From Amycolatopsis sp. cg9 (GTDB taxonomy: Bacteria > Actinomycetota > Actinomycetes > Mycobacteriales > Pseudonocardiaceae), in the NCBI RefSeq assembly GCF_041346945.1, contig NZ_CP166850.1, positions 3,844,001-3,908,000 of the forward strand: DNA of 64,000 nucleotides. The letters run 5' to 3'. The translations under genes were made by a program, and so were the position numbers. Shown one piece after another: positions 1-64,000 of this stretch. Each line of letters starts with the position of its first letter. Within the stretch, counting starts at the first letter, position 1. The notes under the pieces were generated by a model. The model had not been told where the DNA came from. It saw nothing but the letters and a program-made list of their open reading frames with translations, and did not search any database.

Positions 1-46
1 TGACCCGCTGCGCAGGTCACCGGCCCTCTGGACCACAGCTCAGGGC

Positions 47-136
47 GATCGGCTGCCCTCGGCTTCGGCTTGGGGTGATCGACTGTCCTCGGCCTCAGCT
101 CGGGGCAATCGACTGCCGCGGCCTCAGCTCAGGACT
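47..136. repeat. 30-bp imperfect tandem repeat, three units
   Basis: Three consecutive 30-bp units begin at 47, 77 and 107. Each starts GATCGRCTG or AATCGACTG and ends with CAGCTC-like sequence. The third unit covers the stop codon (129-131) of the neighbouring minus-strand gene, so the array sits immediately downstream of that gene and just enters its last codons. A degenerate partial unit is visible at about 29-46. No function can be read from it. Confidence 0.6.
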
Positions 137-1541
137 GGCCGCCCTTGTCGGAGTCGGAGCCCTTGTCGGGATCGGTGTCAGAACCGGTGTCAAAGCCGGC
201 GTCGGGCTCCGACGGCGGGTTCGCCTTCTCCCGCTCGGCCCGCTCCGTGCGCTCCAGCTCGGCGATCGGGTCCAGGTCGTCGAGGGAGCCGGTCTCGCCG
301 ACGCGGTCCGCGAAGTCGATGGGCTCGTCCAGGTCCTCCGCCGTCGGCATCAGGTCCGGGTGGGACCAGAGGCCGTCGCGCTTGTCCGAACCGTGGCGGT
401 CGCCCACCAGGCTCCACAGGTTGGAGGCGTCGCGCATGCGGCGGGGGCGCAGCTCCAGGCCGACCAGGGTGGCGAACGTCTGCTCGGCCGGGCCGCCCGT
501 TGCGCGGCGGCGGCGGAGGGTTTCGCGCAGGGCGTCCGCGCCCGGGAGGCGGTCGCCGACCGCTTCGGCCACCACCACGTCGACCCAGCCTTCGACCAGG
601 GCCAGGAGGGTCTCCAGGCGCCTTAGCGCCGCCTTCTGCTCGTCCGTCGTCTGGGGCTCCAGCAGGCCCGAGGACATCGCCTCTTCGATGCTCGCCGGGT
701 TCGACGGGTCGATGCGGCCGGCCAGGGACTCCAGGGCCGAGGTGTCGACCGTGATGCCGTGGGCGAACTCCTCGACCGTCGCGAGCAGGCGCTGGCGCAG
801 CCACGGCACGTGCGTGAACAGGCGCTGGTGCGCGGCCTCGCGCGCGGCCAGGAAGACCAGGATCTCGCTGTTCGGCAGCTCCAGGCCGTCGGCGAACTTC
901 TCGATGTTCGCGGGCAGCAGCGCCGACGTTCCGGCGGGCGCCAGGGGGAGGCCGATCTCGGACGCCGTCAGCATCTCCGACGCCAGCTGGGCGAGCGCGT
1001 TGCCGAGCTGGGAGCCGAACGCCATGCCGCCCATCTGGCCCATCATCTGGAGCAGCGGGCCGGCGGCCTGCTTGGCCTCTTCCGGCAGCGCCTGCATCCA
1101 CGCGCCCGAGATCTGCTGGGCGACCGGGTCGCAGAGCCGCTGCCACGTCGGCAGGGTCTTCTCCACCCAGGTGCGCGGCGACCAGGCGACCGTCGACGTC
1201 GCGCCGGCCGGGAACACCGTCGCCGCGTCGAGCCACAGCTCGGCGAGGTGGGCGGCGTCGCGGACCGCGGCGTTCGCGTCGTCGCCGCCGCTGAAGCCGA
1301 GGCGGCTCTCGCCGGTGTTGCCGGCGCTGCCGAGGGTCTGGAGGGCGATTTGCTTGGCGAGGTCGTAGTTCACCGGCCCGCTGGAAGTACCGGCCTGGCT
1401 GAGCATCTGGCCCAGCTGGCTCAGCATCTGCCCGAGCTGGTTGAAGGCCTCGGCGCCGGACTGCGGCCCGCCTTCCGAGGGGTCGTTCTCACCTCGTTTG
1501 TCGGGATCGGACGGTCCGAAGCCGAACGGGGGTTTGCTCAT
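129..1541 (-). CDS. DUF2342 / zinc-dependent metalloprotease-like protein
   Basis: This encodes a 470-residue cytoplasmic protein of the actinobacterial family usually annotated as zinc-dependent metalloprotease or putative hydrolase (DUF2342). The start chosen is the ATG at 1541 (MSKPPFGFG); an in-frame extension to 1607 has no conserved look. The N-terminus is Gln/Gly-rich, the centre is helical, and a segment reading REAAHQRLF is followed by EGWVDVV, as in this family. I see no canonical HExxH motif, so protease activity is not supported by the sequence alone. The C-terminus is a low-complexity acidic Asp/Ser/Gly tail. It is divergent from the YlbL-type protease gene 101 bp away, an arrangement I recall from mycobacteria. 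Confidence 0.85.
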   Translation of the reverse strand: MSKPPFGFGPSDPDKRGENDPSEGGPQSGAEAFNQLGQMLSQLGQMLSQAGTSSGPVNYDLAKQIALQTLGSAGNTGESRLGFSGGDDANAAVRDAAHLAELWLDAATVFPAGATSTVAWSPRTWVEKTLPTWQRLCDPVAQQISGAWMQALPEEAKQAAGPLLQMMGQMGGMAFGSQLGNALAQLASEMLTASEIGLPLAPAGTSALLPANIEKFADGLELPNSEILVFLAAREAAHQRLFTHVPWLRQRLLATVEEFAHGITVDTSALESLAGRIDPSNPASIEEAMSSGLLEPQTTDEQKAALRRLETLLALVEGWVDVVVAEAVGDRLPGADALRETLRRRRATGGPAEQTFATLVGLELRPRRMRDASNLWSLVGDRHGSDKRDGLWSHPDLMPTAEDLDEPIDFADRVGETGSLDDLDPIAELERTERAEREKANPPSEPDAGFDTGSDTDPDKGSDSDKGGQS

Positions 1542-1642
1542 GTGTCCACCGTACGCGGGTCGGCGGCCGTCGAGGGGGTCAACTGGACCCGTGTGCGTGG
1601 CCTTCACCGAGAAGCGAACACGGTCACCGTACGCTGTCGGTC

Positions 1643-2749
1643 GTGACCAAGTCCTCCGAGGAGACCGCCCCCGCGAAGAGCGCGCCGGAACCGGCGGCGG
1701 AACCGGCCGGCGAGGCCCGGCGGATGACCCGCCGCGGCTGGACTCTCGTGGTCAGCGGCTCGCTGTTCCTGATCTTCGTGGTGCTCGGCTCGGTCGTGCC
1801 CGTGCCGTTCGTCGCGATCAGCCCCGGCCCGACCTACGACACGCTCGGTCGCGACGCCGCGGGCAACCCGGTCATCCAGGTCACCGGTCACGACACCTTC
1901 CAGACCACCGGCGAGCTGCGGATGACGACCGTCTCGCTGCACGACGGCGTCACCCTCTTCCAGGGCCTCGGCTTCTGGGCCAGCGGCCGGTACGCGCTCG
2001 CGCCGCGCGAGGAGTACTTCAAGCCCGGCGAGACGAACGAGCAGGTCAAGCAGGAGAACATCCAGCAGCTGCAGGACTCGCAGACGAACGCGCAGGTCGC
2101 CGCGCTGCGCAAGCTCGGCTACCCGATCAAGGTGCTGGCGAAGCAGATCGTCTCCGGCAGCCCCGCCGACCACGTGCTTTCGCCCGGCGACAAGCTGATC
2201 ACCGTCAACGGCAAGAAGGTCGTCGAGGCCGCCGACGTGCGGGCCGCGCTGGCCGGCACGCTGCCCGGCCAGACCGTCCAGATCACCTTCCAGTCCGACG
2301 GCCAGCCCGAGCGGACCGTGCCGCTCACGCTCGCCTCGCGCCCGGACCGCAAGGAAGGCTTCATCGGCCTCACCGCGGTCGACCGCGCCGACGCGCCGTT
2401 CACCGTCAACATCTCGCTGCAGGACGTCGGCGGCCCGTCGGCCGGCCTGATGTTCACGCTCGCGATCATCGACCGGCTGCAGCCCGGTGACCTGGCCGGC
2501 GGGCGGCACATCGCCGGCACCGGCGAAATCACCGAGACCGGTGAGGTCGACCCGATCGGCGGGATCTCGTTCAAGGTCGTCGGCGCGCGCGAGGCGGGCG
2601 CGACCGACTTCCTGGTGCCCGAGCACAACTGCGCCGAGGCGAAGACCAACGCGCCGGCCGGGCTCAACCTCATCAAGGTGTCCACACTGGACGACGCGCT
2701 CACGCAGCTGGGCAACCTGAAGGCGGGCCGGCCGACGGCCGCCTGCTAG
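1643..2749 (+). CDS. YlbL-type membrane-anchored PDZ/Lon-like serine protease
   Basis: 368 residues from a GTG start. An Arg-rich N-terminus precedes one transmembrane helix (about residues 33-57), then an extracytoplasmic part with a PDZ domain (about 160-235) and a Lon-type S16 protease domain at the C-terminus. The Ser-Lys dyad is visible as Ser266 in GGPSAGL and Lys311 in GGISFKV, with Lon-like spacing of 45 residues. Family knowledge predicts cleavage of membrane or exported substrates. The gene is divergent from the DUF2342 gene and convergent with the PPA1309 gene. The two facing TAG stops (2747 and 2762) lie in a short CTAGC/GCTAG inverted repeat. Confidence 0.93.
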   Translation: MTKSSEETAPAKSAPEPAAEPAGEARRMTRRGWTLVVSGSLFLIFVVLGSVVPVPFVAISPGPTYDTLGRDAAGNPVIQVTGHDTFQTTGELRMTTVSLHDGVTLFQGLGFWASGRYALAPREEYFKPGETNEQVKQENIQQLQDSQTNAQVAALRKLGYPIKVLAKQIVSGSPADHVLSPGDKLITVNGKKVVEAADVRAALAGTLPGQTVQITFQSDGQPERTVPLTLASRPDRKEGFIGLTAVDRADAPFTVNISLQDVGGPSAGLMFTLAIIDRLQPGDLAGGRHIAGTGEITETGEVDPIGGISFKVVGAREAGATDFLVPEHNCAEAKTNAPAGLNLIKVSTLDDALTQLGNLKAGRPTAAC

Positions 2750-2759
2750 CCCGGACGAG

Positions 2760-3299
2760 CTAGGGGAGCAGCGTCGCCTTGAGCGCTTCGACGAGGTTCG
2801 GCGCCAGGTCCGGGCTTTCGACGATCTCGTCGATCGGCTCGTCCGCGTCGGCCCCGCGCAGCCGCATCACGCACGCGCCTTCGCCGTCGCGCAGGACCGC
2901 GGCCACCAGGCGGGCCTCCGTCCGCTGCGGGTGGTCGGCGGCCGCGCGGCGCAGGCTGTCCGCGTCCGCCTCGGCCACGTCCGGCAGCTCCGACTCCGAG
3001 CCCGGCGGCAGCACGATGATCTCCTGCGCCAGCGCGCAGCCGATCACCAGATCGGGCCACGCGATCCGGCCCAGCGCCTCGGCGAGGTCGCCTTCGGGCA
3101 GCGCCTCCTGCGCCACCGGCGTCAGCGGGTTCGCCCGGTCCAGCTGCCCGGCCAGCTCCGGCTGCTCGTCCAGCAGCGCCGCCGTCGGCACCAGCGCGAA
3201 CAGCTGCGGCGGCTGGTCCCAGCCACCCGCGGCCATGAACTCCTCGATCTCGCGAGCGAGCGCGGCCACGCCGGCCGGTCGCGCTTCGTCTGCTGCCAT
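2760..3299 (-). CDS. PPA1309 family protein
   Basis: A 179-residue acidic soluble protein of the actinobacterium-specific PPA1309 family, whose function is unknown. The sequence has the family-typical start AREIEEFMAAGGWDQPP, a middle block VIGCALAQEIIVLPP and a C-terminal block RLRGADADEPIDEI. I use the ATG at 3299; a GTG two codons upstream (3305) is equally possible because neither has a clear ribosome-binding site. It is transcribed towards the YlbL-type protease gene and is divergent from the UPF0182 gene, neighbours often found together in actinobacteria. No catalytic motif is evident. Confidence 0.85.
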   Translation of the reverse strand: MAADEARPAGVAALAREIEEFMAAGGWDQPPQLFALVPTAALLDEQPELAGQLDRANPLTPVAQEALPEGDLAEALGRIAWPDLVIGCALAQEIIVLPPGSESELPDVAEADADSLRRAAADHPQRTEARLVAAVLRDGEGACVMRLRGADADEPIDEIVESPDLAPNLVEALKATLLP

Positions 3300-3448
3300 G
3301 CGCACATGGTGTCAGGCCGGCCGGCGCGCGACTGCCGCGAGTCCGGTTTGGGCGGGTCCCGGGAACTTCACCGGGCATCCGTAGAGTTAGGGAATCAGGG
3401 GGCGCACGCGCCCCTGCTCAAGTGTTGACGAAGACAGGAGCGTGTGCC

Positions 3449-6400
3449 GTGGCGACTCGGCCCCCGGTGAGCCTGCCGAAGCTGTCCCGGCGGAGCCGGA
3501 TCCTCCTCATCATCGCCGCGGTGATCGTGCTGGCGCTGCTGCTCGGGGCCCGCCTCCTCGACACGTACGTCGATTGGCTGTGGTTCGGCGAAGTCGGCGC
3601 GCGGTCGGTGTTCACCACCCAGGTGGTGACCCGGATCATCTTGTTCTTCGCCGTCGGCCTGCTCGTCGGCGGGGCGCTCGCGACCAGCCTGATGATCGCC
3701 TACCGGACCCGCCCGGTGTTCGTCCCGATCTCGGGCGCCGACGACCCGCTCGCGCGCTACCGCTCGGCGATCGTCGCCCGCATCCGGCTCTTCGGCATCG
3801 GCATCCCGGTGCTGACCGGGCTGATCGCCGGGCTGTCCGCCCAGGGCGACTGGCAGGTCGTGCAGCTGTTCCTCAACGGCACCTCGTTCGGCCAGACCGA
3901 CCCCGAGTTCGGCAACGACGTCGGCTTCTACGCCTTCGACCTCCCGTTCTACAACTGGCTGCTCGGCTGGCTGTTCATCACCGTCGTCATCTCCTTCTTC
4001 GGCGCGCTGATCTCGCACTACGTCTTCGGCGGCATCCGGCTGGCCGGCAAGGGCGGCCAGCTGGCCGGCCCGACCCGCGCGCAGCTCGCCATCACCGTCG
4101 GCCTGTTCGTGCTGCTGAAGGCGGCCGAGTACTTCTTCGACCGCTACAACCTGCTGCTGTCCGACCGCGGCGCCCCGCTGTTCATCGGTGCCACCTACAC
4201 CGACCTGAACGCGGTCCTGCCCGCGAAGCTGATCCTGCTGTGCATTTCGGTGATCTGCGCGGTCGCGTTCTTCGCCGGCGCGTTCCTGCGCAACCTGCAG
4301 CTCCCGGCGATCGCGCTGGTGCTGCTCATCCTGTCCAGCATCCTGGTCGGCGTCGCATGGCCCGCGATCCTCGACCAGTTCTCGGTCAAGCCGAACGCGA
4401 ACGAGAAGGAAGCGACGTCCATCCAGCGCAACATGGACGCCACCCGCCGCGCCTTCGGCCTCACCGACATCGAGTACCAGCCGTACACCGGCGCCTCCAC
4501 CGCGACGGCGGACCAGCTGAAGGCCGACACCGGGACGATGTCGAACATCCGGCTGCTCGACCCGAACGTCCTGTCCGACACCTTCACCCAGCGCGTCGGC
4601 CGCGAGAACTTCTACGGCTTCCCGGCGAAGCTGGACATCGACCGCTACACCGTCGGCGGCGTGTCGCAGGACTACATCGTCGCGGCGAAGGAGATCAAGA
4701 CCGAGGGCCTGACCGGCAACCAGACCAGCTGGATCAACAAGCACCTCGTCTACACCCACGGCAACGGCTTCGTCGCCGCGCCGGCCAACACGATCGACCG
4801 CGCGGTCAAGGACGCCAACTCCGACGGCGGCTACCCGGTCGCCACGACGAGCGACACCCAGAACCCGAGCGGCGCCGGTTCGCCCGGCCCGAACCAGCCG
4901 GGCATCGAGGTCAAGCAGCCCCGCATCTACTACGGCGAGCTGTCGGCCGCGGACTCCGACTACGCGATCGTCGGCGGTACGTCCGGCAACGCGCCCGGCG
5001 AGTACGACACCGCGACCGACCGCTACACCTACAACGGCAGCGGCGGCGTCTCGATCGACAACTGGTTCAACCGCCTGGCCTTCGCGGCCGAGTACGGCGA
5101 ACGCAACATCCTGTTCTCCGACGCCATCGGCGACAACTCGAAGATCATGTACAACCGCGACCCGCGCGAGCGCGTCAGCAAGGTCGCGCCGTGGCTGACC
5201 CTCGACGGCGACCCGTACCCGGCCGTCGTCGACGGCAAGATCCAGTGGATCATCGACGGCTACACCACGCTCAACAACTTCCCGTACGCCCAGCAGACCC
5301 AGCTCGGCGCGGCCACCAACGACTCCCTCAACGGCGTCGCCCGGCAGGCCAACAGCTCCATCAACTACATCCGCAACTCGGTCAAGGCCACCGTCGACGC
5401 CTTCAACGGCACCGTGACGCTGTACTCGATCGACGACAAGGAACCGGTCCTCAACGCCTGGGAAAAGGTCTTCCCCGGGCTCGTGAAGCCCAGCTCCGAG
5501 ATCTCCCCGGACCTGCGTGCCCACTTCCGGTACCCGGAAGACCTCTTCAAGGTCCAGCGCGAGCTGCTGTCGCGCTACCACGTCAGCAACCCGCAGGAGT
5601 TCTACTCGCAGCAGGCCTTCTGGAGCGTCCCGCAGGACCCGACGGCCGAAGGCGCGAGCAACCCGACGGCGGCCGGCGCCGCGAACCAGCCGGGTTACTA
5701 CGTCCTCGCGGACACCCCGGGCCAGAGCAAGCCGACGTTCCAGCTGACGAGCTCGCTGACCGGTCTGCAACGGCAGTACCTCGCGTCCTGGATGTCGGTG
5801 TCCTCCGATCCCGGTGACTACGGGAAGATCCGCGTCCTCCAGCTACCGAGCGCGGCCACCGGGGCCACCCAGGTCGACGGCCCGGTCCAGGTGCAGAACC
5901 GGTTCCAGAGCGATCCACGGGTGGCGCAGGACCGGACGCTGTTCAACAACCCGAACGTCACCCCGATCTACGGCAACCTGATCACGCTGCCGGTCGCGCA
6001 GGGCTTCCTCTACGTCGAGCCCGTCTACATCCGGCAGCGCAACCAGACCAGCTACCCGCAGCTGGCCCGCGTCCTCGTCTCGTACGGGCCGAAGGTCGGC
6101 TACGGCGCGACGCTGCAGGAAGCCCTCGACCAGGTCTTCGGAGCCGGCACCGGCGAAGCCACCACCACGCCACCGCAGGCCGGCCAGCCCACGACCACGC
6201 CGCCGACCACCCCGTCCACGACACCGACCACCCCGCCGAACAGCGGCGGCGGCAACGCGGCCTTGGACAAGGCGGTCACCGACATCCAGGCGGCGATCGC
6301 GAAGCTGAAGGCAGCCCAGCAGTCGGGCAACTTCGCGGACCAGGGTGCGGCGCTCGCGGCCCTCGACGCGGCGGCCCGGGCGTACGAAGCAGCCAAGTCC

Positions 6401-6451
6401 GCAACGCCGTCCAGCAGCACCCCACCGCCCAGCAGCCAGCCGGGAGGGTGA
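3449..6451 (+). CDS. UPF0182 family integral membrane protein
   Basis: A 1000-residue UPF0182 protein of unknown function, characteristic of actinobacteria and cyanobacteria. The GTG at 3449 is preferred over the upstream TTG at 3422 because an AGGAG lies 8 nt before it and homologues begin ATRPPVSLPKLSRRSR. About seven transmembrane helices occupy the first 310 residues. A large extracytoplasmic region follows, containing the family-typical stretch ERNILFSDAIGDNSKIMYNR. Residues about 905-930 form a Thr/Pro-rich linker (TTPPTTPSTTPTTPP) leading to a short predicted coiled segment and a Ser/Pro tail. It is monocistronic and is followed by the initiator tRNA gene. Confidence 0.95.
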   Translation: MATRPPVSLPKLSRRSRILLIIAAVIVLALLLGARLLDTYVDWLWFGEVGARSVFTTQVVTRIILFFAVGLLVGGALATSLMIAYRTRPVFVPISGADDPLARYRSAIVARIRLFGIGIPVLTGLIAGLSAQGDWQVVQLFLNGTSFGQTDPEFGNDVGFYAFDLPFYNWLLGWLFITVVISFFGALISHYVFGGIRLAGKGGQLAGPTRAQLAITVGLFVLLKAAEYFFDRYNLLLSDRGAPLFIGATYTDLNAVLPAKLILLCISVICAVAFFAGAFLRNLQLPAIALVLLILSSILVGVAWPAILDQFSVKPNANEKEATSIQRNMDATRRAFGLTDIEYQPYTGASTATADQLKADTGTMSNIRLLDPNVLSDTFTQRVGRENFYGFPAKLDIDRYTVGGVSQDYIVAAKEIKTEGLTGNQTSWINKHLVYTHGNGFVAAPANTIDRAVKDANSDGGYPVATTSDTQNPSGAGSPGPNQPGIEVKQPRIYYGELSAADSDYAIVGGTSGNAPGEYDTATDRYTYNGSGGVSIDNWFNRLAFAAEYGERNILFSDAIGDNSKIMYNRDPRERVSKVAPWLTLDGDPYPAVVDGKIQWIIDGYTTLNNFPYAQQTQLGAATNDSLNGVARQANSSINYIRNSVKATVDAFNGTVTLYSIDDKEPVLNAWEKVFPGLVKPSSEISPDLRAHFRYPEDLFKVQRELLSRYHVSNPQEFYSQQAFWSVPQDPTAEGASNPTAAGAANQPGYYVLADTPGQSKPTFQLTSSLTGLQRQYLASWMSVSSDPGDYGKIRVLQLPSAATGATQVDGPVQVQNRFQSDPRVAQDRTLFNNPNVTPIYGNLITLPVAQGFLYVEPVYIRQRNQTSYPQLARVLVSYGPKVGYGATLQEALDQVFGAGTGEATTTPPQAGQPTTTPPTTPSTTPTTPPNSGGGNAALDKAVTDIQAAIAKLKAAQQSGNFADQGAALAALDAAARAYEAAKSATPSSSTPPPSSQPGG

Positions 6452-6477
6452 CCTCACTTACCCAAGTGGGACCTGCT

Positions 6478-6507
6478 TTGCACCCCGTTGAAACGGTGGC
6501 GTAGGGT
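6478..6507 (+). promoter_or_regulatory. Probable promoter of first initiator tRNA
   Basis: TTGCAC (6478-6483) and TAGGGT (6502-6507) are separated by 18 nt. They would place the transcription start 5-10 nt before the mature tRNA 5' end at 6519. This rests on consensus resemblance only. Confidence 0.45.
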
Positions 6508-6518
6508 AGGTCTCACGA

Positions 6519-6592
6519 CGCGGGGTGGAGCAGCTCGGTAGCTCGCTGGGCTCATAACCCAGAGGTCGCAGGTTCAAATCCTGTCCCCGCTA
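6519..6592 (+). tRNA. Initiator tRNA-fMet (CAT), copy 1
   Basis: A full cloverleaf of 74 nt with anticodon CAT at 6553-6555. Initiator hallmarks are present. Positions 1 and 72 (C and T) cannot form a Watson-Crick pair, and the anticodon stem ends in three G:C pairs (CTGGG/CCCAG). The 3' CCA is not encoded, since the discriminator A is followed by CTGG. It is identical over all 74 nt to the copy at 8813-8886. Confidence 0.97.
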
Positions 6593-6596
6593 CTGG

Positions 6597-6635
6597 AAGA
6601 AGAGGCGCAGCCGATGGCTGCGCCTCTTCTTTTTT
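6597..6635 (+). terminator. Rho-independent terminator after tRNA-fMet
   Basis: A 16-bp perfect inverted repeat (6597-6612 with 6616-6631, 3-nt loop) ends in a run of T (6630-6635). It terminates the tRNA transcript and lies 3 bp from the stop codon of the convergent monooxygenase gene. Confidence 0.9.
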
Positions 6636-6637
6636 GC

Positions 6638-8056
6638 TCAGGCGAGCCAGCCGTCCACGGAATCCGTTGCCGTGGCGACATAACCGTCCGGGCGGACCAG
6701 CACCTCGGTCAGGTCGGGCCACGGCAGCGCGGGCACTCGGGCCACGACGACGTCCGGGTGGGGCGATGCGGACCCGGTCGTGGTCAGCAGGACGAACTTT
6801 CCACTGTGGAACAAGTCGCTCACGTGGCCGTCGCCGAGCGGGAAGTCCGGCAGGCGCGCGCCTGCCGGGCCGGGTTCTTCCGACGCGTACCGGATGTCCA
6901 AGCCGGACACCATCCCGGACAGCCGGCGGCGGACCTCCGGGATCGCCGCCAGGTCTTGGAAGAGGAGCCGCATCGCGCGCTGTTCCGGGCTCGCCGGGAT
7001 CAGGGCCGTTTGGGCTGCGACGTTCTGCAGGACCGCTTCCGCCACCGGGCGGCGTTCCGCTTCGTACGTGTCCAGCAGGCCCGCCGGAGCGCGGCCGGTC
7101 AGCTCCGCCGCCAGCTTCCAGCCCAGGTTCATCGCGTCCTGGACGCCGAGGTTCAGGCCCTGGCCGCCGGCCGGGAAGTGGGTGTGCGCCGCGTCGCCGG
7201 CCAGGAAGACCCGGTCCACGCGGTAGCGGCCGGCCAGGCGGGCGTCGTCGGAAAACCGGGAAGCCCAGCGGATTTCGGCGATTTCGACCTCCTCGCCGAA
7301 ACTTTCGCGGACCACCGCGCGCACCTCGTCGTCGGTCACCCGCGCCCGCAGGTCCGCCGGGCGGTTCAGCCGGTCGCCGTAGCTCAGCCGGTACAGGTTC
7401 GGCTCGTCCAGCGGGATCAGGCCGACGAACGAACCCGGCGCCGCCGCCGACCGCACCAGGTTCCGCATCGACCGCCACTCCGTCGGCGCGCCCGCCGGAG
7501 CCGAACGGAACACCACGTCCGCCGAGACGCCGTGACCGCGCCCTTCGAACCCTTCGAACGGCAGGTTCAGCGCCTTCCGCACCGCGCTGCGGCCACCGTC
7601 GCAGCCCACCAGGTACGCCGCGCGCACCCGGACGTCGCCCGCCGTGACCGTCACGCCGCCGGCGTCCTGCGTGAAGCCGCTCAGCGCTTGCCCGCGGAGC
7701 ACCTTCACGCCCTGCTCGGCCAGGCGCTCCTCCAGCGCCGCTTCGACCTGGGCCTGCGGGATGCCCACCTGGTACGGGTGCCGCGTGTCCCAGCCCGCGT
7801 AGCTCACCGGGATCATCGCGAAGTGGCCTTCGGGCACGGTCGTGAACGACCGCTGCTCCGCTCGGGCGAGCAGGCCCCGCAGGTCCAGCACCTCCGCCGT
7901 GCGCGGCTGCAGGTTCAGCGCCTTCGACAGCCCGGTGCGCGCGGCCAGCCGCTCCAGCACGACGACGTCCACTCCGGCCAGCGCCAGTTCGTTCGCCAGC
8001 ATCAGCCCGGTCGGGCCCGCTCCGGCGACGACCACGTCCGCGGTCAGCTCGTCCAT
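6638..8056 (-). CDS. FAD-dependent aromatic monooxygenase (PheA/TfdB type)
   Basis: A 472-residue class A flavoprotein monooxygenase (PF01494 family) of the kind that hydroxylates phenols, polyketides or antibiotics such as tetracycline and rifampicin. All three flavin motifs are visible: the Rossmann motif GAGPTGLMLANELA at the N-terminus, CDGGRSAVRKAL in the middle, and FLAGDAAHTHFPAGGQG near residue 280. The C-terminal thioredoxin-like part (about 380-472) is typical of this subgroup. The ATG at 8056 has AAGGAG 6 nt upstream. It is divergent from a TetR gene, with two palindromes between them, so repression by that regulator with release by the substrate is the likely control. The substrate cannot be told from sequence. 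Confidence 0.9.
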   Translation of the reverse strand: MDELTADVVVAGAGPTGLMLANELALAGVDVVVLERLAARTGLSKALNLQPRTAEVLDLRGLLARAEQRSFTTVPEGHFAMIPVSYAGWDTRHPYQVGIPQAQVEAALEERLAEQGVKVLRGQALSGFTQDAGGVTVTAGDVRVRAAYLVGCDGGRSAVRKALNLPFEGFEGRGHGVSADVVFRSAPAGAPTEWRSMRNLVRSAAAPGSFVGLIPLDEPNLYRLSYGDRLNRPADLRARVTDDEVRAVVRESFGEEVEIAEIRWASRFSDDARLAGRYRVDRVFLAGDAAHTHFPAGGQGLNLGVQDAMNLGWKLAAELTGRAPAGLLDTYEAERRPVAEAVLQNVAAQTALIPASPEQRAMRLLFQDLAAIPEVRRRLSGMVSGLDIRYASEEPGPAGARLPDFPLGDGHVSDLFHSGKFVLLTTTGSASPHPDVVVARVPALPWPDLTEVLVRPDGYVATATDSVDGWLA

Positions 8057-8066
8057 CCCCAGCTCC

Positions 8067-8115
8067 TTAACAACGTTAAATTGACCTTACCCGAGGATGC
8101 CCTTAACATCGTTAA
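8067..8115. promoter_or_regulatory. Paired TetR-type operators in divergent promoter
   Basis: Two near-identical palindromes, TTAACAACGTTAA (8067-8079) and TTAACATCGTTAA (8103-8115), have centres 36 bp apart and are each followed by ATTG. They fill the 94-bp gap between the monooxygenase and tetR genes, and the first abuts the monooxygenase ribosome-binding site. They are probably the binding sites of the adjacent regulator. Confidence 0.75.
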
Positions 8116-8150
8116 ATTGTCAAGGCGGTACCACGAGGAGAGTCGAAACC

Positions 8151-8735
8151 ATGGCCCTGACCAGGCAGGACATCGCACGCTCGGGGCTGAAGCTGCTCAA
8201 CGAGGCCGGCCTCAACGGGCTCACCCTCCGGCTGATCGCCGCCGATCTCGGGGTCAAGGCGCCGGCGCTCTACTGGCACATGAAGAACAAGCAGGAGCTG
8301 CTCGACGAGATGGCGACGCAGATGTACCGCGATTCGGCGGAGGACCGCCTGCCGCCGGAGTCGCTGGGGGAGTGGGACGCCATCGCGCACAGCGCGCGGG
8401 CCCTGCGGCGGATGATGCTGTCCTACCGCGACGGCGGGAAGGTGTTCGCCGGCACCTACCTCGGGGACACCGGCCTGGTCCCGCCGAGCCCGCTGCGCCG
8501 GAGCATCGGCGCCGGCCTGGACGAGCGCCGGGCCGCTCAGGCGCTGTTCACCGTGTACAGCTACGTCGTCGGGTTCACCATCGAAGAGCAGGCCGTCTAC
8601 CCGAAGCCCGGTGAACTGGACGAGCGCTACCGCAGCGAGGAGGCCGGGGACCTGCTCGCCGACGTCGATTCGCGGTTCGAGGACGGGCTCGCCATGGTCC
8701 TGAGTGGAGCACGGCTGTGGCTCGGAGTGGCGTAA
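8151..8735 (+). CDS. TetR family regulator (tetracycline-repressor-like C-domain)
   Basis: 194 residues from the ATG at 8151, with GAGGAG 10 nt upstream; a longer in-frame ORF from 8097 would run through the second operator. The N-terminal helix-turn-helix spans about residues 5-48, with recognition segment LGVKAPALYWHMKNKQEL, the signature of the TetR_C_1 subgroup that includes TetR(D). The remainder is helical and should hold the ligand pocket. The divergent position with two operator palindromes argues that it represses both itself and the flavin monooxygenase. The ligand is unknown but is plausibly the monooxygenase substrate. Confidence 0.92.
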   Translation: MALTRQDIARSGLKLLNEAGLNGLTLRLIAADLGVKAPALYWHMKNKQELLDEMATQMYRDSAEDRLPPESLGEWDAIAHSARALRRMMLSYRDGGKVFAGTYLGDTGLVPPSPLRRSIGAGLDERRAAQALFTVYSYVVGFTIEEQAVYPKPGELDERYRSEEAGDLLADVDSRFEDGLAMVLSGARLWLGVA

Positions 8736-8812
8736 CGCCTGGTCAGCCGGTTGGGGGACCCCGGTGCAAACCCGGTCGCGACCCCGTGTAATCTATTCAA
8801 GTACCACAACGG

Positions 8813-8886
8813 CGCGGGGTGGAGCAGCTCGGTAGCTCGCTGGGCTCATAACCCAGAGGTCGCAGGTTCAAATCCTGTCCCCGCTA
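8813..8886 (+). tRNA. Initiator tRNA-fMet (CAT), copy 2
   Basis: Identical in all 74 nt to the copy at 6519-6592, with anticodon CAT at 8847-8849, C1/T72 mismatch and no encoded CCA. The flanks differ completely from copy 1 apart from single bases. It has its own TG-TAATCT-like -10 element (8787-8794) and its own terminator. Confidence 0.97.
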
Positions 8887-8894
8887 CAGAGGTC

Positions 8895-8935
8895 AGAGGC
8901 CTGTGTTCGCAGAAAACGCGAACACAGGCCTCTTT
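8895..8935 (+). terminator. Terminator after second tRNA-fMet
   Basis: A perfect 16-bp inverted repeat (8895-8910 with 8918-8933, 7-nt A-rich loop) followed by TTT. It differs in sequence from the terminator of the first tRNA copy. Confidence 0.85.
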
Positions 8936-8946
8936 CGCATTGTATT

Positions 8947-9000
8947 GGGGGTCGAACCCCCAAACCCCCGCCAAGAGGGCTTCGCCCCCTTGGATTCCCC
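8947..9000. repeat. Dispersed double-hairpin repeat, copy 1
   Basis: Two adjacent hairpins, GGGGGT-CGA-ACCCCC and a CCAAGAGGGC/GCCCCCTTGG stem with a TTC-type loop, directly follow the tRNA terminator. A clearly related copy lies at 19602-19652, directly after the tmRNA terminator. It is a non-coding repeat associated with the ends of stable-RNA genes. Confidence 0.7.
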
Positions 9001-9301
9001 GCCGTGGTCCATTTCTTCTGCGGATTCCGCGATGGGAACACCGCGACGGGATGGTTGCGGTGCGTGTCCGGTCTCGGCCAGCCGGGGAAAGCCGCCCGCG
9101 GGACTCACCTGCCTGGAGGTGTCGCGGCCGTTCGCGTGCGGCTGGTTGGACCAAAGAACCGCGGCGATGGTTGCGCTGCGTGTCCGGGGTCCACAGTGGA
9201 CCTGGTCGCATTGGGCCGAACGAGGGGATCTCACTAGCCACAATGGACAGATCTGCTGACCACTGTGGACACAGCGGCCGATAAGTGGGAATGTAGGGGA
9301 C
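9001..9301. other. Non-coding region upstream of padR-like gene
   Basis: With the terminator and repeat before it, this makes a stretch of about 410 bp without a convincing gene. It contains a near-perfect direct repeat of 22 bp (about 9050-9071 and 9165-9186, one mismatch, GGTTGCGSTGCGTGTCCGG core). Close to the PadR start it also contains the short palindromes CCACAGTGG (9191-9199) and CCACTGTGG (9260-9268), which could be regulator sites. ORFs here have no recognisable protein features. Confidence 0.5.
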
Positions 9302-9802
9302 GTGTCCGAATTGAATGCAACAGCCGCCGCCCTGCTCGGTCTGCTCCACGACGGTCCCGCCACCGGCGGGCAGCTCGTCGCGGGAGCTGGTGAGCGATTC
9401 GGCGCCTTCTTCAGCGTCACCCGCAGCCAGGTGTACCGGGAGCTCCCGGCGCTGTCCAAGGAAGGTCTCGTCCGGCTCGGCAAGCAGGGCCCGCGCTCCA
9501 GCCAGCAGTACCTGATCACCGCCGCCGGCAAGAAGGCCTTCAAGGCCTGGCTGACGTCCGAGGCCGGTCCCGACCACCTGCGCAGCCCGCTCATCCTGCG
9601 GCTCGTGCACGCGGGGTCGTTGACGGCGAAGCAGCGCCAGTCGCTGCTGGAGTCGGCCCGGGCCAGCTACGGCCAGCAGCTCGACGACGCGAAGGCGGCC
9701 ACAAAGGCGGCCGACGGGCCGTACGAAAAGGCCGTCGCCGAGTTCGCCCAGGCCCAGGCCAAGGCCGCGCTGAAGCTGCTCGACGCCATCCCCGCGGCCT
9801 GA
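9302..9802 (+). CDS. PadR family transcriptional regulator
   Basis: 166 residues. The winged helix-turn-helix (about residues 5-85) shows the PadR pattern LLGLLHDGPATGGQL ... VTRSQVYRELPALSKEGLVR. The C-terminal helical part (95-166), with Glu/Ala/Gln-rich helices, would form the dimerisation coiled coil. The GTG at 9302 is used; AGGGGA lies only 1 nt before it, so the in-frame TTG at 9311 is a possible alternative. PadR proteins usually repress exporters or detoxification genes, but no such gene is adjacent, so the target is unknown. A strong terminator isolates it from prfB. Confidence 0.9.
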   Translation: MSELNATAAALLGLLHDGPATGGQLVAGAGERFGAFFSVTRSQVYRELPALSKEGLVRLGKQGPRSSQQYLITAAGKKAFKAWLTSEAGPDHLRSPLILRLVHAGSLTAKQRQSLLESARASYGQQLDDAKAATKAADGPYEKAVAEFAQAQAKAALKLLDAIPAA

Positions 9803-9812
9803 GGTTCGCGCG

Positions 9813-9847
9813 CCCACGACCGGTCCTCGCAACCGGTCGTGGGTTTT
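9813..9847 (+). terminator. Terminator between PadR gene and prfB
   Basis: A perfect 12-bp inverted repeat CCCACGACCGGT / ACCGGTCGTGGG (9813-9824, 9832-9843) followed by TTTT. Confidence 0.88.
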
Positions 9848-9865
9848 GCCGTAACCTTGACAAAC

Positions 9866-10969
9866 GTGAGTGATGAGTTCGACGCGGCACTGAGGGACCT
9901 GACCGGCAAGCTGACGCAGATCGAGTCGGTGATGGACCTGGATGCGCTGCGTGCCCAGGTGGCCGACCTGGAGGAACAGGCCTCGAGCCCGACCCTCTGG
10001 GACGACCCGGAGGCGGCGCAGAAGGTCACCAGCCAGCTGTCCCACCGGCAGGGCGAGCTGCGCCGGGTCAGTGACCTGCGCCAGCGGCTCGACGACCTCG
10101 GCGTGCTGTACGAGCTCGCCGAGGCCGAAGGCGACGCCGGCAGCATGGGCGAGGCCGAGACCGAGCTCGCCGACCTCGGCAAGTCCATCGACGGCCTCGA
10201 GGTCCGCACGCTGCTCTCGGGGGAGTACGACGACCGCAACGCCGTCGTCACCATCCGTTCCGAGGCCGGCGGCGTCGACGCGGCCGACTTCGCCGAGATG
10301 CTGCTCCGCATGTACCTGCGCTGGGCGGAGCGCCACGGCTACCCGACCGACGTCTACGACATCTCCTACGCCGAAGAGGCGGGCATCAAGTCGGCGACGT
10401 TCAAGGTCAGCGCCCCCTACGTCTACGGCACCCTCTCCGTCGAGCAGGGCACCCACCGGCTCGTCCGGATCTCGCCGTTCGACAACCAGAGCCGCCGCCA
10501 GACGTCGTTCGCGCACGTCGAGGTGCTGCCCGAGGTCGAAGAGGTCGACCACGTCGACATCCCGGAGAAGGACATCCGGGTCGACGTCTACCGCTCGTCC
10601 GGCCCCGGCGGCCAGAGCGTGAACACGACCGACTCCGCGGTGCGCATCACGCACATCCCGACGAACATCGTCGTCTCCTGCCAGAACGAGAAGTCGCAGC
10701 TGCAGAACAAGGCCGCCGCGATGAAGGTCCTCCAGTCGCGGTTGCTGCAGCGCAAGAAGGAAGAAGAGCGCAAGGAGATGGACGCGCTCAAGGACGGCGG
10801 CTCCAGCTGGGGCAACCAGATGCGCTCCTACGTCCTGCACCCGTACCAGATGGTCAAGGACCTGCGGACCGAGTTCGAGGTCGGCAACCCGACCGCGGTG
10901 CTCGACGGCGACATCGACGGCTTCCTCGACGCCGGCATCCGCTGGCGCAAGCAGACCGCAGCCGTCTGA
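9866..10969 (+). CDS. prfB: Peptide chain release factor 2
   Basis: 367 residues. RF2 recognises UGA and UAA stop codons and triggers peptide release. The stop-codon-reading tripeptide SPF (residues 203-205) and the catalytic GGQ (248-250, in [15 protein letters not shown]) are both present. The start is the GTG at 9866; an upstream in-frame extension runs through the terminator. The reading frame is continuous from the N-terminus, with no internal UGA or +1 shift signal, so the autoregulatory frameshift of E. coli prfB is absent, as is common in high-GC actinobacteria. It heads the conserved order prfB-ftsE-ftsX-smpB. Confidence 0.98.
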
Positions 10970-10974
10970 TCGGC

Positions 10975-11021
10975 GCAGCGGGTGTTCGCACGACCGCTCA
11001 CCGTGCGCGAACGCCCGCTGC
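10975..11021. terminator. Hairpin between prfB and ftsE
   Basis: A 15-bp inverted repeat with one G/T wobble (10975-10989 with 11007-11021) starts 6 nt after the prfB stop codon. There is no T run, so it is either an attenuating or terminating stem typical of high-GC bacteria or an mRNA-stabilising element. It suggests ftsE is transcribed partly from its own promoter. Confidence 0.5.
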
Positions 11022-11067
11022 TCCACCCGGGTGGACCGGGCAACCGGGGCTTCACGAGACCGGTGGG

Positions 11068-11073
11068 TAGTAT
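11068..11073 (+). promoter_or_regulatory. Probable -10 element of leaderless ftsE
   Basis: TAGTAT ends 8 nt before the ftsE GTG at 11082, and no ribosome-binding site precedes that start. This spacing places the transcription start on or beside the first base of the start codon, suggesting a leaderless mRNA. No clear -35 box is visible. Confidence 0.45.
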
Positions 11074-11081
11074 GCCGAATC

Positions 11082-11771
11082 GTGATCCGGCTCGAAGAGG
11101 TTTCCAAGGTCTACAAGACCTCGACGCGGCCCGCGCTCGAGCGGGTGTCCGTCGACATCGAAAAGGGTGAGTTCGTCTTCCTCATCGGTCCCTCGGGATC
11201 GGGGAAGTCGACCTTCCTCCGGCTGCTGCTGCGCGAAGAGACGCCGAGCAAGGGCCGCGTGATGGTGTCCAACTTCGACGTCGCCAAGCTGGCCCGCCGC
11301 CGGGTCCCCCGCCTGCGGCAGACCATCGGCTGCGTGTTCCAGGACTTCCGTCTGCTGGCCAACAAGACCGTCGCGGAGAACGTCGCGTTCGCCCTCGAGG
11401 TCATCGGCAAGCCCGGCCCGACCATCAAGAAGGTCGTCCCCGAGGTGCTCGAGCTCGTCGGGCTCGACGGCAAGGCCGACCGGCTGCCCAACGAGCTCTC
11501 CGGTGGTGAGCAGCAGCGCGTCGCGATCGCGCGCGCGTTCGTGAACCGGCCGCTGGTGCTGCTCGCCGACGAGCCGACCGGGAACCTGGACCCCGACACC
11601 AGCCAGGACATCATGCTGCTGCTGGAGCGGATCAACCGCACCGGCACCACCGTCCTGATGGCGACCCACGATCACTCCATCGTGGACTCCATGCGGCGCC
11701 GAGTCGTCGAGCTGCAGCTCGGCCGGGTGATCCGCGACGACGCCCGAGGCGTCTACGGCATCGGTCGCTGA
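11082..11771 (+). CDS. ftsE: Cell division ATP-binding protein FtsE
   Basis: 229 residues. FtsE is the cytoplasmic ATPase of the FtsEX complex, which couples the divisome to activation of peptidoglycan hydrolases (RipC-type in actinobacteria) through FtsX. Walker A GPSGSGKS is at residues 36-43, the signature LSGGEQQR follows at about 141, and Walker B is VLLADEPTG. The GTG at 11082 gives the family-typical start [14 protein letters not shown]; the ORF is open upstream to 11031 without family similarity. ftsX follows 48 bp downstream. Confidence 0.98.
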
Positions 11772-11819
11772 GACCCGCCCACCCCGCACCGACCCCGACC
11801 CCAAGGACCTGCACCCGCC

Positions 11820-12713
11820 ATGCGCGCCAGTTTCGTCTTCAGTGAGGTAGTCACCGGCCTGCGCCGGAACGTCACGATGACCATCGCGATGATCCTGACC
11901 ACGGCCGTGTCGCTCGCCATGCTCGGCGGCGGCCTGCTGGCCGTGCGCACGATCGACAAGATGAAGTCCAACTTCCTCGCCGACGTCGAGGTTTCCGTCT
12001 ACCTCACCGACGACATCAGCGCGACGGACAAGAACTGCACCCAGGCGCTGTGCCAGTCGCTGCGTTCGGACCTGCAGAGCAACAACGGCGTCGAGTCGGT
12101 CGTGTTCGAGAACCGCGACCAGGCCTACGACCGGTTCAAGAAGATCTTCGAGAGCCAGCCGGAGCTGATCGCGCTCACCGGCCCCGAGTCGCTGCCCGCG
12201 TCGCTGCACGTGAAGCTGAAGGACCCGGACCGCAGCGACTCGATCGTCTCGGAGTACGCCACCAAGCCGGGCGTGCGGAAGGTCGACGACCAGAAGAAGT
12301 TCCTCGACCGCGTGTTCAACGCCTTCAACGGCGTCCGGAACATGGCGTTCGGCGCCGCGCTCATCATGGCCATCGCGGCACTGCTGCTGATCGCCAACAC
12401 GATCCAGGTGTCGGCGTTCACCCGGCGCACCGAGGTCGGCATCATGCGGCTGGTCGGCGCGACGCGGTGGTACACGCAGCTGCCGTTCCTCCTGGAGGCG
12501 GTGGTCGCCGGCGCGGTCGGTGCGGTCCTCGGGATCATCATGCTGATCATCACGAAGGCCGGTTTCCTCGATTCGGTGTTCACCGGGGACGTGTTCCCGA
12601 AGATCACGATGCTGGAGCTGCTGTTCCCGGTCGCGCCGATCCTGCTGGCGGTGTCCGTGGTGATCTCCGCCATCACCGGTTACGTCACGCTGCGCCTGTA
12701 CGTCCGGCACTAG
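11820..12713 (+). CDS. ftsX: Cell division protein FtsX (permease-like)
   Basis: 297 residues. The topology is classical for FtsX: a first transmembrane helix at about 22-42 (MTIAMILTTAVSLAMLGGGLL), a large extracytoplasmic loop to about 175, then three helices in the C-terminal third, with the FtsX-domain stretch FTRRTEVGIMRLVGATRWY between helices. The loop contains two Cys (in KNCTQALCQSL) that may form a disulfide. It acts with FtsE to control cell-wall hydrolases at the septum. ATG start; no clear terminator before smpB. Confidence 0.97.
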   Translation: MRASFVFSEVVTGLRRNVTMTIAMILTTAVSLAMLGGGLLAVRTIDKMKSNFLADVEVSVYLTDDISATDKNCTQALCQSLRSDLQSNNGVESVVFENRDQAYDRFKKIFESQPELIALTGPESLPASLHVKLKDPDRSDSIVSEYATKPGVRKVDDQKKFLDRVFNAFNGVRNMAFGAALIMAIAALLLIANTIQVSAFTRRTEVGIMRLVGATRWYTQLPFLLEAVVAGAVGAVLGIIMLIITKAGFLDSVFTGDVFPKITMLELLFPVAPILLAVSVVISAITGYVTLRLYVRH

Positions 12714-12760
12714 CGTTTAACCGGCTGCTTGTCCTGCCCGGAATCACGTAGAGTGGTCGT

Positions 12761-13243
12761 ATGCCCAAGGAACGTGGCCAGAAGGTGATCGTGTCGAACC
12801 GCAAGGCGCGGCACGATTACTCCATCCTCGACACCTACGAGTGCGGTCTCGTGCTCGTCGGCACCGAGGTGAAGAGCCTGCGCGAGGGCAAGGCGTCCCT
12901 GGCGGACGCGTTCGCGACGGTCGACGACGGCGAAGTGTGGCTGCGGAACGTGCACATCCCGGAGTACACGCAGGGCACGTGGACCAACCACACGCCCCGG
13001 CGGACCCGGAAGCTGCTGCTGCACCGGCGCGAGATCGAGAAGCTCATCGGCAAGACCAAGGAGAGCGGGCTCTCCCTGGTCCCGCTGTCGATGTACTTCA
13101 AGGACGGCAAGGTCAAGGTCGAGATCGCGCTGGCCCAGGGCAAGAAGGCCTACGACAAGCGGCAGACGCTCGCCAAGCGCGACGCGGAGCGCGACATCAG
13201 GAAGGCCATGGGCCGCGCCCTGAAGGGCCGGTTCACGGAGTGA
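12761..13243 (+). CDS. smpB: SsrA-binding protein SmpB
   Basis: 160 residues. SmpB binds tmRNA, places it in the A site of stalled ribosomes and mimics the codon-anticodon helix with its C-terminal tail. Family blocks [31 protein letters not shown] and the basic tail [16 protein letters not shown] are intact. Its RNA partner is encoded in this window at 19176-19540. The TGA stop overlaps the GTG start of the amidohydrolase gene (GTGA, 13240-13243), so the two are probably translationally coupled. Confidence 0.98.
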
Positions 13244-14136
13244 CGGCGGGCCCGGCTTCCGACGCTGACGTCGCTCGGTGGACGGCGTCGCTCGGCCTGC
13301 CGGGCCTGGTCGACCTGCACGTCCACTTCCTGCCGAAACCGGTGATGGACAAGGTCTGGGCGTACTTCGACCAGGCTTCGACGCACTACGGCACCGAGTG
13401 GCCGGTGCACTACCGGACGTCCGAAGAGGAGCGTCTGGCGACGCTGCGGTCGCTCGGGGTGACGCGGTTCGCGCCGCTGGTGTACCCGCACAAGCCGGGG
13501 ATGGCGGAGTGGCTGACCTCGTGGGCGCTCGAGTTCGCGGCGCGGGTGCCGGACGCCGTGCCGACCGGGACGTTCTACCCCGAGCCCGGCGCCGGGTCCG
13601 CTGTGGACGGTGCGCTGCGCGCCGGCGCCCGGGTGTTCAAGGCGCACGTGCAGGTGGGCGCGTACGACCCGCGTGACGACCTGCTGAAGCCGGTGTGGGG
13701 CGCGCTGTCCGACGCCGGCGTCCCCGTCGTCGTCCACTGTGGACACGGACCGTTGCGGGGCGACTTCACCGGGTTGTCGGTCTTCGAAGAGGTCCTCGCC
13801 CGGCACCCCCGGCTGACGGCCGTGCTCGCGCACGCGGCGATGCCCGAGTTCGGGACGGCCTTCGAGCTGCTGGCGAAGTACCCGCGGGTGCACCTGGACA
13901 CGACGATGGTGGGCGTGCCGTTCGCCGAGGCGATGTCGCCGCTGCCGCCGGACTGGACGGCGCGGCTGGCGGAGTACGCCGGCCGCGTCGTGCTCGGCAC
14001 GGACTTCCCGAACATCCCGTACTCCTACGCGACGCAGCTGCGGGCGATCGCCGGCTGGGCGGCCGACGATCGCCTGGGCGAGCCGTTCCTGCGGGCGGTC
14101 CTGCACGACACCCCGCTGCGGCTGCTCAACGCTTGA
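13240..14136 (+). CDS. Amidohydrolase family protein (PF04909 type)
   Basis: 298 residues, TIM-barrel metal-dependent hydrolase of the Amidohydrolase_2 type. Metal-site motifs are visible: DLHVHFLPK near the N-terminus, VVVHCGHGP in the middle, [11 protein letters not shown], and [15 protein letters not shown] near the C-terminus. Members hydrolyse or decarboxylate small aromatic or lactone substrates; this one cannot be assigned further. The start is the GTG at 13240, which overlaps the smpB stop. It converges with the acyltransferase gene and the two coding regions overlap by 11 bp. Confidence 0.87.
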
Positions 14137-15439
14137 GCAGCGCCCGCTCGCTCACCGCCACCGCGCGGCCGAGGTAGCGCGTGCCGATCGCGGTGACCGG
14201 GATGTGCTTGCCCGCCAGGAGGAACCCGGCCGTCGCGAGGACCACCCACGGCACCGGGCCGTGCGCGATGCCGTCCGACAGGGGCGCGAACCCGTGCGCG
14301 GCCAGGCCGAGCAGGCCGCCGGAAACCAGCAGCCCGGCCACGACCAGCTGCGGCAGCTTCGCGGTGGCGTCGCCGGTGTCGCGCTGCATCTCGAACTGCG
14401 CGAACAGCCGCAGCAGGCCGAGCAGCACCAGCCCGCACACCGCGAACCACGCGGGCGCCATGACCAGCCAGAGCAGCGTGCCCGGCGCCGGGGTCTCGTA
14501 GCCGAGGCCGTACACCGTCACGCCCGCGACCACGATCAGCGCCGGCATGTGCCAGAGGTAGACGCTCATGAACCGCGCGCCCAGCCAGCTCAGCGCGTTC
14601 CCGATGCCCGGCCGCGCGGCGAGCGCGTTGAGCTGCGGGCGGAAGGCGAGCAGCAGGCCGATCTGGCCGACGGCGAGGAAGGCGAGCAGCACGGTCGGCG
14701 GGCTCATGTTCGACACCGGCGCGCCGGGCATCCCGATCATGCTGGCCGGGTACGGGCCGAACGCGACCATCAGCGCGGTGATCCCGAACCCGGCGGCCGA
14801 GAGCGTGAGGGCACCGCGGCGGGTGAGCGTGCCGAGGCGGCCTTCGACGTAGTGGAACCCGAGCTGGTGGACGGCGACCCAGACGAAGATCGCGTTGGCG
14901 TAACCGAGGTAGCCGAGGTCGTTGAAGCGCGCGACGTCGACCAGGATCCCCGCGGCGCCCATCACCAGCGGCACCTTGAGGCCCCAGCGCCGGTGCGCGG
15001 CGACCATCAGCGGCGTCAGCAGCACGACGAGCACGTACACGGCGAGGAACCACAGCAGCTGCGCGGCGATCGCGCTGCCGACCTGCAACGGCTGCGGCGG
15101 AACGCCGAGGCCGCGCAGGAAGTCCGGGACGACCAGCCAGACGGCCAGCAGCGGCAGCACTGGGACCATCAGCCGCTTGATGCGGGCGGCGAGCCACGTC
15201 CGCGTGGATTCCGCGCGGCGGAAGGAAATCAGGCCGGCGGCGCCGCCGGCGAAGAAGACGAGCGGCATCACCTGGCTGAGCCAGGTGACGACCCACCAGC
15301 CCGGCGTCGCGAGGGCGTTCCCGGTGGCGAGGTGGCCGTCGGAGTAGGAGAGCACCGGCATGACCCAGTGCTGGGCGATGACGGCGAGGATGGCCCCCGC
15401 CCGGACGACGTCGAGGAAGCGGTCCCGGCTCGTTTGCAT
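14126..15439 (-). CDS. Acyltransferase-3 family membrane protein
   Basis: 437 residues with about ten transmembrane helices. The N-terminal DVVRAGAILAVIAQHW carries the His typical of the acyltransferase-3 family, which O-acylates cell-surface glycans, antibiotics or lipids using acyl-CoA on the cytoplasmic side. The segment RRAESTRTWLAARIKRLMVPVL matches the family pattern after the first helix pair. The ATG at 15439 is followed upstream by a perfect palindrome at 15456-15473. The acceptor substrate is unknown, and no biosynthetic neighbours help. Confidence 0.88.
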   Translation of the reverse strand: MQTSRDRFLDVVRAGAILAVIAQHWVMPVLSYSDGHLATGNALATPGWWVVTWLSQVMPLVFFAGGAAGLISFRRAESTRTWLAARIKRLMVPVLPLLAVWLVVPDFLRGLGVPPQPLQVGSAIAAQLLWFLAVYVLVVLLTPLMVAAHRRWGLKVPLVMGAAGILVDVARFNDLGYLGYANAIFVWVAVHQLGFHYVEGRLGTLTRRGALTLSAAGFGITALMVAFGPYPASMIGMPGAPVSNMSPPTVLLAFLAVGQIGLLLAFRPQLNALAARPGIGNALSWLGARFMSVYLWHMPALIVVAGVTVYGLGYETPAPGTLLWLVMAPAWFAVCGLVLLGLLRLFAQFEMQRDTGDATAKLPQLVVAGLLVSGGLLGLAAHGFAPLSDGIAHGPVPWVVLATAGFLLAGKHIPVTAIGTRYLGRAVAVSERALLKR

Positions 15440-15455
15440 GCCGTTGAGCTTGGCC

Positions 15456-15473
15456 GTTCCGGCGTGCCGGAAC
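15456..15473. promoter_or_regulatory. Palindrome upstream of acyltransferase gene
   Basis: GTTCCGGC-GT-GCCGGAAC is a perfect 8-bp-arm inverted repeat 17 bp upstream of the acyltransferase start. It could be an operator, or a weak bidirectional hairpin after the small downstream-facing gene. This is inferred from symmetry only. Confidence 0.35.
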
Positions 15474-15533
15474 AGCGGTGCTGACCGGCGTCTTCGGGGT
15501 CCTGTTCACCCCCGGTGCGTACGGGGGTTCTCC

Positions 15534-15749
15534 CTACCTCAGCCCGTCCGGCTCGGGTTCGTGCTGCGTCGCGGAGACGCGGTACTCCCAGCCGTGGTCG
15601 GTCAGGCCGAGCTCGTACCGGGTCTCGATCTTCGGCCCACCGTGCAGGTGGATGTGCCGGATCACGGTGCCGGGCACCGGCTCGGCGTCCCCGAGCTCCT
15701 GGACGCGGCCGTCGAGCGGGCCGCCGAAGAAGCGGACTTCGTCGGTCAT
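15534..15749 (-). CDS. Small conserved hypothetical protein
   Basis: 71 residues from the ATG at 15749 (MTDEVRFFGG), which has AGAGGAG 7 nt upstream. A longer start at 15782 would place that ribosome-binding site inside the gene. The protein has the short pattern FFGGPLDGRVQELGD followed by HIHLHGGPKIETRYEL, reminiscent of small beta-rich proteins found next to phage or housekeeping genes. I do not recognise a function. There is no signal peptide or membrane segment. Confidence 0.6.
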   Translation of the reverse strand: MTDEVRFFGGPLDGRVQELGDAEPVPGTVIRHIHLHGGPKIETRYELGLTDHGWEYRVSATQHEPEPDGLR

Positions 15750-15901
15750 CTGCTCGCTCCTCTCGTCGGCGGGTCCGCTCATGGTAGGTGAGCGGTGCTG
15801 GGGGTGCCGCCCGCGGAACGGGTGACCCTGAGTCCACCCTACGGGACTTTTGGTCACCGGCCGCCCGGCCGCGGGTAACTCCGCACGCTCGCGACGGGCG
15901 G

Positions 15902-16492
15902 TCAGAGGAACCACGGGTCGGAACCGCGGTTCAGCAGCCACCACAGGGACGCGTCGACGCCGGAGAGGAAGTCGCGGTCCCCGCCGGGCCGGTGCAGCGC
16001 CCCGGTGGCCAGGTGGTGCTCGGCCTCGACTTCCGCGGCCGTCGGCCGGGGCCCGCGCCATCCGCCGCGGAGGACCGGAGTGGACTTCGCGAAGCCCTGC
16101 GTCCACCCGAGCGCGTGGATCGCGCCGCGCCGCAGCGCGGTCTTTTCGCTGTCCACGGCGGAGCGGAGCAGCGTCATGACCTCCGCGTCGGCACGCAGCC
16201 GCGGTTCGGGGGTGGCCAGTCCCAGCGCCGCCACCACCGCCACCGGGGGCTCCGGCGTCCGCTCGACGATTTCGAGCACGATGCCGGACGGCCACCGGAA
16301 CACGGTTTCCACGCCGTCGAGCCAGATGTCGGGAGCGTCGGCGGTGCTGCCGTTGCGCCACAGCTGGGCGAAGAAGCTCCCGGCGGGCGAGTCCCAGCCC
16401 CAGACGCTCTGCTCCTCCCAGCCGGGGAGGTCGATCCCGTCCTGGAACTCCTGGCCGGGCGGGCGGTCGTGGTTGCGCGAAGCGCTGCTCAT
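15902..16492 (-). CDS. Hypothetical protein
   Basis: 196 residues from an ATG at 16492. The protein is acidic and Trp-rich (WEEQSVWGWDSPAGSFFAQLW near the N-terminus, SLWWLLNRGSDPWFL at the end), with no signal peptide, membrane segment or recognisable catalytic motif. Coding use is in line with its neighbours. It lies between a small unknown gene and a NarL-type regulator on the same strand, 47 bp after the regulator stop codon, so it could share a transcript with the two-component genes. Confidence 0.6.
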   Translation of the reverse strand: MSSASRNHDRPPGQEFQDGIDLPGWEEQSVWGWDSPAGSFFAQLWRNGSTADAPDIWLDGVETVFRWPSGIVLEIVERTPEPPVAVVAALGLATPEPRLRADAEVMTLLRSAVDSEKTALRRGAIHALGWTQGFAKSTPVLRGGWRGPRPTAAEVEAEHHLATGALHRPGGDRDFLSGVDASLWWLLNRGSDPWFL

Positions 16493-16539
16493 GACGACCC
16501 TCCCCGCACAGTCCTTGCCTGACGGACGAGAACCTTCGG

Positions 16540-17181
16540 TCAGCGGCCCAGGTACGTCAGCACCGCGCGGACGCGGCGGTGTTCCTCCGCGCTCGCCTCG
16601 AGGCCGAGCTTCGAGAAGATGTTCCCGATGTGCTTCTCCACCGCGCCGTGCGAAACGACGAGCGAGTTCGCGATCGCCGTGTTCGACAGGCCCTGGGCCA
16701 TCAGGCCGAGGACCTCGGACTCGCGGGCCGTCAGCGCGTCCAGCGGGTTGCGGCGGCCGCGGGCCATCAGCTGGGCGATGACGTCCGGGTCGATCGCCGT
16801 GCCGCCGTTCGCGACGCGGCGGACCGCGTCCAGGAAGTCCGCAACGTCCGCGACGCGTTCCTTCAGCAGGTAGCCGACGCCGCCGGCGCCGCCCGAGAGG
16901 AGCTCCACCGCGTACGACTCTTCGACGTACTGCGAGAGCACCAGGACCGGCAGGCCCGGGATCTCCTTGCGCGCCGCCAGCGCCGCGCGCAAGCCTTCGT
17001 CGGTGAACGTCGGGGGCATGCGGACGTCCACGATCGCCAGGTCAGGCCGGTGTTCCTGCACCGCGCCGAGCAGGTCGTCGCCGTTGTCGACCGCCGCGGC
17101 CGTTTCGATCCCCTCGTCGGCGAGCAGGCGCGTGATCCCCGCCCGCAGCAGGACGGCGTCTTCGGCGATGACTACCCGCAT
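16540..17181 (-). CDS. NarL/LuxR-type response regulator
   Basis: 213 residues. The receiver domain (1-120) has the phosphoacceptor Asp52 in IVDVRMPP, acidic residues Glu7/Asp8 and Lys in YLLKERV. The LuxR helix-turn-helix (about 145-205) contains LTARESEVLGLMAQGLSNTAIANSL. The start is ATG at 17181. It lies 39 bp downstream of the histidine kinase gene on the same strand and is its evident partner. Target genes are not identifiable here. Confidence 0.95.
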   Translation of the reverse strand: MRVVIAEDAVLLRAGITRLLADEGIETAAAVDNGDDLLGAVQEHRPDLAIVDVRMPPTFTDEGLRAALAARKEIPGLPVLVLSQYVEESYAVELLSGGAGGVGYLLKERVADVADFLDAVRRVANGGTAIDPDVIAQLMARGRRNPLDALTARESEVLGLMAQGLSNTAIANSLVVSHGAVEKHIGNIFSKLGLEASAEEHRRVRAVLTYLGR

Positions 17182-17220
17182 CCGGCCCCCAAGCTCGTGG
17201 ATGAACGGGGTCCAGCCTAT

Positions 17221-18354
17221 TCACCACCGGCAGGGGAGGTCAGCCCGGATCACCGTCGGCCCGCCGACCGGGCTGACGACCGTGATCACGCCGTCGATCG
17301 TCGCGGCGCGGTCGGCCAGGCCGGCCAGACCGCCGCCCGGGCGCACCTCGGCGCCGCCGTGACCGTTGTCGGTGATCTCGACGACCACGTGGTCGTCGGT
17401 CCGCCACACCTTCACGCCCGCTTCGGTCGCGCCGGAGTGCTTCGCGATGTTCGTCAGCGTCTCGCCGACGATGAAGTACGCCGTCGTCTCGACCGCCGCC
17501 GGCGGCCGGGGCTCGACGTCCACCTGGACGTCCACCGGGATCGGCGACTTCGCCGCCTGCGCCGACAGCGCCGCGTCCAGCCCGCGGTCGCCCAGCACGG
17601 CCGGGTAGATGCCACGCGCGAGGTCGCGCAGCTCGGACACGGCCAGCTTGGCGTCCGCGTGGGCCTCGTCGATCAGCTCCCGCACCGACTCCGGGTCCTG
17701 GTCGAACTTCGACTTCGCGCGCCCGAGGCTCATCGCGACCGCGACCAGCCGCTGCTGGGCCCCGTCGTGCAGGTCGCGCTCGATGCGCCGCCGCTCGGCT
17801 TCGGCCGCGTCGACACCGCGCGCACGCGACGCCTGCAACCGCTCGGCCTTCTGCTCCAGCCGCTTCGTGCGGTCCGGCCCCAGCAGCGCGAGCCCCAGCT
17901 CACCGTGCAGCCAGCCCAGCCACGGCGTCACCCAGATCGCCATCGGCAACAACACGATCGACGCCAGCGCGATCCCCAGCTCCACGCACGCCAGCGGGAA
18001 CGCCGCCATCAAGTACGCCAGGTCACGCCACGTCGTCGGATCGCTCAGCCGCACCACCCAGCGGCGCAGCAGCGGCTGCCCCTCCTCGTACGGGCGCCGC
18101 TGCGCCGGCGGCAACGGCACCCGCAGCATCGCGCCCAGCCAGCTCCGCTCCCGATCACCCGACCAGCGGACGAAGCTCGTCGTCGCCAGCAGGATCGGGA
18201 ACCCGATCCACACCACCGCCGTCGCGATCCCCACCGCCAGCCCCGTGACGACCAGCACGAACTGCAGGATCCGGAAGAAGAAGCTGACGATCATGTACAC
18301 GATCGTGCGAGCCGGGTGCGGCCGCGGGTGCTCCACGGGCAATGCCTCGGTCAT
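17221..18354 (-). CDS. NarL-type sensor histidine kinase with DUF/sensor domain
   Basis: 377 residues. An N-terminal four-helix membrane 'putative sensor' domain (about 15-165) is followed by a HisKA_3 dimerisation domain with phosphoacceptor His196 in RDLHDGAQQRLVAVAM. The C-terminal HATPase_c domain includes GETLTNIAKHSGAT and GGGLAGLADRA. It signals to the regulator at 16540-17181. The start (ATG 18354) overlaps the stop of the upstream sensor-only gene by four bases (ATGA), so the three genes form one operon. The stimulus is unknown, but members of this family often respond to envelope stress. Confidence 0.93.
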   Translation of the reverse strand: MTEALPVEHPRPHPARTIVYMIVSFFFRILQFVLVVTGLAVGIATAVVWIGFPILLATTSFVRWSGDRERSWLGAMLRVPLPPAQRRPYEEGQPLLRRWVVRLSDPTTWRDLAYLMAAFPLACVELGIALASIVLLPMAIWVTPWLGWLHGELGLALLGPDRTKRLEQKAERLQASRARGVDAAEAERRRIERDLHDGAQQRLVAVAMSLGRAKSKFDQDPESVRELIDEAHADAKLAVSELRDLARGIYPAVLGDRGLDAALSAQAAKSPIPVDVQVDVEPRPPAAVETTAYFIVGETLTNIAKHSGATEAGVKVWRTDDHVVVEITDNGHGGAEVRPGGGLAGLADRAATIDGVITVVSPVGGPTVIRADLPCRW

Positions 18355-19025
18355 CCCGCCACCAGGTTCTTCTCTTCCGCGTCTTCCCACCAGCGCTCCA
18401 TCCGACGGCGCTGCGCCACGGTCGGCCCCAGCAGCGCGTTCGCCACCCGGGCGTGCATCCCCGCCAGCGCCTTCGTCAGCGCCACCGACAACGCGATGAA
18501 CAACACCCCCAGCGCCGCCCACGGTAGCGCTTCCACCGTCGAGTCCACGGTCAGCCACCGCACGTCCTCTGCCGGGAAGTAGTACGCGCCACCCGGCAGC
18601 CACCGGAAGTAGACCGGCAGCCCTGCCAGCGCCAGGCTCGTCGACCAGAAGACGGTCACCAGCACGAACTCGACCAGGCCGAGCGGGAAGAGGACGAAGA
18701 AGTACGTCAGGTCCCGCCACGTCGACGGATCCTTCAGCCGCGCCTTCCACCGGTCCTTCCGCCCCTCGGCGGGCAACGGCAGGTACGGCAGATCGACGTA
18801 CCGGTCCAGCAACGCGTAGACCCGGGCCCGCTCCAGCCGCGCGGCCCCCCGGACCGCCAGGACCAGCAACGCGAGCAGACCCACACCCACCCACACCACC
18901 GCGGTCCCCACCCCGGCCGCCGTGAACGCCGTCAGCAACGCGAACGCCACCACCCCCAACGGCAGGTTCATCAGCAGGAACACCACCGAACCGCCGAACG
19001 GCGGATCCCGCCTCTCCCGCACCAT
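18351..19025 (-). CDS. Sensor-domain membrane protein, kinase-less paralogue
   Basis: 224 residues, with four or five transmembrane helices and a cytoplasmic C-terminal helix. The segment KARLKDPSTWRDLTYFFVLF parallels RLSDPTTWRDLAYLMAAF in the kinase encoded immediately downstream, so this is a duplicated 'putative sensor' domain without catalytic parts. The ATG at 19025 with GGGAG 6 nt upstream is preferred over an in-frame start at 19049. It probably modulates the kinase as a membrane partner; that role is inferred from translational coupling and shared domain. Confidence 0.85.
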   Translation of the reverse strand: MVRERRDPPFGGSVVFLLMNLPLGVVAFALLTAFTAAGVGTAVVWVGVGLLALLVLAVRGAARLERARVYALLDRYVDLPYLPLPAEGRKDRWKARLKDPSTWRDLTYFFVLFPLGLVEFVLVTVFWSTSLALAGLPVYFRWLPGGAYYFPAEDVRWLTVDSTVEALPWAALGVLFIALSVALTKALAGMHARVANALLGPTVAQRRRMERWWEDAEEKNLVAG

Positions 19026-19148
19026 GACCAGCTCCCTTCGTCGCCTCAAGGATCGCCTCCGGACCGGCCGGCCGACATGGTGCGCGCGGGCATCCCCGTG
19101 GTGGGGCTGGCCCTACCCACCTGGAACAAAAGAGGTGGCGACACGCGT

Positions 19149-19154
19149 TATGAT
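19149..19154 (+). promoter_or_regulatory. -10 element of ssrA promoter
   Basis: TATGAT lies 21 nt before the mature tmRNA 5' end. The -35 region is poorly defined (AACAAA with 18-nt spacing at best). Confidence 0.55.
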
Positions 19155-19175
19155 GGACAGGTTGTGTCCCACCAA

Positions 19176-19540
19176 GGGGGTGAACGGTTTCGACTTTGGA
19201 CGTTGATTCAGGAGAAGCGTGCCGGTGCAGGCGAGAGACCACCGTAAGCGTCATCGCAACCAAATAAGCGCCGACTCCAGTCAGCGCGAGTACGCCCTCG
19301 CCGCCTGAGCGAGTGCGTCTCTGTCGGCCCGGGTTCGCCTCCGGCCCGGGTACCGGCATCAGCTAGGAGGCTCAGCGGCAGTCCCGGCCACGGGGAACTG
19401 CCGTGAAGCAAACAGTGGCTGGGCTCGTCACCTCGGCTTGTTCGCGTGACCGAGGGGGCCAAGTAGAGACGTAGCGGACTGCGCACGGAGAAGCCCTGTT
19501 GATACGCCAGAGGACCCGGGTTCAATTCCCGGCACCTCCA
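19176..19540 (+). ncRNA. ssrA: Transfer-messenger RNA (tmRNA)
   Basis: 365 nt. The 5' end GGGGGTGAACGGTTTCGAC pairs with the 3' end CACCTCC to form the tRNA-like acceptor, and the 3' T-arm reads CCGGGTTCAATTCCCGG. CCA is not encoded. The resume codon is at 19270 and the tag ORF (19270-19308) encodes ADSSQREYALAA followed by TGA, close to the mycobacterial ADSHQRDYALAA. It works with SmpB (12761-13243) to release stalled ribosomes and mark the truncated peptide for proteolysis. Confidence 0.97.
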
Positions 19541-19544
19541 CTGC

Positions 19545-19590
19545 GAGAAGGCCCACGCCCCTTCGGGGCTGGGGCCTTCTCTCGTTCTCG
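19545..19590 (+). terminator. Terminator after ssrA
   Basis: An extended hairpin (GAGAAGGCCC at 19545-19554 with GGGCCTTCTC at 19572-19581, an inner CCCC/GGGG stem with a TTC loop), followed by TCGTTCT. Confidence 0.82.
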
Positions 19591-19601
19591 GGTGTTTTTC
19601 C

Positions 19602-19652
19602 GGGGGTCGAACCCCCGGGCCCCCGCCAGGCGGGCTTCGCCCCCTGGACCCC
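19602..19652. repeat. Dispersed double-hairpin repeat, copy 2
   Basis: It starts GGGGGTCGAACCCCC and continues with a second hairpin around GGGCTTCGCCCCC. It aligns with the copy at 8947-9000 over its whole length with a few substitutions, most of them compensatory within stems. Again it lies just after the terminator of a stable RNA gene. Confidence 0.7.
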
Positions 19653-19716
19653 TTCTGGGGCTGCCGCCCCTTGCCCCTGCTGCGGTGCGGGTTGGGTGGG
19701 GAGGTGCGGGTGGGGG

Positions 19717-20511
19717 TTAGGGGGTGGCTTTGATTTGTAGGACTTCTGGGGTGGGGCCTGTTGCCGCGTAGCTGCCGGTTATGTGGGTCAGGCCGGTTGT
19801 CGGGTCGAAGGTCTGCTTGGTGTTGGTGACGGGGTTGCCGTTCAAGGTCCAGGTGGCGTGGTTGCTGGGCTGGGTCGCCGGTGCTTGCGGCGGAGGTTGG
19901 TGACCGTGGGTTTGTCGTCGGTCCACGTTATTTCGGCTCGGTAGGGAGTTGCCTGAACCGTCAGGGTTTTCGAGGCTTCGTAGGGGACTGTGTATGTGAC
20001 CGTCATCAGCGCGTAGCCGGCGACGTAGAAGCGGTCGTTGCTCCAGATCGGGCCGTAGGTTCCGTCGGTCGGATTGCCGTGGAGGGCCCAGTGGACGTCG
20101 TTGGCCTGGCCGGTGGGGTTGTCGATCTCCTGGGGGCAGTTCGCCGGCTGGAGGACCGGCGTCTGGGCGCACGAGGTGAGGCCGGCCTGGACTGCCGTCA
20201 GTACTGCCTCGTTGCTTGAACCTGCTGGTCGGGCTCCGCTTTCGGCGGGGATCGCGTCCGCGTCCTCGGGGCTCGGGAGCAAGGCTGCGCCGGCCAGGAT
20301 CAGGGCGATGACTCCGACCACCTTGAGGACCTTGATCGGAGTCCACGGCGCCGCCGCCGGTTCTGCTTCGGGCGTTTCGGGTCTGGAGACGCCGTGGAAA
20401 TGCAGATCGTGCGCGGCGCCGACCTGCACCGTGGTCCCGCTGTTGTCGCCGGAGTAGCTGTTCGCCGTGTACGGCCGGTCCCGGCTCGTCGTCGTACGGA
20501 TTGCTGCTCAT
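19717..20511 (-). pseudogene. Membrane-anchored hypothetical protein with two compensating frameshifts
   Basis: The ATG at 20511 (MSSNPYDDEPGP) and the C-terminal part (from PPQAPATQPSNHATW to the TAA at 19717) are in one frame. The middle, which reads YTANSYSGDNSGTTVQVGA, one membrane helix (VVGVIALILAGAALL) and an exported domain, is in another frame. An extra base around 20471-20485 and a missing base around 19893-19903 would explain this. If both were corrected the product would be about 264 residues: Asn/Ser/Gly N-terminus, transmembrane helix, and an extracytoplasmic domain with SNDRFYVAGYALMTVTYTV. Alternatively a shorter protein starts at GTG 20429 and ends at 19842. The function is unknown, and sequencing error is possible. 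Confidence 0.6.
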
Positions 20512-20745
20512 CTGCTGGCCCCTCCCCGCCTGACACCGGCCAGGATCAGACAGTCTTACTGGGTCCGGGTGGGGCGGACCACCTTCTTGGGCCGACCGGT
20601 GCGGGCCATTGGGCTGGTTGCTGTCGGTGATGGGGCGTGTGCTAATGGGTGTGATGGGGGCCACTTGTGGGTGAAATTTCTGTGAGTGTCATGCTGAGGG
20701 CCCGACCTTGGCTCCGCACCCGTGGGGCTGGAAGTAGGTGGCCAG

Positions 20746-20952
20746 ATGACCTGGGCGCGGCACAGTGGCAGCTCGACTGCCCGTGACGAAGACAGTCGGA
20801 TGGGGGTCCTGCGGGCCGAGGAGGCGGAACGGCTCGCCGCGGAGCACTGTCGGGCTCTCGTTACCGTTGCCGGGCACTCCTCCGATGCTCGGGAGTGCAC
20901 CGAACTGCTGGACATGCTCGGGCTCGACGCCGGGTTGTGGCGGGGGCGGTAG
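20746..20952 (+). CDS. Small conserved actinobacterial protein
   Basis: 68 residues from the ATG at 20746, with AGGTG 5 nt upstream. An alternative start is ATG 20800. The C-terminal block EEAERLAAEHCRALVTVAGH and ECTELLDMLGLDA resembles short conserved proteins of actinobacteria with no known role. It is predicted to be entirely helical. It converges with the GGDEF gene, with only 4 bp between the stop codons. Confidence 0.6.
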   Translation: MTWARHSGSSTARDEDSRMGVLRAEEAERLAAEHCRALVTVAGHSSDARECTELLDMLGLDAGLWRGR

Positions 20953-20956
20953 GCGT

Positions 20957-22240
20957 TCACTTCAGGTCCGCTACGTGGACCACCTTGTTCCGCCCCGTCG
21001 CCTTCGCGTGGTACAGCGCGGTGTCCGCCGCGTCCAGGAGGCGCTGGAGTGACGTTCCCGCCTGCGGGTAGACCGCCGAGCCGATCGACACCGACTGGCC
21101 CGTGATCGACAACTGTCCCACCGGGACGGTCAGGGCGCTGATCGCGCGGCGGATGCGTTCGGCCACCGCGCCGATGTCGGGCTCGGTGATGCCCGGGAGC
21201 ACGACCACGAACTCCTCGCCGCCGAATCGGCCCACCGCGTCTCCGCGGCCGCGGACCGCCGAGATGATCGCCTGGGCCACCGCGCGCAGTACCGCGTCGC
21301 CCGCCAGGTGGCCGTACGTGTCGTTCACCTGCTTGAAGTGGTCCAGGTCCAGCATCAGCAGGCCGAACGTCGAACGCTGGCGGGCCGCGGCCGCCAGGGT
21401 GCGCTCGGCCAGTGCGTGCCAGCCGCTCGTGTTGTACAGGCCCGTTTTCTCGTCGCGGTGGGCCGCCACCTCGAGCTGCTTCACCAAAACCGTGCGGTGC
21501 AGCAGCAACACCGGCGGCAGCGCCAGCAGGACCAGGCCCGGCAACGTCGCCAGCGCCAACGCGTTCAGCGCGCCCAGGCACAGCGTCGCCACTTCCAGGC
21601 CGTTGTCCGACCACGTGCCGAACAGAGCTTCCGGGGACCGGCCGACTTCGTGCCGGGCCGGCAGCACCAGCAGGGCGTTCACCACGAAGAACGTCGCGCC
21701 CGCCGCGGCCAGCGCGAACGTGCCGCCCCAGCCGCGGGGCAGCGCCGTCCGGATGTCGGGGACCACCGCCTGGGCCGCGTAGCACGACAGCAGGATGATG
21801 GCCGCGTTGCTGACCGTCCGCGACGCCGGCACCCGCTGCAGGCGGTACCAGCTGCGGATCGCCAGGTGCGCGTACAACCCGCCCACCAGCACCGCCACGA
21901 GGGGCGGGGGCAGGAGCAGGACACCCGCGAACGTCCAGACCGACGTCATGTTGATGTGCGGCGTTTCCGACACGCGACGGCGGATGCGCTCCACGCGCCG
22001 CCCAGCTTCCGACTGGAGGACGCCGAGCACCAGCAACGTCGTCAGGACGAGCAACGTCCGGCGGTCCACCGCGACCGGGTACGGGCGCAGCGTCAGGGCC
22101 ACCGCGGCCGCCTCGGTCAGCAGGCAGTAGACGACCACGCGGGGGCGTTGGCGCCACAGCGCCCAGTGCCGCGGTGCCACGAGGACGTCACGAAAGCGTG
22201 GTCCGGAGCGCGGGATGCCACCGCCGGTCCGCATACTCAT
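20957..22240 (-). CDS. Membrane GGDEF diguanylate cyclase
   Basis: 427 residues from the ATG at 22240; the ORF is open upstream but unlike this family. The N-terminal half has about seven transmembrane helices. The C-terminal GGDEF domain (about 260-427) carries an intact active-site GGEEF at residues 340-344 and FGLLMLDLDHFKQVNDTYGH, so it should make cyclic di-GMP from GTP. The usual inhibitory RxxD five residues before the motif is replaced by GRGD, which suggests weak product inhibition. No EAL or HD-GYP domain is present. Most likely a stand-alone signalling gene. Confidence 0.92.
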   Translation of the reverse strand: MSMRTGGGIPRSGPRFRDVLVAPRHWALWRQRPRVVVYCLLTEAAAVALTLRPYPVAVDRRTLLVLTTLLVLGVLQSEAGRRVERIRRRVSETPHINMTSVWTFAGVLLLPPPLVAVLVGGLYAHLAIRSWYRLQRVPASRTVSNAAIILLSCYAAQAVVPDIRTALPRGWGGTFALAAAGATFFVVNALLVLPARHEVGRSPEALFGTWSDNGLEVATLCLGALNALALATLPGLVLLALPPVLLLHRTVLVKQLEVAAHRDEKTGLYNTSGWHALAERTLAAAARQRSTFGLLMLDLDHFKQVNDTYGHLAGDAVLRAVAQAIISAVRGRGDAVGRFGGEEFVVVLPGITEPDIGAVAERIRRAISALTVPVGQLSITGQSVSIGSAVYPQAGTSLQRLLDAADTALYHAKATGRNKVVHVADLK

Positions 22241-22319
22241 GGTGTCCGGCCGGTGACGGAGACGGTTCGGCCCGAGGTGGCGAAGGGAGGCGCGCCATGT
22301 GCGGACGCGACAACTGAGG

Positions 22320-23537
22320 TCATGGTCCCGCCAGCCCGGCCCGGCGCCACGCCCTCGCGATCGGCACGGCCACCGCGGCACCCGCCGCGCCGGCCACCGC
22401 GATGGTGTGCGCCGGGCTCAGCACTTCGGCCAGCGCGCCGGCCGCGGCGGCGCCGAGACCCTGCACCGTGATCAAGCCCGCGGAGTTCACGCCCGCGCAC
22501 TGCGCGCGGTGCGCGTCCGGCACCCGGCGCATGAACGACACCGTGCCCTGGATGTTGTAGCCCGTCGCCAGCAGACCGGACGTCGCCAGCAGCAGCACCG
22601 ACAGCACCAGCCCCGGCCGGAAGGCGAACAGCACCAGCGGCAGCCCGGCCGCGATCCCGAGCCGCCCGAGCAGCCGCGTCTGGACGTGCTCCGGGACCCA
22701 CTTGCCGAACACGACGCCGCCGAGCACGCTGCCCGCCGGGTCCGCCGCCATGAGCAGCCCGACCAGCGTCGCGCCCGCGCCGATGCCCGCCGCGTACGGG
22801 GCGGCCAGCGCCTCCGGCACGATGTAGAACCCGGCCAGCCAGTTGAGCGCGACCAGCGTCCGCAGCGCCGGATCGCGCCGGATCAGCCGGATCCCGGCGC
22901 CGGTCGCCGACAGCCAGGCCGGGCGGGCCGCCGCCGCGGCCGCGGCCAGCCGCCGGACACCCGTGACCAGCAGCGCCGCCGAAAGCAGGAACGTCACCGC
23001 GTCCAGCGCCAGTGCCGTGGCCGGCGTCAGCGCCGCGATCAAGACCCCGCCGCCGGCGAACCCGGCCAGCTGCGCGCCCTGGATCGTGACGTTCCGCAGC
23101 GCCATCCCGACCAGGTACCGCTCGCCTTCGAGCACCGACGGCAGCAGCGCCTGCTGCGCCGCCTTGAACGGCCCGCCCAGCGCCGTCAGCACCGCGACCA
23201 GCGTGCACAGCACCCACAGCGGGACGCCGGGGACCGCGATGACGGCGACCAGCGCGGCCCGGGCCAGGTCCGCCGCGACCATCACGTCCCGGCGCGGCCA
23301 GCGGTCGCCCGCGCCGGCCAGCAGAACGCCGCCGAGCAGCGATGGCACGTACGTCAGGGCGTAGGTCAGGCCGGTCAGCGCCGCCGAGCCGGTGCGCTGG
23401 AAGACGAGGACCGCGAGCGCGACGCGGGCGAGCTGGTCGCCGCAGATGGACAGCAGCTCGGCGCTCCACATCGCGCGGAACTCGGCGACGGCGAGCACGG
23501 CGCCGAAGCCCACCTTCGTCACGCGTGCGTCGTCCAT
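22320..23537 (-). CDS. MFS transporter (exporter type)
   Basis: 405 residues with about twelve transmembrane helices. The loop-2 motif GDRWPRRDVMVAADLARA is typical of the MFS_3 / macrolide-efflux-like subgroup. The start used is the ATG at 23537 (MDDARVTKVGF), which has AGGGG upstream; an in-frame GTG at 23579 is possible but overlaps the operator. The substrate is unknown. On the minus strand it follows the IclR gene, with the AbiE-like cassette inserted between them in opposite orientation. Confidence 0.88.
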   Translation of the reverse strand: MDDARVTKVGFGAVLAVAEFRAMWSAELLSICGDQLARVALAVLVFQRTGSAALTGLTYALTYVPSLLGGVLLAGAGDRWPRRDVMVAADLARAALVAVIAVPGVPLWVLCTLVAVLTALGGPFKAAQQALLPSVLEGERYLVGMALRNVTIQGAQLAGFAGGGVLIAALTPATALALDAVTFLLSAALLVTGVRRLAAAAAAARPAWLSATGAGIRLIRRDPALRTLVALNWLAGFYIVPEALAAPYAAGIGAGATLVGLLMAADPAGSVLGGVVFGKWVPEHVQTRLLGRLGIAAGLPLVLFAFRPGLVLSVLLLATSGLLATGYNIQGTVSFMRRVPDAHRAQCAGVNSAGLITVQGLGAAAAGALAEVLSPAHTIAVAGAAGAAVAVPIARAWRRAGLAGP

Positions 23538-23576
23538 CGGTGGCGCCCCTCGAAACCCCTGTTCAGCCAAGGTAAT

Positions 23577-23608
23577 CACCGAACGGAGTGGAATCGAGCC
23601 GTTCGGTG
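23577..23608. promoter_or_regulatory. Inverted repeat operator upstream of MFS gene
   Basis: CACCGAACGG (23577-23586) and CCGTTCGGTG (23599-23608) are perfect 10-bp arms separated by 12 bp, 40 bp upstream of the MFS start. This is a probable repressor site of the transporter; the regulator is not known. Confidence 0.6.
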
Positions 23609-23632
23609 ACAGTTACCCTGTTCGCAGCAGCG

Positions 23633-23661
23633 CGTCAGCCCGGGTGGCCGCCGATGCGGGT
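23633..23661. repeat. 29-bp direct repeat, left copy (duplicated IclR 3' end)
   Basis: A perfect copy of 25528-25556. Read on the minus strand it encodes the last residues TRIGGHPG and the stop codon of the IclR gene, although the rest of that gene is not present here. With the right copy it brackets the AbiE-like pair, 1895 bp apart. Confidence 0.9.
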
Positions 23662-23689
23662 TGCGTGAAGAGCGGGTCTTGTTCAGAAT
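23661..23689 (+). promoter_or_regulatory. Promoter of AbiE-like operon (leaderless)
   Basis: TTGCGT (23661-23666) and CAGAAT (23684-23689) are separated by 17 nt, predicting transcription from about 23695-23696, that is, at the first base of the antitoxin ATG. No ribosome-binding site precedes that ATG. The -35 box begins on the last base of the left direct repeat. Confidence 0.5.
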
Positions 23690-23690
23690 G

Positions 23691-23721
23691 AGAGCATGTT
23701 CAATTCAAATGAACATGCTCT
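23691..23721. promoter_or_regulatory. Autoregulatory operator of AbiE-like operon
   Basis: AGAGCATGTTCA (23691-23702) and TGAACATGCTCT (23710-23721) are perfect 12-bp arms with a 7-bp spacer. They overlap the antitoxin start codon and the predicted transcription start. AbiEi antitoxins are known to repress their operons through inverted repeats at the promoter. Confidence 0.75.
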
Positions 23722-24757
23722 CTCGTTGAACGCGGAGAGCTTTCCGAGTCTGCTGCGCGACCTGCTGGGCGAGCTCGGGCTTCGCAGCGAGTTGCTCGCC
23801 GCGGATGACGCCGAGCGGGAGGGAAACGGGCGAGGAGACGCTGTGCTGCGTCTCGCGACGAGGGCCGGCGCTACCCGGACCTACCTCGTCGAGGTCAGAC
23901 ACCGGTTGACGCCCGAGCTGGCCACCAGTATCAGCGTGCCCGCACGACTCCCGGCGTTACTGGTCGCCAGCTATGTCAGCGAGCCGGTCGCCGAACGGCT
24001 GCGCGCCAGGGGGATCGACTACGTGGACACGGCGGGCAATGCCCACCTCGCGTGGGACGACGTTCTCGTCGACATCCGCGGGCGCCGCAAACCGGCCGTT
24101 CCACGGTCGAGAACGTCGCCAAGCGGGTCCGGCGCCTTCGGCCGGGCGGGTCTCCGCGTCCTGTTCGTCCTGCTCAGCTGGCCGGAAATGGCAGCCCGGC
24201 CCTATCGGGTCCTGGCCGAAGCGAGCGGGGTCTCGCTGGGCACCGTCAAGACGGTGATCGACGAGCTCACCGCAGCCGGCTACCTCTACCAGGGCGCGGA
24301 AGACCGCCGTCTCGCTCGCGGCGGCGAGTTGCTCGACCGCTGGTCGGAGGCGTACTCGATCACCCTGCACGGCTCGCTCGCCCTGGGCGAGTTCTCCGTC
24401 GACGACCTTTCGTGGTGGCCGGATTCGGAATCCGAGATGCGCTCGCTGGGGATCCAGGTGGGGGGCGAGGCCGGAGCCGGTCTCATCGACCCGCACCTGA
24501 GGCCTGCCTCGCTGACGCTCTACGCCGGACAGCTCCCCGCCCGGCTGATCGGCCGGCATCGCATGGCCCAGGTCGAAGGCAGGGGGAACGTCCACATCCG
24601 GAAACGGTTCTGGCACGTGCCCGGTGCCGAGTCCTGGCTGGTGCCCTCCCCGTTGATCTACGCTGACCTGCTGGCCTCGGGGGACCCCCGCCAGCGCGAA
24701 CACGGAGATCGGATCAGGACGATTGATGATCGACTTGTCCGCCTCGGCGGATCCTGA
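23696..24757 (+). CDS. AbiEi-like antitoxin / transcriptional regulator of type IV TA system
   Basis: 353 residues from the ATG at 23696. The N-terminal part (about 1-135) resembles the restriction-endonuclease-like fold of the AbiEi_2 family, with the conserved pattern ARGIDYVDTAGNAHLAWDD and an Glu-rich strand TYLVEVRH. A winged helix-turn-helix follows (about 150-205, with ASGVSLGTVKTVIDEL). The C-terminal region is family-specific. In AbiE systems this protein represses the operon and neutralises the nucleotidyltransferase toxin without direct binding. The palindrome over its start codon fits autorepression. Its 3' end overlaps the toxin gene by 32 bp. The assignment is by pattern recognition, and some members are annotated only as regulators. 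Confidence 0.75.
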   Translation: MFNSNEHALSLNAESFPSLLRDLLGELGLRSELLAADDAEREGNGRGDAVLRLATRAGATRTYLVEVRHRLTPELATSISVPARLPALLVASYVSEPVAERLRARGIDYVDTAGNAHLAWDDVLVDIRGRRKPAVPRSRTSPSGSGAFGRAGLRVLFVLLSWPEMAARPYRVLAEASGVSLGTVKTVIDELTAAGYLYQGAEDRRLARGGELLDRWSEAYSITLHGSLALGEFSVDDLSWWPDSESEMRSLGIQVGGEAGAGLIDPHLRPASLTLYAGQLPARLIGRHRMAQVEGRGNVHIRKRFWHVPGAESWLVPSPLIYADLLASGDPRQREHGDRIRTIDDRLVRLGGS

Positions 24758-25526
24758 AATCCTCCTCGCCGCCAGGACGCTCGCCCGAGTCGACGTGGCG
24801 GCGCGCACGGCCGGACTGGACTACCTGGTGGTCGGCGCGACAGCGCGCACGATCCTGTCGATCGGGCTCGTCGGACGGCCACCCGAGCGAGCCACCCGCG
24901 ACGTCGACATCGCCGTCAGGGTGTGCACCTGGGGTGACTTCGAACGGCTCGTCGGCGAGCTCGACAGGCAGGGCACCAGCGTGCACTCGTTCCTCGTCGA
25001 GGGAGTCGAGGTGGACGTACTGCCCTACGGCGGCATCGAACGGGAAGACCGCACCATCCTCTGGCCCGACGACCATCGGATGAACGTCCGCGGCTTGAGC
25101 GAGGCGGTGGCATCGGCCGAGACCGTCCTGCTGCCCGGAGGGCTCGCCGTCCGAGTCCCTTCGGTGCCCGCGCTGGCTTTGCTCAAACTGCTGACCTGGT
25201 GGGATCGGCACGTGACCGACTCACGTGACGCGATCGACCTCGCCACGATGATCTCCTGGTACTCGACCGGGCCCTACCTGGATCGGCTGTACGAAGAGGA
25301 ACTGGAACTGCTCGGCCGGTACGACTACGACCCGGCTCTCGCCGGTGCTTGGCTCCTGGGCTCGCAGGTGCCCGGGCTCCTCGACGACGAGGGGAAGGAC
25401 GCGCTGCTCCGGATCGTCGAAGACGGTGACGCGCTGGCCAGGCTGGCCAACGACGCGCGGGCACCTCGGGCTCCGGAACTGATGCGGGCGTTGGGGGCCG
25501 GTATTCGCGACGCGGCCCGGTCCTGA
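24726..25526 (+). CDS. AbiEii-like nucleotidyltransferase toxin
   Basis: 266 residues from the ATG at 24726 (a TTG lies one codon earlier). The DNA polymerase beta-like nucleotidyltransferase core is visible: DYLVVGATARTIL followed by TRDVDIAV, with the catalytic Asp59 and Asp61. A third strand, VEVDVLPYG, supplies the last acidic residue. A helical C-terminal part contains LALLKLLTWWDR and RDAIDLATM, typical of AbiEii / DUF1814 proteins. Family members transfer nucleotides (GTP in AbiEii; CTP to tRNA in MenT relatives) and block growth, giving phage abortive infection. It overlaps the antitoxin gene by 32 bp, so co-expression is certain. The RNA target is unknown. Confidence 0.8.
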   Translation: MIDLSASADPEILLAARTLARVDVAARTAGLDYLVVGATARTILSIGLVGRPPERATRDVDIAVRVCTWGDFERLVGELDRQGTSVHSFLVEGVEVDVLPYGGIEREDRTILWPDDHRMNVRGLSEAVASAETVLLPGGLAVRVPSVPALALLKLLTWWDRHVTDSRDAIDLATMISWYSTGPYLDRLYEEELELLGRYDYDPALAGAWLLGSQVPGLLDDEGKDALLRIVEDGDALARLANDARAPRAPELMRALGAGIRDAARS

Positions 25527-25527
25527 C

Positions 25528-25556
25528 CGTCAGCCCGGGTGGCCGCCGATGCGGGT
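25528..25556. repeat. 29-bp direct repeat, right copy (native IclR 3' end)
   Basis: A perfect match to 23633-23661. This copy is part of the intact IclR gene, covering its last eight codons, stop codon and two further bases. Confidence 0.9.
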
Positions 25557-26312
25557 GGTCAGCTCGGCCGCCGTGGCCGCCACTTCCGTGGCCAGGTCCG
25601 GCCACGTCTCCTCGCACGGGTCCGTCTCGCAGTGGTGGCGGACCGTCACGCTGATCGCCGCCAGTGGGCGGGCGCCGTGGTCGAAGACCGGGGTGGCCAC
25701 CGAGGCGAAACCCGCTGTGACGTGGCCGTCTTCGACCGACCAGCCGAGGCGGCGCTCCGCGGTGAGCGTGCGGCGCAGGTCGGCCAGTGTGGCGGGGCCG
25801 CGGCCCGTGCGGAGGACGAACGCCGCCGCCGAGGGGAACAGCGCGCGGACGTGCGGGGCGGGGAGGTGGCGGAGGATCGCCCGGCCGGAGGCCGTCAGCT
25901 GGCCCGGCAGCCGGACGCCGACCTCCGTCACCAGCGTTTCCGGGCGGAGCGGGCGCTCCTTGATCAGGTACAGCGACTCATTGCCGTGCAGCACGCCCAG
26001 GTGCGCGGTGTGCCCGACGCGGTCGACGAGCTTGCGCAGCAACGGCCCGGCCAGGCGTTCGAGGGGGTCGTGACGCAGGTACGCCGAGCCGAGCTCGAAG
26101 GCCGCGATGCCCAGGCCGTACCGGCGTTCGGCGGGCAGGTGCACGACGAAACCGGCGGCTTCGAGCTCGTTGAGCAGGTGGTACGTCGTCGAGCGGGGGA
26201 GGCCCGCTTCGCGCGCGATCGCCGCCGCCGTCACCGGGCCGGGGCGCGTCGAGAGCAGGCGCAGCACCGCCAGCCCGCGGCGCAGCGCCGGGACCTCGCT
26301 GCTGTCGCCCAC
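25530..26312 (-). CDS. IclR family regulator of histidine utilisation
   Basis: 260 residues from a GTG at 26312. The N-terminal winged helix-turn-helix (about 8-70, with TAAAIAREAGLPRSTTYHLL) and the C-terminal effector domain (about 85-255, with TASGRAILRHLP and FDHGARPLAAISVTV) are both intact. It is divergent from hutH, with a perfect palindrome between them, so it most likely controls the hut operon in response to urocanate or another pathway intermediate. Its last codons form the right direct repeat of the AbiE-like cassette; the gene itself is unbroken. Confidence 0.9.
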   Translation of the reverse strand: MGDSSEVPALRRGLAVLRLLSTRPGPVTAAAIAREAGLPRSTTYHLLNELEAAGFVVHLPAERRYGLGIAAFELGSAYLRHDPLERLAGPLLRKLVDRVGHTAHLGVLHGNESLYLIKERPLRPETLVTEVGVRLPGQLTASGRAILRHLPAPHVRALFPSAAAFVLRTGRGPATLADLRRTLTAERRLGWSVEDGHVTAGFASVATPVFDHGARPLAAISVTVRHHCETDPCEETWPDLATEVAATAAELTTRIGGHPG

Positions 26313-26326
26313 GGCCCGAGCCTAGC

Positions 26327-26342
26327 GTCTGGGATACCAGAC
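26327..26342. promoter_or_regulatory. Operator between iclR-type gene and hutH
   Basis: GTCTGG-GATA-CCAGAC is a perfect 6-bp-arm palindrome in the 69-bp divergent gap, 15 bp upstream of the IclR start and 40 bp upstream of hutH. It is the probable binding site of the IclR protein. Confidence 0.65.
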
Positions 26343-26381
26343 ACAACCACTCCGTGGGGCATCCCACCAGCGGGAAGGACG

Positions 26382-27923
26382 ATGTCCAATGGGCCCATGC
26401 CGGAAACAGTGCTCCTGGGCCTCGAACCCCTCACCGCCGCCCAGGTCGTCGACGTCGTCCGCGGTCACGCGCCGGTCGGGCTCGGGGACGCGGCCGAGAA
26501 GACCCTCGCCGCGACCCGCCAGCACATCGAGAACCTCGCCCACGCCGTCACTCCCACCTACGGCGTTTCGACCGGCTTCGGCGCGCTCGCCACCCGGCAC
26601 ATCCCGGTGGAGAGCCGGACCGCGCTGCAGCGCAGCCTGATCCGCTCGCACGCCGCCGGCGCCGGGCCCGCCGTCGAGCCCGAGGTCGTCCGCGCGCTCA
26701 TGCTGCTGCGGCTGCGGACCCTCGCCAGCGGCTACACCGGCGTCCGGCCAGGCACGGCGCAAACGCTTGCGGCGCTGCTCAACGCCGACATCACCCCGGT
26801 CGTCCACGAGTACGGCTCGCTCGGCTGCTCCGGTGACCTCGCGCCGCTGGCCGCCGTCGCGCTCGCGCTCATGGGCGAGGGCGAAGTGATCCACGCCGGG
26901 CAGCTGAAGCCCGCCGCGGAGGCATTGCAGCAGGCCGGGATCGAGCCGGTCGTGCTCGCCGAGAAGGAGGGGCTCGCCCTCACCAACGGCACCGACGGCA
27001 TGCTCGGCATGCTCCTGCTCGCCGCCGCCGACCTGCACAAGCTCTTCGACATCGCCGACCTCACCGCCGCGATGAGCGTCGAGGCTCTGCTGGGCACTGA
27101 TCGCGCCTTCGCCGCCGACCTCCAGGCGCTGCGCCCGCACCCCGGGCAAGCGAGGTCCGCCGCCCGGATGTGGCACGCGTTGCAGGGGTCGAAGATCGTC
27201 GAAAGCCACCGCGGCCCGGACTGCAACCGCGTCCAGGACGCCTATTCGCTGCGCTGCGCCCCGCAGGTGCACGGCGCCGCGCGCGACAGCCTCGCGCACG
27301 CCGAACTCGTCGGCGGACGCGAGCTCGTGTCCGCTGTGGACAACCCCGTCGTGCTCGCCGACGGCCGGGTCGAGTCCAACGGCAACTTCCACGGCGCGCC
27401 CGTCGCGTACGTGCTGGACTTCCTGGCCATCCCGATCGCGGACGTCGCCAGCATCGCCGAGCGCCGCACCGACCGGATGCTCGACAAGGCGCGTTCGCAC
27501 GGCCTGCCGCCGTTCCTCGCGCACGACCCCGGCGTCGACTCCGGCCACATGATCGCCCAGTACACGCAGGCCGCGATCGTCAGCGAGCTCAAGCGCCTCG
27601 CGGTGCCCGCGTCCGTCGACTCGATCCCGAGCAGCGCCATGCAGGAGGACCACGTCTCCATGGGCTGGTCGGCCGCGCGGAAGCTGCGCAAGGCCGTGGA
27701 CGGCCTGACCACCGTGCTGGCCATCGAGCTGCTGACCGCGGCCCGGGCCCTCGACTTCCGGGCACCGCTCGAGCCGTCGCCGGTCACCGGCCGCGTCCGG
27801 GATCTCCTGCGCACCAGGGTGAACGGCCCCGGTCCGGACCGCCACCTGGCGCCCGAGATCGCGGCCGCCGAAGAACTCGTCCGCTCCGGCGCCGTCCTCG
27901 ACGCCGCCCGTTTGGAGGTCTGA
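26382..27923 (+). CDS. hutH: Histidine ammonia-lyase
   Basis: 513 residues from the ATG at 26382 (a second ATG at 26397 is equally likely, giving 508). HutH removes ammonia from L-histidine to form urocanate, the first step of histidine catabolism. The electrophilic MIO cofactor forms from a Cys-Ser-Gly triad here (CSG in [12 protein letters not shown]) rather than the Ala-Ser-Gly of pseudomonads; Cys-Gly forms are known from streptomycetes. Other conserved blocks include [24 protein letters not shown] and [13 protein letters not shown]. Its TGA overlaps the hutU ATG (TGATG). Confidence 0.97.
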
Positions 27924-29575
27924 TGTCCCGCGTAGTCCGTGCCGCCCGCGGCACCCAGCTCACCGCCAAGTCGTGGCAGACCGAAGCCGCGCTGCGGATG
28001 TTCCACAACAACCTCGACCCCGACGTCGCCGAGCGGCCCGAGGACCTGGTCGTCTACGGCGGCACCGGCAAGGCCGCCCGCAACTGGGCCAGCTTCGACG
28101 CGATCACCCGCGAACTGACCACTTTGGACGTCGACGAGACGCTGCTCGTGCAGTCCGGCAAGCCGGTCGGCGTGTTCCGCACGCACGAGTGGGCACCGCG
28201 CGTGCTGATCGCCAACTCCAACCTCGTCGGGGACTGGGCGACCTGGCCCGAATTCCGCCGGCTCGAGGCGCAGGGCCTGACGATGTACGGGCAGATGACC
28301 GCGGGCTCGTGGATCTACATCGGCACCCAGGGCATCCTCCAGGGCACGTACGAAACGTTCGCCGCCGTCGCGAAGAAGAAGTTCGGCGGCTCGCTCCGCG
28401 GGACCTTGACGGTGACCGCCGGCCTCGGCGGCATGGGCGGCGCGCAGCCGCTCGCCGTCACCATGAACGACGGCGTCGCGCTCGTCATCGAGTGCGACCC
28501 GCAGCGCGCGCACCGCCGCGTAGAGACGCGCTACCTCGACGAGGTCGCCGACGACCTCGACGACGCGATCGCCCGCGTCACCAAGGCCAAGCGGGAGCAG
28601 CGGCCGCTGTCCGTCGGCGTCGTCGGGAACGCGGCCGAGGTGCTGCCGGAACTGCTGCGCCGCGACGTCGAGGTCGACATCGTCACCGACCAGACGTCCG
28701 CGCACGACCCGCTTTCCTACCTGCCCAAGGGGATCGGCGTCGAGGACTGGCACGACTACGCGGCCAAGAAGCCGGACGAGTTCACCGACCGCTCGCGCGA
28801 GTCGATGGCCGACCACGTCGACGCCATGCTCGGCTTCCTGGACCGCGGCGCGGAGGTCTTCGACTACGGCAACTCCCTGCGCGGCGAGGCCAAGCTCGGC
28901 GGTTGCGAGCGCGCGTTCGACTTCCCCGGGTTCGTGCCCGCCTACATCCGCCCGCTGTTCTGCGAGGGCAACGGCCCGTTCCGCTGGGCCGCGCTGTCCG
29001 GCGACCCCGAGGACATCGCCGCGACCGACCGCGCGATGCTGGACCTGTTCCCGGAGAACGAATCCCTCGCGCGCTGGATCCGGCTCGCCGGCGAGCGCGT
29101 GGCCTTCCAGGGGCTGCCGGCCCGCATCTGCTGGCTCGGCTACGGCGAGCGCCACCTGGCCGGCCTGCGGTTCAACGAGATGGTGGCCAGCGGCGAGCTG
29201 AAGGCACCGGTCGTCATCGGCCGCGACCACCTCGACTCCGGCAGCGTCGCTTCGCCGTACCGCGAGACCGAAGGCATGGCCGACGGCTCGGACGCGATCG
29301 CCGACTGGCCGCTGCTGAACGCGCTGGTCAACACCTCGTCCGGCGCCAGCTGGGTGTCGATCCACCACGGCGGCGGCGTCGGCATGGGCCGGTCCATCCA
29401 CGCCGGCCAGGTCAGCGTCGCCGACGGGACCGAGCTGGCCGCGCGGAAGCTCGAGCGGGTGCTGACCAACGATCCGGGCATGGGCGTCATCCGGCACGTC
29501 GACGCCGGTTACGACCGCGCGAACGACGTCGCCGGCGAACGCGGCGTGCGCGTTCCGATGCGGGAGGGTGCGTGA
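27923..29575 (+). CDS. hutU: Urocanate hydratase
   Basis: 550 residues. HutU uses tightly bound NAD+ to hydrate urocanate to imidazolonepropionate. Family blocks are clear: [19 protein letters not shown] at the start, [12 protein letters not shown], the NAD-binding glycine-rich [30 protein letters not shown] and the C-terminal [25 protein letters not shown] precedes the ATG at 27923, which overlaps the hutH stop. The stop overlaps the GTG of the next gene (GTGA). Soluble cytoplasmic enzyme. Confidence 0.97.
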
Positions 29576-30768
29576 CCGCCTCCGGGCTGCTCGCCGAGAT
29601 CGGTGACGTCGGGCGCGACCCGAAGCGCGGCGGCTATTCCCGGCACGCGTTCGACGGGCCGGAGAACGACCTGCGGGCCTGGTTCGGGGAGCGCGCGCTG
29701 GGGCTCGGGCTGGACGTCGACACCGACCACAACGGCAACATCTGGGCCTGGTGGGGGCCGCCGGGGCCGGACGCCGTCGTCACCGGCAGCCACCTCGACT
29801 CGGTGCCCGGCGGCGGCGCGTTCGACGGCCCGCTCGGCGTCGTCAGTGCGCTGGCCGCGGTGGAAGCCCTGCAGGCGAGCGGTTTCCAGCCGCGCAAGCC
29901 GTTCGCCGTCGTCGTGTTCACCGAGGAGGAGGGCGGCCGGTTCGGCGTCCCCTGCCTCGGCTCGCGGCTGCTCACCGGCACGATCGACGCGGACAAGGCG
30001 CGCGGGCTGCGGGACGCCGACGGCGTGACGTTCGCCGAGGCCGCGGCGAAGTCCGGTTTCGACCCGGCGCTGGTGGGGCCCGACCCGGAGCGGCTCGGGC
30101 TGGTCGGGCGGTTCCTCGAGCTGCACGTCGAGCAGGGCCGCGGGCTGATCGACCTCGGCGCTCCGGTCGCGGTCGGCACCACGGTGATCGCGCACGGGCG
30201 CTGGCGGTTTTCCTTCGCGGGGCAGGGGAACCACGCCGGGGCGACGCTGCTGGCCGACCGGGCCGACCCGATGCTGCCCGCCGCCGCGACGGTCACCGCC
30301 GTCCGGCGGCTGGCCCGCGCGGTGCCGGACGCGCGGGCGACCGTCGGCCGCCTCGTGCCGACGCCGGGCGGCACCAACGTCATCGCGTCCACCGTGGACC
30401 TGTGGCTCGACGCGCGGGTGCCGGGGACCCTGACCCCGGCGCTGGTCGAGGACATCGCGCGCGCGGCGGAGGCCGCGGCCGCCGAGGAGGGCTGCCGGGT
30501 CACCGTGCACCGGGAGTCCTATTCGGACGACGTCGTGTTCGACGACGCCCTCCGCCGGGACTTGAGCGACGGGCTCGGCGGGCCGCCCGAGCTGCCCACC
30601 GGGGCCGGGCACGACGCCGCGATCCTCGCCGGGTTCGTGCCCGCGGGGATGCTCTACGTGCGCAACCCGACCGGGATCAGCCACTCGCCGGAGGAGTTCG
30701 CCGAGGCCGCCGACGTCGAAGCCGGGGCCGAAGCGCTCACCGGCGTCCTGGAGCGGCTGGCGCGATGA
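29572..30768 (+). CDS. M20 amidohydrolase (allantoate amidohydrolase-like) of the hut operon
   Basis: 398 residues. M20 / hydantoinase-carbamoylase family, the relatives of which hydrolyse N-carbamoyl or ureido groups. Metal-site motifs are visible: [44 protein letters not shown], and a C-terminal GAGHDA and SHSPEEF. The GTG at 29572 overlaps the hutU stop, and its TGA overlaps the hutF ATG. No hutG (formylglutamate deformylase) is present in the window, so this enzyme is the natural candidate for releasing formate from N-formylglutamate. That role is inferred from position; the usual annotation is allantoate amidohydrolase. Confidence 0.88.
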
Positions 30769-32048
30769 CCTACTGGTGCGAACAGGCGTGGCTGCCCGGG
30801 GGGATCGCCTCCGCGGTGCGGATCGACGTCGGCGGCGGGCGGATCACCGGGGTGACCCCGGGGGCGCCGCGGGCCGGCGTCGTGCTCGAAGGCCTGACGC
30901 TGCCCGGTTTCGCGAACGGGCACTCGCACGCCTTCCACCGGGCGCTGCGGGGCCGGACGCACCACGAACGCGGCACGTTCTGGACGTGGCGCGAGCGGAT
31001 GTACGCGCTCGCGTCCCGGCTCGACCCCGACACCTACTACCGGCTGGCGCGCGGGGTCTACGCCGAGATGGTCCTGGGCGGCTACACGAGCGTGGGGGAG
31101 TTCCACTACCTGCACCACGCGCCCGGCGGGAAGCCGTACGCGGACCCGAACGCGATGGGGGCGGCGCTGCGGCAGGCCGCCGCAGACGCCGGGATCCGGC
31201 TGACCCTGCTGGACACCTGCTACCTGGCGGGCGGCATCGGCGTCGAACCGGACGAGGTCCAGCGGCGGTTCTCCGACGGCTCGGCCGCGGCGTGGGCGTC
31301 GCGGGTGGGGTCGTTGCGGGAAGGCGAACTGTTCCGGGTCGGGGCCGCGATCCACTCGGTGCGGGCGGTGCCGGCCGACGAACTGCCGCTTGTGGACAGT
31401 CCGCGGGTGGTGCACGTCCACCTTTCGGAGCAGCGGACCGAGAACGAGCAGTGCCTGGCCGCGTACGGCCGGACCCCCACCGAGCTGCTGGACGACCGCG
31501 GGGTGCTGACCGACCGGCTGGTCGCGGTGCACGCCACCCACCTCACCGCATCGGACATCGAGCGGCTGAGCGGGGCGCGCGCGTGCTTCTGCCCGACCAC
31601 CGAACGCGACCTCGGCGACGGCATCGGCCCGGCCCGCGCCCTGCGGGACGCCGGGGTGCGGCTGAGCGTCGGCAGCGACAGCAACGCCGTCGTCGACGCC
31701 TTCGAAGAAACCCGCGCGCTGGAGCTGGACGACCGGCTGGCCAGCGAGGAACGCGGCCGGTTCACCGCCGAGGAACTCCTCGAAGCGGCTACCGACCACG
31801 GCTCGGTCGGGTGGGACGAGGTCGGCGCGCTCGCCGAGGGGGCGGGCGCGGACCTCGTCACCGTCGGCCTGGATTCGGTGCGGACGGCCGGGATCGAACC
31901 GTCGGGCGTGGTGTTCGCCGCGTCCGGGGCCGACGTCCGGCACGTCGTCGTGGCCGGCCGCGAGGTGGTGCGCGAGGGCGCGCACCACCTCATCGAACGA
32001 CCGGAAACCGTCCTGGCGAAGGAGATCGAGGCACTGTGGCAGTCCTGA
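30765..32048 (+). CDS. hutF: Formimidoylglutamate deiminase
   Basis: 427 residues, an amidohydrolase-superfamily enzyme. HutF converts N-formimidoyl-L-glutamate to N-formyl-L-glutamate and ammonia. Metal ligands sit in [42 protein letters not shown] and [15 protein letters not shown]. The ATG at 30765 overlaps the previous stop codon (ATGA), and the 3' end overlaps hutI by 13 bp, so the whole operon is translationally coupled. Presence of HutF indicates the two-step (five-reaction) variant of the pathway. Confidence 0.95.
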
Positions 32049-33181
32049 TCACGGGCATCGGCGAGCTCACCACGAACGACGCCGAGCTGGGCCGGTTGTC
32101 CGACGCGGCCCTCGTCGTCGAAGGCGCCGAGATCGCGTGGGTGGGTGCGGCGAAGCAAGCGCCGGACGCCGACGAGCGCGTCGACGTCGAGGGTCGCGCG
32201 GTGCTGCCGGGCTGGGTCGACAGCCACACGCACCTCGTCTTCGCCGGCGACCGGACCGCCGAGTTCGAAGCGCGGATGGCGGGAAAGCCCTACACCGCCG
32301 GGGGAATCGCGATCACTGTCGGCGCGACGCGGGAGGCGTCCGACGAACAGCTCGCCGCCAACCTCCGCCGCCACGTCGACGAAGCGGCCCAGCAGGGGAC
32401 GACGTGCCTGGAGACGAAGACGGGCTACGGCCTGACCGTCGAGGACGAAGCGCGTTCCGCGCGGATCGCCGGCGAGGTGGCCGACGAGGTCACGTTCCTC
32501 GGTGCGCACCTGGTGCCGCCGGGCGCCGACGCGGAGTCCTATGTGGACCTCGTGTGCGGTGAAATGCTCGACGCCGTCGTGGGCAGCGTGCGCTGGGCGG
32601 ACGTGTTCTGCGAGACCGGCGCGTTCGACGAAGCCCAGTCGGCGCGGGTACTGAAGGCCGCGGCCGGGCGCGGGCTCGGCTTGCGCGTGCACGGCAACCA
32701 GCTCGGCGAGGGCCCCGGCGTGCGGCTCGCGGTGGAGCTCGGCGCGGCGAGCGTCGACCACTGCACGTACTTGAGCGACGCGGACGTCGAGGCGCTGGCC
32801 GCCTCGGAAACCGTGGCGACCCTGCTGCCCGCGTGCGACCTGTCGACCCGGCAGGCGATGGCGCCGGCCCGGCGGCTGCTCGACGCGGGCGCGACGGTCG
32901 CGCTGGCCAGCAACGCCAACCCGGGCAGCTCGTACACGACGTCGATGGCGTTCTGCGTCGCGACGGCGGTGCTGCAGCTGCGGATGACGATCGAGGAGGC
33001 CGTCTGGGCCGCCACGGCGGGCGGCGCGCGGGCGTTGCGCCGCGACGACGTCGGCGTCCTGCGGCCCGGCGCGCGGGCCGACGTCCACGTGCTCGACGCC
33101 CCGTCGGTGACGCACCTGGCGTACCGGCCGGGGGTGCCGCTGACGAATTCGGTGTGGCGCGCCGGAGAGCGCGTGCGCTAA
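32036..33181 (+). CDS. hutI: Imidazolonepropionase
   Basis: 381 residues. HutI opens the imidazolone ring to give N-formimidoyl-L-glutamate. Motifs are [18 protein letters not shown] (metal His pair), [34 protein letters not shown] and [13 protein letters not shown] near the end. The start is GTG 32036, inside the end of hutF. It is the last gene of the hut operon. No obvious terminator is visible in the 107 bp before the flavoprotein gene, so some read-through is possible. Confidence 0.96.
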
Positions 33182-33288
33182 CGTCGGGAGCGAGGACGCG
33201 CGAAGACACAGTCCGGTATGGGTTAGTCCGGGCGGCATCGGCAGGCTTACCTGTGCGTCCCTTCCTCGGAAGCGACGAAGGGACAGCT

Positions 33289-34446
33289 GTGTCCGTGATC
33301 ATCATCGGGGCCGGTCTGGGCGGGTTGAGCCTGGCGAACGGGCTGAGCCGGGCCGGGATCCCGTGCCGGATCTACGAGCGCGACGAGTCGGCGGGCGCGC
33401 GGAAGCAGGGTTACCGGCTGCACATCGGCGACGTCGGCGACTCGGCGTTGCGCGAGGTGCTGCGCCCGGAGCTGCACGAACTCTTCCGCGCCACCGCCGG
33501 GCGCGCGCTGCCGCACACGAACGTCTACGACGAGCGGCTGGAGCTGGTCACGCGCTTGGCGGACGAGGGAACCCACCTCAACGTCAACCGCTTCACCCTG
33601 CGCCAGATCCTGCTGCACGGCCGGGAAGTCTGCTACGGCAAGCGGTTCACGCACTACGAAACCGACGAAGACGGGGTGACCGCGTATTTCGCCGACGGCA
33701 CTTCCGCCCGCGGCGGCCTGCTGGTCGGTGCCGACGGGATCAACTCCCCGGTGCGGCGGCAGTACCTGCCGCACGCCGAGGTCGTCGACGCCGGGCTCGT
33801 CCACCTCTACGGCCGGATCCCGCTCACCCCGGAGACTCGCGCGCTGTTCGAGCCGGAGATGTTCGCGGTCTTCACCATGATGCTCGGACCGCACCGGACG
33901 ATGGCCGGGTTCGCGCCGGTGGACTACGCCGAGCCCGTCGCCGACGCCTGCGCGCGGCTGGTGCCGGACCTGCGGTTGCGCGACACCGACCCGTACCTGA
34001 CGTGTTCGATCGGCGCGCGGTGGGAGGTCGTCGGCCACGACGAGGCCGGGCTCGCCGCGATGACACCCGGCGACCTGCAGAAGGTGGCGCTCGGGCTGGT
34101 CGACGGCTGGCACCCGCTGGCCCGCGCGATGGTCGAGCGCTGGGACGTCCCGGCGACGTTCCCGCAGCCGATCCGCACGAGCGTCCCGATCGCGCGGTGG
34201 GCTCCTTCGCGCGTGACGCTCGTCGGCGACGCGATCCACGCCATGAGCCCGGCCGGCGGCGCGGGCGCCAACACCGCGTTGCGCGATGGTGCGGTGCTGG
34301 CGGCCGCGCTGGCCGGGGCTCCGGTCCTCGACGCCGTGGAGGCCTACGAAACGGCGATGGTGGACTACGGGTTCGCCGCCGTGCGGGAGTCCGCCGAGAA
34401 CGGGCGGCGCTACCTCGGGCAGGACGCGCTCACAGCGGAAGCGTGA
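33289..34446 (+). CDS. FAD-dependent oxidoreductase / aromatic monooxygenase
   Basis: 385 residues from GTG 33289, with AAGGGA 5 nt upstream. A class A flavin monooxygenase: IIGAGLGGLSLANGLSRAGI at the N-terminus (ADP-binding), LLVGADGINSPVRRQYL in the middle and LVGDAIHAMSPAGGAGAN near residue 310. The length and lack of a thioredoxin-like tail place it among the small salicylate- or kynurenine-hydroxylase-like members. The substrate is unknown; the position downstream of hutI does not by itself imply a role in histidine catabolism. It converges with the lipase gene with a 17-bp coding overlap. Confidence 0.87.
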   Translation: MSVIIIGAGLGGLSLANGLSRAGIPCRIYERDESAGARKQGYRLHIGDVGDSALREVLRPELHELFRATAGRALPHTNVYDERLELVTRLADEGTHLNVNRFTLRQILLHGREVCYGKRFTHYETDEDGVTAYFADGTSARGGLLVGADGINSPVRRQYLPHAEVVDAGLVHLYGRIPLTPETRALFEPEMFAVFTMMLGPHRTMAGFAPVDYAEPVADACARLVPDLRLRDTDPYLTCSIGARWEVVGHDEAGLAAMTPGDLQKVALGLVDGWHPLARAMVERWDVPATFPQPIRTSVPIARWAPSRVTLVGDAIHAMSPAGGAGANTALRDGAVLAAALAGAPVLDAVEAYETAMVDYGFAAVRESAENGRRYLGQDALTAEA

Positions 34447-35296
34447 ACGGCGTGCACGCCGGGGTGTAGCTCGCGTCGAGCGCGTGCAGGATCAGGCCGG
34501 TGACGTTCGGGTCGATCGCCTGGCTCAGGTGGCCCGACGCGTCGGCGGCGCAGAAGTCCTGCAGCACGACGTCCTTCGCGCCCGGCTCGTTCAGGATGCC
34601 GCTCGTGTACGGCGTCACGACCTCGTCGTACTTGCTGACGATGCTCGTGTACGCCGGTCCGCTGACGTGCACGCCGCCGCGGGCGAGGTCGTCCAGGAAG
34701 GCCGACGGGGCCAGGTATTCGGTGCACGCGCCGCACGCCGTCGTCAAGACCGCGCCCAGGCCGGGCACCGTGGTCAGCAGGCCCTTGGCGAGGGCGTCGA
34801 GGCCGCCGAGCGTGGTGCCGCGGTAGTTCGCGCCGAAGCCGACGAAGTTCGCGACCTTCGCCGCGCCGCCGCCGTACTTCAGGTAGTACGCGGGCATCGT
34901 GCTGCCTTCGGAGTGGCCGACGATGTCGACCTTCGCCGCGCCGGTCGACGCGCGGACCTGGTCGACGAACCGGCCGAGCTGGGCGGCGCTGGTGCGCATG
35001 GACGCCAGCCCGCCGACGCCGGGCCCGAGGATCCCGGTGCCGTAGGTCAGGGAGAAGACGCAGTAGCCCTGTGCGGCGATCTTCGGCGCGTGGAAGAACC
35101 AGTTGACGGTGTCGTTCGCGCCGAGGCCGTGCACCAGGACGACGGGCTGGGGGTGCGCGGCCGTCGGGCGGCAGCCCCAGTCGTTCCAGCCGCTGCCCGG
35201 CGCCGCTTCGGCGACCGCAGGCGCGGCGACGCCGAAGGTGACCGCCGCCAGGACCGCGGTGAGGATTCGCTTGGCACCGCCGTTGGTGACCCGCAT
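34430..35296 (-). CDS. Secreted lipase / triacylglycerol lipase (class 2 type)
   Basis: 288 residues. A signal peptide with cleavage after AVAEA (about residue 31) leads to an alpha/beta hydrolase domain. VVLVHGLGAND is the oxyanion region and VDIVGHSEGS is the nucleophile elbow with the catalytic Ser. Four Cys (in GCRPT, CGACTEY, DFCAAD) suggest disulfides, as in actinobacterial extracellular lipases. The catalytic His is likely in SGHLSQ. It is transcribed convergently with the flavoprotein gene. The substrate is predicted to be medium-chain esters or triglycerides. Confidence 0.9.
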   Translation of the reverse strand: MRVTNGGAKRILTAVLAAVTFGVAAPAVAEAAPGSGWNDWGCRPTAAHPQPVVLVHGLGANDTVNWFFHAPKIAAQGYCVFSLTYGTGILGPGVGGLASMRTSAAQLGRFVDQVRASTGAAKVDIVGHSEGSTMPAYYLKYGGGAAKVANFVGFGANYRGTTLGGLDALAKGLLTTVPGLGAVLTTACGACTEYLAPSAFLDDLARGGVHVSGPAYTSIVSKYDEVVTPYTSGILNEPGAKDVVLQDFCAADASGHLSQAIDPNVTGLILHALDASYTPACTPFTLPL

Positions 35297-35478
35297 TTCA
35301 CTGCCTCCAGTTACCCGTCAGTACGTGACGCAGCTCATGATCGGTCACAGAACAGGGGAGGCCACCTGGGACAACGCTCAGACTTGGCCGGCGTTTGTTG
35401 TGACAAGTGACAACCAAGGGAACGGCGTTCGCGACCGATGGTGATGGTGACTGTTCCAACGGCGAAACAGGAGGAGCC

Positions 35479-36279
35479 GTGCGACGTCTCTGGCTCGTGG
35501 CCATCTTGACCGCCCTTTTCGTGGTTCCCCAGCCGGCGCTGGCGGAGCCGGTGCACTGGGACCAGCCGGGTCCCTTCGCTGTCGTCACCGAAGCCCTCGA
35601 CGGCGGCCACACCGTCTTCCGGCCCGCCGACCTCGGCGGTGACCGGCACCCGGTCATCGTGTGGGGCAACGGAACCGGCGCGACCCCCGGGATCTACGCG
35701 CCGCTGCTGCGCCACCTCGCCTCGTACGGGTTCGTCGTCGCGGCCGCCGACACGCCGAACTCGGGGACCGGCGCGGAAATGCTGGCCGGCGCCCGGACGC
35801 TCGTGGCGGAAAACGCCCGGCCCGGCAGCCGGTACTTCGGCCGGATCGACACCGCGCACATCGGCGCGACCGGACACTCCCAGGGCGGCGGCGGCGCGAT
35901 CGCCGCGGGCGCGGATCCGGTGATCACCACCACGGTCCCGCTCGAGCCGGGTCCGCTCGGTTCCGTGCCTGCCTTGCACGGTCCGGTGTTCTTCCTCGGC
36001 GGCCAGTTCGACGTGATCGTCGTGCCGGGACTGCTGGTCATCCCGCGCTACTACGCCGCGTCGCACGTCCCCGCGGTCTACGGCGAACTGGCCGGAGCCA
36101 CGCACTTCACCGCGGTGGGCGACGGCGGCGGCTTCCGCGGCGCGATCACCGCGTGGTTCCGGTACTGGCTGGCGGGTGACACACGGGCCAAGGGCGTCTT
36201 CTTCGGGCCGGGCTGCGCGCTGTGCGCCGATCCGGCGTGGTCGAAGGTGCTACGCAACGGGAAGGCGCTCGACGTGTGA
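35479..36279 (+). CDS. Secreted alpha/beta hydrolase (chlorophyllase/PET-hydrolase-like)
   Basis: 266 residues from GTG 35479, with GGAGGAG upstream. A short signal peptide (WLVAILTALFVVPQPALA) precedes an alpha/beta hydrolase fold. The oxyanion segment is IVWGNGTGATPG, and the nucleophile elbow is GATGHSQGGGGA. A Cys pair near the C-terminus (GPGCALCADPAW) may be a disulfide. Esterase activity is likely; the substrate is unknown. Its 3' end overlaps the convergent lnt gene by 30 bp. Confidence 0.85.
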   Translation: MRRLWLVAILTALFVVPQPALAEPVHWDQPGPFAVVTEALDGGHTVFRPADLGGDRHPVIVWGNGTGATPGIYAPLLRHLASYGFVVAAADTPNSGTGAEMLAGARTLVAENARPGSRYFGRIDTAHIGATGHSQGGGGAIAAGADPVITTTVPLEPGPLGSVPALHGPVFFLGGQFDVIVVPGLLVIPRYYAASHVPAVYGELAGATHFTAVGDGGGFRGAITAWFRYWLAGDTRAKGVFFGPGCALCADPAWSKVLRNGKALDV

Positions 36280-37644
36280 CCGGCGGGCGGCGGCCGCGAT
36301 CCCGGCCGCCGCGAGCAGGCCGCAGAGCCAGGCGAACCAGTCGCCGAAGCGGGCGTACGGCGTCTTTCCCGCGCCGGCCGGCACGTCCGCGACGACCACC
36401 GAGAACGGGCTGCCGCCGGTGCGGGTTTCGGCCAGGACGCGGCCCTGGGCGTCGGCGAGCATCGGCGTGCCGCGGGCCGCGCTCCAGCCCACCGAGAAGC
36501 CGTTCTCGACGCCGCGGATCAGCGCGGTGCGGCTGTGCGCCCAGCCGTCGACGTCTTCGTCGGACGCCGGGACGAGGACCAGGCCGGTGCCCGCCGCGCC
36601 GTAGCCGCGGCCCGGGTCGGCGAAGTTGACGTCCATGCACACCATCAGGCCCATCCCGGCGAAGCGGGTGAGCTCGGTGCCGGAGCGGAGGTTCGGCGAA
36701 TCCCCGTTGTGCCACTTGCGGTATTCGACGGGCGCCCCGGACGGCACCACGGCGAGAGCGGCGTTGAAGCGGCCGTCCGGGGTGGTGTCGAGGACGCCGG
36801 TGACGACGTCCAGGTCCTTCGCCCCGGCCACCTCGGTGAGGGCCGCGACGAGGCTCGCGCGGCTGGTCTGGTCCACCGCGAAGGTGGCTTCGGGGAGCAC
36901 GACGGCCCGCACGCCGCCCGGGAGCCGGCCGATCTGGTCCACATAGGACTGGACGAGCGCCTGGCCGTCGCGGGTGGCGACGTCGACCGCCCAGCGGTGC
37001 TGCGCCGGTGCGATCAAGGCGACCTTCGTCGACGGCCCGGTCGAAGCCGGTGGACTCCAGAACGCGAGCCCGGCCGCGATCACGGCCAGCGCGACGACGG
37101 GGACGAGCCGCGTCCGGCCGCGCAGGCCGGGCGCGAGCGCGGCGGCGACGGCGGCCGGGACGAACAGCACCAGGAACTCCACGCCCCAGCCCCCGGCGAC
37201 CGCGGCGATCCGCACGATCGGCGGCCGGTCGGCCTGCGTCGTCATGAAGGTGCCCATCAGGCCGGTGGGGTTGAGCAGCGAAACGACGTAGAGCGCGACG
37301 GTCCACAACGCGGGCGCGGCGAGCGCGGCCAGGACGCCGTGACCGCGCCGGACCAGCAGGCCGAAGAGGCCGGCGGACAGCGCGAACAGCACGGCGCTCC
37401 CGCCCAGGATCGCGAGCGCGGCGGGCCGGGGGATCGACTGGGAATGCCAGAAGTAGCTCCAGCTGCCCGTGCTGCCCGCGAGGTAGGCGGTGAAAGCGCT
37501 TGCGAGCACGATCCCGCCGTGGACGCGCGGTGCCAGCAGCAGGATCGGCAGCGGCGCGAGCCAGGCCAGTTCGGGCAGCGGGTCCAAGCCCGTGCCGAAG
37601 AAGAACAGCACGGCCGACGCGACGGTCGCCAGGATCGCTTTCAT
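36250..37644 (-). CDS. lnt: Apolipoprotein N-acyltransferase
   Basis: 464 residues. Lnt transfers an acyl chain to the N-terminal Cys of lipoproteins in the cytoplasmic membrane. About six N-terminal helices (1-200) precede a nitrilase-like domain with the catalytic triad Glu252 (VLPEATF), Lys310 (YRKWHN) and Cys336 (LMVCMDVNF); a final helix lies near 440. It is shorter than the E. coli enzyme (512). Lipoprotein substrates exist nearby (49051-49881). It converges with, and overlaps by 30 bp, the secreted hydrolase gene. Confidence 0.9.
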   Translation of the reverse strand: MKAILATVASAVLFFFGTGLDPLPELAWLAPLPILLLAPRVHGGIVLASAFTAYLAGSTGSWSYFWHSQSIPRPAALAILGGSAVLFALSAGLFGLLVRRGHGVLAALAAPALWTVALYVVSLLNPTGLMGTFMTTQADRPPIVRIAAVAGGWGVEFLVLFVPAAVAAALAPGLRGRTRLVPVVALAVIAAGLAFWSPPASTGPSTKVALIAPAQHRWAVDVATRDGQALVQSYVDQIGRLPGGVRAVVLPEATFAVDQTSRASLVAALTEVAGAKDLDVVTGVLDTTPDGRFNAALAVVPSGAPVEYRKWHNGDSPNLRSGTELTRFAGMGLMVCMDVNFADPGRGYGAAGTGLVLVPASDEDVDGWAHSRTALIRGVENGFSVGWSAARGTPMLADAQGRVLAETRTGGSPFSVVVADVPAGAGKTPYARFGDWFAWLCGLLAAAGIAAAARRSHVERLPVA

Positions 37645-37718
37645 CGGTGCCCCTTTCGCCCGGTTCCACGGTTTCAGGCGAGGTGGGGGAAGGCACTGGG
37701 CTGGACCACCGGGCTCGT

Positions 37719-37736
37719 GGTGGGGTTTGCCCCACC
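37719..37736. other. Short perfect hairpin upstream of phosphate transporter
   Basis: GGTGGGG-TTTG-CCCCACC lies in the 194-bp divergent gap between lnt and the PiT gene, about 100 bp before the latter. It could be an operator or a leader structure. Nothing else was recognised in this gap. Confidence 0.35.
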
Positions 37737-37838
37737 CCGGTTCATCGAGAGTTCAGGGAGCCGTCACGCGACAGGGATCGGCTGCTGCCCCGTCGATCAG
37801 TAGCGTTGCTAACGAACAGCTACGGAAGAGAGCCGAGC

Positions 37839-38963
37839 ATGGACTTCTCGCTGATCGTGCTGGTGGTGATCGTCGCCGCGCTGGCCTTCGACTTCACCAA
37901 CGGCTTCCACGACACCGCCAACGCCATGGCCACCTCCATCGCCACCGGGGCGCTCAAGCCGCGGGTCGCCGTCGGTGTGTCCGCGGTGCTGAACCTCGTC
38001 GGCGCGTTCCTCTCGGTCGAGGTCGCGAAGACGATCTCCGGGGGGATCGTCGACGACACCAAGGTGACGCCGGTGATCATCTTCGCCGGGCTCGTCGGTG
38101 CCATCGTGTGGAACCTGCTGACCTGGCTGATCGGGCTGCCGTCGAGCTCGTCGCACGCCCTGTTCGGCGGGCTCATCGGCGCCACCTGGATCGCCTCGGG
38201 CTCCGACGCCGTCCACTTCGGGAAGGTCGTCGAGAAGGTCCTCATCCCCGCGCTCGCTTCGCCGGTCGTCGCCGGGATCGTCGCGACGCTCGGCACCTTC
38301 CTCGTCTACCGGATCACCGCGCGGGCGAAGCAGGACACGGTGGGCCGGACGTTCAAGGCCGGCCAGATCGCCTCGGCCTCGCTGGTGTCGCTCGCGCACG
38401 GCACGAACGACGCGCAGAAGACCATGGGCGTCATCACGCTGACGCTGATCGCGTCCGGTTCGCTGGCGCCGGACTCGGGACCGCCGCTCTGGGTGATCCT
38501 GACGGCCGGCACGGCGATCGCGCTCGGCACCTACCTCGGCGGCTGGCGGATCATCCAGACGATGGGCAAGAAGCTCACGGAAATCCAGACGCCGCAAGGC
38601 TTCGCGGCCGAGACGAGCGCCGCCGCGGTCATCCTCACCTCGGCGCACCTCGGGTTCGCGCTGTCCACCACGCACGTCTGCTCGGGCGGCATCATCGGCT
38701 CCGGGCTCGGCCGCAAGCTCGCGGAGGTGCGCTGGGGCGTCGCGGGCAAGATGGTGCTCGCCTGGGCGCTGACGCTGCCCGCCGCCGCGATCGTCGGCGC
38801 GCTCGCCGCCGAGGTCTCGACGCTCGGCACCTGGGGCACCGTGCTCATCGGCCTGGCCGGGGTCGTCGTCGCGGTGGGCATCTACCTCGTGTCGAAGCGG
38901 AACCCGGTCAACGCGAACTCCGTCACCGAACCCGAGCCCGGCGTCCAGCCGGTCAACGCCTGA
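37839..38963 (+). CDS. pit: Inorganic phosphate transporter, PiT family
   Basis: 374 residues, about ten transmembrane helices. The two family signatures are DFTNGFHDTANAMATSIATG at the N-terminus and SLAHGTNDAQKTMG near residue 185, the inverted repeat halves that form the phosphate/cation path. Low-affinity uptake of metal-phosphate coupled to protons is the known role. ATG 37839 has GGAAGAGAG upstream. No PhoU gene is adjacent; a small membrane protein gene follows 11 bp downstream and probably shares the transcript. Confidence 0.95.
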   Translation: MDFSLIVLVVIVAALAFDFTNGFHDTANAMATSIATGALKPRVAVGVSAVLNLVGAFLSVEVAKTISGGIVDDTKVTPVIIFAGLVGAIVWNLLTWLIGLPSSSSHALFGGLIGATWIASGSDAVHFGKVVEKVLIPALASPVVAGIVATLGTFLVYRITARAKQDTVGRTFKAGQIASASLVSLAHGTNDAQKTMGVITLTLIASGSLAPDSGPPLWVILTAGTAIALGTYLGGWRIIQTMGKKLTEIQTPQGFAAETSAAAVILTSAHLGFALSTTHVCSGGIIGSGLGRKLAEVRWGVAGKMVLAWALTLPAAAIVGALAAEVSTLGTWGTVLIGLAGVVVAVGIYLVSKRNPVNANSVTEPEPGVQPVNA

Positions 38964-38974
38964 GGAGCGCCGCC

Positions 38975-39196
38975 GTGCACATCGATTGGGGTTCCCTCGG
39001 ACTCGTCTTCGTCGTCGCGCTGGCGTCGGTCGTCGTGCTGACGAGCCTCTTCTCGTTCGGCGTGGTGGGGCTTTCCCAGCGCGACTCGGCGCGCGAGGCC
39101 GGCGGCTCGGGCAGCGGTCCGCTGGCCGGCGCGGTCATCTGCTTCGCGCTCTGCGCGGCGATCGTCGGCTACGGGATCTACTTGATCGTCGCCTGA
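38975..39196 (+). CDS. Small two-helix membrane protein following pit
   Basis: 73 residues from GTG 38975, with GAGGAG 8 nt upstream. It has two hydrophobic helices (about 8-30 and 48-72) separated by a polar loop (SQRDSAREAGGSGSG). Similar small proteins occur after pit genes in related actinobacteria, so it may be an accessory subunit. Its 3' end overlaps the convergent unknown gene by 19 bp. Confidence 0.75.
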   Translation: MHIDWGSLGLVFVVALASVVVLTSLFSFGVVGLSQRDSAREAGGSGSGPLAGAVICFALCAAIVGYGIYLIVA

Positions 39197-39924
39197 GCGC
39201 GTTCCCGCAGTCCGTCGGGCAGGCCGCCGAGCATCGGGGCCAGGGTGGCGCGCCGCGCGTCGGACAGGTGGCTCAGCAGGTCCAGCGCCGGGTCCCAGAG
39301 GTCCTCGTCGGTGCCCGCCGCGGTGATCAGCCGGCCGAGCCGGTGCGCGGGCAGCAGGCCGACGACGTGGTCGATGCGGTGCTTCTCGTCGAGCACGAAC
39401 GCGATCCGCAGCAGGCCCGGGTCGTCGACGTGCTCGAGCGCCCGCCGCACGGTCCCGTCGGGCAGGTGCCCGACGAACCGGCCGAGGGTGATCCAGTCCT
39501 CGCGGCGCGCCAGCTCGGCGGCGACCGCGAGGACGGTGTCCAGCGGGATGCGCGAGATGATCGCGCTCGCCCGCCGCGGGTCGAGGTCCGCCGCGACCTC
39601 GGCGAGGAACCGCGGGTGCAGCCGCTTGGCGACGTCGACGCCGCGGGAGACGTCGACCAGCCCGGCGATCCGGGCGCACAGCAGCGGGCCGAACACCTTC
39701 TCGGCGATCTTGGCGAGCACCGCGCCGGGCAGCAGCCGCGCGGCCAGCGCCATCCGCTGCAGCACGGCGCTGTTCGCGTCGAACAACGTGTCGGTGACCT
39801 GCTCGCGGAAGGCCTTGAGGTCGTCGGGGGCGACGCGGGCGAGGTACGCCAGCCGCTCGTGCTCGACGTCGAGGACGCGGGCCAGCTTCAGGATCTCCGC
39901 GCGCGAGGCGTAGTCGGCGGTCAC
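39178..39924 (-). CDS. Helical-repeat protein of unknown function
   Basis: 248 residues from GTG 39924. The body consists of repeating helices with motifs such as LHPRFLAEVAADLDPRRASAIISRIPLDTVL, broken here by Asp and Pro turns, resembling the helical superhelix of MgtE N-domains and FliG. It contains no catalytic motif, signal peptide or membrane segment that I can see. The start overlaps the stop of a 69-residue gene (GTGA), suggesting the two products work together, perhaps as an adaptor pair. Function unknown. Confidence 0.7.
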   Translation of the reverse strand: MTADYASRAEILKLARVLDVEHERLAYLARVAPDDLKAFREQVTDTLFDANSAVLQRMALAARLLPGAVLAKIAEKVFGPLLCARIAGLVDVSRGVDVAKRLHPRFLAEVAADLDPRRASAIISRIPLDTVLAVAAELARREDWITLGRFVGHLPDGTVRRALEHVDDPGLLRIAFVLDEKHRIDHVVGLLPAHRLGRLITAAGTDEDLWDPALDLLSHLSDARRATLAPMLGGLPDGLRERAQATIK

Positions 39925-40130
39925 AGGCCCACCGCCTTCCGGACCGCGCCGCGCAGCAGCGCCGGGACGTACCGGAGACCCTCTTCGCCGGCTTCGGCGA
40001 GCGCTTTCGCCTGCCGGCGGCGCGCGTCGCGCAGGGCGTCGGCGAGGTCCTGTCGCTCGTGCTCTTCGAGGGCCTCGATGCCTTCGGGGAGGTAGCCGCC
40101 CAACTGATCGGCGAGTGTGCGCTCGGCCAT
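39921..40130 (-). CDS. Small helical protein coupled to downstream unknown
   Basis: 69 residues from ATG 40130 (MAERTLADQLGGYLPEGIEA). It is charged, Ala/Glu/Arg-rich and predicted to be helical with a coiled-coil-like centre (EEHERQDLADALRDARRRQ). Its stop overlaps the start of the 248-residue partner. No recognised domain. It is divergent from the dienelactone hydrolase gene, only 26 bp apart. Confidence 0.65.
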   Translation of the reverse strand: MAERTLADQLGGYLPEGIEALEEHERQDLADALRDARRRQAKALAEAGEEGLRYVPALLRGAVRKAVGL

Positions 40131-40156
40131 GGTGGATCATCATGCATCATGCGGAC

Positions 40157-40864
40157 ATGACCTTCGAGACGTCCACGGTCCGTGTCGGCGAACTCTCCGC
40201 GTACCTGGCCCGGCCGTCCGGCGGGTCGGCGGCCGGGATGCTGCTGCTGCCGATGATCACCGGGATCGGCGAGCAGGTCCGGGCCTGGGCCGACGAGCTC
40301 GCCGGCCGCGGGATCACCGCGCTGACCTGGGACGTCTTCCACGGCGCGAGCACCGACAACACCTCACGCGAGGACCTCGGCGCGAAGCTCGGCGAACTGC
40401 GCGACGAAGCCGCGCTGGCTGAGCAGGCCGCGCTGCTCGACCACCTGCTCGGCGAGCTGGGCTGCACGTCGGCCGGGGTCATGGGCTGGTGCCTCGGCGG
40501 CCGCTTCGCGCTCCTGCTCGCGGCGCGCGACCCGCGCTTGTCCGGCGTCGTGGCCTACCACCCGACGGTCCGCGACCCGGCGCCGCCGAACCACGACCTC
40601 GACGCGGTCGCTTTGTCGACATCGATCACCGCGCCGGTGCTCGTCGCCTACCCGGAGGCCGACGCCGTCGTCTCGCACCAGACGTTCGCCCGGCTGCAGG
40701 CGGCGCTGCAGTCACGGCCGCGGGGCGCGACGTTCAGCCAGCACTTCCCGGGCGCCGAACACGGCTTCAGCGACTCCGCGCGCCACGGCACGACGGTGAA
40801 CGCCGACGCGTTCGCGCTGTCCTGGCCGCAGACGCTGGCCTTCCTGGACACGCTGAAAGGTTGA
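40157..40864 (+). CDS. Dienelactone hydrolase family protein
   Basis: 235 residues from ATG 40157. Alpha/beta hydrolase of the dienelactone hydrolase type: the nucleophile is Cys in MGWCLGGRFALLL, and the His is in GAEHGFSD near the C-terminus. The third member of the triad is probably in AYPEADAVV. Such enzymes hydrolyse enol-lactones in aromatic degradation, or unrelated esters. No ring-cleavage genes are adjacent, so the substrate is open. No signal peptide; cytoplasmic. Confidence 0.88.
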   Translation: MTFETSTVRVGELSAYLARPSGGSAAGMLLLPMITGIGEQVRAWADELAGRGITALTWDVFHGASTDNTSREDLGAKLGELRDEAALAEQAALLDHLLGELGCTSAGVMGWCLGGRFALLLAARDPRLSGVVAYHPTVRDPAPPNHDLDAVALSTSITAPVLVAYPEADAVVSHQTFARLQAALQSRPRGATFSQHFPGAEHGFSDSARHGTTVNADAFALSWPQTLAFLDTLKG

Positions 40865-40910
40865 CTTTCGGCAGTGGTCGGCCGCGGTCACGCCTTGTAG
40901 CTTCGGACCT

Positions 40911-42479
40911 GTGCGAGAAGTGACGAAGCGCAGGTGGCGGGTGGTGCTCGACGTCGCCCTCGGCCTGTTCCTCGCCTTCGTCGTCGCCGCGGGCACGATC
41001 GAAACCCGGTCGTACTGGGAGCTGGCCGGCGGGCTCGCCGTCGTGGCCGGCTCGGTGGCGACTTCTCGGCGGTACCCCGTCGTCTCGCTCGGCATCGCAC
41101 TGGCCGGGGCGCTCGCCGTGCCGTTCCCGTACGGCGACCGCGTGGCCGTCTGGGTCGTGTTCGTGCTGGTGGCGATGAGCTACCTCGCCGGGCTGCGGAT
41201 GGACCGGGCCCGGCCGGGCGTGCTGATCGGCGTGACCGTCGTGGTGCTCGGCCTGCCGCTGTCCCTGTTCGCCGGGCCCGACGGGATCGGGGACTGGGCG
41301 GCGATGGTCGCGATCCTGGTGTTCGCCGGGCTGTCGCCGTGGCTGCTGGGCCGGTACGTCCGGGTGCGCGGCGAGCTCGCGCGCACCGGCTGGCGCCGGG
41401 CCGAGGAAATGGAGAGCCGGCAGCGGCTCGTCGCCGACCAGGCGCGCCTGCGCGAGCGCGCCCGGATCGCCAGCGACATGCACGACTCGCTCGGGCACGA
41501 GCTGAGCCTGATCGCCGTCCGCGCCGCCGCCCTCGAGGTCGCGCCCGGGCTCGACGGCGCCCAGCGCGACGCGGCCACGCAGCTGCGGACCAGCGCCGCG
41601 GCGGCGACCGAGCGGCTGCGCGAAATCATCGGCGTGCTGCGCGAAGACGCCGCGCCGGTCGAACCGGTGCAGGGCGACCTCGGCGAGCTGATCGCGCGGG
41701 CGCGGGCGTCGGGGCTGCTGATCGACTCGGCCGTCGACAGCGCGCAGGCGCCGCCGATGGTCGGCCGCGCCGCCCACCGCGTGGTGCAGGAAGCGCTGAC
41801 GAACGTGGCGAAGCACGCGCCGGGTGCCGCGGCGGTGGTCCGGGTGACGAGCTCCGGCGCCGTGACGGAGGTGAGCGTCGTCAACGCGCCGCCGCCCGCC
41901 GGGCCGCTGCCGGGCGCGGCGTCCGGGCGCCGCGGGCTGATCGGCCTGCGCGAGCGCGTCCGGCTGGTCGGTGGCACGCTGCGGGCGGGGCCGCACGAGG
42001 GCGGGTTCGCCGTCACCGCGACGCTGCCGCACGACGCCGCGCCGGTCGAGGAGACGCCGGAGCTGCGCGAGGCCGCCGACGACGAGGTCGGGCAGTCGAC
42101 GTCGGCCCGGGCGCTGGAGCTGGCCCGCCGCGACGTGCGCCGCAGCCTGGTCCAGGCGGTCGTCGTGCCGCTCGCGCTGTTCGGGGTGGTGCTGGCGGTC
42201 GGCGGGATCGCGTTCCTCTACCAGTGGAACTCCTCGGAGCTGCCCGGCGGCGCCTACGAGCGGCTGCGGCTCGGGCAGTCGCGGGCCGAGCTGACGCTGC
42301 CCGAGCGCCAGCGCGCGGCGCGGCCCACCCGGGGCGAGCCGCCGTCGGTTCCCAGTGCCGCGTGCGAGTACTACGGCGCCGGGCGGTCGTGGCTGAACAA
42401 CGACTATGCGGCGTACCGGCTGTGCTTCGCCGATGGGAAGCTGGTTTCCAAGGACTGGTTCGCCGAGGGGGCACCGTGA
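40911..42479 (+). CDS. NarL-type histidine kinase with exported C-terminal domain
   Basis: 522 residues from GTG 40911. Four or five N-terminal helices (about 10-150), a HisKA_3 domain with His191 in SDMHDSLGHELSLIAVR, and an HATPase_c domain with VVQEALTNVAKHAPG and GRRGLIGLRERV. Unusually, a further transmembrane helix (about 410-438) and an 80-residue tail with two Cys (SAACEYYG, YRLCFAD) follow the catalytic core. The tail contains YERLRLGQSRAELTLP, reminiscent of SmpA/BamE-like repeats, and would lie outside the membrane. The stop overlaps the response-regulator start (GTGA). Confidence 0.92.
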   Translation: MREVTKRRWRVVLDVALGLFLAFVVAAGTIETRSYWELAGGLAVVAGSVATSRRYPVVSLGIALAGALAVPFPYGDRVAVWVVFVLVAMSYLAGLRMDRARPGVLIGVTVVVLGLPLSLFAGPDGIGDWAAMVAILVFAGLSPWLLGRYVRVRGELARTGWRRAEEMESRQRLVADQARLRERARIASDMHDSLGHELSLIAVRAAALEVAPGLDGAQRDAATQLRTSAAAATERLREIIGVLREDAAPVEPVQGDLGELIARARASGLLIDSAVDSAQAPPMVGRAAHRVVQEALTNVAKHAPGAAAVVRVTSSGAVTEVSVVNAPPPAGPLPGAASGRRGLIGLRERVRLVGGTLRAGPHEGGFAVTATLPHDAAPVEETPELREAADDEVGQSTSARALELARRDVRRSLVQAVVVPLALFGVVLAVGGIAFLYQWNSSELPGGAYERLRLGQSRAELTLPERQRAARPTRGEPPSVPSAACEYYGAGRSWLNNDYAAYRLCFADGKLVSKDWFAEGAP

Positions 42480-43150
42480 TCAGGGTCGTGCTGGCCGACG
42501 ACGAAGCGCTGATGCGGGCGGGGGTGGCGGCGATCCTCGGCGCGGACCCGGACATCGAGGTCGTCGCCGAGGCCGCCGACGGGCGCGCGGCGGTCTCGCA
42601 GGCGCTCGCCACGCACCCGGACGTCGTGCTGCTCGACATCCGGATGCCGGGACTGGACGGCCTCGGCGCGGCCGCCGAGATCCGGCGGCTGCTGCCCTCG
42701 ACCGGCGTGATCATGCTGACGACGTTCGGCGAAGACGAGTACATCGAACGCGCTTTGGGCCTCGGCGCGGGCGGGTTCCTGCTGAAGTCGGGCGACCCGC
42801 GCGAGCTGCTGGCCGGGATCCACGCCGTCGCCGGCGGGGCCGCGTTCCTCTCGCCGAAGGTCGCCCAGCGGGTCATCGCGCGGCTGTCCGGCGGTCAGCT
42901 GACGCGTGCCGCCGCCGCCCGGGAGCGGATCAGCGGGCTGACGCCCCGCGAGCGGGAAGTGCTGACACTGCTCGGTTCCGGACTGTCCAATGCGGACATC
43001 GCGGCGAAGATGTTCGTCGTCGAGGGCACGGTGAAGGCGCACGTGAGCACCATCCTGACCCGGCTCGGGGTGAAGAACCGGGTGCAGGCGGCGATCACGG
43101 CGTACGAGGCGGGACTGGTCGGGGGAGGCGCGGCGGCCGCCACCCCGTGA
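42476..43150 (+). CDS. NarL/LuxR-type response regulator
   Basis: 224 residues from GTG 42476. The receiver domain has Asp54 in LLDIRMPGLDG and the switch Lys in FLLKSGDP. The LuxR domain (about 155-215) reads LTPREREVLTLLGSGLSNAD and VEGTVKAHVSTILTRLGV. It is translationally coupled to the kinase upstream. Its last 18 codons lie opposite the end of the convergent flavin monooxygenase gene (56-bp overlap). Targets unknown. Confidence 0.95.
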   Translation: MIRVVLADDEALMRAGVAAILGADPDIEVVAEAADGRAAVSQALATHPDVVLLDIRMPGLDGLGAAAEIRRLLPSTGVIMLTTFGEDEYIERALGLGAGGFLLKSGDPRELLAGIHAVAGGAAFLSPKVAQRVIARLSGGQLTRAAAARERISGLTPREREVLTLLGSGLSNADIAAKMFVVEGTVKAHVSTILTRLGVKNRVQAAITAYEAGLVGGGAAAATP

Positions 43151-44225
43151 TGCCCGCGCCGATGCGGACAGCGGCTTTCGCCGGGAGCACCCTCGCCGCG
43201 GCGGTGCGCAGCTTCGTCGCGACGGGATTGGTCAGCTGGGGTCCCAGCTTGCCCGCCCGGACGGATTCCTTCGCGACTTTCTGGCTGCGCGGACGTCGTT
43301 CCGCGTCGTACCGGCGGAGCGCGGCTTCGACGGTGTCCGTCGTGGACACCGCGTGCGCGAGCACGACGGCGTCTTCGAGCGCCTGGCAGCCGCCCTGGCC
43401 GAGGAACGGCGGCATCGCGTGCGCGGCGTCGCCGAGCAGCGCGATCCGGCCGCGGGTGTAGCTCGGCAGCGGCGTCCCGAGGTGGTGGAGGTCGTGGTGC
43501 AGCAGGGCTTCCGGCGGGGTCGCGTCGATCAGCGCCGGGACGGGGTCGTGCCAGGTGCCGAAGTCCGGCTTGCCCGGGTGCCCGCCCGGCGCGGTGACGT
43601 AACAGATCCACCAGTAGACGTCGTCGCCGGTGAGGGGCAGGACGCCGACTTCGACGCCGCGGTCGAAGCTCGTGCTGAGCCGGGTGCCGGGCAGGCGTGC
43701 GACGCCGCGGAAGGCCGCGCTGCCGGAGTACACCGGCCCGGGGTGCCGCGGGAAGAGCGCGCGGCGGACCCGGCTGCGGATCCCGTCGGCGGCGACGACC
43801 AGGTCGGCTTCCACCTCGCCGCCGGTGAAGCGGACGAGCCCGTCTTCGCGGACTTCGGTGACTTCGCTGCCGATCCGGAGGCTTTCGGCGGGGACGGCCT
43901 CCGTGAGCGCTTTGACGAGGTCCCGCCGGTGGATGGCGCCGAGCGGACGGCCGTGGCGGCGTTCGAAGGCGGCCGAGTCCCAGCGGGTGATCCGGCGGCC
44001 GCGGCGGTCGCGGAACCCGCCGTCGCGCTGCGGGGCGAGGCTCTCGCCGAGGTAGACCCCGAGTTCGTCGAGGCAGCGCAGGGCGTTCGGCCAGAGCGAG
44101 ATGCCGGCGCCGACGTCGCCGAATTCTTCGGCTTGCTCGAGCACGGTGACCCGCCAGCCGACCCGGTGCAGTCCGGCTGCCGCGCCGAGTCCCCCGATAC
44201 CGCCCCCGACGACCACTGCGTGCAT
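43095..44225 (-). CDS. FAD-dependent monooxygenase (salicylate hydroxylase-like)
   Basis: 376 residues. The N-terminal VVVGGGIGGLGAAAGLHRVG binds ADP of FAD, VVAADGIRSRVRRAL is the second flavin motif, and ALLGDAAHAMPPFLGQGGCQA is the GD motif near residue 275. The pattern HAMPPFLGQGGCQALEDA is typical of 3-hydroxybenzoate or salicylate hydroxylase-like enzymes. It is divergent from a TetR gene with a double palindromic operator 10 bp from its ATG, so substrate-inducible expression is likely. The C-terminus is a Pro/Arg-rich tail that overlaps the response-regulator gene. Confidence 0.9.
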   Translation of the reverse strand: MHAVVVGGGIGGLGAAAGLHRVGWRVTVLEQAEEFGDVGAGISLWPNALRCLDELGVYLGESLAPQRDGGFRDRRGRRITRWDSAAFERRHGRPLGAIHRRDLVKALTEAVPAESLRIGSEVTEVREDGLVRFTGGEVEADLVVAADGIRSRVRRALFPRHPGPVYSGSAAFRGVARLPGTRLSTSFDRGVEVGVLPLTGDDVYWWICYVTAPGGHPGKPDFGTWHDPVPALIDATPPEALLHHDLHHLGTPLPSYTRGRIALLGDAAHAMPPFLGQGGCQALEDAVVLAHAVSTTDTVEAALRRYDAERRPRSQKVAKESVRAGKLGPQLTNPVATKLRTAAARVLPAKAAVRIGAGITGWRPPRLPRPVPPRTP

Positions 44226-44234
44226 GACGCCCTC

Positions 44235-44268
44235 CTCTACAGGTGTAGAGGACTCTACACCTGTAGAG
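44235..44268. promoter_or_regulatory. Double palindromic TetR operator
   Basis: Two 16-bp sites, CTCTACAGGTGTAGAG (44235-44250) and CTCTACACCTGTAGAG (44253-44268), are reverse complements of each other and each is itself a CTCTACA-nn-TGTAGAG palindrome. They fill the 47-bp divergent gap, so binding would block both the monooxygenase and the TetR gene. Confidence 0.8.
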
Positions 44269-44272
44269 TGAG

Positions 44273-44809
44273 GTGGTGGAACGTCTCGAGGTGATCGCCG
44301 ACACGGCCATCGAGGTGATCGCGGCCGACGGCATGCGCGGCCTGACCCACCGGGCGGTCGACCGCGCGGCCGGGCTGCCCGTGGGTTCGACGTCGTACTA
44401 CGCGCGCACGCGGGCGGCGTTGCTGTCGTTGACGTTCGCGCGGATCGTCGAGCTGGACCAGGTTTCGGCGTCGTCGGGCGACCTGGCGGAGCTCATCGCG
44501 GGGTACGCGTTCGAGGCGAGCACCGCGGGCCGGACCCGGATGCTGGCGCGGTACGAGTTCGCACTGGAGGCGACGCGGCGGCCGGAACTGCGCGCGGAGT
44601 ACGACTCGGGCGGGGAGTCGATCCGGCGCCGGGCGGCGGAAGTCCTGGCGGCGGCGGGCTCTTCGGACCCGGTGCGGCACGCGGGCGTGGTGGTGGACTG
44701 GATGGAGGGGACGATCTTCGGCGCCATCGCCGGGGCTTCGGCGCCGGCCTCCCGGGAGTCACTGGTGAAGAGCGCGCGGGAGATCCTGGCGGGCATCGGG
44801 GTGGGCTGA
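44273..44809 (+). CDS. TetR family regulator
   Basis: 178 residues from GTG 44273 (a second GTG follows directly). The helix-turn-helix (about 8-48) contains LTHRAVDRAAGLPVGSTSYY. The C-terminal domain is helical and has no recognised ligand signature. It presumably represses itself and the divergent monooxygenase through the double palindrome. There is no separate ribosome-binding site between operator and start, which suggests a short leader or leaderless mRNA. Followed by a strong symmetrical terminator. Confidence 0.9.
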   Translation: MVERLEVIADTAIEVIAADGMRGLTHRAVDRAAGLPVGSTSYYARTRAALLSLTFARIVELDQVSASSGDLAELIAGYAFEASTAGRTRMLARYEFALEATRRPELRAEYDSGGESIRRRAAEVLAAAGSSDPVRHAGVVVDWMEGTIFGAIAGASAPASRESLVKSAREILAGIGVG

Positions 44810-44822
44810 GCCCGGCGCAAGC

Positions 44823-44879
44823 GTCTTGAATGAGTCATTCAGGGCCTGGGAGGTCCTGAATGACTCATTCAAGACTTTT
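44823..44879. terminator. Bidirectional terminator / 21-bp-arm hairpin
   Basis: A perfect 21-bp inverted repeat (44823-44843 with 44855-44875, 11-nt loop) built on GAATGAGTCATTC, followed by TTTT. It lies between the converging TetR gene and the ABC operon. The 11-bp core TGAATGAGTCA is itself nearly palindromic, giving a cruciform-like element. Confidence 0.85.
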
Positions 44880-44889
44880 GCCGCGCGGG

Positions 44890-45657
44890 TCAGGCGTCGC
44901 GGCGGCGCAGGACCGCCGTCCCCACCGCCAGTGCCGCCGCGGCCCATGCCGCGCACACCACCAGTCCCACCCAAGGTGCGTACGGGGCCGGTGCCATCGT
45001 GATCGGGTTGGGGTGGCCCGCCTCCACCATCGCGTTCACCCCGGCGATCCCCGGGAAGTACGACACCAGCTCCGGCAGCCCCAGGGAGGCCACGATCAGC
45101 GGCAGCGGCACCAGCAGCACGATCACCGTCACCAGCGTCCCCGCCGCGCTGCGCAGGGCCCAGCCGACGCCCGTGGACAGCAGACCCAGCAGGGCGAAGT
45201 AGCCGCCCATGCCCGACGCCGTCGTGAACGCTCCTTCGAACGACGTCGGCAGGCCGTAGACGTCCTTCACCGTGCCGGCCACAGCCATTCCCGCGCACGC
45301 CAGCAGGACGCCGAACGCGGCCAGCACCGGTACCAGGACCGCCGCCTTCGCCACGACCACCCGGGGGCGGACCGGGGTCCACAGCAGGGTCGACCGGATG
45401 CCGCCGCCGGCGTATTCGCTCGTCACGAACAGCGTGGCCAGCGCGATCACCGCGAACTGCGTCAGGTAGAACCCGCCGCCGAGGGCGATCGTGTCGGCGC
45501 CGAGAGCGTCGTCGTTGTAGCGCTGGGCGATCCCCGAGAGCGTGGCGTAGCCCAGCATCAGGGCGGTCGCCGTCACCAGGCACCACCACGTGGCCCGGAC
45601 CGACCAGAACTTCGTCCACTCCGAAGCCACCGCGCCGCGCACCGCCGTCGTCGTCAT
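44890..45657 (-). CDS. ABC transporter permease (ABC-2 type)
   Basis: 255 residues with six transmembrane helices; it begins TTTAVRGAVASEWTKFWSVR, the SEWTK motif common to ABC-2 type permeases of actinobacterial export systems. An extracytoplasmic loop follows helix 1. With the ATPase encoded upstream (ATGA overlap) it forms an exporter of the bacitracin/lantibiotic-resistance or drug-efflux kind. The substrate is not inferable. It is the last gene of the operon, facing the symmetrical terminator. Confidence 0.9.
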   Translation of the reverse strand: MTTTAVRGAVASEWTKFWSVRATWWCLVTATALMLGYATLSGIAQRYNDDALGADTIALGGGFYLTQFAVIALATLFVTSEYAGGGIRSTLLWTPVRPRVVVAKAAVLVPVLAAFGVLLACAGMAVAGTVKDVYGLPTSFEGAFTTASGMGGYFALLGLLSTGVGWALRSAAGTLVTVIVLLVPLPLIVASLGLPELVSYFPGIAGVNAMVEAGHPNPITMAPAPYAPWVGLVVCAAWAAAALAVGTAVLRRRDA

Positions 45658-46568
45658 GCCGACACCCCGTACTCCACCGAAGAAGCGGTCAGTTCCATGT
45701 ACGCCTGTTCGAGCGACGCCGTCCGTTCGGCGAGGCCGTGCAGGCGGATCCCCAGTTCGTGCGCCAGGTCGCCGACGCGGGTGACGTCGACGCCGTCCAC
45801 CACCAGCTCGCCCGGTTCGCCGGGGTGGGTCAGCCCGCCCTCGGCGCGCACCCGCGCGGCCAAAGTGGAGAGTTCGGCCGCCGCCGGGACGCGCACCGAG
45901 ACCGTCGTGCGGGAGTTGCCCGCGATGAACTCCGCGACCGGCGCGTCGGCCAGCAGCTTGCCCTTGCCGATCACCACCAGGTGGTCCGCGGTCAGCTGCA
46001 TCTCGCTCATCAGGTGGCTGGAGACGAACACCGTCCGCCCCTCGGCCGCCAGCGAGCGCATCAGCCGGCGGACCCAGCGGACGCCGTCCGGGTCGAGGCC
46101 GTTGACCGGCTCGTCGAACATCAGCACGCCGGGATCGCCGAGCAGCGCGCCCGCGATGCCGAGCCGCTGCCCCATGCCGAGCGAGAACTGGCCGGCCCGC
46201 TTGCCGGCGACGTCGGAAAGCCCGACGGTCGCCAGGACCTCTTCGACGCGCGCCGCCGGGATTCCGTTGCTGCGCGCCATGGCCAGCAGGTGCTTCCCGG
46301 CACTGCGGCCCGGGTGCAGCGCCTTGGCGTCGAGCAGCGCGCCGACCTCGCGCAGCGGGTGCCGCAGCTCGGCGTAGCGCCGCCCGCCGACGAGGGCCTC
46401 GCCCTGCTGCGGGTGGTCGAGGCCGACGGTCATCCGCATGGTCGTCGACTTCCCGGCGCCGTTGGGGCCGAGGAACCCCGTCACCCGCCCCGGTCCGACG
46501 TCGCACGTGAGCGCGTCGACGACCGTCTTCTCCCCGTAGCGCTTCGTGAGTGCGCGAAGCGTGATCAT
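45654..46568 (-). CDS. ABC transporter ATP-binding protein
   Basis: 304 residues from ATG 46568, with GGAGGAACC upstream. Walker A is GPNGAGKST, the signature FSLGMGQRLG is the form typical of drug-export ATPases, and Walker B is VLMFDEPVNGLDPDG with the switch His in FVSSHLMSEM. The C-terminal 80 residues form the DUF4162-like extension seen in ABC-2 exporters of this kind. It partners the permease at 44890-45657. Confidence 0.94.
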   Translation of the reverse strand: MITLRALTKRYGEKTVVDALTCDVGPGRVTGFLGPNGAGKSTTMRMTVGLDHPQQGEALVGGRRYAELRHPLREVGALLDAKALHPGRSAGKHLLAMARSNGIPAARVEEVLATVGLSDVAGKRAGQFSLGMGQRLGIAGALLGDPGVLMFDEPVNGLDPDGVRWVRRLMRSLAAEGRTVFVSSHLMSEMQLTADHLVVIGKGKLLADAPVAEFIAGNSRTTVSVRVPAAAELSTLAARVRAEGGLTHPGEPGELVVDGVDVTRVGDLAHELGIRLHGLAERTASLEQAYMELTASSVEYGVSA

Positions 46569-46669
46569 GGTTCCTCCCGGTGTGTTCGCCTGTACCGGGA
46601 GTCTGGGGTTTCGAGGGTGCCGGGAGCATCGGACGTCGGTCGCGGGCGGCCCCCGACTTTCGGCAGGGG

Positions 46670-49054
46670 TCAGCCGCGGCGGCGGGACGTGTGCCGGGTC
46701 GGGACGGCGGTGGCCGGGTCCTCCGGCCACGGGTGCTTCGGGTAACGGCCGCGCAGGTCGGCGCGGACGGCCGGGTAGCCGGTGGTCCAGAAGCCCGCCA
46801 GGTCGGCGGTGATGGCGGCCGGGCGGCCGGCGGGGGAGAGCAGGTGCAGGACCACCGGGACGCCGGCGATCGTGGGGGTTTCGGTCCAGCCGAACGTCTC
46901 CTGCAGCTTGACCGCGAGGACCGGCCGGTCCTCGCGGTAGTCGACGCGGATGTGGGAACCCGACGGGACGGCCAGCCGGTCCGGGGCGAGGTCGTCGAGC
47001 TTGGCCGCTTCGGGCCAGGGGAGGAGGGCCTTGAGGGCGGTGCCGGCGTCGAGGGCCGCGAGGTCCGCTTTCCGCCGGGCGCCGGACAGGTCCAGCCAGC
47101 TGTCCACATCGGACAGCAGGGCGGCGTCGTCCACCGCGGGCCACGGTGGCCCGAGGACGTGGTGCAGGAACGCGAGCCGCTCGCGCAGGCGGGTGGCGTC
47201 CGGGCGCCACTTGAGGAGTCCCAGTCCTTCGGCGCGGAGGCCGGCGACGAGGGCGTCGTGGACGTCGGCGTCCTCGAGCGGTTTCTCGGAGAGGGTGATC
47301 GCGCCGAGCTTGCGGACGCGCCGGGCGACGACGTCGCCGTCCCAGGTGACCTCGTCCACTTCGGACACCGAGCCGGCGCGGACGGCGAGGCGTTCGTCGG
47401 CGGCCGCGGCGAGGCGGATGGTGCCGTGGACGCGGCCGGGGTCCCGCGTCGCTTCGGCGACGGCCAGCCACTCGGCGTCGAGTCCGCTGCCCGGCGGGAG
47501 TTCGGCCGCGGTGCCGCCGGCCATCAGGTACACGGGCGCGCCGCCGGGCCGTCGCTTCGCGAGCCGCTCGGGGTGCGCGAGCGCGACGACCAACGCCGGA
47601 TCCGGCTTCCCTTCACCACGAACGAGTTTCGCGAGGCGCTGCACCTCGCGCTTCCAGCGGCGGGAAGTGTCGTCACCGGCCGAGCGCAGCCGCCGGAGTT
47701 CGGCTTCGACGTCGGTCAGCGTGCCGCCGGCGTCCAGCAGGGCCACCACTTCCGCCGCGTTCCGGGCGCCGACTTCCGCGGCCCCGTCCAGCAGGGCCCG
47801 CGCCAGCCGCGGGTGCAGGCCCAGCTCCGCCATCCGCCGCCCGCGCGCGGTCACCACGCCGCCGGAAGTCGCGCCGAGCGTCTCCAGCAGCGCGCGGCCC
47901 GCCGCCAGCGCGCCCTCGCCCGGCGGGTCCCACCAGGCCAGCCCGCTGCCGTCCGGCGTCGACCAGCACGCCAGTTCCAGCGCGAGCCGCGCGAGCTCGG
48001 CCGTGCGGATCTCCGGCTCCGGGTACGCGGGCAGCAGCGACTGCTCGTTCTCCGCCCAGCAGCGGTACGCCCGCCCGGGCCCCTCCCGGCCCGCACGGCC
48101 CGACCGCTGTGTCGCGACCGCCGCCGACACCCGGACCGTCGCCAGCCCGGGCAGCCCGCGCCGGTGGTCGACCCGCGGGACGCGCGCGAGGCCCGAGTCC
48201 ACCACCGCGCGCACCCCCGGCACTGTCAGGCTCGACTCCGCCACCGCCGTCGCCAGCACCACCCGCCGCCGCCCGCGCGGCCGCAGCGCGTCGTCCTGGT
48301 GGGCCGCCGACAACCGGCCGTGCAGCGGGAGGACGTCCACAGTGTCCGATTCGGACAGTCGGAGCAGGTTCGACGTCCGCGCGATTTCCCCCGCGCCGGG
48401 GAGAAACGCGAGCACGTCGCCTTCTCCCGACGACAACGCCGTCCGCACCGCGCGGGCGACGCACGCCTCGACGCGTTCGCCCCGCGCCGGTGGCAGGTAC
48501 GAGTACGAGACCGGGTACGTCCGCGCTTCGGCCGTGACCACCGGCGCGTCCCCGAGCAGCGTCGCCAGCCGCCCGGCCGCGACCGTCGCCGACGTCGCCA
48601 GCAGGCGCAGGTCGTCGCGCAGCCCGGCGCGGACGTCCAGGAGCAGCGCCAGCAGCAGGTCCGCGTCCAGGTGCCGCTCGTGGCACTCGTCGAGCAGCAC
48701 CGTCGACACGCCCGGCAGCTCCGGATCACCCTGCACCCGGCGCACGAGCAGCCCCGACGTCACGACCTCGACGCGCGTGCGCGCGGACACCTTCCGGTCG
48801 CCGCGCACGGCGTAGCCGACGGTCTCGCCGACCGGTTCGCCCAGCAGCGCGGCCATCCGCGTCGCCGCGGCCCGGGCCGCCAGCCGGCGGGGCTCGGCGA
48901 CCACGACGCGCCCGCCGTCCGAAGCCAGGGCGAGGGGCACCAGCGTCGTCTTCCCCGTGCCGGGCGGCGCGACGAGGACCGCGGTGCCGTGGGCGTCCAG
49001 CGCGGACAGCACGTCGGGCAGCACCGCGCGGACCGGCAGGTCGGGCAGTTTCAC
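46670..49054 (-). CDS. hrpB: ATP-dependent helicase HrpB
   Basis: 794 residues from GTG 49054, overlapping the stop codon of the upstream lipoprotein gene. DEAH-type helicase: motif I is APPGTGKTT, motif Ia EPRRLAARAAA, motif II DECHERHLDADL, motif III TSATV, and motif VI TQRSGRAGREGPG. The C-terminal HrpB-specific domain ends in an Arg-rich tail (RHTSRRRG). It is predicted to unwind RNA, but the physiological role of HrpB is poorly known. An in-frame extension upstream to 51001 is a shadow of other genes. Confidence 0.95.
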   Translation of the reverse strand: MKLPDLPVRAVLPDVLSALDAHGTAVLVAPPGTGKTTLVPLALASDGGRVVVAEPRRLAARAAATRMAALLGEPVGETVGYAVRGDRKVSARTRVEVVTSGLLVRRVQGDPELPGVSTVLLDECHERHLDADLLLALLLDVRAGLRDDLRLLATSATVAAGRLATLLGDAPVVTAEARTYPVSYSYLPPARGERVEACVARAVRTALSSGEGDVLAFLPGAGEIARTSNLLRLSESDTVDVLPLHGRLSAAHQDDALRPRGRRRVVLATAVAESSLTVPGVRAVVDSGLARVPRVDHRRGLPGLATVRVSAAVATQRSGRAGREGPGRAYRCWAENEQSLLPAYPEPEIRTAELARLALELACWSTPDGSGLAWWDPPGEGALAAGRALLETLGATSGGVVTARGRRMAELGLHPRLARALLDGAAEVGARNAAEVVALLDAGGTLTDVEAELRRLRSAGDDTSRRWKREVQRLAKLVRGEGKPDPALVVALAHPERLAKRRPGGAPVYLMAGGTAAELPPGSGLDAEWLAVAEATRDPGRVHGTIRLAAAADERLAVRAGSVSEVDEVTWDGDVVARRVRKLGAITLSEKPLEDADVHDALVAGLRAEGLGLLKWRPDATRLRERLAFLHHVLGPPWPAVDDAALLSDVDSWLDLSGARRKADLAALDAGTALKALLPWPEAAKLDDLAPDRLAVPSGSHIRVDYREDRPVLAVKLQETFGWTETPTIAGVPVVLHLLSPAGRPAAITADLAGFWTTGYPAVRADLRGRYPKHPWPEDPATAVPTRHTSRRRG

Positions 49055-49881
49055 TTCGGGGTGACCTCGGGGGGCGGGGGCAGCTGGTAACCGGACGGCC
49101 CGATGTTCGCGTTGAGGGAGCGGAGCCATTCGCCGGAGGAGATCATCTTCCGGATCGCGTCGTCCACCGCGTTGACGCCCTGCGTGTCGCCCTTGCGCAG
49201 GCCGACGCCGTAGTTCTCCGCCGAGAACGGCTTCCCGACGATCTTCAGCAGCTCCGGGTCGCGCGCCACGTAGCCGGCGAGGATCACCGCGTCCGTGGTG
49301 ACCGCGTCGATCTGGCCGGCCAGCAGCGCCGTCACGCAGTCGGAGTACCGCGGGTACTCGACCAGCTGGACGGCCTGGGCGAACCTGTCCTTCACCTGCT
49401 GCGCCGGCGTCGAGCCGGTGACCGAGCACAGTCGCCGCCCGTTCAGCGCCTCCGGGCCGGTGATGTCGGCCGACGTCCGGCGCACCAGCAGGTCCTGGCC
49501 GGTGGTGAAGTACGGCCCGGCGAACGAGACGACCTGCTTGCGCTTGTCGGTGATCGAATAGGTGGCCACGACCAGGTCGACCGCGCCGGACGTGAGGTCC
49601 GTTTCCCGCGTCGCCGACGTCGTCTCGCGCCAGGTGATGTCCTTCGCCGCGACACCGAGTTCCGACGCGACGAAAGTCGCGACGTCGACGTCGAACCCGA
49701 CGAACCGGCCGTCCACGGTGTGCTCGGAAAGCCCGGGCGCGTCGAACCGGATGCCGATGGTCAGGTGATCCGTGGCACTCGCCCGGGTGACCAGCGAGTC
49801 GGACGGCGAGACGCTCTTCGGACCGCACGCGGACGCCGTGACCAGCAACAACGCCGAAGCGAGGAGCGTGCGCCACCGCAT
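49051..49881 (-). CDS. Amino-acid ABC transporter substrate-binding lipoprotein
   Basis: 276 residues. The signal sequence ends in a lipobox TASAC (Cys at about 19), so the protein is predicted to be a lipoprotein anchored outside the membrane. The SBP_bac_3 domain resembles glutamate-binding GluB-type proteins: GFDVDVATFVASELGV, DLVVATYSITDKR and CSVTGSTPAQQVKDRF. No permease or ATPase gene is adjacent; it precedes hrpB on the same strand with a GTGA overlap. It may act with a transporter encoded elsewhere or as a sensor. Confidence 0.88.
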   Translation of the reverse strand: MRWRTLLASALLLVTASACGPKSVSPSDSLVTRASATDHLTIGIRFDAPGLSEHTVDGRFVGFDVDVATFVASELGVAAKDITWRETTSATRETDLTSGAVDLVVATYSITDKRKQVVSFAGPYFTTGQDLLVRRTSADITGPEALNGRRLCSVTGSTPAQQVKDRFAQAVQLVEYPRYSDCVTALLAGQIDAVTTDAVILAGYVARDPELLKIVGKPFSAENYGVGLRKGDTQGVNAVDDAIRKMISSGEWLRSLNANIGPSGYQLPPPPEVTPK

Positions 49882-49948
49882 CCAGCCGCTCCCTCCGCCG
49901 CTGTCCTGCCCTCACGTGGTTCTCAGGTCCTCCCGTTAGCCTAAGTGC

Positions 49949-50476
49949 GTGGTGCGACCGTCCCAACCCGTGCTGGACGCCGTCGGCACGCTCGCCCGGC
50001 TCGGGCTGGCTGCCGTCTGGCTCGTTTCCGGTGCGCTGAAACTGGCGGATCCGGGGCAGACCTTGATCGCCGTGCAGGCGTACGACGTGCTCCCGGACGC
50101 ACTCGAAAACGTGGTGGCCATCGCGCTGCCGCTCGTCGAACTCGTGCTCGGGCTGTTCCTGCTCGCGGGCCTGGCGACCCGGTGGGCCGCGGGCGCCGCG
50201 CTGGTGCTGCTCGTCGTGCTCATCGCCGGCATCGCCCAGTCGTGGGCGCGCGGGCTGAGCATCGACTGCGGGTGCTTCGGCGGCGGCGGCCAGGTGGCGG
50301 CGGGGCAGACCGAGTACCCGCAGGAGATCCTCCGCGACACCGGGTTCGCGCTGCTCGCCGTCTGGTTGCTGGCGCGGCCGCGCACGTGGCTGTCGGTGGA
50401 CGGCTGGCTGGCGCGGGGTCGCGGGAACTCCACCGAGCCCGAGGCCGACTACTCGGGTATCGCGGAAGGGAATTGA
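49949..50476 (+). CDS. MauE/DoxX-like membrane protein
   Basis: 175 residues with four transmembrane helices, MauE-type (PF07291). The helix-3/4 loop contains the redox pair Cys-Gly-Cys in LSIDCGCFGGGG, seen in membrane thiol-redox proteins. A TAGCCT (49937-49942) 6 nt before the GTG suggests a leaderless mRNA; no ribosome-binding site is visible. The DsbA-like gene begins 6 bp after its stop, so both are likely to act in one extracytoplasmic thiol-redox pathway. Confidence 0.88.
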   Translation: MVRPSQPVLDAVGTLARLGLAAVWLVSGALKLADPGQTLIAVQAYDVLPDALENVVAIALPLVELVLGLFLLAGLATRWAAGAALVLLVVLIAGIAQSWARGLSIDCGCFGGGGQVAAGQTEYPQEILRDTGFALLAVWLLARPRTWLSVDGWLARGRGNSTEPEADYSGIAEGN

Positions 50477-50482
50477 TACACA

Positions 50483-51292
50483 GTGGGTGGAGCTGAGCGG
50501 ACCGCTCGGAAGCGTCGTCAGGCCGCGCAGGCCGGGGGAGCCAAGGCGGTGGCCCAGGCCAGGGGCGCGTCCGGGGACAAGCGGAAGTGGATCATCGGGA
50601 TCGCCGCGGTGGTCGTCGTGGCCGCGCTCGTGATCGGCGGCGTGATCTGGACGATTTCGGACCGGAACAAGACCGAAGGCAAGGTCATCAGCGCCGGCGA
50701 GACGACCAGTTCGCTCGCCGGCGATGTCACCCAAAAGCGTGACGGTGTGGTCGTCACCGTGGGCAAGCCGGGCGCCAAGGCCTCGATCGACGTCTACGCC
50801 GACTTCCTCTGCCCGATCTGCGGCGAGTTCGAGAAGCAGTACAAGGGCCAGATCGAGCAGGCGGTCAACGACGGCAAGCTGCAGGTCCGCTACCACATGG
50901 TGCCGCTGCTGAACCAGCGCTCGAGCCCGCCCGGCTACTCTCTCGACTCGGCGAACGCGGCGCTCGCCGCGGCCGATGCCGGCAAGTTCGTCCACTTCCA
51001 CGACGCGCTGTTCGCGAACCAGCCCGAGGAAGGCAAGCGCGGCTACGACAAGGCGCAGCTGATCGAGCTGGGCAAGAACGTCGGGATCACCGACCCGGCG
51101 TTCGCGCAGACGGTCAACGCGGGCACCTACGACGAGCAGCTCAACACCGCGTTCCAGCAGATCGAGAACGACCCGAAGCTGGCGCAGGACTTCGGCGGCG
51201 GGCAGAGCGGTTTCGGCACGCCGACGGTCACCGCGAACGGCGCGATCGTGTCCTGGCAGGACCCCGACTGGCTCAAGAAGGTCACCGGCTGA
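50483..51292 (+). CDS. Membrane-anchored DsbA-like thioredoxin-fold protein
   Basis: 269 residues from GTG 50483. A basic N-terminus and one transmembrane helix (about 35-58) anchor an extracytoplasmic DsbA-like domain. The active-site motif is CPIC (Cys110-Cys113) in DFLCPICGEFEKQY, and the cis-Pro region is GFGTPTVTANG near the C-terminus. It probably introduces or shuffles disulfides in secreted proteins, with electrons moved by the adjacent MauE-like protein. Actinobacteria use such pairs in place of DsbA/DsbB. Confidence 0.92.
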   Translation: MGGAERTARKRRQAAQAGGAKAVAQARGASGDKRKWIIGIAAVVVVAALVIGGVIWTISDRNKTEGKVISAGETTSSLAGDVTQKRDGVVVTVGKPGAKASIDVYADFLCPICGEFEKQYKGQIEQAVNDGKLQVRYHMVPLLNQRSSPPGYSLDSANAALAAADAGKFVHFHDALFANQPEEGKRGYDKAQLIELGKNVGITDPAFAQTVNAGTYDEQLNTAFQQIENDPKLAQDFGGGQSGFGTPTVTANGAIVSWQDPDWLKKVTG

Positions 51293-51402
51293 CTCCGGGC
51301 AATTCGCCCACCCGGGTACGGACCGTGGTCTAGGCTGAATCCCGCAGCAGGGGAACCGGGGGTCGCGCGCGCACGTCGCACCCCCGGTGACAGGGAGGGC
51401 CA

Positions 51403-51753
51403 GTGGACGGTTCGCATTCGGGGTTTCACGTCGACGACGGCGCGTACACGCGGTACGCGCGCGAAGTCGACCCGCTCGGGGATGACGTCAAGGGTGCCGC
51501 CGACAAGCACGTCGGCCCGCACGTGACGCTCGGCGGCCACGGCTTCTCGGAAATGGGCGGCGAATCCGGGTTCTCCGGGGCCTACAGCGGCCGGATGCGC
51601 GCGCTGCAGGAGAAGATGCACCGCGTCGGCGGCGGCTGGCGCCAGGTCGGCGAGGCCGCCCGGCAGACCGACCGCAACTACGCGGCGGTCGAGGCCGAGC
51701 ACGGCGACGTCGTGCGCCGGCTCGGGACCGACCTCGGGCCGGGTCGCGCGTGA
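51403..51753 (+). CDS. ESX-type secretion-associated protein (EspC-like)
   Basis: 116 residues from GTG 51403, with GGGAGG 4 nt upstream. The first half is polar; the second has two amphipathic helices with SGFSGAYSGRMRALQEKM and GGGWRQVGEAARQTDRNY, where a Trp sits in a turn, as in WXG100 / EspC-like type VII substrates. No signal peptide. The stop codon overlaps the next start (GTGA). It is probably a helical-hairpin partner for the NlpC/P60 protein encoded next. No ESX ATPase is in the window. Confidence 0.7.
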   Translation: MDGSHSGFHVDDGAYTRYAREVDPLGDDVKGAADKHVGPHVTLGGHGFSEMGGESGFSGAYSGRMRALQEKMHRVGGGWRQVGEAARQTDRNYAAVEAEHGDVVRRLGTDLGPGRA

Positions 51754-52880
51754 CCGAGCACCACGCCGACCAGCTCGTCCGGCACGGCCTGGACACCACG
51801 AACCAGTTCGCCGACAAGGTGCGCCACGACCCGGCCGCGATCGGCGGCGCCCGGGACGCGCACTACGCCCTGCAGACGTCGGTGGGCCGCACCCGCGACG
51901 TCGCCTCCGAACAGCGCGTCAACCTGACGTCGGCCAGCTCGGGCTCGACGACCGACCGCGCCACCGCGACGTCGCAGAGCCTGGAGAAGGAGGTCCAGGA
52001 CCTCCTCGACGAGAGTGCCGAGATCGAGAAGGCCGTCACCGAGGCCGCCGAGGCGCTGCACGTCGGCGAGATCAAGAACGACCAGGTCCGCGACCAGATC
52101 ATCAAGGAGATCTCGGCGTCGATGAAGGCGCTGGCGGCGGTGAAGTCGATCCAGCCGCCGGAAAGCCGCGCCGCCGCGTCGCGCGACATCCTGATGAAGC
52201 TGCAGACGAAGATCAGCCAGCTCACCGGCCAGGCCGCGACCTTCAGCGAGCAGACGATCAACCGGCTCACCGACATCGGTACGCGGCTGGGCGGCGGCGA
52301 GCAGACGACGTCGTCGAGCAGCGCGTCTTCGACGAAGGTCGGCTCCTCGTTCAACAGCAACAGCGGCTACTCCGGCGGCGGCTCGGACGGCGGGGGCGGC
52401 GGCGGTGGGGGAGGCGGCGGCGGTGGCGGCGGCGCCGTGCACAAGCCCCGGCTGCCGGTCGCGATCCCGCCGCAGCCCGGCTCCGGCGTCGCGATCAACC
52501 TGCCCGGCGGCAAGCAGGTCATGGCGCCGAACGAAACCGCGGCGAAGGCCGTGCGCAACGCGCTCTCGCAGCTCGGCGTGCCGTACGTTTGGGGCGGCAC
52601 CGCGCGGGGCCAGGGCCTCGACTGCAGCGGGCTGACCATGACGTCGTACCAGGACGCGGGCCTGCAGCTGCCGCGGACGGCGGCGCAGCAGACGGTCGGC
52701 GCGGAGGTCCCCTCGATCGACCAGCTCCTGCCCGGCGACCTCGTCGTGTGGTCCGGCCACGTGGCGATGGTGATCGGCGACGGCCAGATGGTCGAGGCCG
52801 GCGACCCGGTGCAGATCAGCAAGATCCGCACCACGAACGCGGGGCAGTCGTTCATCGGTTTCTACCGGCCTACGGGGTGA
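51750..52880 (+). CDS. NlpC/P60 peptidoglycan hydrolase with helical N-terminus
   Basis: 376 residues from GTG 51750. The first 190 residues are long helices (DQLVRHGLDTTNQFADKV ... EIEKAVTEAAEALHV), followed by a Ser-rich and a 16-Gly linker (about 195-230) and a C-terminal NlpC/P60 domain. The catalytic Cys292 is in LDCSGLTMTSY and His337 in SGHVAMVIG, so the enzyme should cleave D-Glu-meso-DAP type bonds. There is no signal peptide, so export would need the helical domain and the EspC-like partner, as in type VII secretion. Operon with genes on both sides. Confidence 0.88.
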   Translation: MTEHHADQLVRHGLDTTNQFADKVRHDPAAIGGARDAHYALQTSVGRTRDVASEQRVNLTSASSGSTTDRATATSQSLEKEVQDLLDESAEIEKAVTEAAEALHVGEIKNDQVRDQIIKEISASMKALAAVKSIQPPESRAAASRDILMKLQTKISQLTGQAATFSEQTINRLTDIGTRLGGGEQTTSSSSASSTKVGSSFNSNSGYSGGGSDGGGGGGGGGGGGGGGAVHKPRLPVAIPPQPGSGVAINLPGGKQVMAPNETAAKAVRNALSQLGVPYVWGGTARGQGLDCSGLTMTSYQDAGLQLPRTAAQQTVGAEVPSIDQLLPGDLVVWSGHVAMVIGDGQMVEAGDPVQISKIRTTNAGQSFIGFYRPTG

Positions 52881-53264
52881 GTGGTGGCTGACTTCGACAT
52901 CGAGCTGGCTTCGGCGCGGATCGCCGAGCAGGCGGACCGCGCGGAGGCCGACGCTTCGGCGCGGTTCGCCCGCTCGGGCCCGGTGGTGGGCAAGGCGTCG
53001 TCCCCGGACGGCACCATCGAGGTCCAGGTGGCCCCCGGCGGGTTGCTGACGGGGCTGACGATCCACCGCTCGACGCTGCGGCACGGGTCCGCGGTGCTCG
53101 CCGACCAGATCCTCGAGCTGGCCCAGCGCGCGACCCGCCGGGCGGGCGACAAGATGTACCACGCGCTGGCGCCGGTCGTGGACGCGTCGCAGCTGGAAGT
53201 CCTGGGGTACGAGCCGATCCCGGACGACGACCCGGACGCCGAGACCTACACCTACGGGAGGTGA
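52881..53264 (+). CDS. YbaB/EbfC-like protein (first copy)
   Basis: 127 residues from GTG 52881, or the adjacent GTG 52884; the start follows the previous stop codon directly. The centre (GTIEVQVAPGGLLTGLTI ... LADQILELAQRATRRA) has the strand-helix pattern of YbaB/EbfC nucleoid-associated proteins. The C-terminus is acidic (PDDDPDAETY). YbaB-like genes repeatedly sit in actinobacterial ESX-associated operons, where DNA binding is doubtful and a chaperone or secretion role is possible. Its stop overlaps the next start. Confidence 0.8.
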   Translation: MVADFDIELASARIAEQADRAEADASARFARSGPVVGKASSPDGTIEVQVAPGGLLTGLTIHRSTLRHGSAVLADQILELAQRATRRAGDKMYHALAPVVDASQLEVLGYEPIPDDDPDAETYTYGR

Positions 53265-53767
53265 CCGAGGTGATCACGACCCGCCAGCTGATCGAGCAGG
53301 CCCGGGCCCGCGAAGCCGCTATGTCCAAAGTGGACGAACTGATGGCCGCGGCTTCCGGGACCGCCCACGACGTCGACGGTCAGGTCGAGGCGACCGTCGA
53401 CGCCCGCGGAAAGCTCTTGCGCCTGTGGCTGGCCCCGTCGGCGGTCAACCTCGGCGAGCAGCTGGGGCCGCGGGTGGTGGAGGTCGCCCAGGCCGCGATG
53501 CGCGAAGCGACGCAGGACGCCTACAACAAGGTCGCGTTGCTGCTCGGCGAGGACATGACGGCCATGATCGAGCAGATGACGGGGATGCCCGCGCCGGCCA
53601 GGGCCGAGGACGACGACCCGGGCATGACGGTCGAGGAGTTCCAGCGGCTGCGGGCCGAGCGGCTGGGTGCGGCGTCTTCGGAAGCGGCGCCGGCTGCTTC
53701 GAGTGCCGAGGACGAGGACGCGTACTGGGAGTCCTTCGATCCGGCTTCGCTGCGCTCGGATCGCTAG
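53261..53767 (+). CDS. YbaB/EbfC-like protein (second copy)
   Basis: 168 residues from GTG 53261 (GTGA overlap). The YbaB-like core (DGQVEATVDARGKLLRLWL ... VVEVAQAAMREATQDAYNKV) parallels the preceding gene, and the C-terminal third is an acidic Glu/Asp/Ala tail (SSAEDEDAYWESFDP). The two are likely to be related by old duplication and might form a heterodimer. The last gene of the cassette; its stop overlaps the convergent pobA-like gene by 4 bp. Confidence 0.78.
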   Translation: MTEVITTRQLIEQARAREAAMSKVDELMAAASGTAHDVDGQVEATVDARGKLLRLWLAPSAVNLGEQLGPRVVEVAQAAMREATQDAYNKVALLLGEDMTAMIEQMTGMPAPARAEDDDPGMTVEEFQRLRAERLGAASSEAAPAASSAEDEDAYWESFDPASLRSDR

Positions 53768-54903
53768 TTCACCCCGGCGACGAGTTCGCCGAACAGGCGG
53801 CTCGCGGCGGGTGAAGTGAACTGGCGCGTCAGTTCCGCGCGGGCGATCCGCTTGCGGAACTCGCCCGCGTAGGAGGCGTCACCGGCGTCGTGCATGACGT
53901 CGGTGATCCACGACGCGAAAGCCTGGTAGTTCCAGACGTGGTCCAGGCAGGTTTCCGAATATTCGTCGAGCAGGCTCGGATCGTCTTCCTTCGCCTGCCG
54001 GATGACGGCGCGCGCGAAGGTCTCGGCGTCGAAGAGCGCCAGGTGGATTCCCTTGGCGCTCATCGGCGGGACGATGTGGGCCGCGTCGCCGAGCAGGTAC
54101 AGCCGGCCGTGGTGCATCGGGCTGTGGACCACGTTTCGCAGGGGTACCAACCGTTTTTCGGCGATCCGGCCGGGTGTGACCGGGCGGCCGAACCGGGCTT
54201 CCAGTTCACTCCAGACACGCTCGTCCGGCCAGTGCGCGAGTTCGTCGTCGAGGGAGCACTGGAGGTAGACGCGGCTGGCGTGCGCGCCGCGCGGGATCAT
54301 CCCCGCCAGGCCGCGGGAATGGATCGCCATGCCGGACGGGTTCGCGGGCACCTCGGCCAGGACGCTCAGCCAGGCGTAGCCGTACTCGCGGGAGTACCGG
54401 GTGAGGGCGCCGGCGGGCACGGCCGTCCGGCTGACCCCGCGGTCGCCGTCGCAGCCGGCGACGAAGTCGCAGTGGATGGCGACGTCGGCGTACCGCACGA
54501 CGGGATTTTCGAGGTCCGCCAAGGTGATGTCGTCGGCGTCGAAGCGGAGATCCCCGCCGGCGCGCAGGAAGACGTCCGTGAGGTTGCGGACGAGGACCTG
54601 CTGGGGGCAGAAGACGCTTTCGTCGTCGTCGGCGAAGTCGATCGGCAGTTCCTCGCCGTCGAGGAAGAAGCCGCCCTCGACGTCCGGCAGGGCGTCGTTC
54701 GCGAACACCTCCTCGAGTCCCCACTCGCGGAACATGCGCACGCCGCGGGTGTCGATGGTTCCCGCCCGTTGCCGCTGTTCGACGTACGCCCGGCTCCGCT
54801 TCTCCAGGACGACGCAGTCGATTCCGCCGCGCTGCAACAGGTTCGCGAGGGTGAGCCCGGCGACCCCGGCTCCGATGACGACGACGGTGGTGTGTTCGGT
54901 CAT
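53764..54903 (-). CDS. 4-hydroxybenzoate 3-monooxygenase-like flavoprotein
   Basis: 379 residues. VVVIGAGVAGLTLANLLQRGG, the PobA-type segment QRQRAGTIDTRGVRMF, VAGCDGDRGVSRTAVP and LYLLGDAAHIVPPMSAKG are all present and match p-hydroxybenzoate hydroxylase, which forms protocatechuate with NAD(P)H and O2. It is slightly shorter than PobA of Pseudomonas (394). It lies downstream of an AraC-type regulator gene on the same strand, separated by 72 bp; in other bacteria pobA is controlled by AraC- or IclR-type activators. Ring-cleavage genes are not in the window. Confidence 0.88.
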   Translation of the reverse strand: MTEHTTVVVIGAGVAGLTLANLLQRGGIDCVVLEKRSRAYVEQRQRAGTIDTRGVRMFREWGLEEVFANDALPDVEGGFFLDGEELPIDFADDDESVFCPQQVLVRNLTDVFLRAGGDLRFDADDITLADLENPVVRYADVAIHCDFVAGCDGDRGVSRTAVPAGALTRYSREYGYAWLSVLAEVPANPSGMAIHSRGLAGMIPRGAHASRVYLQCSLDDELAHWPDERVWSELEARFGRPVTPGRIAEKRLVPLRNVVHSPMHHGRLYLLGDAAHIVPPMSAKGIHLALFDAETFARAVIRQAKEDDPSLLDEYSETCLDHVWNYQAFASWITDVMHDAGDASYAGEFRKRIARAELTRQFTSPAASRLFGELVAGVN

Positions 54904-54975
54904 GGGTCCACTGTGGTCCCGGCGACGGCCGCCACCAACCGGTGCCGGGACACCGGATACCGGAAACCCGCCAAT

Positions 54976-55773
54976 TCACCGCCGCCGGGTGCGCCCGGCC
55001 TGGTACCGGCCCGGCGTCTGGCCGACGACGTCGGTGAAGGCGTCGATGAAGCTCGACGGGTTGGACCACCCGCACGCCATCGCGGTGTCGGTGACCGAGT
55101 GGCCTTCGGTCAGGTGGGCCAGCGCGTGGTGGACGCGCAGGATGGTGCGCCAGCGGTGGAAGCCCATGCCGAGCTCGGCCTGGAACAGCCGGCTGAGGGT
55201 GCGTTCGCTCGCCCCGGCCGCGCGGCCCAGCTCGGCCAGCGTCGTGGTCCGCGCCGGGTCGGCGTGCAGGAGGCCGGTGACGGCGCGCAGCCGGTCGTCC
55301 CGCGGTTCGGGCAGGTGCAAGGCTTCTTCGGGCGGTCCGGCAAGCTCGTCGAGCACGACGTCGCGCAGCCGCCGATGGGCGCCGGGGCGGCTCTCGCGCT
55401 GGTCGGTGAGCGCCAGGAGGACCTCGCGCAGGAGCGGGCTCACCGCGAACACGCCCGGGTAGGCCACGAGCTCGCCGCACAGGCCGGCCGGGATGACGAC
55501 GAGCCGGAAGTCGGTCCGGCCGTAGCTGCGGTGCGAGTGGTCGAACCCGGGCGGCGTCCAGGCGACCCGGTCGGCCGGGGCGACCCAGGTCCCGCGCTCG
55601 GTCGTCGTGGCGAAGGCGCCGGCCGCCGCGTAGACCAGCTGGCCGTCGGCGTGGCGGTGGGTGCCGAGGTGGAAGCCGTGCGGCAGCCGGCCCTTCCCTT
55701 CAGGCGTGCGGCCTTCGGGTGTGCGGCTTTCGGGCTTGCGTCCTTCGGGCGTGGGGTGGCGGGTTTCCGGCAT
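54976..55773 (-). CDS. AraC family transcriptional regulator
   Basis: 265 residues from ATG 55773. After a repeated pentapeptide stretch (residues 8-27, see the repeat entry), a cupin-like sensing domain (about 30-130, PHGFHLGTHRHADGQLVY) and two AraC helix-turn-helix motifs follow (TLAELGRAAGASERTLSRLF and VTDTAMACGWSNPSSFIDAF). The ending GQTPGRYQAG is typical. A role in controlling the adjacent monooxygenase is inferred from position. Confidence 0.9.
   Translation of the reverse strand: MPETRHPTPEGRKPESRTPEGRTPEGKGRLPHGFHLGTHRHADGQLVYAAAGAFATTTERGTWVAPADRVAWTPPGFDHSHRSYGRTDFRLVVIPAGLCGELVAYPGVFAVSPLLREVLLALTDQRESRPGAHRRLRDVVLDELAGPPEEALHLPEPRDDRLRAVTGLLHADPARTTTLAELGRAAGASERTLSRLFQAELGMGFHRWRTILRVHHALAHLTEGHSVTDTAMACGWSNPSSFIDAFTDVVGQTPGRYQAGRTRRR
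55696..55755. repeat. 15-bp coding tandem repeat, four units
   Basis: Four consecutive 15-bp units (core CTTCGGGYGTGCGGC) encode the pentapeptide (T/K)PE(G/S)(R/K) four times at the N-terminus of the AraC-type regulator. The units differ by a few substitutions. Confidence 0.75.
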
Positions 55774-55798
55774 CGGCCGCCAGCCTACGCCCGAACCG

Positions 55799-56290
55799 TC
55801 ACGCGAGCTGGGCCGTGGAGTTCGCGCCGTCCAGCGCCTCCCGGAGGATGTCGGCGTGGCCCGCGTGCTGGGCCGTCTCGTGGATCAGGTGCAGGATGAT
55901 CCGCCGCGCGGACCAGAACTGGGGCTCGGGCGGGGACCACGGCGTCGTCGGCAGCCGCACCTCGACGTCCAGTGAGGGCAGGGAAGCCACGTACGCGTCG
56001 GTCGCGGCGGCGGCCGCCGAGTACTCGGCCAGCCAGTGGTCCAGCGTCTCGCTCATCGAGTACTGCTCGGTGTCGAGCATGCCCTCCGGCAGGGTGCCGT
56101 CGCCCTTGCGCAGGATCTCGAGCCACCGCCGCTCACCTGTCGCCAGGTGCCGGATCAAGCCGCCCAGGGTCAGTTCGCTGACCGTCGTGCGGCGGGCCGC
56201 GTCGGCGTCGGAGAGGTCGCGGGCCGGGATCAGCAAGCGCTTGCGGACCTCGGCGAGGAGGGAGAGCAGGTCGTCGGTTTCGCGAGTCAT
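55799..56290 (-). CDS. DinB / DUF664 family protein
   Basis: 163 residues from ATG 56290 (MTRETDDLLSLLAE). A four-helix DinB-like fold: metal-ligand His residues in IRHLATGERRWLE and in LHLIHETAQHAGHADILRE. These are thiol-dependent or metal enzymes of the S-transferase/isomerase group, of which mycothiol-dependent members are known in actinobacteria. The exact reaction is unknown. A longer in-frame start at 56392 has no family similarity. It lies 25 bp upstream of the AraC gene on the same strand. Confidence 0.85.
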   Translation of the reverse strand: MTRETDDLLSLLAEVRKRLLIPARDLSDADAARRTTVSELTLGGLIRHLATGERRWLEILRKGDGTLPEGMLDTEQYSMSETLDHWLAEYSAAAAATDAYVASLPSLDVEVRLPTTPWSPPEPQFWSARRIILHLIHETAQHAGHADILREALDGANSTAQLA

Positions 56291-56443
56291 GAAGGCACCG
56301 TAGAACCGAATTAGGTCAGATCCCGGCCGCAACGGACAATCCCGCTCAGCGGCACCCGAGTTCGCTGAGAGGTCTGGACCAACCTCCGGCACTGTGTATT
56401 AATTCAAGGCGTGAATTTTGGTCTCTCGACGAGGAGGACCCGA

Positions 56444-58273
<1,830 letters not shown>

Positions 58274-58302
58274 TCCCCGTCCCCCACCGGAAAGGTTCAC
58301 GC

Positions 58303-59574
58303 ATGTCCCGCCGTCCCCTGGTCAGAATCCTGGCCTTCTTCGCCGCCTGTCTGGGCTTGAGCCTGGGCGCACCGGCCGTGCAGGCCGCGACCCCCTTCAA
58401 GGTGCTCGCGTTCTACAGCGGCACCTACGACGCCGCGCACATCAGCTTCGAGAAGGAGGCCAACGTCTGGTTCGCCCAGCAGGCGGTGGCCAACGGCTAC
58501 ACCTACTCCTCGACGACCGACTGGAACCGGCTCACCAGCCTGACCAAGGCCACGGCCGACGTCGTGCTGTTCCTCGACGACCAGCCCCAGTCGGCCGCGC
58601 AGTTCCAGGGCTTCCAGACCTACATGCAGAACGGTGGCGGCTTCTTCGGCTTCCACGTCACCGCGTACAACGACAGCTCGACGCCGTCGTACGCCAACTG
58701 GTTCCACAACGACTTCCTCGGCACCGGCCGGTTCACGTCGAACACGTGGGGCCCGACGCCGGAGACGCTGAAGATCGAGAACCGCACCCACCCCTCGACG
58801 GTGAACCTGCCGGCGACGATCAAGTCGTCGACGTCGGAGTGGTACGCCTGGCAGAACGACCTGCGCCAGAACGGCAACATCACCATCCTGGCGTCGATGG
58901 ACCAGTCCACCTTCCCGATCGGCACGGACCCGAACCAGACCTGGTACAGCGGCTACTACCCGATCGCGTGGACGAACAAGAACTACAAGATGCTCTACGC
59001 CAACTTCGGCCACAACGCGATGAACTACGAGACGAACACCGCGCTGTCGTCGACGTTCGAGAGCGCCGACCAGAACCGGTTCGTGCTCGACGGCCTGAAG
59101 TGGCTCGGCGGCGGTGGCACGACCACCCCGCCGCCGGACGGCACGATCGACCCGTCGGCCTGGTACGCCGTTTCGAACAAGGCGAGCGGCAAGTGCGTCG
59201 ACGCCCGCGCCGCGGCCAGCGCGAACGGCACCGTGATCCAGCAGTACACCTGCAACGGCACCACGGCGCAGCAGTACCAGTTCGCCGCGACCAGCGGCGG
59301 CTACGACCGGATCACCAACCGGACGAACCCCGCCCAGGTCATCGACGTGACCGGGGTGTCCACGGCCGACAACGCCGGCCTGCAGCTGTGGGCGTACGGC
59401 GGTGGGACCAACCAGCAGTGGCAGCCGGTGTCCGAGGGCAGCGGCTACTACCACTTCGTCGCCCGCCACAGCGGCAAGTGCCTGACCGTGCCGGGCGCTT
59501 CCACCGCGGACAGCGTCCAGCTGGTCCAGGCGACCTGCACCGGCAGCGCCGCTCAGTCGTTCAAGGTCGCCTGA
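58303..59574 (+). CDS. Secreted ThuA-like protein with C-terminal ricin-type lectin domain
   Basis: 423 residues from ATG 58303, with AAAGG upstream. Signal peptide cleavage is predicted after AVQAA (about 29). A ThuA-type domain (PF06283, trehalose-utilisation/class I glutamine-amidotransferase-like fold) covers about 30-270, with GGGFFGFHVTAYND and a conserved AWTNKNYKMLYANFGHN. A Thr/Pro linker then leads to a RICIN beta-trefoil (about 290-423) with QxW-type repeats, including NQQWQPV. The lectin probably binds polysaccharide; the ThuA activity on glycosides is unknown. Confidence 0.9.
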   Translation: MSRRPLVRILAFFAACLGLSLGAPAVQAATPFKVLAFYSGTYDAAHISFEKEANVWFAQQAVANGYTYSSTTDWNRLTSLTKATADVVLFLDDQPQSAAQFQGFQTYMQNGGGFFGFHVTAYNDSSTPSYANWFHNDFLGTGRFTSNTWGPTPETLKIENRTHPSTVNLPATIKSSTSEWYAWQNDLRQNGNITILASMDQSTFPIGTDPNQTWYSGYYPIAWTNKNYKMLYANFGHNAMNYETNTALSSTFESADQNRFVLDGLKWLGGGGTTTPPPDGTIDPSAWYAVSNKASGKCVDARAAASANGTVIQQYTCNGTTAQQYQFAATSGGYDRITNRTNPAQVIDVTGVSTADNAGLQLWAYGGGTNQQWQPVSEGSGYYHFVARHSGKCLTVPGASTADSVQLVQATCTGSAAQSFKVA

Positions 59575-59642
59575 TCAGCCGGTGCGCCGCGGCGCCCCCT
59601 CGGCTAACATGAACGACCTTCACGTTGGCTGAGGAGGGTGCC

Positions 59643-60956
59643 GTGGTGCGCCGGAACCGAGCTGTCTTCGTCATCTTGGCCCTGCTGGCGGGCGCGCTCG
59701 CCGGCGTGACCCCCGCGGTCGCCGTCACCCAGCCGTTCTTCTGGGGCGTCGCGACGTCGGGCTACCAGTCGGAGGGCTCGGCGCCCGACAGCAACTGGCG
59801 CCGCTACGAGCAGGCGAAGACGTCGTCGATCAAGGAGCCCTACCGCGACGCCGTCGACTTCCGCCACCGCTACGCCGAAGACATCGACCGCGCGAAGCAG
59901 CTCGGCGTCAACGTCTTCCGCTTCAGCGTCGAATGGGCGCGCATCGAACCCCGGCCCGGCCAGGTGGACCAGGCCGAACTCGCGTACTACGACGACGTCG
60001 TCCGGCGCGTCGTCGCCGCGGGCATGCGGCCGATGATCACCCTCGACCACTGGGTCTACCCCGGCTGGGTCGCCGACCAGGGCGGCTGGGACTCCGATCG
60101 CACGGTCGACGCCTGGCTGGTCAACGCCCGCCGCGTCGTCGACCGGTACAAGGGGCTCGGCGCGCTCTGGATCACGATCAACGAGCCGACCGTCTACCTG
60201 CAGAACGAGACCACCAACGGCGGGCTCGCCGGCTGGCAGCTGCCGTGGGCGCAGGCCCGGCTGGTGACGGCGCACCGCGCGGCCTACGACCTGATCCACC
60301 AGCTGGACCCCGGTGCGCTCGTGTCGAGCAACACCGCGTACATCCCGGCCGTGCAGGGCGTGCTCGACGCGGCCTTCCTCGACCGGGTGCGCGACAAGCT
60401 CGACTTCGCCGGCGTCGACTACTACTACGGCGCGAGCCTCGACAACCTCAGCGCCGTCCACGCCGCGAGCGGCGAGTTCTGGAAGGTGACCCCGCAGCCG
60501 GACGGGATCTACTACGCCCTGCGCTACTACGCGCGGAAGTTCCCGGCTCTGCCGCTGTACGTCGTCGAGAACGGGATGCCGACCGACAACGGCGCCGCGC
60601 GGCCCGACGGCTACACGCGGTCCGATCACCTGCGCGACCACGTCTACTGGGTGCAGCGCGCGAAGGCCGACGGCATGAACGTCATCGGCTACAACTACTG
60701 GAGCCTCACCGACAACTACGAGTGGGGCAGCTACCAGCCGCGGTTCGGGCTGTACACAGTGGACGCCCGCTCGGACGCCACGCTGACGCGGCGGCCGACC
60801 GACGCCGTCGCGGCGTACCGGGACCTGATCGCGGGCCACGGCGTCCCGGCCGGGTACACGCCGGTGCGGCCGCCGGGCTTCTGCTCGGTCGTCGACGGGC
60901 TCGGCAGCTGCCTCGACCCCGCCCGCTACCCGGGTCCGGTCGCTCCGCTGGGCTGA
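59643..60956 (+). CDS. Secreted glycoside hydrolase family 1
   Basis: 437 residues from GTG 59643, with AGGAGG 5 nt upstream. A signal peptide ends near PAVAV (about 28). GH1 barrel: the acid/base Glu181 is in TINEPTVYL, the nucleophile Glu309 in YVVENGMP, and the subsite block NYWSLTDNYEWG precedes the C-terminus. It should release terminal glucose or related sugars from beta-glycosides outside the cell. A TAACAT at 59605-59610 may be its -10 box. Exported GH1 enzymes are less common than cytoplasmic ones, which fits the neighbouring secreted GH3 enzyme. Confidence 0.95.
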   Translation: MVRRNRAVFVILALLAGALAGVTPAVAVTQPFFWGVATSGYQSEGSAPDSNWRRYEQAKTSSIKEPYRDAVDFRHRYAEDIDRAKQLGVNVFRFSVEWARIEPRPGQVDQAELAYYDDVVRRVVAAGMRPMITLDHWVYPGWVADQGGWDSDRTVDAWLVNARRVVDRYKGLGALWITINEPTVYLQNETTNGGLAGWQLPWAQARLVTAHRAAYDLIHQLDPGALVSSNTAYIPAVQGVLDAAFLDRVRDKLDFAGVDYYYGASLDNLSAVHAASGEFWKVTPQPDGIYYALRYYARKFPALPLYVVENGMPTDNGAARPDGYTRSDHLRDHVYWVQRAKADGMNVIGYNYWSLTDNYEWGSYQPRFGLYTVDARSDATLTRRPTDAVAAYRDLIAGHGVPAGYTPVRPPGFCSVVDGLGSCLDPARYPGPVAPLG

Positions 60957-60999
60957 TTTTCCGCCGTCGACCTGCGGGTCCGCGGTCCGGTCTTGATAA

Positions 61000-61017
61000 A
61001 TACATGCCGGTCTGTAT
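61000..61017. promoter_or_regulatory. Palindromic TetR-type operator of lipid operon
   Basis: ATACA-TGCCGGTC-TGTAT lies 10 bp before the start of the thiolase gene, overlapping an AT-rich region that probably carries the promoter (GATAAAT). The ACCGG-type centre with ATACA/TGTAT arms resembles sites of TetR regulators of lipid catabolism in actinobacteria. The regulator gene is not in this window. Confidence 0.6.
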
Positions 61018-61026
61018 GTTTGTTGC

Positions 61027-62211
61027 ATGGCGAACAGGGTGTACGTCGTCGGCGTCGGGATGACGAAGTTCGAGAAACCCGGGCGGCGCGAAGGCTGGGA
61101 CTACCCGCAGATGGCCCGGGAGGCCGGGACCAAGGCGCTGGAGGACGCCGGGGTTGCGTTCGACGCCGTCCGGCAGGCCTACGTCGGCTACGTCTACGGC
61201 GAGTCGACGTCCGGCCAGCGCGCGGTCTACGAGCTGGGGATGACCGGGATCCCCGTGGTCAACGTCAACAACAACTGCTCCACCGGCTCGACCGCGCTGT
61301 ACCTGGCCGCGGAGGCGATCCGCGGCGGCCGCGCGGACTGCGTGCTCGCGCTGGGGTTCGAAAAGATGCAGCCGGGCTCGCTCGCGTCGACCTACGACGA
61401 CCGCGAACAGCCGCTGGGCAACCACCTCCAGGCGCTCGCCGAGATCTCCGAGGTGCTGTTCCCGCCGGCGCCGTGGATGTTCGGCGCCGCCGGCCGGGAG
61501 CACATGGAGAAGTACGGCACCACCGCCGAGCACTTCGCGAAGATCGGCGAGAAGAACCACCGGCACTCGGTGCACAACCCGTACGCGCAGTTCCAGGACG
61601 TCTATTCCCCCGACGACATCCTCGCGTCGCGGATGATCTACGACCCGCTGACCAAGCTGCAGTGTTCGCCGACTTCGGACGGCTCCGGCGCGGCGATCCT
61701 GGCCAGTGAGTCCTTCGTGGCGGAGCACGACCTCGCGGACCGGGCGGTCGAGATCGTCGGGCAGGCGCTGACCACCGACTTCCGCAGCACCTTCGACGGC
61801 AGCGCGAAGAACATCGTCGGCTACGACATGACCCGCCAGGCCGCGCTCAGCGTCTACGACCAGGCCGGGCTCGGGCCCGCGGACTTCCAGGTCGTCGAGC
61901 TGCACGACTGCTTCTCCGCCAACGAACTGCTGACCTACGAAGCACTCGGGCTCTGCGAAGAGGGCGAGGGCGGGCACCTGGTCGACGCCGGCGACACGAC
62001 GTACGGCGGCCGCTGGGTCGTCAACCCGTCCGGCGGCCTGATCTCGAAGGGGCACCCGCTCGGCGCCACCGGGCTCGCCCAGTGCGCCGAACTCACCTGG
62101 CAGCTGCGCGGCGACGCGGACCGGCGCCAGGTGCCCGACGTGCGAGCCGCTCTGCAGCACAACATCGGACTCGGTGGCGCCGCCGTCGTCACCGCCTACC
62201 AGCGAGCTTAG
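61027..62211 (+). CDS. SCP-x-type thiolase (lipid-transfer protein)
   Basis: 394 residues from ATG 61027. Thiolase fold of the SCP-x / 'lipid-transfer protein' group: the nucleophile Cys is in [18 protein letters not shown] and the second catalytic motif is [18 protein letters not shown]. Members cleave or retro-aldol 3-oxoacyl or side-chain intermediates in fatty-acid and sterol degradation. It heads an operon with SRPBCC, MaoC and SDR genes, the latter two supplying hydratase and dehydrogenase steps. A palindromic operator precedes it. Confidence 0.92.
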
Positions 62212-62219
62212 GAGACACC

Positions 62220-62651
62220 ATGGGCCGGATCAGCGCCACCGTCGAACTGCCCGCCGCGCCGGGCGCGGTGTGGGCGGAGTTCTCGAACCCGAACAACTTC
62301 GAGAAGTGGCTGACCATCCACACCAAGTGGAAGGGGGACGTCCCCGCCGAGTTCACGCAGGGCTCGCAAGTGTCCGAAGTGGTCACCATGCTCGGCATGG
62401 CGAACACGATCACCTGGACCGTCGACACCTACGACGCCCCGAACCGCCTCGTCATCTCCGGCACCGGCATGGCCGGGGTGAAGATCAGCTTCTCGCTTTC
62501 GGTCACGGCGGCAGGCTCCGGCTCGGCGGCGACCATCGACGCCGAGTTCACCGGCCAGATGATCGTCGGCGCGCTCGGCAAGGCCGTGGAGAAGGACGGC
62601 AAGAAGAACCTCGACGAATCCCTCGAGAAGTTCAAGGCGCTGGTCGCGTGA
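62220..62651 (+). CDS. SRPBCC (START/CoxG-like) family protein
   Basis: 143 residues from ATG 62220, with AGGAG 5 nt upstream. The helix-grip SRPBCC fold: VELPAAPGAVWAEFSNPNNF at the start, then ITWTVDTYDAPNRLVISGTG and a long C-terminal helix EKDGKKNLDESLEKF. It is a polyketide-cyclase/CoxG-like lipid-binding protein, here probably binding or presenting an acyl or sterol intermediate. Its stop overlaps the next start (GTGA). Confidence 0.88.
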   Translation: MGRISATVELPAAPGAVWAEFSNPNNFEKWLTIHTKWKGDVPAEFTQGSQVSEVVTMLGMANTITWTVDTYDAPNRLVISGTGMAGVKISFSLSVTAAGSGSAATIDAEFTGQMIVGALGKAVEKDGKKNLDESLEKFKALVA

Positions 62652-63481
62652 AGTTCGATCCGGCCGGGCTCGACAAGTGGACGGAGCCGGCGCGGTTCGA
62701 CGTCACGCGCGAGCGGCTCGCCGAGTACGCGGCGGCGACCAACGACCCGATCCCGGCCCACCGCGCGGGCGACGTCGCCAGTCCCGTGTTCGCGATCGTG
62801 CCGGTGTTCCGGTCGCTGCTGGAACCGGCGCTGGAGGTCGTGCCGCCGTCGCTGTTCGGGCGGGTGCTGCACGGCGAGCAGGACTTCCGCTTCCACCGCC
62901 CGATCCGGCCCGGCGATTCGCTGGTGTCGCGCGCCAGGATGACCGGGTACGAGGGACTGCCGAAGGGCACGCGGGCGACCGTCCACCTCGAATGCCGGTC
63001 CGCCGCCGGTGAGCTGGTCAACGAGCAGTACGTGACGTTCTTCGTGCGCGGCTTCGACACCGGTGAGCAGCGCGGCACGCTCGGGCCCTCGCACCGCTTC
63101 AACGACGCACTGCGCTCGTCGGCTCCGGTCGCGAAGGTGGTGCAGCACGTCGACGACGACCAGACGTACCGCTACGGCCCGGCGGCCGGCGACCCGATGC
63201 CGATCCACCTCGACGAGGAGGTCGCGAAGGCGGCCGGGCTGCCGGGGATCATCGCGCACGGCCTGTGCACGATGGCGTTCACGTCGTGGGCCGTGCTGAC
63301 CGAGGTGGTCCCGGCGGGCCGGCTGCGCCGCCTCGCCGTCCGGTTCGCCGCCCCGGTGCTGCCGGGCCGGGACCTGACGACGTCGATCTGGGCGGCGGGC
63401 CCCGGTTCGTACGCCTTCGAAACCACCATGGGGGACACCCTGGTGATCAAGGACGGCCTCGCCGAGATCGGAGAGAACTGA
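62648..63481 (+). CDS. MaoC-like (double hot-dog) hydratase
   Basis: 277 residues from GTG 62648. Two hot-dog segments are visible; the second contains the hydratase motif DPMPIHLDEEVAKAAGLPGIIAHGLCTMAF with the catalytic Asp/His region. The N-terminal half (YAAATNDPIPAHRAGDVASPVFA) is the degenerate FAS1-like half. It should hydrate enoyl-CoA intermediates. Its TGA overlaps the next ATG (TGATG). Confidence 0.93.
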   Translation: MKFDPAGLDKWTEPARFDVTRERLAEYAAATNDPIPAHRAGDVASPVFAIVPVFRSLLEPALEVVPPSLFGRVLHGEQDFRFHRPIRPGDSLVSRARMTGYEGLPKGTRATVHLECRSAAGELVNEQYVTFFVRGFDTGEQRGTLGPSHRFNDALRSSAPVAKVVQHVDDDQTYRYGPAAGDPMPIHLDEEVAKAAGLPGIIAHGLCTMAFTSWAVLTEVVPAGRLRRLAVRFAAPVLPGRDLTTSIWAAGPGSYAFETTMGDTLVIKDGLAEIGEN

Positions 63482-64000
63482 TGGGCGCACTGGACGGGCG
63501 CGTCGCGCTGATCACCGGCGCGGGCCGCGGGATCGGGCGGGAGCACGCGCTGTTGTTCGCCCGCGAGGGCGCTTCGGTGGTCGTCAACGACGTCGAGCCG
63601 GACCCCGCGGTGGTCTCGGAGATCCGCGACCGGGGTGGTTCGGCGGTGGCGAACACCGCGGACGTGGCGTCGTGGGCGGGCGCGGCGGAGCTGGTCGACC
63701 AGGCGGTGTCCGAGTTCGGCCGGCTGGACGTGGTGGTGAACAACGCGGGCATCCTGCGGGACAGCTTCGTCGCGGGCCTCACCGAGCAGCAGTGGGACGA
63801 GGTGATCGCGGTCCACCTCAAGGGCCACGCGGCGGTCCTGCACCACGCGGCGGCGTACTGGAAGTCGCTGGCCAAGGCGGGTTCCGCCCCGGCGGCCTCG
63901 GTGATCAACACGGCATCGGCGTCGGGGACGACGGTGCCGAACCCGGGCCAGCTCAACTACGGCGCGGCGAAGGCGGGCATCGCGGCGATGACCCTGGTGG
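63481..64000 (+). CDS. Short-chain dehydrogenase/reductase (truncated by window end)
   Basis: The first 173 codons of an SDR, beginning MGALDGRVALITGAGRGIGR. The NAD(P)-binding TGAGRGIG, the NNAG motif (VVNNAGILRDSF) and the catalytic Ser and Tyr-x3-Lys (NTASASG, YGAAKAG) are present, so the enzyme is active-site complete as far as it goes. It resembles 3-hydroxyacyl-CoA or 17-beta-hydroxysteroid dehydrogenases. The start overlaps the MaoC stop. The remainder, roughly 100-130 codons, lies beyond the window. Confidence 0.92.
   Translation, partial: MGALDGRVALITGAGRGIGREHALLFAREGASVVVNDVEPDPAVVSEIRDRGGSAVANTADVASWAGAAELVDQAVSEFGRLDVVVNNAGILRDSFVAGLTEQQWDEVIAVHLKGHAAVLHHAAAYWKSLAKAGSAPAASVINTASASGTTVPNPGQLNYGAAKAGIAAMTLV

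Follow-up and report, generated by a model that had tools for sequence, protein, structure and literature searches.

AbiE systems of the COG4861–COG4849 branch, described as type IV toxin–antitoxin systems (PMC3985639), have a regulator gene upstream of one for a DUF1814 nucleotidyltransferase, with nucleotidyltransferase motifs II, III, and IV in the latter and inverted repeats at the promoter. Short direct repeats bordering DNA that can be present or absent have been described in other settings. In Mycobacterium smegmatis, the DNA between 38-bp direct repeats (about 1 kb) is deleted precisely and independently of RecA, NHEJ, and SSA (PMC3519483), and in E. coli, S. aureus, and S. pyogenes, short direct repeats flank 10–18% of small variable segments, which occur as occupied and empty alleles and have no mobile-element enzyme (PMC2884548). 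Clusters of the T6SS, in which effector–immunity genes of Vibrio are affected, show a homologous anchor on one side, an illegitimate joint on the other, and a duplicated gene tail (PMC5361080). Among the matches listed in a literature search for AbiE in Amycolatopsis, titles and abstract openings held nothing on the unit described here, and a search for tmRNA/ssrA integration or genomic islands in this genus found none.

The window, which is the whole stretch of 64,000 nucleotides from Amycolatopsis sp. cg9 that was analysed, contains an AbiE-like pair between two direct repeats that are identical at 29 of 29 positions and lie 1895 nt apart from start to start. The features of the locus are as follows.

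19176..19541, plus strand: tmRNA gene ssrA (ARAGORN; tag peptide ADSSQREYALAA), left border of the AbiE interval across the genus
20722..20952, plus strand: small conserved ORF of 76 aa, termed c15 (gene call; synteny marker in tblastn searches)
20957..22381, minus strand: GGDEF (diguanylate cyclase domain) gene (TIGR00254, 161 bits)
22320..23579, minus strand: MFS transporter gene (PF07690, 57 bits), neighbour of iclR in empty-site genomes
23633..23661, no strand: left 29-bp repeat, an orphan iclR 3' end whose last 4–7 bases are native to AbiE promoters in relatives
23661..23689, plus strand: predicted promoter (-35 TTGCGT at 23661–23666, 17-nt spacer, -10 CAGAAT at 23684–23689)
23681..23731, no strand: predicted operator, a nested inverted repeat over the -10 region and the antitoxin start codon (25-nt arms, 80% complementary)
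23696..24757, plus strand: AbiEi-like antitoxin/regulator, 353 aa (PF09952, 91 bits, 1.1e-25, cut-off 21)
24726..25526, plus strand: AbiEii-like nucleotidyltransferase, putative toxin, 266 aa (PF08843, 29.1 bits, curated cut-off 22.5)
25528..25556, no strand: right 29-bp repeat, the native iclR 3' end
25530..26312, minus strand: intact iclR-family regulator gene (PF01614 and PF09339)

The original prediction was of a two-gene AbiE-like cassette inserted between repeats at the end of an iclR gene, and this layout was confirmed in each of its parts. The right repeat consists of the last eight codons and the stop of the iclR ORF plus 2 nt, and the left repeat is an orphan copy of the same gene end. 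Between them lie an AbiEi_2 protein and an AbiEii protein, both recognised by profile matches, and no recombinase. The two genes overlap by 32 nt, and the AbiEii and iclR stops converge 3 nt apart. The last base of the left repeat is also the first of the predicted -35 box, and 23 of 24 AbiE loci have TTGC at a constant distance; a leaderless start is predicted for the pair. The inner motif of the predicted operator reads ATGTTCA-N7-TGAACAT in the window (23696–23716). An inner palindrome, ATGTTCA-N7-TGAACA, stands at the start codon in 23 of the 24 loci, as does the outer repeat in 23, across genera, so that inverted repeats which would serve autoregulation, as in AbiE systems, are predicted at this promoter. 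A further inverted repeat at 23576–23609, upstream of the MFS gene (TCACCGAACGG / CCGTTCGGTGA), is operator-like and mostly kept in clade A, the 28 genomes with IclR at least 92% identical.

By its gene order, with an AbiEi-family regulator (PF09952, which we take to be COG4861) upstream of a DUF1814/AbiEii-domain protein in one operon, the pair resembles AbiE. Motifs II (DhD with Arg), III (KLxAaxxR), and IV (+DxxD) are present in AbiEii, the window sequence reading KLLTWWDR (Thr for Ala) and RDAID, and across 60 AbiEii sequences R55, T57, D59, D61, K154, D168, and D171 are invariant and R161 nearly so. Unlike the hG[G/S] of motif I in PMC3985639, the window reads V36-G37-A38, with G37 and A38 invariant in the 60 sequences and a spacing of 20 residues to D59; because motif I is hGA, the pair was filed as AbiE-like rather than classical AbiE. 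PADLOC AbiEii models match the putative toxin only weakly (E 0.003 and 0.042) and no NCBIfam model does so at E 0.01, the AbiEi-like protein matches neither NCBIfam nor PADLOC, and neither protein matched a solved structure by sequence search. In an AlphaFold model, the regulator has an N-terminal alpha/beta region, a winged helix at about 150–200, and the AbiEi_2 domain at 205–341, the N-terminal region being extra in comparison with the COG4861–COG4849 branch (PMC3985639). A nuclease assignment for this region was rejected, the best Foldseek matches having E >0.02 and archaeal repair endonucleases E about 0.05 to 0.06. The MenT nucleotidyltransferase toxins of M. tuberculosis, compared by structure, are only 12–25% identical and have a different antitoxin. 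Taken together, toxin–antitoxin activity of the pair is presumed from its sequence. AbiEii is interrupted or fragmented in G098 (L080), G095 (L081), and G092 (L082), where AbiEi is still open.

The AbiE pair was found at the MFS–iclR border in 5 of the 28 clade A genomes, namely the window genome (G000), G004, G083, G089, and G098. Empty sites had been predicted and do exist: in 19 of the 23 clade A genomes without the pair, the MFS gene lies beside iclR with a single iclR end, which bears out that the pair separates the two genes. The nearest of these, G068 and G073, read left flank, one 29-bp copy, right flank; 7 of the 19 (G016, G022, G024, G072, G075, G091, and G097) contain tens of extra G+C-rich, non-AbiE bases between MFS and iclR. 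Among the remaining four, G035 (L035) has the c15–GGDEF–MFS block in reverse orientation between tmRNA and iclR, and the MFS gene is missing, with other joins beside iclR, in G063 (L098), G085 (L089), and G103 (L103), indicating that this border breaks repeatedly. The site thus combines short terminal direct repeats with an empty allele in related genomes, as in the small variable segments of PMC2884548, from which it differs in two ways: the alleles compared belong to different species of a genus, not to a single species, and the cargo is a whole toxin–antitoxin operon with its promoter.

In a scan of 80 genomes of the genus that tolerated up to 3 mismatches, two copies of the 29-mer were seen only in the window genome and G004, both at the MFS–iclR site, and one copy in 21 further genomes, always coinciding with the iclR end; it was found nowhere else in these genomes, and a reversed control pattern gave 0 matches. 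The repeat is therefore not a dispersed element, and the scan rules out its origin by chance. Only in the window genome and G004 is the left repeat complete among the five carriers, with remnants of 19 bp in G089 and 11 bp plus CGGGT in G098 and nothing recognisable in G083. Both copies in G089 share the variant CACGCC, which is also found in G035; gene conversion, a separate event, or chance would have to account for its presence in both copies.

Relatives of AbiEii (E up to 1e-10) were found in 15 of the 80 genus genomes, and each of the 15 has the pair downstream of the tmRNA gene. Fourteen carriers have iclR further along the contig, and there the pair always stands, in one orientation, between tmRNA and iclR; in G101 the contig ends before iclR. 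The distance from tmRNA to AbiE is 99–311 nt in 9 of the 10 carriers outside clade A and about 16 kb in G100, as against 3.4–4.2 kb in the five clade A carriers. Gene order differs accordingly: c15, which has no Pfam match, lies left of the pair in the window and right of it in non-clade A genomes. The order is tmRNA–AbiE–c15–iclR in the 7 non-clade A carriers where both markers were found (in G100, c15 lies beyond AbiE and tmRNA in another fetched stretch), whereas all five clade A carriers have tmRNA–c15–GGDEF–MFS–AbiE–iclR, a contrast that one change of place explains. In the wider family, the pair was found in 24 of 390 genomes, 9 of them outside the genus at 56–60% identity. ARAGORN found no ordinary tmRNA in the fetched stretches of these 9 loci, the one call, in L114, being doubtful with an atypical tag. 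The tmRNA 3' end was also considered as an attachment repeat and rejected, because the fetched stretches hold no second copy of its 24-nt end, exact or with 4 mismatches; one copy of the last 14 nt with 1 mismatch in L091 was taken as chance. Elsewhere in the genus, the tmRNA–iclR interval of G014 (L041:5805–9047) contains matches to NsnA and NsnC (411 and 326 bits) and that of G030 (L045:3220–8686) matches to MzaB, MzaC, and MzaD (88, 224, and 40 bits), and the interval may be a defence hot spot. A Pfam scan of 20 interval or border proteins of this region identified no integrase.

Phylogenetic trees of AbiEi and AbiEii (both with 7 of the 9 non-genus loci, the latter without the fragments from G092 and G095) follow the genus groups, and the five clade A cassettes form one clade, with support of 98/98 for AbiEi and 94/97 for AbiEii. 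Mapped onto the right-flank iclR–hutH tree, presence of the pair takes 5 parsimony changes, no fewer than with shuffled labels (mean 4.7), and on the left-flank GGDEF–MFS tree, which covers 23 of the 28 genomes, it takes 4. A single basal gain would need 13 losses on the best tree or 11 on the left-flank tree. Plain parsimony prefers gains over losses; losses are preferred here because the cassettes are old and monophyletic.

We consider it moderately probable that an old, tmRNA-linked AbiE-like pair moved once to a place beside iclR, was inherited vertically, and has often been lost through the repeat. An AbiE-like operon would have resided for long in the variable tmRNA–iclR interval of Amycolatopsis, and in the ancestor of the window's subgroup a single move by illegitimate recombination would have carried it from just downstream of tmRNA to the MFS–iclR border. 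The left join may have formed where the iclR 3' end shares a short microhomology with the AbiE promoter (GGGT to TGCGGGT), the right side presumably kept or rejoined iclR, and a second copy of the iclR tail left behind would account for the whole 29-bp repeat with no need of a dedicated recombinase. In the 10 other genus carriers, the native AbiE promoter before the -35 box contains TGCGGGTTGCG in 3, GCGGGTTGCG in 4, including those 3, and GGGTTGC in 8, including those 4; GGGTTGC is absent from the promoter at all 9 non-genus loci. Since these promoter bases are native in relatives, both sequences joined here would have contributed the end of the repeat, which suggests a microhomology junction at the left join; the repeat would then be 22–25 bases of duplicated iclR tail plus the shared bases. 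Two points weigh against this, the absence of GGGTTGC at the 9 non-genus loci and the fact that matches of 4 nt are not rare where DNA is rich in G+C; against the move itself it counts that no genome was seen in which AbiEii abuts iclR without the MFS gene.

The same junction could have arisen with the pair standing still, if c15–GGDEF–MFS and an iclR tail had been imported by homology-facilitated illegitimate recombination, with the homologous end at tmRNA and the illegitimate end at the AbiE promoter, thereby pushing the pair away from tmRNA. One illegitimate joint would suffice, and it is the one observed, with the orphan tail marking where the imported DNA ends; after such events at T6SS immunity genes, orphan 3' pieces are known (PMC5361080), the Amycolatopsis locus having a toxin–antitoxin pair and a regulator tail in place of the Vibrio effector–immunity genes. 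For such an import, however, AbiEii must have stood directly next to iclR in an ancestor, and in the 7 other carriers with both markers c15 separates the two, which makes it improbable; we take the direction to have been relocation rather than import of MFS-side DNA. The idea with which the original prediction ended, that the unit is a mobile cassette with the 29-bp repeat as its attachment site at the iclR end and a tyrosine or serine recombinase acting in trans, was not supported. The empty sites are precise, the repeat regenerates the gene end as in integrase-driven islands (the full repeat being present in 2 of the 5 carriers), and the window genome has 12 matches to PF00589 and a single match to PF00239, the two families searched. 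All of these matches lie at a distance of more than 800 kb or on another contig, the second, so that no own or linked recombinase of these families was found. The pair is single-copy in the window genome, within the genus its interval (15 of 15 carriers) and its orientation do not vary, its gene trees follow the genus groups, and no other cargo bounded by the iclR-end repeat was found in 20 iclR neighbourhoods or in the 80 genomes (up to 3 mismatches). As the functional unit starts at its -35 box and ends at its stop, arm sites for a recombinase could not be fitted in beyond the repeat. A trans-acting enzyme is unneeded, and we regard mobility of this kind as very improbable.

Homologous recombination in the MFS and iclR flanks offers another route, by which occupied and empty alleles would have been swapped and the repeat would be a fossil of the first insertion with no present role. 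Presence of the pair is scattered, each carrier having an empty sister; the flanks are 80–97% alike, enough for exchange; and the left- and right-flank trees disagree on the placement of the window genome. The G089 cassette has diverged more than its flanks would predict. Nonetheless, the five cassettes branch broadly like their hosts, and cassette dS exceeds mean flank dS (MFS, GGDEF, iclR, and hutH, means computed by hand) in 10 of 10 pairs, at 1.2 to 2.4 times the mean. Recent spread among the five carriers was therefore ruled out and recent exchange among them is unlikely, although the higher cassette dS could instead reflect weaker codon constraint. Overall, allele exchange appears a somewhat unlikely explanation of the distribution. 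As a separate observation, AbiEii of G089 (L075) is 74% identical to that of the window, as distant as those of other groups despite the close flanks, a possible allele replacement.

To return to a single relocation, the operon would afterwards have been inherited vertically and lost many times. Where the repeat was intact, slippage-type deletion between its copies would remove the promoter and both genes and restore a clean MFS–iclR junction, and the product would be identical to a site that was never occupied. The deletions in M. smegmatis (PMC3519483) likewise remove the DNA between direct repeats in an actinobacterium; they were seen in an engineered construct, whereas the Amycolatopsis case is a natural locus with 29 bp over 1.9 kb. 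Because the left repeat is damaged or unrecognisable in G089, G098, and G083, repeat-mediated loss is not demonstrable in their relatives. A bolder and rather doubtful extension is that the iclR-tail duplicate is a standing release switch, kept identical by gene conversion, through which the whole addictive operon, with promoter, antitoxin, and toxin, is discarded in one scarless step. If true, it would account for a dozen or more clean losses in the 28 relatives and for the persistence of the module chiefly in carriers with a decayed repeat (3 of 5) or a broken toxin (1 of 5, G098).

The unit is a further member of the AbiE-like toxin–antitoxin pairs, at a repeat-flanked variable site. With occupied and empty alleles that are exact to the nucleotide, it provides a clean natural case in which a toxin–antitoxin operon shifts its place and is lost without a mobile-element enzyme, and it cautions that a repeat-bounded defence unit is not always a mobile cassette. 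If the repeat drives the loss, one-step riddance of an addiction module becomes testable.
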